Assembly: GCA_021802655.1 (NCBI GenBank)
Contig: JAJZRP010000002.1
Coordinates: 1 to 56,524 of the forward strand
Direction of reading: 5' to 3'
Source of the DNA: Pseudomonadota bacterium
GTDB taxonomy: Bacteria; Pseudomonadota; Gammaproteobacteria; Burkholderiales; JABEVD01
DNA length: 56,524 nt
Numbering within the stretch: position 1 is the first letter of the stretch; each line of letters opens with the position of its first letter. Of the stretch, positions 1-56,524 are shown one piece after another. The notes beneath the pieces are model-generated. The model saw only the letters and a program-made list of their open reading frames with translations. It was not told where the DNA came from and did no database searches. A program made the translations under genes and the position numbers.

Positions 1-114
1 CTTCGTCAGAACCGACGTGATCGCCGCCGTCAGCGTCGTCTTGCCGTGGTCAACGTGACCAATCGTACCTACGTTTACATGCGGCTTCGTCCGCTCAAAC
101 TTGCTCTTTGCCAT
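1..114 (-). CDS. tuf: Elongation factor Tu, N-terminal fragment (truncated by window edge)
   Basis: Reverse complement translates as [38 protein letters not shown], the EF-Tu N-terminus with G1 motif GHVDHGKT; adjacent tRNA cluster fits tufB context. Confidence 0.97.
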
Positions 115-154
115 GATGATTTCCTCTTGACATCAAAGTTGGTACCACAAAATC

Positions 155-230
<76 letters not shown>

Positions 231-245
231 AACCCTTTCACAAAC

Positions 246-320
246 TGGAGCGGGTGAAGGGAATCGAACCCTCGTCGTAAGCTTGGAAGGCTTCTGCTCT
301 ACCATTGAGCTACACCCGCA
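246..320 (-). tRNA. tRNA-Gly (TCC)
   Basis: Reverse complement TGCGGGTGTAGCTCAATGGTAGAGCAGAAGCCTTCCAAGCTTACGACGAGGGTTCGATTCCCTTCACCCGCTCCA; anticodon TCC, encoded CCA. Confidence 0.96.
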
Positions 321-350
321 ATTCCATCCCGATCCGGAACAGATTAAATC

Positions 351-435
<85 letters not shown>

Positions 436-805
436 GGAGCGAAACCGTCTATTCTAATGAGCAACGCCCGCTTTGTCAAAGTCGATTTGGGACTTATGCA
501 CCGAATCCCGCATCGAGAGCATTTTTGGCGAAATCCGCAACTTCATTTGTTGTTGTTGCAACGTGTTATCTGTCGATTGGAGAGATCGCACCTAGGGAAG
601 CCCTGAACAAGCCGCTTGTCGTGGCGGAGGGCGCAGGCTGCGTACGCGCTGACAATCGCGAGATTCTGGATATGAAAGCACCGACGACCTGTTTGGCCCG
701 ATCGAAGCGTCAATCCGTTTGATTGATGAGGAATTGCCCTTTTCACATCCCGCTCCGAGTACGGGCCGATGAAGCCGCGCGCCGCTTCCCGGCATGAAAC
801 GCTAA

Positions 806-3313
806 TCAGAATACCTCATCGGCAATCGCAGTATCCAGGGTATTGAACCAGCCTTGAATGTTTTCCGCTTTCATGGGCTTGGCGATACCGTACCCCTGAG
901 CCTTGTCGCATCCCAACTGGAGCAGCATCCTGCCATGTTCGGCCGTTTCGACGCCTTCCGCGATCAGATCCAAGTTGAATATTTTCGCCAGGCTGATCAC
1001 CCCCTCGATCACGGCAAGATCTTCCCTGTCTTCGATCATGTCCCGCACGAAGCTCTGGTCTATCTTGAGAATGTCGACAGGAAGGTGCCTCAGGTAGGCG
1101 AGCGATGAATACCCCGTCCCGAAGTCGTCGAGGGAAAGCGTGACGCCGAGCGCCTTGCATTCATTCAGGACTTTCTTGACGAACTGGATATCCTGCAGAG
1201 CCGTAGTTTCCAGAACCTCCAGCTCAAGACAATGCGGCTCGAGATTCGGGTAGCGATCGATCACCTGCTTCAGCTTGGCGGGAAACGCGCCCTCGTGAAG
1301 CTGCTCGGAGGCGACATTCACGCTCACCCCGATGTCCATGCCGGCCTCCCTCCAAATCGAGACCTGGCGCAAGGCTTCGTCAAGCACCCAGTCGCCTATC
1401 CGGATGATGAGATCGGAACCTTCCGCGAAAGGCAGGAACTCGAGAGGGGAAAGCAGGCCGCGCTCGGGATGATTCCAGCGTATCAGCGCCTCCACCCCGA
1501 ACAGGCTTCCTGTCCTGAGATTCACCTTGGGCTGGTAGAAAAGGCAGAATTCATGCCTTTCGATCGCCTGCGCGATCCTGTCCCTCATCTGGAAACTCAG
1601 CCTTGCGGACTGGTCCATGTTGATGTCGAAGATGCGGCAGCAATTGCGACCGGCCTGTTTCGCCTGATACATCGCCATGTCCGCATGGCGCAAGAGCGCA
1701 TCGGCATCCGCATCGTTCTGCGGAAAAAGCGTGATGCCTATGCTGGCCGAGATCGAAACTTCGTGCCCATCCATGGGGACGGGTTTCCTGACTTCATCCA
1801 TGATCCGCGCAAGACATTGATGCATCTCGTCGAGAGAAGCAACATCAAGGAGGATCACGAACTCGTCCCCTCCCAATCTGGAAACGGTATCCCCAGCCCG
1901 GACGGAGGAAACGAAGCGCGCGGAAATCTCCATGATCAGATCGTCTCCTGCCGCATGCCCATACTGGTCGTTGATCTGCTTGAAGCCGTCCAGATCGAGA
2001 AAAAGGATGGCCAGCATGCGCCCTGTCCGCTTCGAGAAAGCCATCGCCTGGTGCATCCTGTCCCTCAAGAGCGAACGGTTGGGCAATCCAGTCAGGGAGT
2101 CGTGCCAGGCCTGCCTGGCTATTTCGGTCCGCGTCCTCAAACTCTGGATGCCGTAGGCGAGATCGTCAGACAGCTGCGACAAAAGGTCCGTCTCGGCCGC
2201 ATCGAAAGTGTTCGGCTCGGACGAATAGACATTCAACACTCCATCAGTCCTGCCCCCCATCTTCAATGGCAGGGAAATCATCGAGGCATAGCCGCGCCTC
2301 AGAGCTTCCTTGCGCCAGGGTTTGAAGCGGGGATCGAACTGCAGATTGTTGAGAATGGCAGCACTCCCAGTGCGCACGGCAATGCCGATCGGCCCGTTTC
2401 CCCACTCGTCACCACCCCAGGAAAAACGCTCCGGCTCAAGATAGCCATCGTCGAACCCTGCCTTCGCCATAGGCAATACGCTCTTCGAACCGTTCTGCTG
2501 CACATATCCCACCCAGGCAAGGCGGTACCCTCCCCGCTTGACGAGAATGCTGCAAAAATCCTGCAGCAGTTCCGATTCCAGATTGGCCCTCACCATGGTC
2601 TTGTTGCATTCGCTGATTGCCTGGAGCGCGCGATGTGCCCGCTTCAGATCCTCCTCCGAATGCTCCGCCGCCCTTTTCTTTTCCTCCAGCGACATGGCTA
2701 GCGCCTGTCTCTCGAACTGCATGCTGAGCGAATCGAAAAGGACGCGGTTCGCATTTTTCGCAAAAAAATAAAGCACGCCTGAAAAGCCTGCGAAGAGCAG
2801 CCCCAATGCGAACATGACCTTGTTTCCCCCGCCGATCATTGCGACAAAAAGGCGCAAGGCAAAAAACAGGCTTGCCGGCAGAAAAAAAGCTTTGAAGGCA
2901 GGCAGGTAGGCCGACCAGGAAGACACCGCGCCCGCCAGCATTCCGCTGACGACGAGCAGCAGATAGACTTGGTAAATGGGGGAATTCTCCGGAAAAAGAA
3001 CAACGGCGAGCCCTCCCCACAAAAATCCGGAGAATGCCGAAGTCGCAATCGAAAAGCGCCGCCAGAATTCCAACCCCTTCCAGGATGGATCCCGCGAATA
3101 GCGGTGCAGATAGTAAAACCGCACCAGCGTGAAGATCAGAATGGCGGCGCACCAAAATACGAGCTGGCCGTTGGGAACGACATCCCAGAGCACTGCCAGG
3201 GTGACAGCGGCCACCAGGATATTGACGAGATAGACTATGGTAGCGCGAGAGAAGAGTATCCTGATCTGCTCGGCCACTATGCGTTGTGCTTGATGCTCTG
3301 GAGCGTTCGACAT
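806..3313 (-). CDS. Membrane GGDEF-EAL protein with multi-TM N-terminus and GAF domain
   Basis: ORF 806..3331, likely start MSNAPEH; hydrophobic N-terminus, GAF-like segment, RAGD I-site + RLGGDEF, GVEALIRW, DDFGTGYSS and EGVET motifs. Confidence 0.93.
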   Translation of the reverse strand: MSNAPEHQAQRIVAEQIRILFSRATIVYLVNILVAAVTLAVLWDVVPNGQLVFWCAAILIFTLVRFYYLHRYSRDPSWKGLEFWRRFSIATSAFSGFLWGGLAVVLFPENSPIYQVYLLLVVSGMLAGAVSSWSAYLPAFKAFFLPASLFFALRLFVAMIGGGNKVMFALGLLFAGFSGVLYFFAKNANRVLFDSLSMQFERQALAMSLEEKKRAAEHSEEDLKRAHRALQAISECNKTMVRANLESELLQDFCSILVKRGGYRLAWVGYVQQNGSKSVLPMAKAGFDDGYLEPERFSWGGDEWGNGPIGIAVRTGSAAILNNLQFDPRFKPWRKEALRRGYASMISLPLKMGGRTDGVLNVYSSEPNTFDAAETDLLSQLSDDLAYGIQSLRTRTEIARQAWHDSLTGLPNRSLLRDRMHQAMAFSKRTGRMLAILFLDLDGFKQINDQYGHAAGDDLIMEISARFVSSVRAGDTVSRLGGDEFVILLDVASLDEMHQCLARIMDEVRKPVPMDGHEVSISASIGITLFPQNDADADALLRHADMAMYQAKQAGRNCCRIFDINMDQSARLSFQMRDRIAQAIERHEFCLFYQPKVNLRTGSLFGVEALIRWNHPERGLLSPLEFLPFAEGSDLIIRIGDWVLDEALRQVSIWREAGMDIGVSVNVASEQLHEGAFPAKLKQVIDRYPNLEPHCLELEVLETTALQDIQFVKKVLNECKALGVTLSLDDFGTGYSSLAYLRHLPVDILKIDQSFVRDMIEDREDLAVIEGVISLAKIFNLDLIAEGVETAEHGRMLLQLGCDKAQGYGIAKPMKAENIQGWFNTLDTAIADEVF

Positions 3314-3465
3314 AACTCTCGGAAATTCCACCGGGGTCGGATTTCAGCTCAAATGTGAGCGAGATTACTTTATCAGGCGCGCTTAATCAAATGATTTTTG
3401 AGCCTGTTGCTTTCGTGTCATTATTCCTAAAATGGAATGTAGCCAACCCGAGAACAGGATATCGC

Positions 3466-5823
3466 ATGAAAGCCACGCTTACCCAGGAAGAAGCGGACAA
3501 AATGAACGCCTACTGGCGCGCCGCGAATTATCTCTCCGTGGGCCAGATTTATCTCTACGACAACCCTCTCCTTAAAATTCCGCTCACGATAGATCATGTC
3601 AAACCGAGGCTTCTCGGCCATTGGGGAACGACGCCGGGGCTCAACTTCATTTACGTGCACATGAACCGGGCGATCAAAAAATACGATCTCGACATGATCT
3701 ATCTCGCAGGCCCGGGGCATGGCGGACCTGCACTGGTGGCCAACACCTATCTCGAAGGCAGCTACAGCGAGTTCTACCCGAACATTTCCCGTGACGAGGA
3801 AGGCATGAAGAAGCTTTTCAGGCAATTCTCCTTCCCCGGCGGCATCCCCAGCCATGCAGCGCCGGAAACCCCGGGATCGATCCACGAAGGGGGGGAGCTC
3901 GGCTATGCGATCTCCCATGCCTACGGCGCCGTCTTCGACAATCCCGACCTCATCGCCTGTTGCGTGGTGGGCGACGGAGAGGCCGAAACCGGCCCCATGG
4001 CCGCGTCCTGGCATTCGAACAAATTCCTCAACCCGAAAACGGACGGTGCGGTTCTGCCGATACTGCACCTCAACGGCTACAAGATCGCCAACCCCACCCT
4101 CCTGTCGCGCATTTCCCATGACGAGCTGGACAACCTGTTCAAGGGCTATGGTTACCGCCCCCATTTCGTCGAAGGGTCCGACCCCGAAGAAATGCACCGC
4201 AAAATGGCCGCAACGGTGGACGGCATCGTCTCCGAAATCAGGGCGATCCAGAAGCAGGCAAGGCAGGACGGTGTCGAATCGAGGCCCCTTTGGCCCATGA
4301 TCATATTGCGCTCCCCCAAGGGCTGGACAGGCCCCAGGGAGGTGGACGGGCTGAAGACGGAAGGCTTCTGGAGGTCCCACCAGGTTCCCTTTTCCGAAAT
4401 GAAGGAAAAACCGGAGCATGTGAAGCTGCTGGAATCCTGGATGAAGTCCTACAGGCCGGAAGAACTTTTCGACGAGACGGGAAGACTCGTCCCGGAACTC
4501 GCAGCACTCGCCCCCAAGGGCGAGAAGCGCATGGGCGCCAACCCGAAGGCGAACGGCGGGATGCTGCTCAAGGGGCTCAGGATGCCTGATTTCAGGGATT
4601 ATCGCGTCACGGTGGAAAAGCCCGGCGGGAGCATCGCCGAAGCCACCCGGGTGATGGGTTATCTGCTGCGCGACGTGATGAAGAAAAACGGCGACAACTT
4701 CCGCCTGTTCGGCCCCGACGAAACGGCATCGAACAGGCTGGGCGCGGTGCTGGATGCGAGCCCCAGAAGCTGGATGCTGGAAATTTACGACTACGACGAC
4801 CATCTCGCGAAAAACGGCCGGGTGATGGAAATCCTCTCAGAGCATACCTGCCAGGGCTGGCTGGAAGGCTACCTGCTGACCGGAAGGCATGGATTTTTCT
4901 CCTGCTACGAGGCCTTCATCCATCTCGTCGACTCCATGTTCAACCAGCACGCCAAATGGCTGAAAACGACCAGCCACGAAATCCCCTGGCGGCGCCCCAT
5001 CGCTTCGCTCAACTATCTGCTCACCTCCCATGTCTGGCGCCAGGATCACAACGGCTTCTCGCATCAGGATCCCGGGTTCATCGACCATGTGGTGAACAAG
5101 AAGTCCGACGTGATCCGGGTGTATCTCCCCCCGGATGCGAACACCCTGCTCTCGGTGACCGATCACTGCCTTAAAAGCCGCAATTACGTCAACGTCATCG
5201 TGGCCGGGAAGCAGCCCGCCCCGCAGTGGCTGGACATGGATGCGGCCATCAAGCATGTCTCTGCGGGCATCGGCATATGGGAATGGGCCTCGAACGACAG
5301 GGATGCCGAACCGGATCTGGTGATGGCCTGCTGCGGGGACGTTCCGACGCTCGAAACCCTGGCCGCTGTGGATATTTTGAGGCAATCCGCCCCTGAACTC
5401 AGGATCCGGGTCGTCAACGTGGTCGACCTCATGACCCTGCAGCCCAGGGAAGAACATCCCCACGGTTTGCCCGAAAAGGATTTTCTTTCCCTTTTCACGC
5501 CGGACAAGCCGGTCATTTTCGCCTATCACGGTTATCCCTGGCTCATTCATCGCCTCACCTACAGGCGCAAAAACAGCGCCAACATCCATGCCAGGGGCTA
5601 CAAGGAGGAGGGAACCACCACCACGCCCTTCGACATGACCGTGCTCAACGACCTGGACCGCTTCCATCTCGTCATGGATGCCATGGACAGGGTTCCCGCC
5701 CTGCACGAAAAAGCACCCCACATCAGGCAGAAAATGCGCGACAGGCTGGTCGAGCACAAAGAGTACATCGAGAAACACGGGGAAGACATGCCGGAAATCG
5801 CCGAGTGGACATGGCCCTATTGA
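3466..5823 (+). CDS. xfp: Xylulose-5-phosphate/fructose-6-phosphate phosphoketolase
   Basis: ORF 3355..5823; start refined to [30 protein letters not shown]; characteristic [47 protein letters not shown]. Confidence 0.95.
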
Positions 5824-6866
5824 ACATTCTCACGGTCAACAGCGGCTCGTCCTCCCTGAAAGCCAGCCTGTTCACAAAGGATGGCCGCAGGAATTTCAGG
5901 TACGAGCATCTAGACGGCCAGCAGGTGGCTTACGATGCGCTCATGCGGGAAATCGGGAGGGCGCCGGACATGATCGGGCATCGCATCGTGCACGGCGGCG
6001 ATATCGCCGAACCTGCAAGGCTGGTGGATGACAAGGAGAGAGCCAGGCTCGAGAGCCTGGTCCCGCTCGCCCCGCTCCACCTTCCGGGAAACCTGCTGGG
6101 GCTCGATCTTTGCTCGAATTTCGGCGTACCTCAAATAGCCTGCTTCGATACCGCCTTCCATGCGGGAATGCCTGAATTATCCAGGCGCCTTCCGATACCC
6201 GAGAAGTTCGGGCTGCGCAGATACGGCTTCCACGGCCTGAATTACGCCCATGTCGCCAAGAAGCTTCCGGAAATTCTCGGGGAAGCGGCAAAGGGCAGGA
6301 TCGTTGCAGCCCATCTGGGAAGCGGGGCGAGCCTTTGTTTGATGCAAAATCTGAAATCGATCGACACCACCATGGGTTTTTCGCCGGCAGGTGGCATCGT
6401 CATGGGCACGAGAAGCGGGGATCTCGATCCCGGGATCATGCTCGCCCTTTCCAATCATCTGGATCGAAAAGCGCTTGCGGATACCGTTTATCACGAAATG
6501 GGCCTCCTCGCCCTCTCGAACGGCGAAAGCCCGGAAATGATCGATCTTCTCGCAAGCAAAAGCCATCATGCCCGCTTCGCAGTAAACTACTTCTGCAGCT
6601 CGGTGCGCTCGGCAATCGGCGCTTTCGCCGCAAAAGCCGGAGGAATCGATGCACTCGTCTTTTCCGGCGGCATAGGGGAGCATTCCCCCGAGATTCGCAG
6701 GAAAATAACCGCCCCCCTGGAATTCCTGGGGTTCTCGCTGGATGAACATGCCAATCTTGCAGATCACCAGAACATTTCAGGGGCCGATTCCAGGCCCGTC
6801 CTTGTCATTCCGGCGGACGAGGAAATCATGATCCGCGACCTTTGCCTCGATCTCATCTCGACCTGA
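5811..6866 (+). CDS. ackA: Acetate kinase
   Basis: [18 protein letters not shown]-terminus, [47 protein letters not shown]; overlaps the xfp stop. Confidence 0.94.
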
Positions 6867-9489
6867 CTTCGAGTTCTCCCACCAATACCCGCTCGGGAAG
6901 GATATCCCCGGAAAGATTCAGGCTGGAAAGGCGTCGCCTGATACTCTCCGCGGAGAGTATGATCAGAATGCGCTTTTCCGCATCTTCCGCATGCGGCTTG
7001 ACCAGGCTTTCAGTCAGGGATCTCGCGCCGAACATCATCTCCGGAACCGGTTCTATGCGGGAAGAGGCGATCTCCGGAATATCACCCAGTTCATCCACCA
7101 TGATGCCGAAACTCGCCCGCTGCTCAGGAACCTTGACCACCACGATCTGGCTCGATTTAGACGGAGGAGCGACGCCTTGCAAAAAATCGGAAAGATCGAA
7201 TATCGTGATGGCCTGATCCTGATACATGATGCAGCCCTTGACCCAGGCAGGCATTCCCGGGATGGGAGTGATTGGCTGGCTGTCTATGGCCTCGATCACG
7301 CAGTCCGAACGTAGACCATACCAACCGCTTCCGATATAGAAAGTGGCGATTTCTACCGTTTCCTCTCCATCCGCGCGGCGAATCGAATAATTGTCCTTTG
7401 CCATGGAGCGCAGGGAATGCCGTTCCTCCGGCGAAAGCACTTTTTCCGAAAGGGGAACGAAAACCAGCGCCACCACTTCGTTGCGATACAAGTCGATTTC
7501 GCTCTTGTATTCCCTGTAGCCAGAGGACATGCGCGACCCCACGGCATAGTAGCGCCCCCGGTACTCGATGATGTTGGCACGACCTTCGCCCTGCTCGAGG
7601 CTGAAGAATTCGCGCCCGATTTCGAGCTTCATCCCCGGCACCAGATTCTCGTCGGTGCTGGCGATGACTCGCCCGTCCCGCTCGGCGAAAATTGCGAAAG
7701 CGCCTTCGACTATCGCCCCGTTCTCGCTTCTTGGCAACGCATCCTGCAGCATCGCCGCAAACTGGGGAGTGGAATCGAACACGATGGCGACCCCTCCGAC
7801 AGAAATTCCTTTCTCCCTGATCGCAGCGGCATAAATGTAGGTATGGCGATTGCCGTAAAGATGGCTGGGCTCGAAAGAAGAAACGCAATAACTCTGGGTA
7901 TCCTGCAATCCCAGCGTCGTCCGCACCCAATCGGTCTGCAGGGTTTGCCCGACAAGATCGTTGTAGGCCGGGTTGGATACCGCCATGATTTTTGCTGCCG
8001 AGTCGAATATGATCAAGTTGGAATAGACGGTATACAATTCGTTGATGCCCTTGAGGATGCTAGCGAGGCGTTCCCGTCCATCCGCTGCTGCGCCTTTCGC
8101 GAGCACTTCGCCGAAGGCGCTGGTAAGCGCCCACCAACGGCAATCGTTGGCGCGTTCGTAAAGATTCCTGTCCATGATATCCATGGCGAGCGCGGCCATG
8201 GAAGAACAGTCGTAAAGCACCGAGGAAACCACGGTTTCATAAAGGTTGGTGGTGGACTGGCTGAAAACGTTCCTCGTCTTGACTCCAGTGCTGCCGATCT
8301 CCCAGAGCAGCACCTTGGCAAAAGAAGCATTCAGGGCATAACTGTCCCTGGAGAGCCAGACATTGCCGTTCCAGACGGCACGATTGAGCTCACGCTGGAT
8401 ACTGGCTGCGCGCACCGGAATGTCGCGCAATTCGACAGAAAACAGGGTCGTCGTCTCCAGCACCCCTTCGAGCAGGCTTTCCGGCACCTGCTCCAGTTCA
8501 TGGGCGAGCGCCATATCGAAGGCATGGTTGAGGGGAGCCAGCGCATGCCCCGTCCAGCCCGGCCCCTTGTAGCCCTGATAACCATGCGTTTCCTGGGTCG
8601 TCGCGAGATATTCCCTCCCCGCGAAGCGCACGATACTGCATTCGTCGCCGACTGCGCGCTCCACCCGGGCGCCGACGGGGAACTGATAAATGTCGCTGCT
8701 GGCGATGATGCGCCCTTCCTCATCGAGTATGGTGACCACGGTCCAGTCGTCTTCGCTGACCAGGTTCCGGAAGATGCGCAGGCATTCGTCCTGGAATCGG
8801 AAACAAAGGCAAAGCACGCCGACGGGGCGGCTGCCGTCTTCCGACATCACCCTGTAGGAGTAAATCAGCGGCGAAGCTTCTCCAGGAAGCAGGTCAGTTT
8901 CCCTGAAGGTCTCGACATACTGCCGGTCGGTCGCCAGGGAAGCCTCGATTAGGGGATCACGGGAAACCCTTCCCGTCCCTTCTCCGTCTAACTGAACCAG
9001 CACCTTGCCGTCCGGGGCCAGTAAAATGATGTTGTGATATACGGAATACTTGCGCACATATTCCCCGAAACGCGCCTTGAGGGAAGCGAGCCGCGCTGTA
9101 TCGCGGGCCGCAGAAGGATCGCGCTGGTATGCTTCGGCGTAATCGCGGATGTCCGCATCGGTGGCAAGAAAACCGATATCCGCCGTGCGCTCGAACAGGT
9201 TCCTGATCAGGATATCTATCGCGACGCGTGCATTCGACCTCAGGCTGAGCACGGCTTTCTTGCGCAGCTCCCTCGCCAACTGGTCGATCAGCACGCTGGC
9301 CAGATCATTGAAATCGGTGCGCATGACGGTGATATCCGTTCCGGCACACAGCAATTGCCCGAGCAGCGTCAGGTTGTCGTAAACGGACTGGATTTCGCGC
9401 AACTTTTCCTGATCCCAGTGCAATCCGCTCATGAATTTGGACAGGTAGCCGATATCAGTGGCCTGCTTTGCTGGTAAACGTTTCCTCAT
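6853..9489 (-). CDS. Tandem Cache-like sensor protein with C-terminal CheW domain
   Basis: 878 aa; two repeated Cache-like halves (NIILLAPDGKVLVQ...; NLIIFDSAAKIMAVSN...), C-terminal CheW-like EIATFYIGSGWYGLRSDCVIEAI...MPAWVKGCIMYQDQAITIFDLSDFL; no obvious TM helix. Confidence 0.8.
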   Translation of the reverse strand: MRKRLPAKQATDIGYLSKFMSGLHWDQEKLREIQSVYDNLTLLGQLLCAGTDITVMRTDFNDLASVLIDQLARELRKKAVLSLRSNARVAIDILIRNLFERTADIGFLATDADIRDYAEAYQRDPSAARDTARLASLKARFGEYVRKYSVYHNIILLAPDGKVLVQLDGEGTGRVSRDPLIEASLATDRQYVETFRETDLLPGEASPLIYSYRVMSEDGSRPVGVLCLCFRFQDECLRIFRNLVSEDDWTVVTILDEEGRIIASSDIYQFPVGARVERAVGDECSIVRFAGREYLATTQETHGYQGYKGPGWTGHALAPLNHAFDMALAHELEQVPESLLEGVLETTTLFSVELRDIPVRAASIQRELNRAVWNGNVWLSRDSYALNASFAKVLLWEIGSTGVKTRNVFSQSTTNLYETVVSSVLYDCSSMAALAMDIMDRNLYERANDCRWWALTSAFGEVLAKGAAADGRERLASILKGINELYTVYSNLIIFDSAAKIMAVSNPAYNDLVGQTLQTDWVRTTLGLQDTQSYCVSSFEPSHLYGNRHTYIYAAAIREKGISVGGVAIVFDSTPQFAAMLQDALPRSENGAIVEGAFAIFAERDGRVIASTDENLVPGMKLEIGREFFSLEQGEGRANIIEYRGRYYAVGSRMSSGYREYKSEIDLYRNEVVALVFVPLSEKVLSPEERHSLRSMAKDNYSIRRADGEETVEIATFYIGSGWYGLRSDCVIEAIDSQPITPIPGMPAWVKGCIMYQDQAITIFDLSDFLQGVAPPSKSSQIVVVKVPEQRASFGIMVDELGDIPEIASSRIEPVPEMMFGARSLTESLVKPHAEDAEKRILIILSAESIRRRLSSLNLSGDILPERVLVGELEVRSR

Positions 9490-9644
9490 GAGACCCCCGA
9501 TTTATTGATACAGGGCATCTCTTGCAATAGTCATGCCAGAATCATAGCCTATTGAATCTGTTCAGTTCTCGAGAAATGGCGGCCTACAATTCGCACCGGG
9601 GAAAGACTGTCGTGCATCATCTTGGTGCCCCCACATAAAGAGAT

Positions 9645-12137
9645 TTAGGCTGCCCTGGACTGGATAAAACGGACCAACTTCTCCGGGGGGAGCGGCGTAC
9701 TCACATAATAACCCTGAGTTTCATCGCATTGATGCTCCTTCAGAAAGCTGATTTGCTCTGCGGTTTCGACCCCTTCGGCAATTACCCTGAACCTCAGGTT
9801 GTGTCCCATGCTGATGATAGTCGTGGTAATCAAGGCATCGTTTTCGTTGGTCGCAACATCCCGAATGAAAGACTGGTCGATTTTCAGCTTGTCTATCGGG
9901 AAGCGCTTCAGGTAGCTCAGACTCGAGTATCCCGTTCCAAAATCGTCGATCGAAAGCAGCACACCCGCTTTCTTCAATGCGTTGAGCGTTGCGATAGTGG
10001 ATTCGGCATTTTTCATGATGATTCCCTCGGTCAATTCGAGTTCGAGGTAGCGAGGTTCCAGCCCGGTTTCATGAAGAATCCCGACAATCAATTCCACGAG
10101 ATCCTTCTGATGGAACTGCAGCGCGGAAAGATTGACTGCGACCGGGATTTTGACGATCCCATCCTCCTGCCATTTCCTGTTCTGGGCGCAAGCCGTACGC
10201 AACACCCATTCGCCAAGCTGGCCGATGAGCCCACTTTCTTCCGCGATCGAAACGAACCTGGAAGGCGGAACGAAACCTCTTTCGGGATGAAGCCAGCGGG
10301 CCAACGCCTCGACACCGACAATAGCGCCTGTCGCATTGTCGATCTGCGGCTGATAATAGATCTGCAATTCCCCGTTCACCATCGCCCGCCTGAAATCGGC
10401 CTCTAGGGAAAGCAAGTCAAGCGCCTCTGCATTCATGTCGGGAGTGAAGAACTGGAAATTATTGCGGCCATGCTCCTTGGCATGATACATCGCCGCATCG
10501 GCATTCTGGATCAAAGCCTCCGGAGTGTCCGCATCGGCAGGGTAAATGCTGATGCCAATGCTGAAAGAGACAACCAGATTGCGGCCCTCGATATAATGCG
10601 GATCGGACATCGCAGCGAGGATCTTTTGCGCAATGGCAGCCACATCTTCCCTTTTTTCAATACCGGGCAGCAGAACCATGAATTCGTCGCCACCCTGGCG
10701 GCAAATGCTGTCCATTTCCCTGATGCACAATTTCAATCTGTCGGCCACGGACTGCAGCAGCGAGTCGCCTGCGGCATGGCCAAGCGAATCGTTGATGCTT
10801 TTGAACCTGTCGAGATCGAGGAAAAGCAGGGCGACCTTTCCTCCTCCCCGCCTGGAAGCTGCAAGCGCCTGTCCCAGCCTGTCTCCGAACAACACCCGGT
10901 TCGGCAGGCTCGTCAGCGGATCGTAATAAGCCAGCAAATGGATGCGCTGCTCCACTTCCTTGCGCTTCGTGATGTCCATGAAGATGGCTACATGGCGCAT
11001 GATTTCGTTCCGGCTATTCTTCACAGTACTGATCGAAAGCCATTCCGGGTAGATTTCACCGGACTTGCGTCGGTTCCAGATTTCTCCCTGCCAGTATCCG
11101 ATTTCCTTGATGGATTGCCACATGGCCTGGTAGAACTCTTTCCCCTGCCGTCCGGAATTCAGAATACGCGGATTTTTCCCTATGACTTCCGCTTCGGAAT
11201 ATCCTGTGATCCTGACAAAGGCCCTATTGACTGAAACAATGACATTGTTCGCATCCGAAATGATAATGGCTTCTTCGGTGTTCTTGATGACCTCGGCAAA
11301 AAGCACCAGATCCTTGGTCGCCCGCTCCAGATTTTCAACGAAAAGATTGAACGTTTCCGCCATTTCGTCGATGTTCTTGTATTTCCCCTCGATTTCAGCG
11401 CGCAAGGACAAATCGCCTTCCTGGCGGATTTTCAGCATCGCGGCCTGGAGCTTCTGACTGGGCTGCTCGATATCCCGGACGATGACGATTCGAGTGAACC
11501 AGGCTATGAGAATAGACAGTCCAATCTGGAAAGCGATATTTCCCGTCCAGAGCAGCCTTTTGATTTGCTGGATTCTCGATTCTTCCCGGGAAAGATCGAT
11601 GATGATACTGGCCGCCCCGTTGACGCTCCCGACCTTGACGTGATGGCACATCAGGCAATTCGTGCCGCGGAAATTTTCGCTGACGATATACGGGATGACA
11701 GCACGGAGCAGGGGTTTCCCGTTTGCCGCCCGGGTTCTCAAAAAAACCGGCTTCCCGCTTTCGATGGCTTCCCTGTCAAGATAATCTACAGCCTGTTCAG
11801 AAGACAATCCCGGACCGAACTGATCGGAAACCTGTTTGGCCCTGACAATACGCAATTCCCTGACACCCGGAGAATCGCTCATCTTTTTCAGCAAAAGCAG
11901 ACGGTTCGCAGGATCGCCGATCTTTCCCGTCTCCATCAGCATGTTCATTCCGTTGATCAACCCGTCGGCAATGTCGGATGCCTGGGAATGCACCTCGTTC
12001 ACTCCCTGGGCTTCGAAGCGCTGAACAATCCATTGCTGCGAAACCAGGAAGATCAGGATGAGCGCTCCCTGAATCAGGATGTGCAGTTTCCATTGCACAC
12101 CCAGCCTGTCCCACCATGCCAATGGATTCATGGGCAA
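9645..12137 (-). CDS. Heme-type (CxxCH) sensor - PAS - GGDEF - EAL protein
   Basis: 830 aa; TM, periplasmic-type domain with NCLMCHHVKVGSVNGAASIIIDL, second TM/HAMP-like linker, PAS (ITGYSEAEVIGKNPRILNSG), REMD + RQGGDEF, GVEALARW, DDFGTGYSS. Confidence 0.9.
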   Translation of the reverse strand: MPMNPLAWWDRLGVQWKLHILIQGALILIFLVSQQWIVQRFEAQGVNEVHSQASDIADGLINGMNMLMETGKIGDPANRLLLLKKMSDSPGVRELRIVRAKQVSDQFGPGLSSEQAVDYLDREAIESGKPVFLRTRAANGKPLLRAVIPYIVSENFRGTNCLMCHHVKVGSVNGAASIIIDLSREESRIQQIKRLLWTGNIAFQIGLSILIAWFTRIVIVRDIEQPSQKLQAAMLKIRQEGDLSLRAEIEGKYKNIDEMAETFNLFVENLERATKDLVLFAEVIKNTEEAIIISDANNVIVSVNRAFVRITGYSEAEVIGKNPRILNSGRQGKEFYQAMWQSIKEIGYWQGEIWNRRKSGEIYPEWLSISTVKNSRNEIMRHVAIFMDITKRKEVEQRIHLLAYYDPLTSLPNRVLFGDRLGQALAASRRGGGKVALLFLDLDRFKSINDSLGHAAGDSLLQSVADRLKLCIREMDSICRQGGDEFMVLLPGIEKREDVAAIAQKILAAMSDPHYIEGRNLVVSFSIGISIYPADADTPEALIQNADAAMYHAKEHGRNNFQFFTPDMNAEALDLLSLEADFRRAMVNGELQIYYQPQIDNATGAIVGVEALARWLHPERGFVPPSRFVSIAEESGLIGQLGEWVLRTACAQNRKWQEDGIVKIPVAVNLSALQFHQKDLVELIVGILHETGLEPRYLELELTEGIIMKNAESTIATLNALKKAGVLLSIDDFGTGYSSLSYLKRFPIDKLKIDQSFIRDVATNENDALITTTIISMGHNLRFRVIAEGVETAEQISFLKEHQCDETQGYYVSTPLPPEKLVRFIQSRAA

Positions 12138-12173
12138 TCTAACAGGGCCACTCCGTTAGGGTTCCTTCCACCA

Positions 12174-14243
12174 TCACAGCGAATGAACCTCGAAGTGCTG
12201 CACCATTGTTTTCAATTCGATCGACGTTCTGGTGAGCTCCTCGGAAGCCTTTTTCGCATCTTCCGCAGCAAGGGCATTGTTGTCCACGAGATCGGATATT
12301 TGCGCGAGGCTCCTTGCGACATCTTCGCTCGCCAGGGACTGCTCCTTCGATGCGTCTGCAATGTCCTGCGCCCTCCGGGTGACTTCCCGGCTCGTTTCCA
12401 TGATTTTTTGCAGGCTCGCTTCATTCTCCCTGGTATAGACAATGCCTTTTTCGACCTCCATTACAGCCTGGTTCATCGAAACGACTGCAGCCTCGGTCAC
12501 CGAATGGATGTTTCCGACCATATCGGTGATATCGGTCGTGCTCGCGGTCGTCCTCTCGGCCAGCTTCCTCACTTCGTCCGCCACCACGGCGAATCCCCTT
12601 CCCTGCTCTCCCGCCCGGGCAGCCTCGATCGCAGCATTCAGGGCAAGGAGATTGGTTTGCTCGGCAATTTCCTTGATCACTTTGGTGATGCTGCCTATTT
12701 TCTGGATCACATCCTTGAGTTCGTCGATGGTTTTGCTGGAGGTTTGCACAGCCTCGACGACACGGGACGTTGAAGCCACACTTTCCGCCATTCTCCTGTT
12801 GCTCTCATCGATGATGACCTGAGAGTTGGCAGCCGAATTGGCGGAATCGGTTGCCGCATGGGCCACTTCAGTTACCGACTGGCTGAATTCTTCCATGGTG
12901 CTTGCGATCTCCTGCACGTGGTCCTGCTGCTCCTTCGAATGTTCAGCAACGCGCACGATCTGGGTATTGAGACTGTTGCTCCGGTCCACGATGATGGAAG
13001 CCGACAGTTCCATTTCGTCGAGCATCACCTGGACGTAGGCCTGCATGGTCTGGAGCTCGCAAAGCAGTTTCCCCATTTCGTCGCGGCCTGAAATATCGAT
13101 CGGCGGATCGAGATCGCCTTCCATGAGCGCTTCGAATTGTCTCATCGCAGAATTCAGCGGGCGCTTGACAAAAACATTGATGCACCGCCCGATAAAAAAG
13201 AGCAGGAATATCTGGAGCACGATCTGCCCGCCAAGCAGCTTGAGCTGGATGCTGTGCAAACGGTCGAAATTCGGCTTCAGATCGATCAGAATGTCGGATG
13301 CGCCGTTCACGCTGCCGACCTGGACCTGGTGGCAATTCAAACAGTCCGTGCCGTGGAAATTGTGGCTTACGATGTAGGGCACGACCGCCCGATATACCGG
13401 ATTGCCTCCGTTATCCCGGATCAGCTTGAAATAGCTCGTTTTCGTCTCGATCGCGTTGCGCTCGATATCGTCCCTGACATGCTCTTCGGGTAGCCCCGGG
13501 CCGAACTGATTTACCACCTGTTGGGCGCGAATGAGACGCAGCGACTTGATGTGGCCGCTGGATGCGATCTTCTTGAGCAACAGTTTCCTGTTCGCCACAT
13601 CGCTTATTGTTCCCGTTTCCATCAGCATGTTCGCCCCGTCGATCAGCGAGTTGGCGACATCGACTGCATGCTCCCGAGCCGATTGCATGGTCTCGCTTTT
13701 GAAACTGTGCGCCAGCCAAAGCTGGCCAGCCGTCAAAACCACGAGGAGCGTACCCTGGATCAGGATCTGGAGCTTGGTCTGCAGCGAAAAATTCCTGAAC
13801 TTGAAGCGGTCCCATTTGGAGCCTATGGGCGCTTTCGTTTCGTTCAGATGTCTGTAAAGCGCCTCGGCCTCCTCGATCTGCCGCCTCGTGGGCGCACGCC
13901 TGACGGACATGTATCCCACTATGCTTCCCTTGCTGAGCACGGGCACGACAAGCGCATTGACCCAGTAATGGTCGCCGTTCTTGCAGCGGTTCTTGACGAT
14001 GCCGCGCCAGGGCAAACCGGCTTTCAGCGTATCCCACAGCCATTTGAAAGCCTGCGGCGGCATGTCGGGATGACGCACGACATTGTGATTCTTCCCGATC
14101 AATTCCTCCCTCGAAAACCCGCTCATTTCCACGAAACCGTCGTTCACGTAAGTGGTAATACCCTTGAGATCGGTCTTGGAAACGATGCGCGTGCCTTTGG
14201 GAAAAGGCTTCTCGATCTGGGTGACGGGAAGATTGATTTTCAT
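12174..14243 (-). CDS. Aer-type PAS chemoreceptor with CxxCH periplasmic sensor (methyl-accepting chemotaxis protein)
   Basis: 689 aa; Aer-like PAS ([32 protein letters not shown]), sensor domain with [30 protein letters not shown] hairpin [38 protein letters not shown]. Confidence 0.93.
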
Positions 14244-14295
14244 GCGTACCTCGTTTGGATGTTATGGTGTTTTGTTTCAATCCGGCAGGGTAGCC

Positions 14296-16476
14296 TCAAT
14301 CCGATGACTTCAATCTCGGCAATGGCATGTCGAGATGGAATCCCTGGGCAAAATCGATCCCCATTGCTTTCAATGCCTCGAGTATTTCCTGCGATTCGAC
14401 GAATTCGGCCACGGTCAGGATGCCGAGGTCCTGGCAAAGGTGGCTGAGATTTCTCACCAGTGCATAGTCGATTTTGGAATTGAGGATGTTCCTGACGAAG
14501 GCACCGTCGATTTTGACGTAATCGAAATGCAGTTCCCGGAGATAATGGAAGGAATTGTAACCGCTGCCGAAATCGTCCAGGGCGAAGGAGAACCCTTTCT
14601 CCCTCAAGTTCGAGAGGAACTTGCGCATGTGGGTCATGTCGCCGATGGCATCCCGCTCCAGAATTTCGAATACGATCGCACTCGGAGGAATGTCGAAATC
14701 CAGGCAGAGCTGCTCGGCAAAGCCGAGTATTCCCCTTCCCTGGATTTCCTGGGCCGATAGGTTGATGAAAAGCCGGGGCGGCTCGCTACCTTCATCCATG
14801 CAATGCCTCATCGCTGCCAGGGCTTTGCGCAGGATGACCCGGTCGAGCTCCCTGCCCAACCCGTATTTCTCTATCGTTTCGATGAACATTCCTGCAGACT
14901 GGGTTTCCCCGTTCGGCTCGACGAGCCTTGCCAGCGTCTCATGAGCCCAGATTTTTCCGCTCCTGCAGTCGAAAATCGGCTGGTAGTAGGGAATGATCCT
15001 TTCGTCTTTCAACGCATCCCTGAGCTTTTCGGCATGATCCCGGTTGGTCCGTTCGGTCCGGATGCGTTCGGTCGACTCCAGCATGGCGATCCCGTCCTTG
15101 CCCAGTTCCTTGGCACGGTAAAGTCCGATATCCACCCCCGTCATCAAATCTGAAACGTTTTGTGCATCACCTGGAAAGGTAACCAGTCCAATCGACGTCG
15201 TGATATGGAACGTCTTTCCATCAGAGCTTTCAAAAGAAATTTCGCGCAACTCCGTCCTCAATTTTTCGGCAACCACCATCGCGCCCTCCCTTCCGGTTTC
15301 GGTCAGGATGATGGCGAATTCGTCTCCGCCGATGCGGGTTGCCAGATCCCCTTTGCGCATGGTGGCATGCATGGTCTCGGCTATCTGCCTGAGAACCGAA
15401 TCGCCGCAGGGATGACCGTAGGTGTCGTTGACGTCCTTGAAATCGTCCAGATCCAGCATGAGAACGGTGAATTCATGGTTGTGCCGCTCCGAGCGGCCCA
15501 CTTCATAGTCAAGCATCTCGTTGAAATAGCGGCGGTTGTGCAGTCCGGTCAGGGGATCGTGGGTGGAATAGTATTCGAGTTCGGACAGGGTCCGGCTCAG
15601 GGCCTTGCTCGACCCCACCACCATCACCATCACAGACAGGATGGAACGGATCACGCTTTCCTCCTGCACAGTCAGTTCCTGAGCGGAGCCGTAGGCTACT
15701 CCGAGCAGGCCGGCCAGATTCACCACTTCCAGGGAAGGAACCGAAACCGTGATCAGGTTGATTTCGTTGATATCATCGCAACAATCATTTTCCACGACCT
15801 GGAATTCCTCGATATCGAGCGGAGCATCGGCTGGCAACCCTAAGCTGGCAATCATATCCCTGGCCAATCTCATCCGCGCTGCCGTTCTGATTTCTTCCGA
15901 GTAATTGTTGAGGTAGTAGATGTAAAGCGATAGGTTGTTTTTTTCCGCAAATGAAATAAAGAAAAAATTAAAAGGGAAGATGGAATGAAAACTGGAGAGA
16001 ATTTCCTGAATAAATGCCTTCCACTGAGTCACCTTTTCGTGGGAAAGGATGATGCTTTCCAGGACATTGCTCTGGCGTTCGAGAAGATCCTTCTCGATCA
16101 GGGTGCCGGAAAGCTCGGAAGAGATCTGGTCGAATTCGAGCATGACCTGGAGCAGGTTCTTTTCGTTCTGCTGCCACTGCCTTTTGCGCTCTTCCAGCAG
16201 CAGAGCCAGGGTTTCATCGAGCCGCATGAAGGGCGTGATGGCTTGCTCGATGCCCGCCATGAATTGCGCCTTCTTGTCCGGATCGATATCGAACCCGGCC
16301 ATCTGGCGGAAAGAAGCCTGCAGCCCCTGGATTGCCTCGGCATGGATGTTGCGAACCAGTTCGCTGACGTTCGCAGCGAACAGGTGAGTCCGGGTCTGGC
16401 TTTCGAACAGGGAAGCGAAACGCCCCAGAACATGCTGGCGCATTTCCTCCAGGTTGAGGTTCGAAATCGCGTTCAT
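14296..16476 (-). CDS. GGDEF-EAL protein with uncharacterised N-terminal helical region
   Basis: 726 aa; RKGD I-site, RIGGDEFAIIL; EAL-type domain with AHETLARL, DDFGSGYNS. Confidence 0.9.
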   Translation of the reverse strand: MNAISNLNLEEMRQHVLGRFASLFESQTRTHLFAANVSELVRNIHAEAIQGLQASFRQMAGFDIDPDKKAQFMAGIEQAITPFMRLDETLALLLEERKRQWQQNEKNLLQVMLEFDQISSELSGTLIEKDLLERQSNVLESIILSHEKVTQWKAFIQEILSSFHSIFPFNFFFISFAEKNNLSLYIYYLNNYSEEIRTAARMRLARDMIASLGLPADAPLDIEEFQVVENDCCDDINEINLITVSVPSLEVVNLAGLLGVAYGSAQELTVQEESVIRSILSVMVMVVGSSKALSRTLSELEYYSTHDPLTGLHNRRYFNEMLDYEVGRSERHNHEFTVLMLDLDDFKDVNDTYGHPCGDSVLRQIAETMHATMRKGDLATRIGGDEFAIILTETGREGAMVVAEKLRTELREISFESSDGKTFHITTSIGLVTFPGDAQNVSDLMTGVDIGLYRAKELGKDGIAMLESTERIRTERTNRDHAEKLRDALKDERIIPYYQPIFDCRSGKIWAHETLARLVEPNGETQSAGMFIETIEKYGLGRELDRVILRKALAAMRHCMDEGSEPPRLFINLSAQEIQGRGILGFAEQLCLDFDIPPSAIVFEILERDAIGDMTHMRKFLSNLREKGFSFALDDFGSGYNSFHYLRELHFDYVKIDGAFVRNILNSKIDYALVRNLSHLCQDLGILTVAEFVESQEILEALKAMGIDFAQGFHLDMPLPRLKSSD

Positions 16477-16480
16477 GTGT

Positions 16481-17257
16481 TCACCCCTTCCTGAAGGTGC
16501 CGCTTCCCGTCATGAGGTCAACGCCGCATTCCAGCTCCCTGAACCAGGCGAGGAAGTCCTTCACGGCCTGGCCGCGGTAAACCGGGCCGTGCTGGGGAGC
16601 GAGGATAGCCACGTCCAGTTCCGAAACCGCATCGACCCAGATCCGGGCCGCCCGGTTGGCAACCATGTAGCGCCGGTGGAAGCCCTCGATATAGGGCAGA
16701 TGGGCAGCGAAATCGTCGACGAAGGCCTCGTCCTCGTCGGTGGGCATCATGGCGGCACCGATGTCTCCCGTGAACAGCACTTTCGAGGCCGGATCGTAGA
16801 CGTTGATCTGGCCTTCGGAATGGAGGAAGTGGGCCGGAACGAGCTGCAGGTCGAAGCCCGGCGATATGCTGCAGGCCATGCCCTCGTCCGGAACGCCATG
16901 GAAGCGGTCCATGGCCTTGATGCCGTAGTGAGGCAAGAAGCGCATCCAGATTCTGGAAACATAGACAGGGGCCTGGGTGAGTTCCAGCCATGTCGAGATA
17001 CCGCCGACAATGTCGGGATCCTGATGCGAGAGCATGATCGCTTTCAACTTGTCCGGGCCGGTATGGCGCAGCATTTCGGCAAGCACGCGGGGCATTACGC
17101 CGAAGCCGCCCGGATCGAGGAGGACCGCCGAGTCATCGTGAACGATCAGGTACTGGTTGGAACGTATGCCGTCTTCCTCGCCGGGTTCGCTCTCGTTGAG
17201 CAACATGAAGCGGTGATTCCCGGACTTGAACAGCGTGATATTGCGCATACTTGCCAT
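16481..17257 (-). CDS. ODP-like oxygen-binding diiron protein (metallo-beta-lactamase fold, FDP-like, no flavodoxin domain)
   Basis: SHQDPDIVGG, HFLHSEGQINVYDPASKVLFTGD, LAPQHGPVY match the FDP/ODP metal-binding pattern; likely start MASMRNITLF within ORF 16481..17302. Confidence 0.8.
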   Translation of the reverse strand: MASMRNITLFKSGNHRFMLLNESEPGEEDGIRSNQYLIVHDDSAVLLDPGGFGVMPRVLAEMLRHTGPDKLKAIMLSHQDPDIVGGISTWLELTQAPVYVSRIWMRFLPHYGIKAMDRFHGVPDEGMACSISPGFDLQLVPAHFLHSEGQINVYDPASKVLFTGDIGAAMMPTDEDEAFVDDFAAHLPYIEGFHRRYMVANRAARIWVDAVSELDVAILAPQHGPVYRGQAVKDFLAWFRELECGVDLMTGSGTFRKG

Positions 17258-17359
17258 CTCTCCCGAAAAAACCATTCTCTTATAATGGGTACAAAGTACC
17301 ATTTATTGCTGGCGATAGCAAAGCGCTATAGCTAAAAGTCATCGCGGTTTCGAATCGCA

Positions 17360-17407
17360 GGGTTGCCGCCTATGGCACCCGAAAGGGTTATCTTTAAAAT
17401 AGCCCTT
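17360..17407 (+). other. Two tandem hairpins in the ODP-ycgR divergent intergenic region
   Basis: GGGTTGCC-gcctat-GGCACCC (one bulge) and AAGGGTTAT-ctttaaa-ATAGCCCTT (9 bp with one G-U on the + strand). Confidence 0.45.
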
Positions 17408-17432
17408 CAGGGTTATGCACATAAATAAAAAA

Positions 17433-17449
17433 GCAAATGCTGCATTTGC
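17433..17449. promoter_or_regulatory. Perfect 17-nt palindrome upstream of ycgR, candidate operator
   Basis: GCAAATGC-T-GCATTTGC; a TATAAT hexamer follows at 17468-17473. Confidence 0.5.
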
Positions 17450-17485
17450 GCTACAATCCTGAACTGATATAATCCCGGGAAGACC

Positions 17486-18259
17486 ATGTCAGAACACCAC
17501 GCCATTTCGCCAGCGCTGCAGCCAACTTCAGTCCCGGAAGACAGCGAACACTACGTTCACTCGAAAACCGAGATCGTCTCGATTCTCAAGGATATCCAGG
17601 AAAGCAGAGTGCCTGCCGCCCTTTTCTATGCCGGGAACCAGTCCATGATGACCGCTGTCCTGAAGGTAAGCGCTGTCAAGGATCTGGTCTACCTTGACTG
17701 CAACATCAACAAGGAGCTGAACGAGCAGGTCGAGGCGAGCAGAAAGCTCACCTTCGTTTCCAACCTGAGAAGCGTTAAAGTCCAGTTCACTATTCCGCGC
17801 ATCGAAATAGCCCTGTTGAACGATGAGCCAGCTTTCGTGCTCAAGCTGCCGAAGGCCATCGTGCGCCTGCAGAGAAGGGAATTCTACCGGATCCCCACTT
17901 CGACTCTGGATCCCGTGATCTGCACCATTCCGCTGCCTGACGGCAGCAGCATCAAGGCCGCCGTCGCAGACATCAGCGCAGGCGGCATAGGCCTCGTTGG
18001 AGCGCCAGAAGAAATGCGCCTGGAACAGATGAGGTCTTACGAAAATTGCCAACTCGCCCTGCCGGGCTCTGAAACAGTTCTGGTCAATCTGCAGGTCAGG
18101 GAGATCTTCAACATTACATTGAAAAACAATGTCGAGAAAAAGCGGGCCGGAATGCAGTTTCTCAAGTTGTCGAATCACACGCAGTCCACCATCCAGCGCT
18201 ATATCATGAAACTGGAAATGGAAAGAAGGATTAAAGAAAAAGGAAGCAAATGGGATTGA
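17486..18259 (+). CDS. ycgR: YcgR-like flagellar brake protein (PilZ domain)
   Basis: N-terminal YcgR-like domain; RREFYRIPTS ... DISAGGIGLVG PilZ c-di-GMP-binding motif. Confidence 0.85.
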   Translation: MSEHHAISPALQPTSVPEDSEHYVHSKTEIVSILKDIQESRVPAALFYAGNQSMMTAVLKVSAVKDLVYLDCNINKELNEQVEASRKLTFVSNLRSVKVQFTIPRIEIALLNDEPAFVLKLPKAIVRLQRREFYRIPTSTLDPVICTIPLPDGSSIKAAVADISAGGIGLVGAPEEMRLEQMRSYENCQLALPGSETVLVNLQVREIFNITLKNNVEKKRAGMQFLKLSNHTQSTIQRYIMKLEMERRIKEKGSKWD

Positions 18260-18287
18260 GCGGGCCAAACCTGCCCGAATTTTGAAC

Positions 18288-19013
18288 CTAGAAGCGCTCG
18301 TTTTCCCCGAGATAGCGCCACTTTCCCGAAGGAAGATCGCCGAGCTTCACCCTGCCCACCCTGATTCTTTTGAGCCCAACCACCTTCAGGCCCACCAGTT
18401 CGCACATCCGCCTGATCTGACGCTTCTTCCCTTCCTTCAGGACGAACCTCAACTGATCCTCGTTCTGCCAGGACACCTTCGCGGGTTTCAATGCCGCGCC
18501 GTCCAGGGAAAGACCATGGTTGAGAAGCGCAAGCCCCCCGGCATCCATCCTCCCTTCCACCCTGACCAGGTATTCTTTCTCGATGTCGGAATCTTCGCCG
18601 ATCAGAAGCTTCGCTACCCTGCCGTCCTGGGTAAGTACGAGAAGCCCCGTCGAATCGATGTCCAGCCTTCCTGCAGGAGCAAGTCCCTTCAGTTGTTCGG
18701 CAATAAACTTCAGCGGCGAATCATCTCCGCGAAATCTCGAAGCCGCATTGATCAAGGATACGGCCGCCTGGTAGCCCTTCTCGGGCTGGACTGAAACATA
18801 ACCCACCGGCTTGTTGAGCAGTATGGTCACGGGGGGGACTCTCCGCGCCTCCCTGGAAAGCTCGATTTTTTGCGAAGGGTCGATTCTCGTCCCGAGTTCC
18901 GTTATCCGTTCGCCATCAACGAAAACCCATCCTTTCGAAATGAAATAATCCGCTTCGCGGCGGGAGCAGATCCCTCTTTCCGACATCAATTTCGAAAGCC
19001 TGATTTTTTCCAT
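18288..19013 (-). CDS. rluF: Pseudouridine synthase of RsuA/RluB/E/F family (RluF-like)
   Basis: S4 domain [54 protein letters not shown]. Confidence 0.8.
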
Positions 19014-20380
19014 CAGTCAGGCTCGAACCAGGACAGTTTTTCTCTCAGGCTCACCACCCCGCCGACGATGATCAGGGTGGGCGGAGTGAGCTTCGCTGCC
19101 CTGGTGACTTCGGCAAGGGTATCCAGGGTCCCCGTCAGCACCTTCTGATTTCTCGTCGTTCCCTGCTGCACCACAGCAGCCGGCGTTGAAGCCGGCAGGC
19201 CGTGCTCGACAAGTTTCGAGCAAAGGAGATCGATGCCGGTGAGACCCATGTAAACCACCACGGTCTGTCGGGGCCTTGCCAGCATCTCCCAATCCAGGTC
19301 CATGCTGTTGTCTTTCAAGTGGCCTGTCACGAAGACGCAGGATTGCGCATGGTCCCTGTGGGTAAGCGGTATTCCCGCATAGCTCGAAACGCCGGACGCA
19401 GCCGTGATGCCGGGAACGACCTGAAAGGCAATGCCGCGGCTCGATAGCATCTCGATTTCCTCGCCTCCGCGCCCGAAAATGAAAGGATCCCCCCCTTTCA
19501 ACCGTAAAACCCGCTTTCCTTCCAGGGCGAGCCTCACCAAAAGCTCGTTGATTTCCTCCTGGGGCATCGCGTGATCGCTCTTTTTCTTGCCGACATAAAT
19601 CCTTGCCGCATCCCGCCGCGTCATCTCGAGAATGGGTCTGGATACCAGGTTGTCGTAGAGTACCACGTCAGCCTTGTGCATGAGTCTCAAGGCCCTGAAA
19701 GTCAGAAGATCGGGATCCCCCGGACCTGCGCCCACCAGATAAACCTCACCCCGATGGGCTTCGTTCTTCTCGATCCTCTCCTCAAGCAGGGCTTCGGCTT
19801 TCTTCTCGTTCCCGATGAACACTTCCTCGGCCACCCTGCCCTCGAAAACCTCCTCCCAGAACAGCCTTCTTTCCGAAGGTTTTGCGATTCCCGCCTTGAC
19901 CCTGTCCCGGAAGCGCGACGCGAATGCGGCGAGCCTTCCGTAGCCTTCAGGAATCAGGGATTCAAAACGCGCGCGCAAGAGCCTTGCCAGAACCGGGGAT
20001 GCCCCGCCCGTGGAAAAAGCCACGATGAGCGGAGAGCGGTCCAGGATGGAAGGCATCACGAAGCTGCACAGATCGGGGTTGTCGACGACATTGACCGGGA
20101 TGTTGCGTTTCCTTGCAGCTCTTGACACCGCCCTGTTGACTTCCCTGTCGTCGGTTGCGGCGATCGCGAGGGTCGCGCCTTCGAGATGGGTATCGGAGAA
20201 TCTTTCCGGCAAATGCTCGATTTCAAGTTTGCGCAATTCCATGCAGAGTTCGGGAGACACCACCTTCACTTTGGCGCCAGACTGAAGCAGGATAGAGACC
20301 TTTCTGACCGCAACCTCGCCCCCGCCCACGACGAGGCAGGTCTTGCCTTTCAGATCGAGGAAAATGGGAAAGAAATCCAT
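19013..20380 (-). CDS. cysG: Siroheme synthase (precorrin-2 dehydrogenase/ferrochelatase + uroporphyrinogen-III C-methyltransferase)
   Basis: N-terminal [29 protein letters not shown]-terminal [50 protein letters not shown]. Confidence 0.96.
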
Positions 20381-21384
20381 CAGGCAATCCTCTCGACGAA
20401 AGACCTGTCGCGATTTTCCCAGAATTCCGTTGCCATTTTCTCAGCTTCCCCTATTGAACCCAACCGCTTGAGCGATTTGAGTGCGATCGCCGCAGTGCCG
20501 ATCACGCTCATCCTCCCGTATTCGTCATCCATATCTCCATGCCAGAGTTTGGCAAGGCGAGAAACATCCATTTCCTCGTCCTTCACATGCCTGACCGAGA
20601 AAAGCGCGGGCCACTCTTCCTCGCCCATTTCTCCGTCGAGCACAGTCCTCACCTTGCAGGCAAGATCGGGATTCCTTTCGGCCTCCCCGCCCTCCCCCTT
20701 GAAGACGACGATATTCTCCTCGAGGAGTTGACCGGCATGCTGATGGGAATCGAGATAGCCTGGATGAAAGATGCCCTGAATGGAAAGGGAGGCGCTTGCG
20801 GGATTCAGCATCCTTGCAATCGTGTGCACAGGGGAGCGCAGCCCGAAAAGCGGCCTCAGGTTCATGATTGCCTGAAGCCCGGGACTGAGGATATCGAAAC
20901 CGAGAAAAGCGAACCCCTTTCCATCAACCCGGCCCAACGCCTCATGCATCGAGGCCGAAGCCGAAATGCCGAGCGCCTTCAGGGCATCCGCGGTTTGCAC
21001 CCTGTCCGCGCCGGCCCTGCTGCCGTGCATCAGGACCGAAATGCCGCGGCTTGCCAGCAGCAGTGCAGAAAGGACAAACCAGGGAAGCTGTCTGCGCTTT
21101 CCAGCATAACTCGACCAGTCGAGATCGACCTTCGGGATTTCTGCCGGCACAGGAATCGATTCCCTCGCTGCAGCAACGAATCCGGCCAGCTCTTCTGCCG
21201 TTTCCTCCTTCACCCTGAGCAGCATGAGGAAAGCGCCAAGCTGAACAGGCTCGACCTTCCCGGCCAGTATCATTTTCATGGCATCAAACGCTTCGCTACG
21301 GGTGAGGGAGCGGGATCCGTGCCTGCCCTTGCCGAGCGTCCTGATGTATTGCGCGAAAGCATGCTCTTCAGTCATTTCGTTCAC
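20380..21384 (-). CDS. ybiB: YbiB/TrpD2-like glycosyltransferase-fold DNA-binding protein
   Basis: Anthranilate phosphoribosyltransferase-like architecture; IRTLGKGRHGSRSLTRSEAFDAMKMILAGKVEPVQLGAFLMLLRVKEET resembles YbiB. Confidence 0.8.
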   Translation of the reverse strand: MNEMTEEHAFAQYIRTLGKGRHGSRSLTRSEAFDAMKMILAGKVEPVQLGAFLMLLRVKEETAEELAGFVAAARESIPVPAEIPKVDLDWSSYAGKRRQLPWFVLSALLLASRGISVLMHGSRAGADRVQTADALKALGISASASMHEALGRVDGKGFAFLGFDILSPGLQAIMNLRPLFGLRSPVHTIARMLNPASASLSIQGIFHPGYLDSHQHAGQLLEENIVVFKGEGGEAERNPDLACKVRTVLDGEMGEEEWPALFSVRHVKDEEMDVSRLAKLWHGDMDDEYGRMSVIGTAAIALKSLKRLGSIGEAEKMATEFWENRDRSFVERIA

Positions 21385-21442
21385 CCGAATTGGAATATTA
21401 GATTATCACTATACTACACCGAAGCCGCTGCAGGAATCCGCA

Positions 21443-22597
21443 TCACTTCACCCAGCATTTGAGCAACAGGGAAGCCAGCAGGGCGCAGCAGGCAGAGAAG
21501 GCAAAAGCCGCCTGATAACCGAATTTCTGCCATAAGCTGCCGAAAAGAAGGGATGCGGGAAGGAGCATGAATCCCGTGACCAGGTTGAACCAGCCATATG
21601 CCGTACCCAGCCTGTCGGACGGCGCGAAATCCGCGACATAGGCCTTCTCCGCGCCTTCTGTCGCAGCCATGAACAGCCCGTAAAAAGCGAACAGCGGCCA
21701 GAGCAGAAAGGTGGATCCGTCGAACCCCATGATCAGATAGAAGACCCCGTAGATCCCCCAGCCAGAAACGATCAGCGTGACCCTTCCCAGCCTGTCTGAA
21801 AGCGCCGAAAGCGGGGTGGAGAAAAGCATCGCCGAAAAGGAAACCAGCGCCCAAAGGAGCGGCACCTGGTAATCAGGCAAACCGAGATCCTTCGCCCTCA
21901 GAAGCAGGAACATGTTGGATGAATTGCCGAGCGTGAACAGGCCGAGAACGAGAAGATAGCGCCTGAACGCAATCGGAAATCCGTCGAGCTTCCAGCTGAA
22001 CGTCGTATGCTGAACGGGAATGCGCTGCGGCTCCTTCAGACAAAGAACCAGCAGCACGACTACCGCTCCGGGAACTGCGGACCACAGCAGGATATGCCGG
22101 ATCGGCATGTGCAACTCCAGAAGCAGCGCGGCGAGAAGCGGACCGAGGACCGCACCGGCATTGTCCATGCTCCTGTGAAAACCGAAGGCGATCCCCCTTT
22201 TTTCCTTTTCCACGCTTCTTGCAAGCATCGCATCCCTGGGAGAAGTCCTGAGTCCCTTTCCCACCCTGTCGGCAAAACGCAAAGCCAGGAGGACAGGCCA
22301 GGCGGAAGCCAGCGCCATGAAAGGTCTTGCCAGGGCTGCGATACCGTAGCCGCCAAGAACCCAGCCCCTGCCCGATTTCATTCTGTCGGAGAGCACGCCG
22401 GAGGCGAGCTTGAACAGGCTGCCCGTCGCTTCCGCCACGCCTTCTATGATCCCCATCGCCCGGGGCCCTGCCATCAGGACTGATACGATGTAAAGGGGAA
22501 GGACGGCATAGACGAGTTCGCTCGCGGAATCGTTGAAAAAGCTCACCATACCGAGCAACCACACCGCCCTGGGCAAACTGAAAATGGCATTCATCAT
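21443..22597 (-). CDS. MFS transporter
   Basis: 384 aa, about 12 hydrophobic segments; DRVGKGLRTSPRDAMLA motif between halves. Confidence 0.88.
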   Translation of the reverse strand: MMNAIFSLPRAVWLLGMVSFFNDSASELVYAVLPLYIVSVLMAGPRAMGIIEGVAEATGSLFKLASGVLSDRMKSGRGWVLGGYGIAALARPFMALASAWPVLLALRFADRVGKGLRTSPRDAMLARSVEKEKRGIAFGFHRSMDNAGAVLGPLLAALLLELHMPIRHILLWSAVPGAVVVLLVLCLKEPQRIPVQHTTFSWKLDGFPIAFRRYLLVLGLFTLGNSSNMFLLLRAKDLGLPDYQVPLLWALVSFSAMLFSTPLSALSDRLGRVTLIVSGWGIYGVFYLIMGFDGSTFLLWPLFAFYGLFMAATEGAEKAYVADFAPSDRLGTAYGWFNLVTGFMLLPASLLFGSLWQKFGYQAAFAFSACCALLASLLLKCWVK

Positions 22598-22608
22598 GCG
22601 CTCTATTC

Positions 22609-22636
22609 TATCCGCATTTCGGATAAAATCCGGATT
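22609..22636. promoter_or_regulatory. Palindrome cluster in MFS/alkylpurine-glycosylase divergent intergenic region
   Basis: TATCCG-catt t-CGGATA followed by AATCCGGATT; repeated ATCCG/CGGAT half-sites. Confidence 0.5.
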
Positions 22637-22649
22637 AAAGGAGGCAAAA

Positions 22650-23255
22650 ATGATCCCGATCTATTGGGATGCTGCGAAAAACGAGCTTTCCATGCACGAT
22701 GCCACGCTTGCCGAAATCATCGCGCGCCACCCTGGCATCAGCCTGCAAAGGCGTGCGGACCCTTTTTCCACGCTCGCAAGATCCATCGTGGGGCAGCAGA
22801 TCTCTGTCAGGGCGGCGGATGCCGTATGGGGAAAGCTGATCGGACAGCTTCGGGAAATCACGCCCGAGCATATCCTCGCAAGCGACACATTGAAATCCTG
22901 CGGGTTGGCCTCGAGGAAAGTCGAATATCTGCAGGATCTCGCCAGACACTTCTCTAGCGGGAAATTCGATGGGTGGGATGCGCTGGAGGACGGTGAACTC
23001 GTCAAGATGCTGACGGAAATCCGCGGCATAGGAAGATGGACCGCGGAAATGTTCCTGATTTTCCAGGCATTGCGCCCCGACGTGCTGCCGCTGGACGATC
23101 TGGGGCTGCAACGCGCAATCGGACTCCATTACAAGGGGGGAGCTCCCGTCGGAAAGCGCGAGATGCTGGAAATTTCGGAACCCTGGCGGCCGTGGCGCTC
23201 GGTTGCAACCTGGTATCTCTGGCGCAGCCTCGACCCCATTCCCGTGGAGTATTAA
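22650..23255 (+). CDS. DNA-3-methyladenine glycosylase II-like (HhH-GPD superfamily)
   Basis: Start refined to [13 protein letters not shown] with AAAGGAGG upstream; [55 protein letters not shown]. Confidence 0.88.
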
Positions 23256-23929
23256 GGGCCGATCAATGCGCCGTCGACGAGCTTCAGCACCCTTTTCGTC
23301 CTGTTGGCGAGATTTTCGTCGTGCGTCACGATGACGAGGCTGGTCTTCAGGTCTTCGTTGAGCCCGAGCATCAGATCGAACATCGATTCCGCCGTATGCC
23401 GATCCAGATTCCCCGTCGGCTCGTCGGCGAGCACTGCAGCAGGATTCGTCACAAGCGCGCGGGCCAATGCAGCCCGGCTCCGCTCTCCCCCCGAGAGCTC
23501 ACCCGGCTTGTGTTCCAGTCGCCTGCCCAATCCCACTCTTTCCAGCATTTGCGCAGCTTTTGCTTCTGCCTCGGCTTTCCCCATCCGTCTGATGAGAAGC
23601 GGCATGGAAACGTTCTCGAGCGCAGTGAATTCCGGCAGGAGATGATGGAACTGGTAGACGAAGCCCAGGGACCGGTTCCTGATCTCGCCCCGTTCCGATT
23701 CTGAAACCTTCTCGATGTTCCGTCCCATGATCCTGATTTCCCCTGAAGTCGGGGAATCGAGTCCACCCAGAAGATGCAGCAGCGTGCTTTTTCCGGAACC
23801 GGATGCACCGATCACCGCAACGCTCTCCCCTGGCATCACATCGAGATCGATCCCGAGCAGCACGGGCACTTCGATCTTCCCCTGCAGGTAGATTTTCCTC
23901 AGATTGCGGCAGGAAAGCACTTCATTCAT
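23252..23929 (-). CDS. lolD: Lipoprotein-releasing ABC transporter ATP-binding protein
   Basis: [18 protein letters not shown] Walker [16 protein letters not shown] signature, ADEPTGNLD; adjacent to LolC/E permease. Confidence 0.93.
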
Positions 23930-25166
23930 AGCGCAATGCCTCCGCCGGATTCACGCGGGATGCCCGCCAGCTTGGGTAGAGTGTGGCGAAAAAGCTCAAA
24001 AAGAGCGAAAGCACCGTGATCGAAATGACGTCGGAACCCTCCAGGCTGGAAGGCACTTCCGAAATGTAATAGACGTCCTTCGCCAGGAAATGGGTATGGA
24101 ACACCTTCTCGATGAACGGGACGATAACGTCGATGTTGGATGCGATCAGCACCCCGAAGAACACGCCGAGCACCGTCCCGATCACCCCGATCAGCGCCCC
24201 CTGGATGACGAATATCTTCATGATGCTGGCCGGGGAAGAACCCAGGGTGCGCAAAATGGCGATGTCGGACTGCTTGTCCGTCACCATCATGACCAGGGTG
24301 GACACGATGTTGAAGGTGGCAACCGCCACGATCAGGAACAGGATGATGAACATGACGTTCTTCTCGATCTTCACCGCCCTGAAAAAATTGGCATGCTGGC
24401 GCGTCCAGTCGGTGACGATATCCTCATTCGGCAGTTTCCCGGAAATCTGCTCCGATACCTGCGGGGCGAGATCGAGGTCGCGCAACTTGAGTCTCACGCC
24501 GGTGACGGCATCCCCCATCCTGTAGAGCTTCTGCGCATCCTTGAGATCGATGAGGGCAAGCCCGCTGTCGAATTCGAACATCCCGATTTCGAATATGCCC
24601 ACCACGGTGAACTGCTTGAGGCGGGGCAAGATGCCTGCAGGAGTCACCTGTCCCTGGGGCGCGATCAGGATCACCTTGTCGCCCATGGAAGCGCCTATCG
24701 AACGCGCGACCTCTGAGCCGAGCACGATGCCGAATTCGCCCGGGCGAAGATTGGCAAGGCTTCCCTTCTTCATGTGCCTGCCGATATCCGCCACCCTGTC
24801 TTCTGCATCAGGCAATATGCCCCTGATGAACACCCCCTGTACCGACTGGTCGAGAGACAGCATGCCCTGGGCGAGCACGTAGGGGGCGGACGCCGCCACC
24901 TGCGGGTTTTTCGATGCGATGCTTGCGACATTCTGCCAGTTCAAGAGCAGATTGTTGTCCGCGGAAATCTCGACATGGGCGGCAACGCCCAGGATCCGCG
25001 ATCGCAATTCCTTCTGGAATCCGTTCATGACCGAGAGTACGACGATCAATGCGGCAACCCCGAGGGCGATGCCAAGCATCGAAATCAACGAAATGAATGA
25101 AATGAAATGGTTCCGCCGCTTCGCGCGAGTGTAGCGCAATCCGACAAAAAGCTCGTAAGGCAGCAC
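23922..25166 (-). CDS. lolC: Lipoprotein-releasing ABC transporter permease LolC/E
   Basis: [54 protein letters not shown]-terminus; probable GTG start within ORF 23922..25217. Confidence 0.92.
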
Positions 25167-25240
25167 GGTGATCGTTTCTAAAAAAAGAGAAGTTTGACAC
25201 AAGGATGAAGCGCCCACAAATTTCGATTACACTGGGCGGC

Positions 25241-26218
25241 ATGAAATGCCATCTCCTGATTCCGAACCTGTTCTGGCCAGATCCCTCATTCAATATAGAA
25301 GCGCTGCCCCATCTCGAAACCCTGCTCGTCAGGGGGCAACTTGCCCGAAATTCACGGCTGGGACTCGACGAATGGCTTTGCCGCGCCTTTCAGGTCGAAG
25401 CGCAGCAGAACTGGCCGGTCGCCCCCCTATCCCTGAAAAACGATGCCCCGGGCTACTGGCTCCGCGCCGACCCCGTCCACCTGCAACTCAGGCGGGATCG
25501 CCTGGGATTATTGGGAGCGGACAGCCTTTCGATCTCCGAAAACGAGGCCGATGAGCTGATCGATACACTCAATCGGCATTTCGCACCGGACGGCCTGCTT
25601 TTCGTCAGGGAACTGCCGGACATTTGGCTCCTGAGACTGCCCGGCACGCCCGACGTTTCGACGCGACCGCTTCTGGACGTGCTCGGCAGGGATATCGACC
25701 CCTTCATGCCTGAAGGCGCGGATGCGATGCGCCTCAAGCAGATCATGAACGAAATCCAGATGCTGCTGCACGAACATCCCGTCAACGAAAACAGGGAACT
25801 TCCCATCAACAGCGTCTGGCTCTGGGGAGGCGGCACCTTCCCGAAGGTCACAGCCTCCCGTTTCGAATCGATTTCATCCGACAATCCGGTCGCGCGAGGC
25901 CTCGCGCGAAAATCGGGAATTCCCTTCATGCCAGTTTCCGAGAATGCGGAAAGCTGGCTTGCAGCTCTGGGAGAAGGCGAGCATCTCGTCATCCTCGAAA
26001 GCCTGGCACTTCCATCGAGATACGGAGACGAAAACGAATGGGATTCCAGGCTGAGGTCGCTTGAAGTCAACTGGTTCAAACCGCTTCACTTGGCCGTGCA
26101 GAACGGGGTGGAACTCGCCCTTTTCGACAACGAGGCAGGCATGTGTCTCGATGCAGGCAAGCGCGATCTGTGGAAATTCTGGAAAAGGAACAGGCCGCTC
26201 CTGGATTACCTGAAATGA
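25241..26218 (+). CDS. Conserved protein, phosphoglycerate mutase-like family of proteobacteria (function uncertain)
   Basis: MKCHLLIPNLFWPDP... 325 aa immediately upstream of recJ; ELPINSVWLWGGG motif. Family from recall only. Confidence 0.6.
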   Translation: MKCHLLIPNLFWPDPSFNIEALPHLETLLVRGQLARNSRLGLDEWLCRAFQVEAQQNWPVAPLSLKNDAPGYWLRADPVHLQLRRDRLGLLGADSLSISENEADELIDTLNRHFAPDGLLFVRELPDIWLLRLPGTPDVSTRPLLDVLGRDIDPFMPEGADAMRLKQIMNEIQMLLHEHPVNENRELPINSVWLWGGGTFPKVTASRFESISSDNPVARGLARKSGIPFMPVSENAESWLAALGEGEHLVILESLALPSRYGDENEWDSRLRSLEVNWFKPLHLAVQNGVELALFDNEAGMCLDAGKRDLWKFWKRNRPLLDYLK

Positions 26219-27936
26219 GAAAGATCGTCACCCGCACCTATCCTGTGGAAGCCTTTGGGGCTCTTGCCGCAAGCGGCATCGATCCCGTCCTTGCGAGGAT
26301 TTATGCCTCCCGGGGAGTCATTTCGCCAGGAGAAATCGATTGCGGCCTGAATGACCTGATTCCCTTCGACAAACTCAAGAATGCCGCTCAAATGGGGAAA
26401 ATCCTGGCGGATGCGATCCGGGACAAGATGCGCCTCCTGATCGTTGCAGACTACGATTCGGACGGAGCGACGGCATGCGCCGTCGGCATGCTCGCGCTTT
26501 CCGAAATGGGCGCCATCGTCGATTATCTCGTTCCGAACCGCTTCGAATACGGCTATGGCCTCACGCCCGAGATCGTCCGCCTCGCAAAAACCAGAAACCC
26601 CGATTTGATCATCACGGTGGACAACGGCATCGCCAGCGTGGAAGGCGTTCTGGAGGCGAAAAGACTGGGCATTCCGGTGCTCGTGACTGACCATCATCTG
26701 CCTGGAGAAGCGCTTCCGGAAGCGCTTTGCATCGTCAATCCGAGCCAGCCGGACTGCCCTTTCCCGAGCAAGAATCTCGCGGGAGTGGGCGTCATGTTCT
26801 ATGTCATGCTGGCGCTCCGAGCGGAGCTCAGAAAACGCGGCAATGCCGTCCCGAACCTTTCAGCCCTGCTCGATCTCGTGGCGCTGGGTACGGTGGCGGA
26901 CGTCGTCAGGTTGGACAGAAACAACAGGATACTGGTTTCCCAGGGACTCAGGAGGATACGGGAAGGCAGGGCGAACCCCGGCATCCTGGCGCTCTTTTCC
27001 GTCGCCAAGCGCGCACCCCAAAAGGCTTCTTCGTTCGACCTGGGATTCATGCTGGGACCCAGGCTAAATGCCGCGGGCCGCCTGGAAGACATGGCGCTCG
27101 GCATCAGCTGCCTGATCAGCCGCGACCTCCCTCATGCACTCGGAATCGCAGAGCGACTCGACGGGCTCAACAGGGAAAGAAAATCCATCGAATCGCAGAT
27201 GCAGGAAGAAGCGCTCCTCGCAATGGAATCAATCCAGAACGACCCCGGATACAGCATCAGCCTGTTCGATCCCGCCTGGCATCAGGGCGTCATCGGCATA
27301 CTCGCCTCGCGCATCAGGGAAAAGTTCCACCGCCCCTCTTTCGCCTTCGCAAGATCCGGCAACGGGGAAATCAAGGGCTCCGGCAGGTCCATTCCGGGAT
27401 TCCATCTGAGGGATGCACTCGACCTCGTCTCCAAACATCATCCCGGGCTCCTCCTGAAATTCGGCGGGCATGCGCAGGCGGCAGGACTCACCTTGAGAGA
27501 AGCGGATTTCGAAGCTTTCGATCAGGCGCTCGAGGAAGTCGCAAAAAACCTGCTTTCGGCATCGGATCTCGAACGCATCATCGAAACGGACGGGATTCTG
27601 GACAAAAACGAAATGACACTCGAACTCGCACGCCGGATCGAATCCAGAGTATGGGGGCAGGGCTTTCCGGAGCCGGAATTCGAGGGCCTGTTTTCAGTCG
27701 AGCAGCAAAGAATCGTGGGTGATAAGCACATGAAGTTGAAGCTCGGCCTGGATGGAAAAATTTTCGAAGCCATGCTTTTTTTCCATGCCGCCCCTCTTCC
27801 GGAAAGAATTCGTGCGATCTACACCCTGTCCGTCAACGAATTCAACAGCTCGGCGAACCTGCAGCTCACCGTCAGGCACTGGTTCCCTGTACTTCAAGAA
27901 GGCGCCTATCCATCCTGCGCAGCCTCTCTGCGATGA
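26215..27936 (+). CDS. recJ: Single-stranded-DNA-specific exonuclease RecJ
   Basis: ATGA overlap with upstream gene; ADYDSDGATACAVGMLAL, TVDNGIAS, VTDHHLPGE, LGPRLNAAGRLEDM, GGHAQAAGLT. Confidence 0.95.
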   Translation: MRKIVTRTYPVEAFGALAASGIDPVLARIYASRGVISPGEIDCGLNDLIPFDKLKNAAQMGKILADAIRDKMRLLIVADYDSDGATACAVGMLALSEMGAIVDYLVPNRFEYGYGLTPEIVRLAKTRNPDLIITVDNGIASVEGVLEAKRLGIPVLVTDHHLPGEALPEALCIVNPSQPDCPFPSKNLAGVGVMFYVMLALRAELRKRGNAVPNLSALLDLVALGTVADVVRLDRNNRILVSQGLRRIREGRANPGILALFSVAKRAPQKASSFDLGFMLGPRLNAAGRLEDMALGISCLISRDLPHALGIAERLDGLNRERKSIESQMQEEALLAMESIQNDPGYSISLFDPAWHQGVIGILASRIREKFHRPSFAFARSGNGEIKGSGRSIPGFHLRDALDLVSKHHPGLLLKFGGHAQAAGLTLREADFEAFDQALEEVAKNLLSASDLERIIETDGILDKNEMTLELARRIESRVWGQGFPEPEFEGLFSVEQQRIVGDKHMKLKLGLDGKIFEAMLFFHAAPLPERIRAIYTLSVNEFNSSANLQLTVRHWFPVLQEGAYPSCAASLR

Positions 27937-28252
27937 CCTTCATCACATGCAACGCAAAATTCGGCGTTTCCTGAACAAGGAATCGGAACCGCTTGACGTC
28001 TATCGGCAAAAGGCTGCAATCCGTAACGGCCATGACCGTTGCGGTTCTGGGGGTGGCATCGACCAGCGCCAGTTCCCCGAGCAATGCGCCAGGACCGGCT
28101 CTTTCCACGACGATATTCCCAACTACAATATCGGCTTCACCGGCCATCAGCACATACATTCTGTCGCCGGGGTCTCCGACCTTGAAAACAGGCTCGCCTG
28201 CACCAATTTGCAGAAGGTCGGTCTCAAAGCGAAAAAGTTCTGTCAGATCCAT
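27872..28252 (-). CDS. Single-domain cyclic nucleotide-binding (Crp-like cNMP) protein
   Basis: 126 aa; GEPVFKVGDPGDRMYVLMAGEADIVV...GALLGELALVDATPRTATVMA; no HTH. Confidence 0.85.
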   Translation of the reverse strand: MDLTELFRFETDLLQIGAGEPVFKVGDPGDRMYVLMAGEADIVVGNIVVERAGPGALLGELALVDATPRTATVMAVTDCSLLPIDVKRFRFLVQETPNFALHVMKVIAERLRRMDRRLLEVQGTSA

Positions 28253-28412
28253 GGCATGAGACTAACACAGGGGAAAACAGGATTTCAACCTTCTCGCCCC
28301 TATTTGTTCAGATTACCTTAAGTTTTCCGTAACATACAGTTACACCGTTTTTTTCGATTAGATGTTAAACTAACTTTCAACTGCACCCTCTAACGGATAG
28401 CATTCGCTGCTC

Positions 28413-28904
28413 TTGAAAGGAGAAACCATGAGAAACATCGCCGTCATTTTCGGCCTGACATCGTTTGCTGCCGTTGCAGCCCATGCATCGGACTTCACCG
28501 ATACGGCCAAGGTCGTTTCATCGCGCCCGATATATCAAAGCTACACGACGCAGGAATGCCATATGGTAACCACGACCGTTCAGCCTCAGCCACAGGAAAG
28601 GCAAATGGGAGGATCGATCCTGGGCGGCGTTGCTGGCGCCCTGCTTGGCTCCCAGGTCGGGCAAGGCAACGGCAGGGTAGCTGCCGGAGCTCTCGGCGCG
28701 ATCGCAGGCGCGATCACAGGAGACCGCATCCAGAACAGCCAGGCTCAGGCAGCGCCCCAGACCCAGCAAGTTTGCCGCGACGTGCAAAGGCAGGAAATCA
28801 GTGGCTACGAAGTTCACTATATCTATGCCGGACACAAGGCCTCCACGGTCATGAGCTATCCTCCCGGCAACACCATCACTATCGAAATCACTGCAGTGCA
28901 ATAA
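28413..28904 (+). CDS. Glycine-zipper 2TM domain outer-membrane-type protein
   Basis: Likely start MRNIAVIFGLTSFAAVAAHA (signal peptide, ATG 28428); GGSILGGVAGALLGSQVGQGNGRVAAGALGAIAGAITGDRI. Confidence 0.82.
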   Translation: MKGETMRNIAVIFGLTSFAAVAAHASDFTDTAKVVSSRPIYQSYTTQECHMVTTTVQPQPQERQMGGSILGGVAGALLGSQVGQGNGRVAAGALGAIAGAITGDRIQNSQAQAAPQTQQVCRDVQRQEISGYEVHYIYAGHKASTVMSYPPGNTITIEITAVQ

Positions 28905-28915
28905 GGGAGGCGACC

Positions 28916-29308
28916 ATGGATTATCAACTGGCACAGCAACAGGCAATGCAACTGCAACAGCAGTCCCAGAGCATCCAGCAGGGGATACAGGCCCTTGCGC
29001 AACGCCTGCGCACCGAATCGAAGGACGAAGCGACAGGGCGGGATCTTTCCATGGACCTGCGCTCGATCGCGCTTTCAATCCAGGGCTACCAGCAATCGAC
29101 CACGCAAATGCTGCAGCAGATGGGGCAATACATTCAGATGCTCGAACAGCAGATGCAATCCCACCCGCAACCCATGATGCAACCCCAGGGCTGGAATTCA
29201 GGATTCGGCAATGGCGGGTTCATGGGCAATCTGGTCAGCGGTCTGGGATTGGGAGCCGGAATCGGCATCGCCGAAGACGTCGTCGGGGACATCTTCAATT
29301 CGTTCTGA
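28916..29308 (+). CDS. Q/M-rich small protein with Gly-rich C-terminus, unknown function
   Basis: RBS GGGAGG then MDYQLAQQQAMQLQQQSQSIQQGIQALAQRL...GFGNGGFMGNLVSGLGLGAGIGIAEDVVGDIFNSF; in frame with ORF 28556..29308. Confidence 0.75.
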   Translation: MDYQLAQQQAMQLQQQSQSIQQGIQALAQRLRTESKDEATGRDLSMDLRSIALSIQGYQQSTTQMLQQMGQYIQMLEQQMQSHPQPMMQPQGWNSGFGNGGFMGNLVSGLGLGAGIGIAEDVVGDIFNSF

Positions 29309-29369
29309 AGCCAATCGGCAAGCCCAAAAAATCGGACTAGAATGAATTGTCGATTCACGGGAGAGGTGC

Positions 29370-30221
29370 ATGACGCTCGAAAAGGGACATCGCAACTGGC
29401 GCCTGGAGGATGTCGATTTCAATGCCATACGCCGCGAAATGGTATCGAGCGACGAACGCCTGTTCTACCTGCTGGCTTCCGCATCCTTCGTCGAAATCCT
29501 GTCCGAACTTTACACCGAAAATCTGATCGCGCATTACCAGGAAAATCGTGATGCCACACTCTGGCTGAAAGAGACCTGGCAGAGAGAGGAAGTCCAGCAC
29601 GGCAGGTCGTTCAAAGCCTATGTCCAGTCAGTGTGGCCGGAATTCGATTGGGAGAAGAGTTTTGCCGGATTCATGGCGGAATATGCCCAACTGTGTTCCC
29701 TGGCGAACCTGGAATCGAGCCGTGCGCTCGAGATGGTTGCGCGCTGCGTGGTAGAAACGGGCACATCCACGCTTTACCGGTGCCTTCATGATTGTGCTGA
29801 GGAGCCCGTCCTGAAGCAGATCCTCGCGAATATCAAGGCGGACGAAGTCAGGCATTTCGGAAAATTTCGCCATCTTTTCATCGAGCACAACCGAATCGAG
29901 AAAAAAGGCGCTCTCCCGATATTCCACGCCATCCTGAAACGAATGCGCGAAATCGACGGCGAAGACGGATACATCGCATTCAAGCACGCCTACCTGTGCC
30001 GCAGCAACTGTCCTGAAAATCTCGATCTGGAATGGAGACGGTTCAAAAGCGGTCTGAACGCCCTGATCGTCCGTCACTATCCCTTCAACATGGCGATCGA
30101 AATGCTGTTCTCGCTGGTACCGCTTCCGGTCTTCCCGAAAAAACTTCTGGAAGGCCTGTTGATTCGGCTGGCGCGCTTTCTCTTTGCGAATCCGTTGCGC
30201 AAACGGGCGTCTACTTCCTGA
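29370..30221 (+). CDS. Ferritin-like diiron-carboxylate domain protein, unknown function
   Basis: Four-helix pattern with two ExxH motifs (REEVQHGRS; KADEVRHFGKF) and intervening Glu helices (ASFVEILSELY; ARCVVETGTSTLY). Confidence 0.7.
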   Translation: MTLEKGHRNWRLEDVDFNAIRREMVSSDERLFYLLASASFVEILSELYTENLIAHYQENRDATLWLKETWQREEVQHGRSFKAYVQSVWPEFDWEKSFAGFMAEYAQLCSLANLESSRALEMVARCVVETGTSTLYRCLHDCAEEPVLKQILANIKADEVRHFGKFRHLFIEHNRIEKKGALPIFHAILKRMREIDGEDGYIAFKHAYLCRSNCPENLDLEWRRFKSGLNALIVRHYPFNMAIEMLFSLVPLPVFPKKLLEGLLIRLARFLFANPLRKRASTS

Positions 30222-30423
30222 ACAGCCAGAAAATCAGCGAAAGCACTGCCGAAACCAGCAAGCTGGTGGTAATCGGGAAATAGAATCCGAAACCCTTTCT
30301 TTCGATGCGGATGTCCCCCGGAAGATGACCAAGACCCAGCTTCAAAATCCAGGGCCAAGCGAGGCCGACGAGGATCAGAAGCGCGCCTGAAATGATCAGC
30401 CATCTCGCCATATCATCATGCAT
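30211..30423 (-). CDS. DUF2905-family small membrane protein
   Basis: MARWLIISGALLILVGLAWPWILKLGLGHLPGDIRIERKGFGFYFPITTSLLVSAVLSLIFWLFRK matches the DUF2905 pattern. Confidence 0.88.
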   Translation of the reverse strand: MHDDMARWLIISGALLILVGLAWPWILKLGLGHLPGDIRIERKGFGFYFPITTSLLVSAVLSLIFWLFRK

Positions 30424-30461
30424 GGACGGGCTCCCCGACTCGCGCCGGAGAGCCGGCGGAC

Positions 30462-30560
30462 TTATTTGGAGCTGTTTCCGGAAAACAATATCATCAGGGC
30501 AAGAACCACAAACGGGGTAAACAGAACGTAAAAACCATAGCTATTCAGCGTGTCGTGCAT
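30462..30560 (-). CDS. Putative 32-aa single-TM membrane microprotein
   Basis: Hand-read ORF absent from track: MHDTLNSYGFYVLFTPFVVLALMILFSGNSSK*, preceded by GGAGAG Shine-Dalgarno; sits 38 nt upstream of the DUF2905 gene on the same strand. Confidence 0.6.
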   Translation of the reverse strand: MHDTLNSYGFYVLFTPFVVLALMILFSGNSSK

Positions 30561-31101
30561 TGTAGTCTCTCCGAAAGAATTGTGGATTTTTATTCGCACC
30601 GGGAACAGGAATGATAACCGGTACCATTCAAGTATAACATCGTTTCAAATTCGTGTTGAAGGGCTACTGGTGCTGGGTGCATCGATGGATTCAAGGCGCG
30701 CATCCCTCCTCGCAGGATAAAAGCCGAAGCCCCCCTACGCAAGCTGCGACCATGAATGCCATCAATATCGAGTCACCGGTGATCACCACGGCAATGTCGG
30801 CGAAATGGTTGCCGCAGCGCCGCCCTGCTTGCAAAAAGCTGGTAATAGGCCTGCACTGCCCGATTTGGCCATACCTCGAAACTACGCTTCGCTTCGTTTT
30901 CCCGGCAACGCGGCTCATGTGCGACTTGTTCAGGGCTTCCAAAAGGGATCTTTCAAATCGAATGCGTCCGCCCCCTGCACAAAAAGAGCGCGCAGATTAG
31001 CCAAGTTCTGGTATTCATTACTTCGTCCGACTGGCATGAGGCTTATTTGATAAGCATAATGTGTCAAATGCGAATTTTATGTAATCACCCGGCGAACCGA
31101 A

Positions 31102-32370
31102 ATGGAATTCTCTTTCCTGCAGGGTAACGGCCTCGAACATTTGCCCGCCTTCGTCACGAGCCTGGGGATAGGGCTTCTGATCGGGCTCGAGCGCGAAAGG
31201 AGTCCGGCCGCAAAAGCCGGGCTCAGGACTTTCGCCCTGGTCGCGCTTTTCGGCACAGTGTCCGGATTGCTCTCGGACGAAACAGGGTCCCCCTGGATCC
31301 TTTTCGCAGGCGTGCTGATCGTGGGATTCATGACGGTCGCAGCCTACCTCAGGGACAAAAGCCCGGACGGGGATCCCGGAACGACAACGGTCGCCGCAAT
31401 CATCATGTGCTACGGTCTCGGCGCACTGGTCTGGTACGGCTATTCGACGCTCGCAGTGATGCTCTCGATCACGACCACCATTTTGCTCTATTACAAGAGC
31501 GAACTGCGCGGCATCACGCAGAGCCTTACCCGGCGGGATTTGATATCCATCCTGCAGTTTTCCGTGCTGACCTTCATTATTCTGCCCATCCTTCCCGACC
31601 GGAACTACGGCCCCTACAGCGCGCTCAACCCGCACCAGGTCTGGCTCATGGTAGTGCTGATCTCGGGCATCAGCCTGGCCGGCTATGTCGCGTTGCGCAT
31701 TGTGGGCGAGCGCTATGGAGCGCCGCTTCTGGGCCTTCTCGGCGGGCTCGTTTCCAGCACGGCGACCACGCTCGCCTATGCGCGCCACAATCGCCAGGAC
31801 GCCAAGGTCATGCAGCTTGCAGTCGTGGTCATACTGCTCGCCAACCTGATGGTTCTGGCAAGGCTGTCGATTGTCTGTTCGGTCGTCTCCCCTGGCATAT
31901 TGCCCAAGCTTCTCCCCATGCTGGCTTCCGGACTCGCATTCGGCCTGGCAAGCGCAGCCTATGGATATCGGACACTTCTCGAAAAGAACGCATCGGTCGT
32001 GCCCAATATCGGCAATCCTGCCGAAATACGCGCAGCTTTGGGATTCGGCCTGCTCTATGCCCTGGTGCTTTTCAGTTCCGCCTGGATTTCCGACGTCGCG
32101 GGAAGCGGCGGCGTCTATGCCGTCGCCCTGGTTTCAGGACTCACCGATGTCGACGCGGTCACGCTCTCCAGCCTGAGGCTCTTCTCTCTGGGCAAACTCC
32201 ACGCCACAGAAGCGGTGATTTCGATCGGCATCGCGCTGCTTTCGAACATCGGCTTCAAGCTCGGACTGGTATTCATGGTCGGCGGATTCGAGCTGGGAAA
32301 ACGCTGCACCGGCGGCATGCTGGCTGTCGCATTCGGAGTCGTTCTGGCACTCGCGATCATGCATTTCTGA
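31102..32370 (+). CDS. MgtC/SapB-DUF4010 family membrane protein
   Basis: SLGIGLLIGLERERS N-terminal MgtC-like motif; GLLGGLVSSTATTLAYARH and C-terminal membrane helices. Confidence 0.87.
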   Translation: MEFSFLQGNGLEHLPAFVTSLGIGLLIGLERERSPAAKAGLRTFALVALFGTVSGLLSDETGSPWILFAGVLIVGFMTVAAYLRDKSPDGDPGTTTVAAIIMCYGLGALVWYGYSTLAVMLSITTTILLYYKSELRGITQSLTRRDLISILQFSVLTFIILPILPDRNYGPYSALNPHQVWLMVVLISGISLAGYVALRIVGERYGAPLLGLLGGLVSSTATTLAYARHNRQDAKVMQLAVVVILLANLMVLARLSIVCSVVSPGILPKLLPMLASGLAFGLASAAYGYRTLLEKNASVVPNIGNPAEIRAALGFGLLYALVLFSSAWISDVAGSGGVYAVALVSGLTDVDAVTLSSLRLFSLGKLHATEAVISIGIALLSNIGFKLGLVFMVGGFELGKRCTGGMLAVAFGVVLALAIMHF

Positions 32371-32405
32371 ATCATGTATAATTGAATGTTTGGAATAAGG
32401 AAAGC

Positions 32406-33513
32406 ATGATGGAAGCAGAACAGATCAACGCCATTTCGAACCGGCTGCACGACCTGAAGGCGAGGGAATCCGAACTACGGAGGTATCTTTGACTTCACTG
32501 CCAAGGAAGAACGGCTGACGGAAGTCACAAGGCTCGCCGAAGATCCTGCAGTATGGGAGGATCAGAAGAGGGCGCAGGAACTCGGAAAGGAAAAGAAGTC
32601 CCTCGAGGAAATCGTCCTCAACCTGAGGAAAATCGACCAGGCGCTGGCGGATGCGATAGCGCTTTTCGAAATGGCACAGGAAGAAGGGGACGATGCCACG
32701 CTCGAAAGCATAGACGAGGATGCCAGGGAAGTCGCCAGATCAGTCGAGGAGCTCGAATTCAGGCGCATGTTCGCCAATCCCATGGACCCCAACAACTGCT
32801 TCATCGACATCCAGGCGGGCTCCGGCGGAACCGAAGCGCAGGACTGGGCCTCGATGCTTGAGCGCATGTACCTGAAATACTGCGAGAAAAAAGGCTTTAA
32901 GGTCGAGGTTCTGGAAGAATCCGAAGGTGAGGTCGCGGGAATAAAGAGCGCGACGCTCAAGGTAGAAGGCGGCTATGCCTACGGCTATCTCAGAACGGAA
33001 ACAGGGGTGCACCGCCTGGTGAGGAAATCCCCTTTCGACTCCGGAAACAGGCGCCACACTTCCTTCGCCAGCGTGTTCGCCTATCCGGAAATAGACGATT
33101 CCATCGAAATCACGATCAATCCCGCCGACCTGAGAATAGACACTTTCAGGGCGTCCGGCGCGGGCGGGCAGCATATCAACAAGACCGATTCGGCGATCCG
33201 CATCACCCATATCCCGACCAACATCGTGGTGCAATGCCAAAACGACCGGTCCCAGCACAAGAATCGGGCCGAGGCGATGAGCATGCTGAAAGCCCGCCTA
33301 TACGAAGCGGAACTCAGGAAAAAGAACGAGGAGAAGCAGGCTCTCGAAGACACCAAGAGCGACATCGGCTGGGGGCACCAGATCCGCTCCTACGTGCTGG
33401 ATCAGTCGCGCATCAAGGACTTGCGCACCAATTACGAAGTCGGCAACACCCAGGCCGTCCTGGACGGGGATCTCGACGATTTCATTGCGGCAAGCCTGAA
33501 ACAGGGCGTTTGA
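32406..33513 (+). CDS. prfB: Peptide chain release factor 2, expressed via programmed +1 frameshift
   Basis: ORF0 [28 protein letters not shown] then TGA at 32490; frame shifts at CTT TGA C to [12 protein letters not shown]... GGx[13 protein letters not shown] and [18 protein letters not shown] motifs. Confidence 0.96.
32478..32493 (+). promoter_or_regulatory. RF2 programmed +1 frameshift site
   Basis: CGGAGGTATCTTTGAC: internal Shine-Dalgarno-like sequence, slippery CTT, in-frame TGA followed by C. Confidence 0.95.
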
Positions 33514-33540
33514 ATATGAGCTTAAGGGACTGATGACTCA

Positions 33541-34395
33541 ATGCCTGCATATTCTGAAGACCTGATCAGCAGGTTCGGAGCCGCTGCCGAGAAAATGCCG
33601 GCATTTCCGAAGAGCGTACAAAAAGTCCTGGAATTGTCGAGGGACATCGACTGCCAGGCCAAGGACATCGCATCAGTCATCGAGAAAGATCCGGTGATGG
33701 CTGCCAAAATCCTGAAGGTGCTCAACTCCCCCTACTACACCCTGCCGAGCAAAATCACCTCCATCGACCGCTCCATCGTCTACCTCGGCTTCAATACCGT
33801 CAAGAATCTGGCCCTCGGAATCGCGGCAATAGGGGTTCTTCCCAAGCACAACAAGGCGAATTTCGACATCAACCAATACCTGCGCCATTCCCTGTTCGTC
33901 GCCGGCATCGCCAAACTGCTGTGCGGCAGAATATCCCCAACGACCGATTCGACCGAATATTTTATCGCAGGCCTCCTGCACGATTTCGGAAAAGTCGTAT
34001 TCGCGCAGTTCATGCCTGAGGAATTCAAGCTGGCTCTGGATCGCGCAAAAAATGACAACATCCCCCTGCACCTTGCGGAAAGGGAAATTCTGGGAGCGGA
34101 TCATTGCCTGATGGGATCGATGCTGGCCGAGAAATGGCAGTTTCCTTTGCCGCTCGTCGAAGCCATCCGCCATCACCACGAAAATGCGGACCAGGGCTCG
34201 GATGTGCTGGCCTGCGTGATGGCGGCGAACCGGATCAGCAAGACTACGGATTTCGGTTTCTCGGGCAACCCCTGCCTCGGGGATCTATCCCCTCTCGCGG
34301 CAAATCGCTGCGGCAATCTCGATGAGATCACCCAGGAGGATCTCGCCGGAATCAAGGAAGAGGCTGAACTGTTTTCGCGGATCGGAAGCTCATGA
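33541..34395 (+). CDS. HDOD domain protein
   Basis: FPKSVQKVLELSRDIDCQAKDIASVIEKDPVMAAKILKVLNSPYY; LLHDFGKVVFAQ. Confidence 0.88.
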   Translation: MPAYSEDLISRFGAAAEKMPAFPKSVQKVLELSRDIDCQAKDIASVIEKDPVMAAKILKVLNSPYYTLPSKITSIDRSIVYLGFNTVKNLALGIAAIGVLPKHNKANFDINQYLRHSLFVAGIAKLLCGRISPTTDSTEYFIAGLLHDFGKVVFAQFMPEEFKLALDRAKNDNIPLHLAEREILGADHCLMGSMLAEKWQFPLPLVEAIRHHHENADQGSDVLACVMAANRISKTTDFGFSGNPCLGDLSPLAANRCGNLDEITQEDLAGIKEEAELFSRIGSS

Positions 34396-35276
34396 AGATC
34401 AAATTCTGGGGCGTGCGCGGCTCGATACCTGTCCCGGGGCCGAAAACAGTCAACTACGGCGGCAACACCACCTGCATCGAAATCCGCGCCGATTCGGGGG
34501 AACTCATCATTCTCGACGGCGGAACCGGCATCTTCCAACTGGCACAATCGCTGCTGGGCGAAATGCCGGTCACCGCAAACGTCTTCCTCTCGCACAGCCA
34601 CTGGGATCATATCCACGGATTGCCCTTTTTCATTCCGCTTTTCATTCCGGGAAACCGCCTTCGGCTTCACGGCGCATACGACCTGGTTTCAGGTCGCGGC
34701 GTGGAGCAGGTGATGGACGTGCAGTTGCAGTACAGCTTCTTCCCTATCAGGGAAGAGGAAATGAAGGCGTCCATAGAATACTTCACGCTCACCCCGGGAG
34801 TTCCGGTGGAAATAGGCGATTCCGCCACGGTCACGCCGATTCTGCTCAACCATCCCGTGGTGAATTTCGGCTACCGCATCGACTGCAACGGAAAATCGGT
34901 ATTTTTCACCGGAGACCACGAACCGCCCTACAATATCTATTCCCCTGAAGAAGCCAGCTACGAAGCATACCAGCAGGTCATCCAGGAAAGGGAAGCCGCC
35001 ATTCTGGATGCGATCAGGGGCGTGGACGTGATCATCGCCGATTCGAGCTACACCGATGAGGAATATGCCAAAAAGAGGGGCTGGGGGCACGGCACTTACA
35101 ATGCCTCCATCCGGCTCGCGCGGGATGCGGGCGCGAAAGTCCTGTATTTCACCCATCACGAACCGACCCGCAGCGACGAGGCTCTGGAGCGCATTTTCGC
35201 CGACATTCTGAAAAAACATCCGCCCGAAGGACTGGAATACCGTCTGGCCAGGGAAGGCGAGGGGATGGAGTTCTAG
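34392..35276 (+). CDS. MBL-fold metallohydrolase
   Basis: MKIKFWGVRGSIPVPG...GGNTTCIEI; LSHSHWDHIHGLPFF; FTGDHEP. Confidence 0.9.
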   Translation: MKIKFWGVRGSIPVPGPKTVNYGGNTTCIEIRADSGELIILDGGTGIFQLAQSLLGEMPVTANVFLSHSHWDHIHGLPFFIPLFIPGNRLRLHGAYDLVSGRGVEQVMDVQLQYSFFPIREEEMKASIEYFTLTPGVPVEIGDSATVTPILLNHPVVNFGYRIDCNGKSVFFTGDHEPPYNIYSPEEASYEAYQQVIQEREAAILDAIRGVDVIIADSSYTDEEYAKKRGWGHGTYNASIRLARDAGAKVLYFTHHEPTRSDEALERIFADILKKHPPEGLEYRLAREGEGMEF

Positions 35277-35501
35277 GGCTCTCTGGTCACCGCATTTCGG
35301 AGGGCAATTTTATCGTCTCTCCTGCGACCATGAAGGCGCCGTATCCGCGGTGATGGAGCGTCCCGGGTTCTGCCGCTGCCGGGTCGGCCCATGCCTTATT
35401 CCATTGCAGGCCATGTTCGCAACTGGCGGTCAGAGGGGGCGCAATGCTACAATTGCAGCCATTTTCAGGGAAAAAGCCCTTCGGTTTGCGGGCATACAGA
35501 C

Positions 35502-36992
35502 ATGGCAGAACAACAGGACGAAAACCAGATCGTGGCCGAGCGCCGCGCCAAGCTCGCAGCCTTGAGGGAAAAGGGCGTCGCCTTCCCCAACGACTTCGAA
35601 AGAAAACACCTCGCAGCCGATCTCCACCAGGCTTACGACCCGCTTGAAAACGAAGCACTCAGGGAAAAATCCCTGGAAGTGTCCGTCGCCGGAAGAATGA
35701 TGCTGAAGCGCGTGATGGGAAAAGCGAGCTTCGCCACCCTGCAGGACATGAGCGGAAGAATCCAGCTCTACATCGCCAACAACATCGCCGGAATCGAGGC
35801 GCACGAGGCCTTCAAGCATTACGACCTGGGCGACATCCTGGGCGCGAAGGGAATACTTTTCAAGACCAAAACGGGCGAGCTTTCCGTCGAAGTCACCGAA
35901 ATCAGGCTGCTCTCCAAGGCATTGCGCCCCCTGCCCGAAAAATTCCACGGCCTCACCGACCAGGAGCAGAAATACCGTCTGCGCTATATCGACCTCATCA
36001 CGAACGAGGAAACGCGCAGGGTTTTCGTTGCGCGCTCGAAAATCATCCAGGCGATGCGCGAATTCTTCGCCTCGAAAGGCTACCTCGAAGTCGAGACGCC
36101 GATGATGCACCCGATTCCGGGAGGCGCTTCCGCAAGGCCTTTCGTCACCCACCACAACACCCTCGACATGCAGCTTTATTTGAGGATCGCGCCCGAACTC
36201 TATCTGAAGCGCCTGGTGGTGGGCGGGATGGAGAAAGTTTTCGAGATCAACCGCAATTTCAGGAACGAAGGCATGTCGACCCGGCACAATCCGGAATTCA
36301 CCATGATCGAATTCTACGAAGCCTACCGGGATTACCGTTACCTGATGGATTTCACCGAGGAGCTTTTCAGGGAAGTCGCGAAGAAAACCCTGGGCGGCAC
36401 CCATTTCGAATACCAGGGAAAAGCGCTCGATTTCGGCAAGCCATTCGAGCGGCTCACGCTCTCCGGGGCGATCCGCAAATACCATCAAGAATACAATGCA
36501 TCCGACCTGGAAAGCCGCCCTTTCCTGATTTCGAAACTCGAAGAACTCGGCGCGCACCACAGGAAAACAGACGGAATCGGGGGATTGCAGCTCTCCCTTT
36601 TCGAGGAGACGACCGAGCACCTGCTGTTCGAGCCCACCTTCATCGTTGATTATCCTGCGGAAGCTTCTCCTCTTGCGAGAAGAAACGATGGCGACCCCTC
36701 GATCACCGACCGCTTCGAGCTTTTCATCGCCGGGCGCGAAATCGCCAACGGCTTTTCCGAGCTCAACGATCCGGAAGACCAGGCCGAGCGCTTCATGGAT
36801 CAGGTGAGGCAGAAGGAATCGGGAGATGCCGAGGCGATGCATTACGACGCCGATTATATCCGCGCCCTCGAACACGGGCTTCCCCCGACTGCGGGAGAAG
36901 GCATAGGGATCGACAGGCTGGTCATGCTGCTCACGGACAGCCCCTCCATCCGGGACGTGATCCTGTTCCCCCAGATGCGCCCTGCGGACTAA
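35502..36992 (+). CDS. lysS: Lysyl-tRNA synthetase (class II)
   Basis: Start refined to [21 protein letters not shown]; class II motifs [57 protein letters not shown]. Confidence 0.97.
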
Positions 36993-36993
36993 A

Positions 36994-37305
36994 CTATCCT
37001 GCGAGGCTCCTCAGTTCGCGCACCATGTTCACGGCAAAATGGGGATCGAACCTGTCGAGCGCGCCCATCACCAGCCAGCCGACGATGAAAGGCTGGACCA
37101 GGAAGAACAGGGAAACGAGCCCCGTTTCGGCATAGAACCTGAGCTTCCTGCCGGAGCGGCGCAGGTTTTGCAGGCGCGAATAAAGCCTCATCCCGACCTT
37201 GCGCAATGCAACGAGTTCGCCGACCATCAGGAAGAAAGCCAGCACCATGCCCGCCATCACTGTGAAATAGAGCTCGATATCCATTGCCCCTCCTCCACCC
37301 ATCAT
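36994..37305 (-). CDS. Small membrane protein of unknown function
   Basis: 103 aa with two hydrophobic segments; likely start MDIELYFTVMAGMVLAFFLMVGE. Confidence 0.65.
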   Translation of the reverse strand: MMGGGGAMDIELYFTVMAGMVLAFFLMVGELVALRKVGMRLYSRLQNLRRSGRKLRFYAETGLVSLFFLVQPFIVGWLVMGALDRFDPHFAVNMVRELRSLAG

Positions 37306-37392
37306 AGACCGGGGCGCCTTGCTCCCGTGACATAATCCGTGCGGTGCAGCAGGTTCGACTGCCGCTCTACTTCATGCCGAACGCGATACGAA

Positions 37393-37788
37393 TCAGTACC
37401 CGGAAAGCGCCACGGCATGCTCGGGAAAGGCCTGCAGCAGCTTCCGGTCCATCGTCACCAGCCGGGTGCCCAGCCTCATCGCCAGCGCGACGAATTCGCA
37501 ATCGTATGCCGAGCAATCGCTGCCCCGCACGAGTTCGAGCACGGCGAGCGAATCGACCTCGAACTCGCCTCCCCCCAGCAAGCTTTCGGCTTCCCTTTGA
37601 AGACTGAAAGCCTGTTCGAAGGAAATGAGCTCGCGCCTCATGTAACCCGCCAATATGTTGCGAAACTCGCTGCGCCAGAGTATCGGCGCCGCCCATTCGG
37701 GGGCCTGCTCCAGCAGGGCTTCCGCGCCTGCCGTGTATTCGCCCGGAAGGTAAAGATGGGCGATCACGTTCGTGTCGACCACGATCAC
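37393..37788 (-). CDS. vapC: PIN-domain toxin (VapC/FitB-like)
   Basis: MIVVDTNVIAHLYLPGE N-terminus, conserved acidic residues (SEF, CEFVALAMRLG, TMDRKLL). Confidence 0.88.
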   Translation of the reverse strand: MIVVDTNVIAHLYLPGEYTAGAEALLEQAPEWAAPILWRSEFRNILAGYMRRELISFEQAFSLQREAESLLGGGEFEVDSLAVLELVRGSDCSAYDCEFVALAMRLGTRLVTMDRKLLQAFPEHAVALSGY

Positions 37789-38030
37789 GGACGGCCTTCG
37801 CGTTTCGCTTTATCGATGTCGCCCGCATTGAAAACTCCCCGGGGCAGCGCTGCGCGCAGCTCGCGTGCGCGATCCAGCCTTTCGCCGGGCGTTATGCCTG
37901 CCGGGATCAGAACGGATTCCAGGCAGACGATCGCCTCGCTGTTCAGGCTGCGGCGATGAATCTGCGCCGAGGCTTTCAGACGCTCGTAAACGGCATCGGG
38001 TATGTTTTTCAGTGTCAGTGTCGTGGGCAT
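37785..38030 (-). CDS. RHH antitoxin (FitA/VapB-like)
   Basis: MPTTLTLKNIPDAVYERLKASAQIHRRSLNSEAIVCLESVL; overlaps toxin start. Confidence 0.87.
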   Translation of the reverse strand: MPTTLTLKNIPDAVYERLKASAQIHRRSLNSEAIVCLESVLIPAGITPGERLDRARELRAALPRGVFNAGDIDKAKREGRP

Positions 38031-38042
38031 GTCATTCTCCAA

Positions 38043-38078
38043 CCGGAATGGAACCATTATGGTTGCATTTCATTCCGG
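38043..38078. promoter_or_regulatory. Nested inverted repeats upstream of the RHH antitoxin (candidate autoregulatory operator)
   Basis: Outer CCGGAATG (38043-38050) / CATTCCGG (38071-38078), inner perfect palindrome AACCATTATGGTT (38052-38064). Confidence 0.6.
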
Positions 38079-38234
38079 AGTCAATCCGGACTTCCTTCTG
38101 CATTGATTTTCCTGAAAATCAGGGGCATCATCTGGAGAATGTTTCTAATCGGTACAAAATATCGATTTTATTCGCCCCGAATCGGACCGAATCCGGGCTA
38201 AAATCAAGTCTCAACAGTCATGCTTGGAGCAACG

Positions 38235-38921
38235 ATGAAAACCGTATTGATCACAGGCGCAAACCGGGGCATCGGGCTGGAATTTTCCAGGCAATATGCA
38301 ATGGACGGCTGGCGCGTGCTGGCCTGCAGCCGAAGCCCTTCTCCGGGACTCGAAACGCTTTCCGCCCAGTATCCCGAGCAGGTGAAAATGCATGCGCTGA
38401 ATGTCGCGGACCATGCAGAGATCGAGCGCCTGGGACAGATTCTCTCGGAAGAATCGATCGACCTTCTGATCAACAACGCCGGCATCTATCCGGATTCAGG
38501 GGGCTTCGGCCACACCGATTACGAAAAATGGATGCAGGCATTCAAGGTCAACACCATGGCGCCGCTCAAGATGGCCGAAACCTTCGTGCGGCAGGTCGCA
38601 AGAAGCGGCCAGAAAACCGTCGCCACCCTCACCAGCAAAATGGGCAGTCTCTCGGACAATGGCAGCGGCGGCGAATACCTTTACCGCACCAGCAAGGCTG
38701 CCGCCAACATGGTCATGAAAAGCCTTTCCATAGACCTGAGGTCTTCCGGGATCACCGCCGTGGCATTGCATCCGGGCTGGGTCAAGACCGAGATGGGGGG
38801 ACCTTCCGCCCTGATTTCCGCCGAAAAAAGCGTATCCGGCATGCGGCAGGTGCTCGCAAGGATTACGGCAGCCGATTCCGGGAAATTCATCGCCTACGAC
38901 GGCATGGAGATTCCCTGGTAA
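38235..38921 (+). CDS. SDR family oxidoreductase
   Basis: TVLITGANRGIGLEFSRQYA; NNAG; YRTSKAAANM (YxxxK). Confidence 0.92.
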   Translation: MKTVLITGANRGIGLEFSRQYAMDGWRVLACSRSPSPGLETLSAQYPEQVKMHALNVADHAEIERLGQILSEESIDLLINNAGIYPDSGGFGHTDYEKWMQAFKVNTMAPLKMAETFVRQVARSGQKTVATLTSKMGSLSDNGSGGEYLYRTSKAAANMVMKSLSIDLRSSGITAVALHPGWVKTEMGGPSALISAEKSVSGMRQVLARITAADSGKFIAYDGMEIPW

Positions 38922-38971
38922 ACGACCCCTTTCGATTGTCAACGCATCGGCAGCTGGGCTAAGATCGGGAT

Positions 38972-41284
38972 ATGGAAAAGATCGAGCTTCCGATCGAAGG
39001 CATGCATTGCGTGAACTGCGCGGGAAGGGTTGAAAAGGCCCTGAACGAAGCGGAGGGGGCGAGCGCGAACGTCAATTTCGCGAGCGAAAAAGCCTATATC
39101 GAATATGATCCGCAAAAAACTTCCCCGGGCAAGCTCGTGGAAGTCGTGCAAAAGACAGGATTCAAGGTTCCGCAGGATAAGGTGAATCTTGCCATTTCCG
39201 GGATGCACTGCGCCAACTGCGCGCTCACCATAGAAAAATCCCTCAATGCCATCGAAGGGGTGGAAGCGAATGTCAATTTCGCCTCCGAAAAGGCGCTGGT
39301 CACCTTCCCCCGAGGTTCGGTCAGGGTCGAAAAGCTGATCGAAACGGTAAAAAACGCGGGATACGCTGCATCGCTGGCGAAAGCTGAAGACAGCCGCAAA
39401 AAGGAGCGTGAGGCGGCCTATAAAAAGGATCTCGGAATTTTCCTGATTTCGGCGATCCTGACCGCACCGCTTCTGCTGCACATGGCGGGCCTGCACATTC
39501 CCCGTCTTCTCCAGTTCGTACTGGCCACCCCGGTGCAGTTCTGGGCGGGAAGGCGCTTCTATGTCGGCGCCTGGCATTCCCTGAAAGGGGGTGGCGCCAA
39601 CATGGACGTGCTGGTCGCTCTCGGCACCAGCGTCGCCTATTTCTTCAGCGCCATCGTGACCCTGTTTTCCCTCGACCTGCATGTCTATTTCGAAGCGGGC
39701 GCATCCGTCATCACGCTCGTGATGCTGGGCAAGATGCTGGAAGCGAGAGCCAAGGGCAAGACTTCCGGCGCGATAGAAGAACTCGTGAAGCTCGCGCCGA
39801 AAACGGCCCATGTGGAAAGGAACGGCGAAATCCATGATGTCGAAGCGAGCAGCCTCGAAGTCGGGGACATCTTCCTGGTCAGGGCGGGAGAAACCGTTCC
39901 CGTTGACGGGATCGTGGTCGGCGGAAGCTCCTCGATCGACGAATCCATGCTGACCGGGGAGAGCATCCCGGTGGAAAAAACGGAGGGAAGCAAAGTCTAT
40001 GCCGCCACTCTCAACCAGACGGGATCGGTCAAATGCCGCGCCACCGGGGTCGGGGAGCACACCCAGCTCTCCGCCATCATCCGCCTGGTCGAGGAAGCTC
40101 AAGGGTCGAAAGCCCCGATCCAGCGTCTCGCCGACAGGATTTCGGGAATCTTCGTGCCGGCAGTGGTATCAGTCGCCCTGCTCGCTTTCGCCTTCTGGTG
40201 GTTCACAGGACATCCGACCGAAGCCCTCGTGAACGCGGTCGCAGTCCTCGTCATCGCCTGCCCCTGCGCGCTGGGACTTGCAACCCCGACTGCAATCATG
40301 GTCGGAATCGGACAGGGCGCCAGGGCGGGCATCCTGGTGAGAGATGCACAAGCGCTCGAACAAGCCGAAAAAATCGAAATCCTGGTCCTCGACAAGACCG
40401 GCACATTGACCGAAGGCAAGCCGTCCGTCACCGACATCCATGGCATCAACATTGCCGAAAAAGAACTGATGTCGATAGCCATGGCGCTTGAATCCGGTTC
40501 AGAACATCCTCTTGCGAAAGCGATCCTCGACAAGGGAAGAGAGATGGGCATAACGCCTCTCGTCGCCTCGGAGTTTTCTGCGATTCCCGGAGGGGGCGTA
40601 ACTGCCCTGATTGAAGGCTCGAGATGCTGGCTCGGCTCCCCCGCCCTGCTTTCCGAAAACGGAGTACCGTTCGATGTGCAGCCCAACGGAAATACCCGGG
40701 TCGGCATCGCGCGGGAAAACATCCTGATCGGCTGGATCGGCATTTCCGACAAATTGAGGCCGACTTCGAAGGAGGCGGTATCCCGCCTCCAAGCCATGGG
40801 CATCGAAGTCTATATGATGACCGGGGACAATGAGGACACCGCGAAGGCCATCGCGACCCAAGCGGGAATTGAAAAATTTCTCGCGAACGTGCTGCCCCGG
40901 GACAAGGCGGGCGAGATTTCGAAGCTGAAGGAAAACGGGAAAATCGTCGCCATGGCAGGCGACGGCATCAACGACGCCCCTGCACTTGCCGCATCCAGCG
41001 TGAGCTTCGCCATCGGCTCGGGTTCCGACATTGCGATCGAGGCAGCGGACATCACGTTGATGAAGAGCGATCTCGGGAGCCTGGCGGATGCGATCGAACT
41101 GTCGAAAGCCACGCTGAAGAAAATCCGCCAGAACCTCTTCTTCGCCTTCGTCTACAACGTGCTCGGAATTCCGCTTGCAGCCATGGGCTTTCTCAATCCC
41201 GTGATCGCAGGCGCAGCGATGGCAATGAGTTCGGTATCGGTGGTGAGCAATTCCCTGCTCCTCAAAAGCTGGAGGAGATCCTGA
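38972..41284 (+). CDS. copA: Cu(I)-type P1B ATPase with two N-terminal HMA domains
   Basis: [15 protein letters not shown] and [50 protein letters not shown]. Confidence 0.95.
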
Positions 41285-42076
41285 CTATTCCCAGAATTGC
41301 CACCAGGGCTTCTTCTCCACGGTGGTGATGACCTGCGCATTCCATTGCGGATAGGTCTTGTCGAGAACCCGCTTGGCATCGTCGCGCAGCTTGACCATGC
41401 CGAGCCTGTCGTAGGATTTCACCATATCGACCAGTGCATTCTGGGTGGCCGGGGTCTCCGGATAGTCCTTCAGAACAGTCTGCGCCCGATTGATGGATGC
41501 AACATAATCGCCCCGTCTGTAATAATAATCGGCGACACGAATTTCGTGCATGGACAGCAAATTGGCCAGATACTGCATGCGCAGCCTCGAGTCGGGAGCA
41601 TACTTGCTGTTCGGGAAACGGGTCACGAGTGCCTTGAAAGCGTCGAAGGACTCCACCTCAGATTTCGGGTCCCGCTGGCTCATGTCCTTGGGAACGATGG
41701 AAGAAATGACCCCGGTCTCGCCGATGAAATTGGCTATCCCTTTCATGTAATAGGCATAATCCACAGCCGGGCTGTTCGGATGGAACTTGATGAAGCGGTC
41801 TGCAGCCGCTATCGCCGAGGCTTCGTCCTTGTTCTTGTAATACACATAGATCAGTTCGAGCTGGGCCTGCTGCGCATATTTGCCATAGGGATAGCGGGAC
41901 TGGAGCTTCTCCAGATAGGTCGTGGCCTTCTCGTAGTTTTCATTGTCGATCTCGGCTTTCGCCGCCTGATAAATCCTGCCCGCGGACCAGGATTCCGGCA
42001 CTTCTTCCTTGTAATTCGGCAAAAGTCCGCAGCCTGCTAACATCAGGGCCAGAATTAACGCTAAACTATGTCTCAT
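41285..42076 (-). CDS. bamD: Outer membrane protein assembly lipoprotein BamD
   Basis: Lipobox MRHSLALILALMLAGC; TPR repeats YEKATTYLEKLQSRYPYGKYAQQAQLELIYVYYK. Confidence 0.93.
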   Translation of the reverse strand: MRHSLALILALMLAGCGLLPNYKEEVPESWSAGRIYQAAKAEIDNENYEKATTYLEKLQSRYPYGKYAQQAQLELIYVYYKNKDEASAIAAADRFIKFHPNSPAVDYAYYMKGIANFIGETGVISSIVPKDMSQRDPKSEVESFDAFKALVTRFPNSKYAPDSRLRMQYLANLLSMHEIRVADYYYRRGDYVASINRAQTVLKDYPETPATQNALVDMVKSYDRLGMVKLRDDAKRVLDKTYPQWNAQVITTVEKKPWWQFWE

Positions 42077-43043
42077 GAAAGATCCCGTCGGAAAACCCGA
42101 AGATTATACCCCAAACTGGGCAACACTTAAGGGAATCAATTTCGTGATTCCCGTGCAATTTGCAGGACTTCGCCTGGATCAGGCCCTCGCAAAACTGGCT
42201 CCGGACCATTCGAGAAGCCGCCTGCAGTCCTGGATCAGGGACGAAAAGGTGAAGCTCGACGGCGGTCCCTGCCACATCAGGCAGAAAGTTTGGGGAGGGG
42301 AATCCGTATTCATCGAAGACTCCCCCGACCCTGCCGAAACGGCCCACGCCCCACAGGATATCGAGCTTTCCGTCCTTTATGAGGACGGCTTTCTGATCGT
42401 GATCGATAAACCTGCAGGCCTCGTCGTGCATCCTGGAAGCGGAAACCGGGAAGGCACGCTGCTGAATGCCCTGCTCCACCATGCATCATCGCTTTCGACG
42501 ATTCCCAGGGCGGGAATCGTCCACCGCCTCGACAAGGAAACGAGCGGACTGCTGGTCGTGGCGAAAACGCTCTCCGCGCAGACCAGCCTGGTGCGGCAAC
42601 TTCAGGGAAGAACCGTGAAGCGACAGTATGCCGCACTGGTGCACGGCATCGTAAAGCAGGATGGAACGGTCGATGCGCCGATAGGCCGTCATCCCGCCCA
42701 TCGCACCAAAATGGCAGTCGTCGGAAGCGGGAAATCCGCCAGGACGCACTACAGCGTGATCGAAACCTTTTCCGGATGCACCCTGCTCGAATGCTCGCTC
42801 GAAAGCGGCAGGACCCACCAGATCCGGGTCCACATGCAGCATATCGGCCACTCCCTCGTGGGCGACCCGGTCTACGGGAAAAAACCGCTTCCTTCGGAAA
42901 ATTCCGCACTCCTTTCGGCCTTTCCCAGACAGGCGCTGCATGCAAGGCGCCTGTCTTTTGTCCATCCTGAAAATGGCGAACTGATGACATTCGAATCCGG
43001 TCTTCCCGAAGATCTCGCCCGCCTTCTGGAAAAGCTGAAATGA
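42075..43043 (+). CDS. rluD: 23S rRNA pseudouridine synthase RluD
   Basis: S4 domain GLRLDQALAKLAPDHSRSRLQSWI; KPAGLVVHPGSG; IVHRLDKETSGLLVVAKT. Alternative GTG start at 42144. Confidence 0.93.
   Translation: MKDPVGKPEDYTPNWATLKGINFVIPVQFAGLRLDQALAKLAPDHSRSRLQSWIRDEKVKLDGGPCHIRQKVWGGESVFIEDSPDPAETAHAPQDIELSVLYEDGFLIVIDKPAGLVVHPGSGNREGTLLNALLHHASSLSTIPRAGIVHRLDKETSGLLVVAKTLSAQTSLVRQLQGRTVKRQYAALVHGIVKQDGTVDAPIGRHPAHRTKMAVVGSGKSARTHYSVIETFSGCTLLECSLESGRTHQIRVHMQHIGHSLVGDPVYGKKPLPSENSALLSAFPRQALHARRLSFVHPENGELMTFESGLPEDLARLLEKLK
42103..42108 (-). promoter_or_regulatory. Candidate -10 element of bamD (TATAAT) lying within the rluD 5' region
   Basis: Minus strand reads GGTATAATC, about 26 nt upstream of the bamD ATG. 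Confidence 0.45.
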
Positions 43044-43738
43044 ATTTCATCGTCCCGCATTGGCCCGCTCCGGCAAATGTCAAAGCCCTGATCACGACGA
43101 GAGAGGGTGGCGCAAGCCTCCCCCCCTATGCCAGCCTCAATCTCGGCAGCCATGTCGGAGACGATCCGGCCCATGTCGGGGAAAACCGGAAAAAAATCCG
43201 CGAATTTCTGCCTAATGAACCCAAATGGCTCAACCAGGTCCACGGCAATGCCGTCGTCGACCTGGATAATCCGGATACGTTCGATGCGGACGGCGCATTC
43301 ACCAGAAAACCCAATACCGTCTGCGCCATCCTGACCGCCGACTGCCTCCCCATCCTTCTCTCCGGACAGCACTGCGTCGGAGCCCTTCATGCCGGCTGGC
43401 GCGGCTTGGCTTCCGGCATCGTCGAAGAGACCGTGAAAGCGATGCGGGATGCTTCCTGCGCCTACCTCGGCCCCGCGATAGGGCAGGATGCCTTCGAGGT
43501 CGGGGAGGAAGTGCTGGATGCCTTCCCTGGCGAGAGCCAGGCTTTCAGGCGCGGAAAAAGCGGCAAATGGCATGCCGACATTTATGCCATTGCGAAAATG
43601 AAGCTCGGGAGGCTCGGCATCCATGACATCCACGGAGGAAATTTCTGCACCCACAATGAATCTTCACGCTTCTTTTCCTACCGGCGTGACGGGAATACCG
43701 GAAGGATGGGATCGTTCATCTGGCTCGAAGAAGCGTGA
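43040..43738 (+). CDS. pgeF: Peptidoglycan editing factor PgeF (YfiH/laccase-domain)
   Basis: NLNLGSHVGDDP-type motif, WLNQVHGN, LTADCLPILL, ALHAGWRGLASGI, CTHNESSRFFSYRRDGNTGR. Confidence 0.94.
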   Translation: MNFIVPHWPAPANVKALITTREGGASLPPYASLNLGSHVGDDPAHVGENRKKIREFLPNEPKWLNQVHGNAVVDLDNPDTFDADGAFTRKPNTVCAILTADCLPILLSGQHCVGALHAGWRGLASGIVEETVKAMRDASCAYLGPAIGQDAFEVGEEVLDAFPGESQAFRRGKSGKWHADIYAIAKMKLGRLGIHDIHGGNFCTHNESSRFFSYRRDGNTGRMGSFIWLEEA

Positions 43739-43775
43739 CGCATCGGTTATAATTGAAAATTTCCCGTAAAACAGA

Positions 43776-44540
43776 ATGTTGTCCATGTCAGTTCTTTCCT
43801 GGATCGTGACGACGAGCACCGTGGGCGGCCTTGCCAGCCTGGCGCTTGCCGGATCCTTCGCCCTCAGCCTGCGCGCGTCCTGGGTGCCGATGCTCGTCAG
43901 CTACGCGGTTGGCGCGCTGCTGGGCGCTGCCTTCCTCGAAATCCTGCCTGAAGCCTTCAGGCTGACGAAAAACCCGGGAGTGATGACGGCAACCATCCTG
44001 TTCGGGATACTGCTGTTCTTCATTCTGGAAAAACTCGTGTTGTGGCGCCATTGCCATGCCGAGGACTGCGAAGCGCACGAGTCCCACGATCACGGCAGAA
44101 GCGGGCTCATGATCATGATCGGGAACACCTTCCACAATTTCGTCGACGGCATTCTGATAGCAGCAGCCTTTCTGAGCGACATCCATCTCGGCATCGTCAC
44201 CGCGATCGCCATCATCGCCCACGAAATTCCGCAGGAAATGGGGGACTTCATGATCCTGCTGCATTCCGGCTATTCGAGAAGACAGGCCATCCTGTTCAAC
44301 CTGACCTCCAGCGGCGCGACCCTCGTGGGCGGTGTGCTCGCCTATGCCGTGCTGCAGTCCATGCAGGGCCTGATTCCTTCCCTGCTTGCGCTCGCCGCAT
44401 CCTCCATGATCTATGTTTCGGTGGCCGACCTGATCCCGGGACTGCACAAGCGCACCGAAATTCGCGCCACAGTCCAGCAGGTTGTGCTGATCTCCCTCGG
44501 CATAGGCTCGATCCTGGTTGCCGGCCTGCTGGCCGAATAA
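43776..44540 (+). CDS. ZIP family metal transporter
   Basis: His-rich loop CHAEDCEAHESHDHGRSG; GNTFHNFVDGILIAAAF; AHEIPQEMGDF. Confidence 0.93.
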   Translation: MLSMSVLSWIVTTSTVGGLASLALAGSFALSLRASWVPMLVSYAVGALLGAAFLEILPEAFRLTKNPGVMTATILFGILLFFILEKLVLWRHCHAEDCEAHESHDHGRSGLMIMIGNTFHNFVDGILIAAAFLSDIHLGIVTAIAIIAHEIPQEMGDFMILLHSGYSRRQAILFNLTSSGATLVGGVLAYAVLQSMQGLIPSLLALAASSMIYVSVADLIPGLHKRTEIRATVQQVVLISLGIGSILVAGLLAE

Positions 44541-44580
44541 TGATGATATTATCTGCACGAATTGAATTGATCCGGCTCAC

Positions 44581-45887
<1,307 letters not shown>

Positions 45888-45891
<4 letters not shown>

Positions 45892-47354
45892 AAGCTTTCA
45901 TCCTGTTGCTGCTTGCCTGCTTTGCTTCGGCTGCATCGGCAAAACATCTTCCGCCCCGGTCGAAGATTGCGCATTATTTCGAATCGGCAAGCCCGGAAGA
46001 AAAATTCGCCTTCCTGCTCGCCATGCCCAAGGGAGGAGAACTCGATGCGGAAATGCCGGGATCGGTCTATGCAGAATCGATGATAGCCTGGGCGGCCAAA
46101 AAAGGCCTGTGCATGGAAGAAGACATGAGCCTTTCCATGCCGCCTTGCGGAGAGGGCAAACTTTCAGCCAGGGCAGTTCTTTCCGACCCTGCGCTCTACC
46201 GGAAAACGCTCGGTGCCTGGTCGATGCGGGGCTTCGAAGGAAGAAATCCTGATCATTTCTTCTCAAGCTTCGGAAAATTCGAGAATGCCGCACAAGGCAT
46301 GACGGGAGCCATGCTCTCAGAAATGCTTTCGCGTGCGGCAAAAGAGCATGTGCTTTATCTGGAAGTTGCGCTCGCTCCTGACGGCAAAGCCGCCCTGGCG
46401 CTGGGCAAACGGCTGGGCTGGGACGGCAACCTGCACAATACTCTGGAAAACCTGAAAAACAACGGGCTCTCCAAAATAGCAGCGGCATCGCTGAAGGAAA
46501 TGAAACTTGCCGAAGCGGAAAAGAACAAACGCCTCAAATGCGGCACGCCTGACGCCGATCCGGGCTGCGGCGTATCCGTCCGCTATCTCTACGAGGTATC
46601 CAGGAACACGATGCCCGGGGAAGTTTTCGCGCAGATGGCGACAGGCCTGGAATTGGCCTCGCGTCCGGACTCGGTGTTTTCGGGCATTTTGCTTGCGGGC
46701 GCCGAGGACGAATCGATGCCGGACTTCAGCCTGCACATGCAGATGCTCGATTTCCTGAAATCCGTCTACCCGAAAACCCGTGTCGCCGTGAATGCAGGCG
46801 AACTCAGTCTCGAACTTGCGCCTCCCGAAGACTTGTCCTTCCATGTCAGCGAAGCTGTCATGCTGGGGCATGCCGAACGAATCGGACAGGGTTCGGACAT
46901 TCTGCACGAACCCCAGGGGCTTTTGCAAAAGCTCGCCCAAAAGAAAGTGCTGGTCGATATCTGCCCCGGGAGGACCGACACCGTGCTGGGAGAACGCGCG
47001 GACCCCTTGCCGACCTACCTGAAATTCGGCGTGCCCGTTACGCTTTCGAGCTGCGATGCGGGCGTCTTGAGAAGCGAAATTTCGATGGAATACCTGAAAG
47101 CTTCGCTGGAGGATCGTCTCGGGTACCCCGAACTCAAGAATATCGCGCGCAACAGCCTGGAATACGCCTTCGTTCCTGGAAAAAGCCTTTGGGTGAACGC
47201 AGCGAAATTCGTCCCGGTCAGGCAATGCGAGAGAGATGTGCGGGCAGGCAGACTGTTATCGGATTTTTGCCAGGATTATCTGGAATCCAACCGCAAGGCG
47301 AAGCTTGAGTGGCGGCTCGAAGCGGAATTCAGGGCTTTCGAGAAGCGCTACTGA
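45888..47354 (+). CDS. Secreted adenosine deaminase-fold protein with catalytic residues substituted (probable pseudoenzyme)
   Basis: Signal peptide [21 protein letters not shown]-like [60 protein letters not shown]. Confidence 0.8.
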
Positions 47355-47790
47355 AGCCGTCCAGGAGGAAAATCCATCTGCTTCCGGATTCCCCGAGCAG
47401 CCTGACATAGGCGGTGAAAGCTTCCCCTTTCCCGAGCTTCTTCTGCATGTCGGTGAGGACGTCGAATGAAACCGGCATCCAGTAATCCCTGCCATCCTCG
47501 GTCACCTTCACTTCGTTTCCGTATTTCATGTCCTGGACGGGATAATCGCGGTCCACTCCGAAAAAACCGCTCAGCACCTGGCTCCCGGCAACCGAAGCGG
47601 GACGGATCTCTCCCGTGTAAACCACTTTCGCACTGAAGGCATAGTCCTGCTTGAAGACCACGAATCCGCCGTGCCCGGCATGCGATGCAATCGCCACGCC
47701 ATCTGCAAGCCTGGCTGGAACATAGGCTTCCCATTTCCCGAATGCGCCCTGCGAGAAAAGCATCACCAGCACGAGCAGCCACTTTTTCAT
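47329..47790 (-). CDS. Secreted/periplasmic protein of unknown function
   Basis: Signal peptide MKKWLLVLVMLFSQGAFG; 153 aa; convergent overlap with the ADA-like gene. Confidence 0.7.
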   Translation of the reverse strand: MKKWLLVLVMLFSQGAFGKWEAYVPARLADGVAIASHAGHGGFVVFKQDYAFSAKVVYTGEIRPASVAGSQVLSGFFGVDRDYPVQDMKYGNEVKVTEDGRDYWMPVSFDVLTDMQKKLGKGEAFTAYVRLLGESGSRWIFLLDGFSSASRKP

Positions 47791-49727
47791 GATTTCTCCT
47801 CCCTGAAGAATTCTACAGCATCGGCTCGAGATCTGGTCCGCTTCATCGGGGGCAGGCTGCGCCAGATGCGCTTGCCGTAGGATTTCGAGATGATCCTCGG
47901 ATCGCAGATCATGAGTACCCCCCTATCTTCCTCGCTGCGAATCAATCTGCCCGCCCCCTGCTTCAGGGTCAATACCGCGTGGGGGAGCTGGAATTCCATG
48001 AAGGCATTCCCTCCTTCCCTGTTGATCTTCTGTATCCTCGCGGAAAGCACCGGATCGTCGGGAGGGGCGAAGGGAAGCTTGTCGATCACGACCAGCGACA
48101 ATGCCTCCCCCCTCACGTCCACCCCTTCCCAGAAAGACTGGCTGCCGAGAAGGACGGCATTGCCCAATTGCCTGAACCGCTCAAGCATCGCATTCTTCGC
48201 TCCCTCTCCCTGCAGCAGGAGCGGGAAATCGAGCTTTTCCTCCGAGAATGCCTCCTTAAGCAATTCGTGAGCGAGGCGCATCGCCTTGAGGCTGGTGAAA
48301 AGCAGGAATGCCCGTCCGCCGCTTGCCGCAATCAGGGGAAGCGCAGCATCGACCACGGCTTTGGTGTGTTCGCGGCTGTTGGGCTCGGGCATCGCCTCCG
48401 GCACATAGAGCAACGCCTGATTGGGATAATCGAAGGGACTGTCGAGGCAAAGCGTTTTCGCATCGACAAGTCCCATCTGCTCCAGGTAATGGGAGAAATC
48501 TCCGCCCACGGCGAGGGTCGCGGAGGTGAAAATCCACGACATCGGCCTTGCCTCGATCTGGCTGGAAAAAAGCTTTGCGATCGACATGGGCGTGGCATTG
48601 AGTTGCATCGCCTGGCTGTAAACCTCCACCCAGCGGATGAATTCCCCCGAATCGTCATCCCGCCAGTTCTTCGTCCTGCGCAGCAATTCGATTGCCCGAT
48701 CCCTGCAGTTCTTCAAACCTTCGCTGCGCTCCGCCTGGAGCTCCAGCAGCTTCAAAAGCGCTTCGAGGCTTCCCATCAGGGCTTCCAGAGCGGAAAAAAA
48801 ATCCTTGTCCAGCGCGGAAATGGGAAGCCTGGAATCGGCCTCCAGAACGGAAAGCCTGGCATCCTTCGCGCCTTTTTCGAGTTTCGCTGCAGCTTCGGGC
48901 AATGCCGCGAAATCCTTCGCTGAAATCGCAGCCTCCAGCCTCGTATCGCGCGCAAGCTCGATCATCTGGCTGGTTCCAACGGTTTCGCCGAGAAAAAGGC
49001 TGGCGACTTCGGGAAGCTGATGGGCTTCGTCGAAAATCACGGTATTGCAGGCAGGGAGGAGTTCTGCCACACCTTCGTCCTTCAGCATCACGTCGGCAAA
49101 GAAAAGATGGTGATTGACCACGACGAGATCGGCCCGCATGGCGGCACGCCTTGCCTCCATCACGAAGCATTCCTTGTGATTCGGGCATTCCGACCCCAGG
49201 CAGTTCTCGCGGGTGGAAGTCACGAGAGGCCAGATGGTCGCATCCTCGGGCACTTCGACAAGCTCGCCCTTATCCCCGCTTTGGGTGTTTCTCGAATAGC
49301 GCTCTACGCGCTTGAGGTAGGCAACATCCTCTCTTGAGGAGAGTCTCCCTTCCCTCGCGGTGCGCTCCAGATGGTAATGGCATATGTAGTTTGCGCGTCC
49401 CTTGAGAAGTGCCGTCTCGACCGAGATTCCGAGGGCACTCAACATGGCGGAGATATCCCGGGTATAGAGCTGATCCTGGAGCGTCTTGGTGCCTGTCGAG
49501 ACGATGATCTTCCCGCCTGAAAGGAGCGCCGGCACGAGGTAGGCGAATGTCTTTCCCGTACCGGTCCCCGCCTCGATGACGAGCCGTCCGTTCTTCGATA
49601 TCGCATCGAGGATCGCCTTTGCCATTTCGGTCTGCTGCTTCCTGGATCTGAAGCCTTCGATCGAGCAGGACAGGAGTCCGCCCTCGGAAAAGGCAGATTC
49701 GATGTCTGATAAAGTTGGGAGCGGCAT
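47787..49727 (-). CDS. ATP-dependent helicase, DinG/YoaA family
   Basis: EAGTGTGKTFAYLVPAL, Fe-S Cys cluster (NYICHYHLERTA; NCLGSECPNHKECF), VVNHHLFFAD, FDEAHQLP, QGAGRLIRSEEDRGVL. Confidence 0.92.
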   Translation of the reverse strand: MPLPTLSDIESAFSEGGLLSCSIEGFRSRKQQTEMAKAILDAISKNGRLVIEAGTGTGKTFAYLVPALLSGGKIIVSTGTKTLQDQLYTRDISAMLSALGISVETALLKGRANYICHYHLERTAREGRLSSREDVAYLKRVERYSRNTQSGDKGELVEVPEDATIWPLVTSTRENCLGSECPNHKECFVMEARRAAMRADLVVVNHHLFFADVMLKDEGVAELLPACNTVIFDEAHQLPEVASLFLGETVGTSQMIELARDTRLEAAISAKDFAALPEAAAKLEKGAKDARLSVLEADSRLPISALDKDFFSALEALMGSLEALLKLLELQAERSEGLKNCRDRAIELLRRTKNWRDDDSGEFIRWVEVYSQAMQLNATPMSIAKLFSSQIEARPMSWIFTSATLAVGGDFSHYLEQMGLVDAKTLCLDSPFDYPNQALLYVPEAMPEPNSREHTKAVVDAALPLIAASGGRAFLLFTSLKAMRLAHELLKEAFSEEKLDFPLLLQGEGAKNAMLERFRQLGNAVLLGSQSFWEGVDVRGEALSLVVIDKLPFAPPDDPVLSARIQKINREGGNAFMEFQLPHAVLTLKQGAGRLIRSEEDRGVLMICDPRIISKSYGKRIWRSLPPMKRTRSRADAVEFFREEKS

Positions 49728-49881
49728 AGATTGCCGATTATAACCTACGTCATCCCCGGTATCAGCGCGGCGGGATGTTTTCGATTCACCGATGGGCCCA
49801 TGGCACGATTTTTTGCAATCCGGTTTTCTCTGGAAATCCTCCGGCGGGAAGAGTAGATTTTCAATTTTGCAAGGAACCCCA

Positions 49882-50289
49882 ATGAGCGAAGAAATCTTTT
49901 ACAGGCCTGATGAAGCGTTTTCCAGGGAGGAGCGCACCCTGCCTGCGGAACTTTACAATCTCGCCAGACTCATGGTCTCAAGAAATACCGGCCCCGTTTT
50001 CGTTCCGATCAGAAGCATGCAGTACCTTGCCGTTCTCGACAGCGAAGAATTCATTTTCGTCGACGGCACCGGGAACAGGACCATAGCAATATCATGGCAC
50101 CGATTCAGGCCCGGGAGCAGAAGCGCACTCAGCGACGCAGTGCCCTACGAAGCCGTTTACTATTTTCCGGAAGCTGTCCAGACCATGAAGCGACTGCAGG
50201 GAGATTTCGCGAAAGCGCTCGATGCACTCGCTTCGAAACAGGAACCGCCGTCAATCGATGCGAAGGTGATCAGGTTCGAGTCCAAATAA
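49882..50289 (+). CDS. Conserved hypothetical protein
   Basis: 135 aa MSEEIFYRPDEAFSREERTLPAELYNLARLMVSRNTGPVFVPIRSMQYLAVLD with AAGGA upstream; ends abutting the convergent kinase gene. Confidence 0.7.
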   Translation: MSEEIFYRPDEAFSREERTLPAELYNLARLMVSRNTGPVFVPIRSMQYLAVLDSEEFIFVDGTGNRTIAISWHRFRPGSRSALSDAVPYEAVYYFPEAVQTMKRLQGDFAKALDALASKQEPPSIDAKVIRFESK

Positions 50290-52623
50290 TCAGAGCTTCT
50301 GCTTGATGGCGAGAACGGCCTGATTGCGCACCGTTTTCAGGAGAGCAAGCTCCTTTTCCTCTATTTTCAGAAGATTGGACTCCACCCTGTCGGCATAGAG
50401 CATGCCAATGAGCCTTTTGTCGACGATGAGAGGAAACAGGATAAACGATTTCGCATCGATGCTGGCTCGATACCAGGTCGGAATCCGCTCCCTGATGTTT
50501 TCGGCATCGATATCCGAAATGAAGATGTCGAGTCCCTGCTCCAGGGCCACGAGAAATACGTCCCTGGGCCCTGAAAGCGGAAACCTGAACCGCTTCACGA
50601 TTTCCTCCACGCCCTGCCCCAAGCCAAACCTGCCCACCATGACATTCTGTTTGACGTCCTTGATGGCCAGCAATACTCTCGAGAAATTCATGCTGCGGTA
50701 TATCGTTTCAAGCACCATACGCAGAAGGTCGTTGAGGTCGTACTCTTCGAGCAACACATTGGTGATGTCCTGAATACCTGCTGTCAGCATGCTCCCCGAA
50801 TCCTGCTTTGCAGGGGCCGCATCGACTGCGTTTTCGACCTTGATCGTTTTCTGGAATTCGTCTTCGATCGGTTTCGCGCCGGAGCTGACGCCGGACCACT
50901 GGTTGACATGCTTCAGGAAGACGCTGTCCTTGCTGCTTACTCCGAGGATCTTGACCTCGACCATGAATTTCTTCATCGATTCTTCTATGGCCCTGCCGAG
51001 CATTTTCTCCGAAACGGGCAGGGCCGCATGGTAACGTGAAGCGAGTTGGTGGAGTTCACGCCCCTTGTCCTCGTGTTTTCCGGACTGCGCGACGCGGCGC
51101 AATTCGTTGGAAAGATTGGTCAGCACCCTGAGCTTGCCGGAATCCGAATCCTGATTTCTGACCTTTTCGTCGCCGATTTTTCGCATGCTGGATACGATTC
51201 TTTGCGGAAAGTGCCAGTTCTGCGCGATTCCGATACCGAGTTCCTCATAGGTAACACCCAGGACCGAGGCCGAGGCATCGTCTTCGCCCATCTTCTCGGT
51301 CAGATTGCTGATCGCCAGCGCCTCCTCGGGGAAATAGAATGTGGCAAGCAATTTCCCGAGATTGTAAAACATGGCGCAGATGGCGGCCTCCTCCGCATCC
51401 CTGATGCCGATTTTCGGCGCCAATTCCCTGGCCAGCACGCCGCTGAAAAATGTGGATATGATCTCGTCTCTGAGTTTGAGCGCCTGGGATTTGTTCTGCA
51501 GATGCTCGAAAAGCATGAGGGTGACCGCAACATTCCTGACGGTGTTGAAACCGAGGATGACGACAGCGCGCGAAACCGTGCTTATCGTACCTCCGAACTG
51601 GCCATAGGTTGCCGCATTGACCAGCTTGATCAGCTTGTTCGTGAGGGAAAAATCCCTCAGGATGAAGTTCGAAAGATTCGAAACGCTTTCCTTGTCGGAC
51701 ACGGCAATCTTGTTGACAGCACTGATCGCCTGAGAAAGCGCGGGAAAATCGGATTTGTGCCTCATCCTTCTGAGCAGAAACTCGAGGGTGCTCTGCTTCC
51801 CATCTCCCTCCATGTGTGCAGGCTCGCCATAGGCTTTCAATCCGGAGATCAGGCTCTCGGCATCCGGGTAACGGTCCTGGGGATTGATGGCAAGCGCCTT
51901 CAAAATAATGCTGTCCAGCTTCTCGTCCAAGGTCTGCATCATCTTCGAGGGAGGCGGAACCGGAATGGTCGCGATATTGTGCAGGATTTCCCTGAGGCTA
52001 TTTCCTTCGACGGGATGTCGCCCGGTCAGCATGACGTAAAGAACCATGCCGAGCGAAAAAATATCGGACTGCGGGCTCGATTTTTCTTTCGAAACATATT
52101 CCGGCGCCATATACAGCGGAGAACCGAGAAGCTCCGTGGCAGCATCGGGAGAAGCCATGCTTTGCGCAATTCCGAAATCCATGATCCTGGGCACGCCGGC
52201 TCCATCGATCATGATATTGGCCGGCTTGATATCCCTGTGTATGATCTTCTGGCTGTGCGCACAGGCAAGCCCTTCGAGTATTCTGAGCGCGATATCTATC
52301 GCTTCCATCGTCGGCAAAGCGCCGCTTTTCTTGATTCTCTGACCCAGGGTCATGCCTTCCACGTACTCGAACACCAGATAGGGTGCGCCCTCGTACTCTC
52401 CTGCGTCGTAAAGCGTGACGATATTGGGATGCCTGAGCCCCGCCACGATCCTCGCCTCGTCGAGCAATCCCTCGAAGCCCGTATCGATTGCGAGCACCTT
52501 GATTGCAACCTGCCTTCCGAGCCGGGGGTCCTGTGCGAGATAAACACTGCCCTGAGCCCCTTCGCCCAGCAGCCTTTCGATCTGAAAACGACCGATGGAT
52601 TTCAAATCTTTCACCAATTGCAA
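50290..52623 (-). CDS. Ser/Thr protein kinase - HDOD - GAF fusion
   Basis: LLGEGAQGSVYLAQDPRLGRQVAIKVL, IHRDIKPANIMI, DFGIAQS, then HDOD-like VSNLSNFILRDFSLTNKLIKLVNAATYG and C-terminal GAF-like segment. Confidence 0.9.
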   Translation of the reverse strand: MQLVKDLKSIGRFQIERLLGEGAQGSVYLAQDPRLGRQVAIKVLAIDTGFEGLLDEARIVAGLRHPNIVTLYDAGEYEGAPYLVFEYVEGMTLGQRIKKSGALPTMEAIDIALRILEGLACAHSQKIIHRDIKPANIMIDGAGVPRIMDFGIAQSMASPDAATELLGSPLYMAPEYVSKEKSSPQSDIFSLGMVLYVMLTGRHPVEGNSLREILHNIATIPVPPPSKMMQTLDEKLDSIILKALAINPQDRYPDAESLISGLKAYGEPAHMEGDGKQSTLEFLLRRMRHKSDFPALSQAISAVNKIAVSDKESVSNLSNFILRDFSLTNKLIKLVNAATYGQFGGTISTVSRAVVILGFNTVRNVAVTLMLFEHLQNKSQALKLRDEIISTFFSGVLARELAPKIGIRDAEEAAICAMFYNLGKLLATFYFPEEALAISNLTEKMGEDDASASVLGVTYEELGIGIAQNWHFPQRIVSSMRKIGDEKVRNQDSDSGKLRVLTNLSNELRRVAQSGKHEDKGRELHQLASRYHAALPVSEKMLGRAIEESMKKFMVEVKILGVSSKDSVFLKHVNQWSGVSSGAKPIEDEFQKTIKVENAVDAAPAKQDSGSMLTAGIQDITNVLLEEYDLNDLLRMVLETIYRSMNFSRVLLAIKDVKQNVMVGRFGLGQGVEEIVKRFRFPLSGPRDVFLVALEQGLDIFISDIDAENIRERIPTWYRASIDAKSFILFPLIVDKRLIGMLYADRVESNLLKIEEKELALLKTVRNQAVLAIKQKL

Positions 52624-52649
52624 CTCTCTGTCTGGACTAGAATCAAATC

Positions 52650-53024
52650 ATGAACTACAGGATTCTCGCCGATCTCGTTGCAATTCTCCACTTTTTGTTC
52701 ATCATCTTTGCGCTGTTCGGTGCAATCCTGGCGCTGAAATGGAAGCAAGCGATGTGGCTACAGATCCCTGCTGCGCTTTGGGCGGCGGCTGTCGAATATG
52801 CGAATCTCCCCTGCCCCATCACCCCCCTCGAAAAATGGCTCATCCGGAAAGAAGGGCTGAAAGCCTACCAGGGAAGTTTCGTCGAACATCACATGCTCTC
52901 CATCCTTTACCCCGGCCAGTTCGATAACAGCACCAGAATAATCCTCGGTACGGCCGTCCTTCTTCTCAATGTCGTCATTTACGGGAAGATCTTGAGACGA
53001 AGTCGAAAAAACGATCTAGAATAG
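52650..53024 (+). CDS. DUF2784-family membrane protein
   Basis: MNYRILADLVAILHFLFIIFALFGAIL...CPITPLEKWLIRKEG...SFVEHHMLSILYPG. Confidence 0.88.
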   Translation: MNYRILADLVAILHFLFIIFALFGAILALKWKQAMWLQIPAALWAAAVEYANLPCPITPLEKWLIRKEGLKAYQGSFVEHHMLSILYPGQFDNSTRIILGTAVLLLNVVIYGKILRRSRKNDLE

Positions 53025-53050
53025 CGATATTGTTAACATAAGTGCTCATC

Positions 53051-53470
53051 ATGAAACCCAGCTTTCTCCCCGTCATACGCGAACTGGCCCGCTGTTATCA
53101 GGCTTTCACGCATTATTCCGCAGCGCATATCCGCGAACTCGGACTCACCCCGCCGCAGTTCGACGTCATCTCCACCCTGGGAAACACGCCAGGCATGCCG
53201 CTATGCAAACTGGCCGAAAAAACGCTCATCACCAAGGGAACGCTCACTGGAGTGCTCGACAGGCTGGAAAACAAGGGCTTGCTGAAACGCATCGTGCCGC
53301 CGGAGAACAGGCGCAGCTTCATCGCCGTGCTGACACCGGAGGGAGAAAAAGTGTTCAAGGAGGCTTTTCCCGCCCATGGCGCATACCTCGAAAAGCGTCT
53401 GGGCAAGCTGAGCGCTGAAGAACTCGAAACCATCCGGTCGGCTCTGGAAAAACTGAGGGAGACATTCTGA
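53051..53470 (+). CDS. MarR-family transcriptional regulator
   Basis: wHTH: LTPPQFDVISTLGNTPGMPLCKLAEKTLITKGTLTGVLDRLENKGLLKRIVPPENRRSFIAVLTPEG. Confidence 0.92.
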   Translation: MKPSFLPVIRELARCYQAFTHYSAAHIRELGLTPPQFDVISTLGNTPGMPLCKLAEKTLITKGTLTGVLDRLENKGLLKRIVPPENRRSFIAVLTPEGEKVFKEAFPAHGAYLEKRLGKLSAEELETIRSALEKLRETF

Positions 53471-53542
53471 AATAATGTTTGCATTAGAAATGTTTCTGTA
53501 GTAACATTCAATCTCCTTCCCATATCTCAAAAGGAGTTCGAC

Positions 53543-53764
53543 ATGAAACAGGAACCTTTCGTCCTCGATCTCGCAGCCGGAACCTATTATTTCTGCGCCT
53601 GCGGGAAATCCAAAAATCTCCCCTATTGCGACGGCTCCCACAAGGGCTCGGATTTCACGCCCGACCAGGTCGAATTGAAGGAAGCCAAGAAGGTCGGGAT
53701 ATGCCGCTGCGGGAAATCCAAAAACAGGCCATTCTGCGACGGCACTCATTTGACCATCAAGTAA
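53543..53764 (+). CDS. Tandem CDGSH iron-sulfur protein
   Basis: CACGKSKNLPYCDGSH and CRCGKSKNRPFCDGTH in 73 aa. Confidence 0.94.
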   Translation: MKQEPFVLDLAAGTYYFCACGKSKNLPYCDGSHKGSDFTPDQVELKEAKKVGICRCGKSKNRPFCDGTHLTIK

Positions 53765-53777
53765 GAAGGGAGGAAGC

Positions 53778-54377
53778 ATGAACAAAGCTATCGTAACGCT
53801 TGCCGCAGCACTGGCACTTCAGAGCGGCATTGCCTTGGCCGATGCCTACCAGGTGCAGAATTCGAGCCCTGCCGGCACCTACAAAATCGATCCGACGCAC
53901 TCCATGGTCCAGTTCCGGGTCGGGCACATGGGCGTGAGCGAATTCCCCGGAAGATTCGACGCCATATCCGGCTCTTTCACCGTGGATGCCGCGCATCATG
54001 AAGCCGACAAGGTTTCGGTGGAAGTGCCCATAGACAGCCTGGATACCAATTTCGACAAACGCAACAAGGATCTGCTGGGACCCGATTTCTTCAACGCCAA
54101 GCAGTTCCCGACCATGACATTCACCTCGACCGGCGTGAAGATGAAAAACGCCAACGAGGGTACGCTGACCGGCAACCTGACCCTGCACGGCGTGACCAAA
54201 CCCGTCACATTCAGCCTGAGGCATGTCGGAGCAGGGCCCGACCCCTGGGGCGGATATCGCTCGGGCTATGTGGCGAAAACCACTATTCGTCGCAGCGACT
54301 TTGGCATGAACTACATGCTGAACGGCATCTCGGACACCATCGAGGTGCAGATCAACATCGAGGGCAAACGGCAATAA
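53778..54377 (+). CDS. YceI-family periplasmic protein
   Basis: Signal peptide then GTYKIDPTHSMVQFRVGHMGVSEFPGRFDAISGSFTVD; KPVTF. Confidence 0.93.
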   Translation: MNKAIVTLAAALALQSGIALADAYQVQNSSPAGTYKIDPTHSMVQFRVGHMGVSEFPGRFDAISGSFTVDAAHHEADKVSVEVPIDSLDTNFDKRNKDLLGPDFFNAKQFPTMTFTSTGVKMKNANEGTLTGNLTLHGVTKPVTFSLRHVGAGPDPWGGYRSGYVAKTTIRRSDFGMNYMLNGISDTIEVQINIEGKRQ

Positions 54378-54388
54378 GGGAGCCTCTG

Positions 54389-55207
54389 ATGGCCCCGATG
54401 CTCCTTTCGATGGCCGGGGAGACGGTCCTCTGGCCATTGGCGGCGACCGTTGCCGCAATGATGTTCGGCTTTTTGCTGCGCGATGCGCGCTCCAAACCCA
54501 TCGTCAGCACCCTCGCGACAGGGACGGGATTTCTGGTCGGATATACGCTGATCTACGGGATTTTTGCATTTCCCCCGCCTGAGCCGCAGGGTTGGCTTCC
54601 CTATTTGATGGCCTTGAATTTTCTGGTCTTTTCATTCGACGATCTGGCTGGCTTCTCCCATAGAATCAGGATCGTCCTGCAGGGAGCCTTCTCGATCTCA
54701 GGAAGCGTACTGATTCTGCTTCCCCTCTTCAAGACAGGATTTCCGGCATTACAACTCGCGGTGTCCGCCCTGCTCTGGTTCGGGCTCTGGATCGCCCTGG
54801 ACGGAAGAAACGGACCGATCCTTTTCCTCGTCGCCGCAGGCAATGCGATTGTCAGCGCGACCACGGGCAGCACCCTGCTCGGGCAACTGGGCGGGGTTCT
54901 TGCTGCTGTTCTGGGCGGGCATCTCGCCTTCAATTTCCCAAAACCGCGTATCCCCCTGGGGCATGCCGGAACCGCTGTCGCCGTGACGATCCTGGCAAGC
55001 CTGATGCTGATCGGCCGTGCCTATGCGGAAACCGCCCTCATCCCCAGCCTGCTGCTCCTATGTGCCATCCCCGCCGATTTCCTGGGAAGGTATCTTGGCC
55101 GCAACAGGAAAAGCCTGGAAATGATCATCTGCGGGGCACTCGCCCTGATCCCTGTCGCGATCGCATCGGCAATCGCGATCAAATCCTACCTTTCCCAGGA
55201 ATACTAG
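54389..55207 (+). CDS. Multi-pass membrane protein, unknown function
   Basis: 272 aa, strongly hydrophobic throughout; no recognised motif. Confidence 0.75.
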   Translation: MAPMLLSMAGETVLWPLAATVAAMMFGFLLRDARSKPIVSTLATGTGFLVGYTLIYGIFAFPPPEPQGWLPYLMALNFLVFSFDDLAGFSHRIRIVLQGAFSISGSVLILLPLFKTGFPALQLAVSALLWFGLWIALDGRNGPILFLVAAGNAIVSATTGSTLLGQLGGVLAAVLGGHLAFNFPKPRIPLGHAGTAVAVTILASLMLIGRAYAETALIPSLLLLCAIPADFLGRYLGRNRKSLEMIICGALALIPVAIASAIAIKSYLSQEY

Positions 55208-55746
55208 CCCTTTTGAGGCGTCCATAACACATCCCCGCAGCCGCTTTCCCTGTTGACCTTGCGGGCGAGAATAAAAAGGAAATCGGAAAGGCGATTGAGG
55301 TATTTGAGGCTTTCGGGGCCAACCTTCTCTATTCTGGAAAGCGCAACCAGCGAACGCTCCGCCCTTCTGCAAATCGTTCTCGCCAGATGGCAAAGCGCTG
55401 CCGCCCTCGATCCTCCGGGAAGAACGAATTCCCTGAGAGGGGAAAGATCGGCATTCATCTTTTCGAGATTTTCGTCGATCCTAGAAACATGATCTGCTAC
55501 GATTCTGGACTGCCCCGGCAGGCAAAGCTCGGCACCGAGTTCGAAAAGATCGTGCTGGATGGCAAGAAGAGACTCCTTCACGCTACCAGGCAGATTCTCC
55601 GCAAGAACGAGCCCGATCGAACTGTTGAGCTCGTCCACGTCCCCGATGGCGGCGATGCGCAAATCGTCCTTGCCCACCCTGGTCCCGTCGCCCAGCCCGG
55701 TCTTCCCCTCGTCTCCTGTCCTCGTGACGATCTTGCTCAATCGCAA
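55204..55746 (-). CDS. Cob(I)alamin adenosyltransferase, PduO type
   Basis: KIVTRTGDEGKTGLGDGTRVGKDDLRIAAIGDVDELNSSIG; RTICRRAERSLV; LNRLSDFLFILAR. Confidence 0.94.
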   Translation of the reverse strand: MRLSKIVTRTGDEGKTGLGDGTRVGKDDLRIAAIGDVDELNSSIGLVLAENLPGSVKESLLAIQHDLFELGAELCLPGQSRIVADHVSRIDENLEKMNADLSPLREFVLPGGSRAAALCHLARTICRRAERSLVALSRIEKVGPESLKYLNRLSDFLFILARKVNRESGCGDVLWTPQKG

Positions 55747-55805
55747 TTTGATTCCTTAATGAAAGTGTTTTTTTCCAGTATATCCATTGCCAGGCACAAT
55801 CGCGA

Positions 55806-56524
55806 TCACTCCCGATAATCGCCCTGACCGAAAACTTCACGCCACAACCTCGAAACGGCGTTCACTTCCTGCTCGACGCGACTTCTTTCGATGCGCGCAT
55901 AAGCTTCCCCGGCAAGCCTCAGCCTGTGCTGGATTCGCCGGAATTCGCGGTAGGCATCCTGCGCGTTTGAACCGACCTCCACCGGGATCAGCCCGATTTC
56001 GCCCAGCATGCCGAGCAATGCGATATTGCCGACATTGCCGGTGAGCTCCGGATGGTCATGCGCATGGGCGAGCACCAGGAACTGCACGGCGAATTCGACA
56101 TCGACGATGCCGCCCGGATCGTGCTTGATGTCGAAAAGATCGGTGCGATTGGGATGCCCTTCGAGCATTTTCTGCCGCATGGACAGGATTTCGTTTCTCA
56201 AACTCGGCATGTCGCGCTCCAGCATCAACACCCCGGTCCTGATCTCTTCGAACTCGTCTCCCACTCTCGCACTCCCGGCGACATGCCGCCCCCGGGTCAG
56301 GGCCTGATGTTCCCATACCCAGGCTCCACTCATCTGGTAGGCTCTGAAAGCGGCTATGGAGCTCACCAGAAGCCCGCTTGCGCCGTTCGGCCTCAGTCTC
56401 AGATCGGTTTCGTAAAGCACGCCCGATTGGGTGCTGCTGGTGAGCCAGGTATTGATGCGCTGCGCAAGCCTCGCATAGGTTTCCTGGGCATTCGGATGAT
56501 CGTCGTCGTAAAGAAAAACGATGT
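55806..56524 (-). CDS. glnE: Glutamine synthetase adenylyltransferase, C-terminal part (5' end truncated by window edge)
   Basis: YETDLRLRPNGASGLLVSSIAAFRAYQ..AWVWEHQALTRGRHVAG; DIKHDPGGIVDVEFAVQFLVL. Confidence 0.95.
   Translation of the reverse strand, partial: IVFLYDDDHPNAQETYARLAQRINTWLTSSTQSGVLYETDLRLRPNGASGLLVSSIAAFRAYQMSGAWVWEHQALTRGRHVAGSARVGDEFEEIRTGVLMLERDMPSLRNEILSMRQKMLEGHPNRTDLFDIKHDPGGIVDVEFAVQFLVLAHAHDHPELTGNVGNIALLGMLGEIGLIPVEVGSNAQDAYREFRRIQHRLRLAGEAYARIERSRVEQEVNAVSRLWREVFGQGDYRE

Follow-up and report, generated by a model that had tools for sequence, protein, structure and literature searches.

It is likely that two adjacent genes in the analyzed DNA encode a split sensor-effector system, in which an oxygen-binding diiron protein (ODP) serves as the detached O2 and/or Fe(II) sensor that controls a GGDEF-EAL enzyme of c-di-GMP metabolism (GE). 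With slightly better than even confidence, we further regard the pair as an undescribed and widely conserved split O2/iron c-di-GMP switch of Beta- and Gammaproteobacteria, in which a docking hairpin has replaced a membrane CXXCH sensor and sensing has passed to the ODP. The window referred to below is the whole stretch of DNA that was analyzed (56,524 nucleotides).

Identity and Metal Site of the ODP

The ODP is encoded by an open reading frame on the minus strand at 16481-17257. The ATG at 17248 (MRN...) is the likely start and was preferred over 17257, because most of the close homologues also start there and GGGAG was read from the sequence about 11 nt ahead of it. The features of the gene are as follows:

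16481..17248, minus strand: ODP (oxygen-binding diiron protein), 255 aa, assigned by PF19583, identity to 6qrq and model similarity to 6qwo
17168..17197, minus strand: NESEPGEEDG loop (residues 18-27), candidate partner contact, conserved in c-di-GMP-linked ODPs only
17012..17026, minus strand: HxDxD metal motif H75-D77-D79, with Ile80 in place of the flavodiiron His ligand
16820..16822, minus strand: predicted metal ligand His143 (HFLHS)
16763..16765, minus strand: predicted metal ligand Asp162 (FTGD)
16589..16594, minus strand: Gln219-His220 (PQHG)

An inverted repeat, GGTACAAAGTACC, was noticed at window positions 17288-17300, upstream of the ODP gene and some 40 bp from its start. It is a possible operator, and it sits in the best-kept stretch of a comparison of two sequences only, the window and locus L037.

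The Pfam model PF19583 (ODP) spanned the whole domain of the protein with E 3.1e-72 and 243 bits, compared to a cut-off of 27.2 that is loose, as it was exceeded in 9 of 14 control genomes; identity to the solved ODPs and the fold therefore weigh more for the assignment. The protein was 46% identical to the solved ODP of Thermotoga maritima (6qrq) and 42% to that of Treponema denticola, compared with approximately 16-18% for flavodiiron proteins. The AlphaFold model, which was obtained from ODPs of this and other genomes, had a mean pLDDT of 91, and its top PDB match was the T. maritima ODP 6qwo (TM 0.92, rmsd 1.4 Å), with the flavodiiron proteins far behind. A flavodiiron identity was rejected since both the HxExDH motif and the flavodoxin domain are missing; the preliminary description of the DNA had read the lack of a flavodoxin domain from the letters, and only the ODP and generic Lactamase_B models were found by Pfam. 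That description had named glyoxalase- or hydrolase-type MBL proteins as the closest homologues that would speak against its ODP-like assignment. Glyoxalase-type MBLs were far weaker matches, the best named hydrolase reached E 6e-4 compared with 5e-76 for ODP, and the motif is HxDxDI instead of HxHxDH, so a glyoxalase II or hydrolase identity was also rejected. As judged from sequence and model together, the window protein is a genuine ODP, and by homology it would be a diiron O2/Fe(II) sensor.

To compare the metal site, 151 ODP sequences were aligned (94 linked to GE and 57 others; numbering from MRN = 1). The four ligand patterns first noticed, SHQDPDI, HFLHSEGQ, FTGD, and PQHGPV, are all present in the reading frame, and H75, D77, D79, H143, D162, and H220 were invariant in all 151 sequences. 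Position 80, where the flavodiiron proteins have their His ligand, was I or V in 150 of 151. The HxDxD motif had been called a variant, which holds relative to the flavodiiron proteins but not relative to ODPs; in the alignment it is family-wide and reads as the signature of the ODP family, and the notion of an unusual variant was dropped. Gln219 was kept in 150 of 151 sequences (one gap). In T. maritima ODP the third His of motif 2 is replaced by a Gln at motif 5 (PMC7785958), and the Gln of PQHG in the window fits this replacement. The NESEPGEEDG loop separated the sequences: N18, E19, S20, G23, E25, and G27 were 100% conserved in the 94 GE-linked ODPs and different or missing in most of the 57 others. 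The loop was poorly ordered in the model (pLDDT below 50 at residues 22-25).

The Partner Enzyme and Its Linkage to the ODP

An Aer receptor had been described as the neighbor of the ODP. A 726-aa GGDEF-EAL gene that this description did not mention intervenes, beginning 4 bp past the ODP stop, and the chemoreceptor (MCP) lies two genes from the ODP, behind GE:

14296..16476, minus strand: GE, cytoplasmic GGDEF-EAL c-di-GMP enzyme, 726 aa, partner of the ODP (GGDEF E 8e-48, EAL E 4e-68)
15979..16476, minus strand: GE residues 1-166, antiparallel helical hairpin predicted by AlphaFold (2-60 and 66-166) and continued by a coiled coil, where the ODP presumably docks
15592..15978, minus strand: GE residues 167-295, GAF-like domain (Foldseek)
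15097..15564, minus strand: GGDEF domain, in which GGDEF and the RxGD inhibitory site are intact (invariant in all 91 sequences compared)
14329..15030, minus strand: EAL domain, all catalytic residues present (E, N, E, D, D, K, E, Q)
12174..14243, minus strand: MCP with Aer-type PAS, periplasmic CLNCH (c-type haem motif), HAMP, and MCP domain, an occasional associate

The EAL residues were kept in 91 of 91 complete GE sequences, with one gap at the first E. Together with the intact GGDEF and inhibitory sites, this residue pattern suggests that GE is a bifunctional GGDEF-EAL enzyme. For the N-terminal 290-295 or so residues, neither a credible Pfam family nor a consistent PDB match was found, and the AlphaFold model of the N-terminal part was of moderate confidence (mean pLDDT 74.7). 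The best Foldseek matches of residues 167-295 were mostly GAF domains but weak, none of them below E 0.001, and there was no GAF match in Pfam; this domain could bind a ligand of its own. Conservation within GE is lowest in the hairpin, and among the helical parts it is highest in the coiled coil at residues 121-160. The hairpin is for this reason only presumed to be the docking site, and residues 121-160 are a candidate ODP contact on grounds of conservation.

To survey the pairing, a named genome collection was scanned with the GE N-terminus; 122 stretches were confirmed and the best 80 were kept. The ODP gene was directly upstream on the same strand in 77 of these 80, and in the remaining 3 the contig ends inside GE, so that all 77 testable loci were paired. 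The spacing, measured between alignment ends in the 77 loci, ranged from a 1 bp overlap to a 137 bp gap. Among the best 80 of the 122, the loci came from Zoogloea, Rhodocyclaceae, Curvibacter, Polaromonas, Rhodoferax, Methylotenera, Sideroxydans and other Gallionellaceae, Ferrovum, and Methylobacter and other Methylococcaceae. The reverse search with the ODP, through relatives and the phylum, found GE beside ODPs that were at least 61% identical and not beside those at or below 47%, and no GE partner occurred among the 57 ODPs outside the GE-linked clade. In a tree of 92 ODP sequences, the 35 GE-linked rows fell together on one side of a branch with a support of 100, from a quick search with SH-aLRT support only. 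Moreover, the genome carries the pair a second time, on contig C31, where an MCP of the type found in the window accompanies it.

In another class of the phylum, one GE keeps GGDEF without EAL and one distant ODP is fused to PAS-GAF-GGDEF. These two arrangements suggest that the shared output is the synthesis of c-di-GMP. Pairing and fusion of genes are evidence of a common function, though not of any particular mechanism. The divergence of the ODP correlated with that of the GE hairpin at 0.62 and with that of GGDEF at 0.68, and no domain stood out; coevolution by distance correlation was thus discarded as support for a hairpin contact, being uninformative with the hairpin no better than GGDEF.

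Relatives of GE with a different N-terminus were also found. A search with the coiled-coil/GAF part alone recovered the same core in 14 further genomes, and 18 proteins with this GAF-GGDEF-EAL core have two N-terminal membrane segments, with CXXCH between the segments in 17 of the 18. The hairpin part is absent from these membrane-anchored relatives. No ODP was found near the 18 within flanks of about 1.5 kb, nor in the wider stretch examined for one of them. Conversely, CXXCH occurred in none of the 91 ODP-linked GE. Hydrophobic stretches were seen in 31 of these 91 and lie near residues 150-174, where the GAF-like part starts, the exceptions in position being two GE whose start is cut by a contig end. 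From the anchored proteins with CXXCH and no ODP, and the ODP-linked ones without CXXCH, we infer that the hairpin substitutes for the built-in sensor, with the ODP sensing in trans.

Proposed Mechanism and Alternative Explanations

ODP is known to bind iron and oxygen, and its interaction with the receptor depends on conformation (PMC6978683). In the proposed mechanism, the ODP would be a stand-alone diiron sensor, a separate subunit that acts on the cytoplasmic GE encoded downstream. The hairpin and coiled coil of GE would form its docking site, at the position that a membrane-anchored periplasmic sensor with CXXCH occupies in related enzymes. A change in the state of the iron site (apo, diferrous, or O2-bound) would alter the contact with the hairpin and coiled coil, the altered contact would affect the pairing of the GGDEF domains, and the balance between c-di-GMP synthesis and breakdown would shift, and with it that between swimming and attachment. 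We infer the physical contact between ODP and GE, its effect on activity, and the ligand. The bacteria probably switch between swimming and settling through the ODP as oxygen or iron changes.

The neighboring genes offer another output. The preliminary description had looked to them for chemotaxis partners, and the ODP might sense O2 or iron for chemotaxis as in Treponema, through the Aer-type MCP, the Cache-CheW protein, and CheA, with GE as a bystander. The MCP and Cache-CheW genes do share a co-directional run with the ODP, genes for two CheA-type kinases and for flagellins are present in the genome, and more distant ODPs adjoin short sensorless MCPs. However, the MCP in the window has inputs of its own, since it carries the Aer-type PAS (matching Aer 8dik with E 1.2e-39) and CLNCH ahead of the HAMP and MCP domains found by Pfam, unlike the sensorless receptor of ODP (PMC7666581), and the window showed no sensorless MCP in the vicinity of the pair. 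The Aer-type MCP was the only other neighbor to recur clearly, in 20 of the best 80 of 122 loci; it is missing near most of the pairs, and GE is present at all testable ones. The Cache-CheW gene was not among the recurring neighbors of these 80 loci. The sparse recurrence of the MCP and the lack of recurrence of Cache-CheW weakened the case for a chemotaxis partner as the main link, and this explanation is unlikely. An indirect effect of ODP-GE on swimming is plausible, given the CheA-type kinases and flagellins.

In the same region, a second GGDEF-EAL protein (9645-12137) has a periplasmic segment related to that of the MCP (48% identical, CLMCH vs. CLNCH). The CXXCH segments of both proteins resemble sCache_heme, but without a Pfam match. 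Farther away, a phosphoketolase gene (XFP) stands beside an acetate kinase gene at window positions 3355-6866, a probable phosphoketolase-acetate route.

Both outputs might also be combined, with the ODP setting c-di-GMP through GE and c-di-GMP acting in turn on motility, through a YcgR-like PilZ protein, and on chemotaxis. A gene for such a protein (PilZN-PilZ by Pfam, YcgR-like, 17486-18259) is divergent from the ODP operon, and one congeneric relative retains it. Outside the genus it is not conserved as a neighbor, so this explanation, to which we give little credence, amounts to a local extension of the sensor-effector model. The ODP might instead be an enzyme, either an O2 or NO reductase or a metallo-hydrolase, with the GAF-like domain of GE sensing its product. 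This would agree with the MBL/flavodiiron fold of the ODP and with the presence of the GAF-like domain in GE, but is very improbable given the lack of a flavodoxin domain for electron delivery, a ligand set of the ODP type instead of the flavodiiron or glyoxalase types, and chemotaxis sensor ODPs as the nearest solved relatives.

If the pair is such a conserved split switch, the role of ODPs would reach beyond chemotaxis to the direct control of a second messenger. One ODP clade has an obligate c-di-GMP gene partner in cultured Zoogloea, Curvibacter, Methylobacter, and Novimethylophilus, and the pair also occurs in relatives of microaerophilic iron oxidizers from O2/Fe(II) interfaces. It would offer a clear two-protein system for studying how the signal of a diiron sensor reaches a separate enzyme and whether that signal is O2 or iron.

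Comparison With Known Systems

To our knowledge, ODP has been characterized in two proteins only, both studied as chemotaxis sensors, and its O2 chemistry likewise comes from two. Several other genomic settings of ODPs were seen in our searches. In another class of the phylum (L179-L184 and L209-L211), ODPs lie between two small proteins, another possible output; in L180, one of the flanking proteins is Roadblock/LC7 (E 1.7e-11) and the other is weakly LAMTOR5-like. In L201 and L202 the ODP is directly upstream of a small protein, which in L201 contains a haemerythrin domain and matches HisKA weakly, placing two diiron-type sensors side by side. A TPR protein follows the ODP in L050, L055, and L058, and in L058 a small PilZ protein precedes it, which is another setting related to c-di-GMP.

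Operons of ODPs with various signal transduction genes, and fusions to signaling domains, were summarized previously (PMC7319448, citing Muok et al. 2019); the part of that summary available to us names neither c-di-GMP enzymes nor the N-terminal region of GE. ODPs beside or fused to signaling genes are thus already known in general. Among open-licence papers, we found nothing specific on a link between ODP and c-di-GMP and no description of the ODP-GE pair.

The closest known systems are the ODP of Treponema denticola (TDE2498), with its receptor TDE2496, and that of T. maritima (6qrq, 6qwo, 6qnm, 6r9n), which share family, fold, and metal-site residues with the window protein. As in the window, the Treponema sensor is a separate protein encoded beside a signaling protein. 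The partner there is a cytoplasmic chemoreceptor that lacks a sensor domain, whereas in the window the immediate partner is a GGDEF-EAL enzyme and the MCP has a PAS; the Treponema type of coupling to a sensorless cytoplasmic MCP was not found. In addition, the window ODP differs from both by the NESEPGEEDG loop, which is conserved only in the c-di-GMP-linked clade.

The sCache_heme (DUF3365/Tll0287) sensors are fused to MCP, kinase, or GGDEF/EAL outputs (PMC12889525). The membrane-anchored relatives of GE resemble them in that a periplasmic segment with CXXCH takes the place of the hairpin, while ODP-linked GE has neither CXXCH nor an N-terminal membrane anchor. In Vibrio cholerae Bhr-DGC and Ferrovum Bhr-HD-GYP (PMC9388753), non-haem diiron sensing is likewise tied to the synthesis or breakdown of c-di-GMP. 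Those sensors have the haemerythrin fold and form one fused chain with their output, whereas the window encodes an MBL-fold ODP separate from its GGDEF-EAL enzyme.
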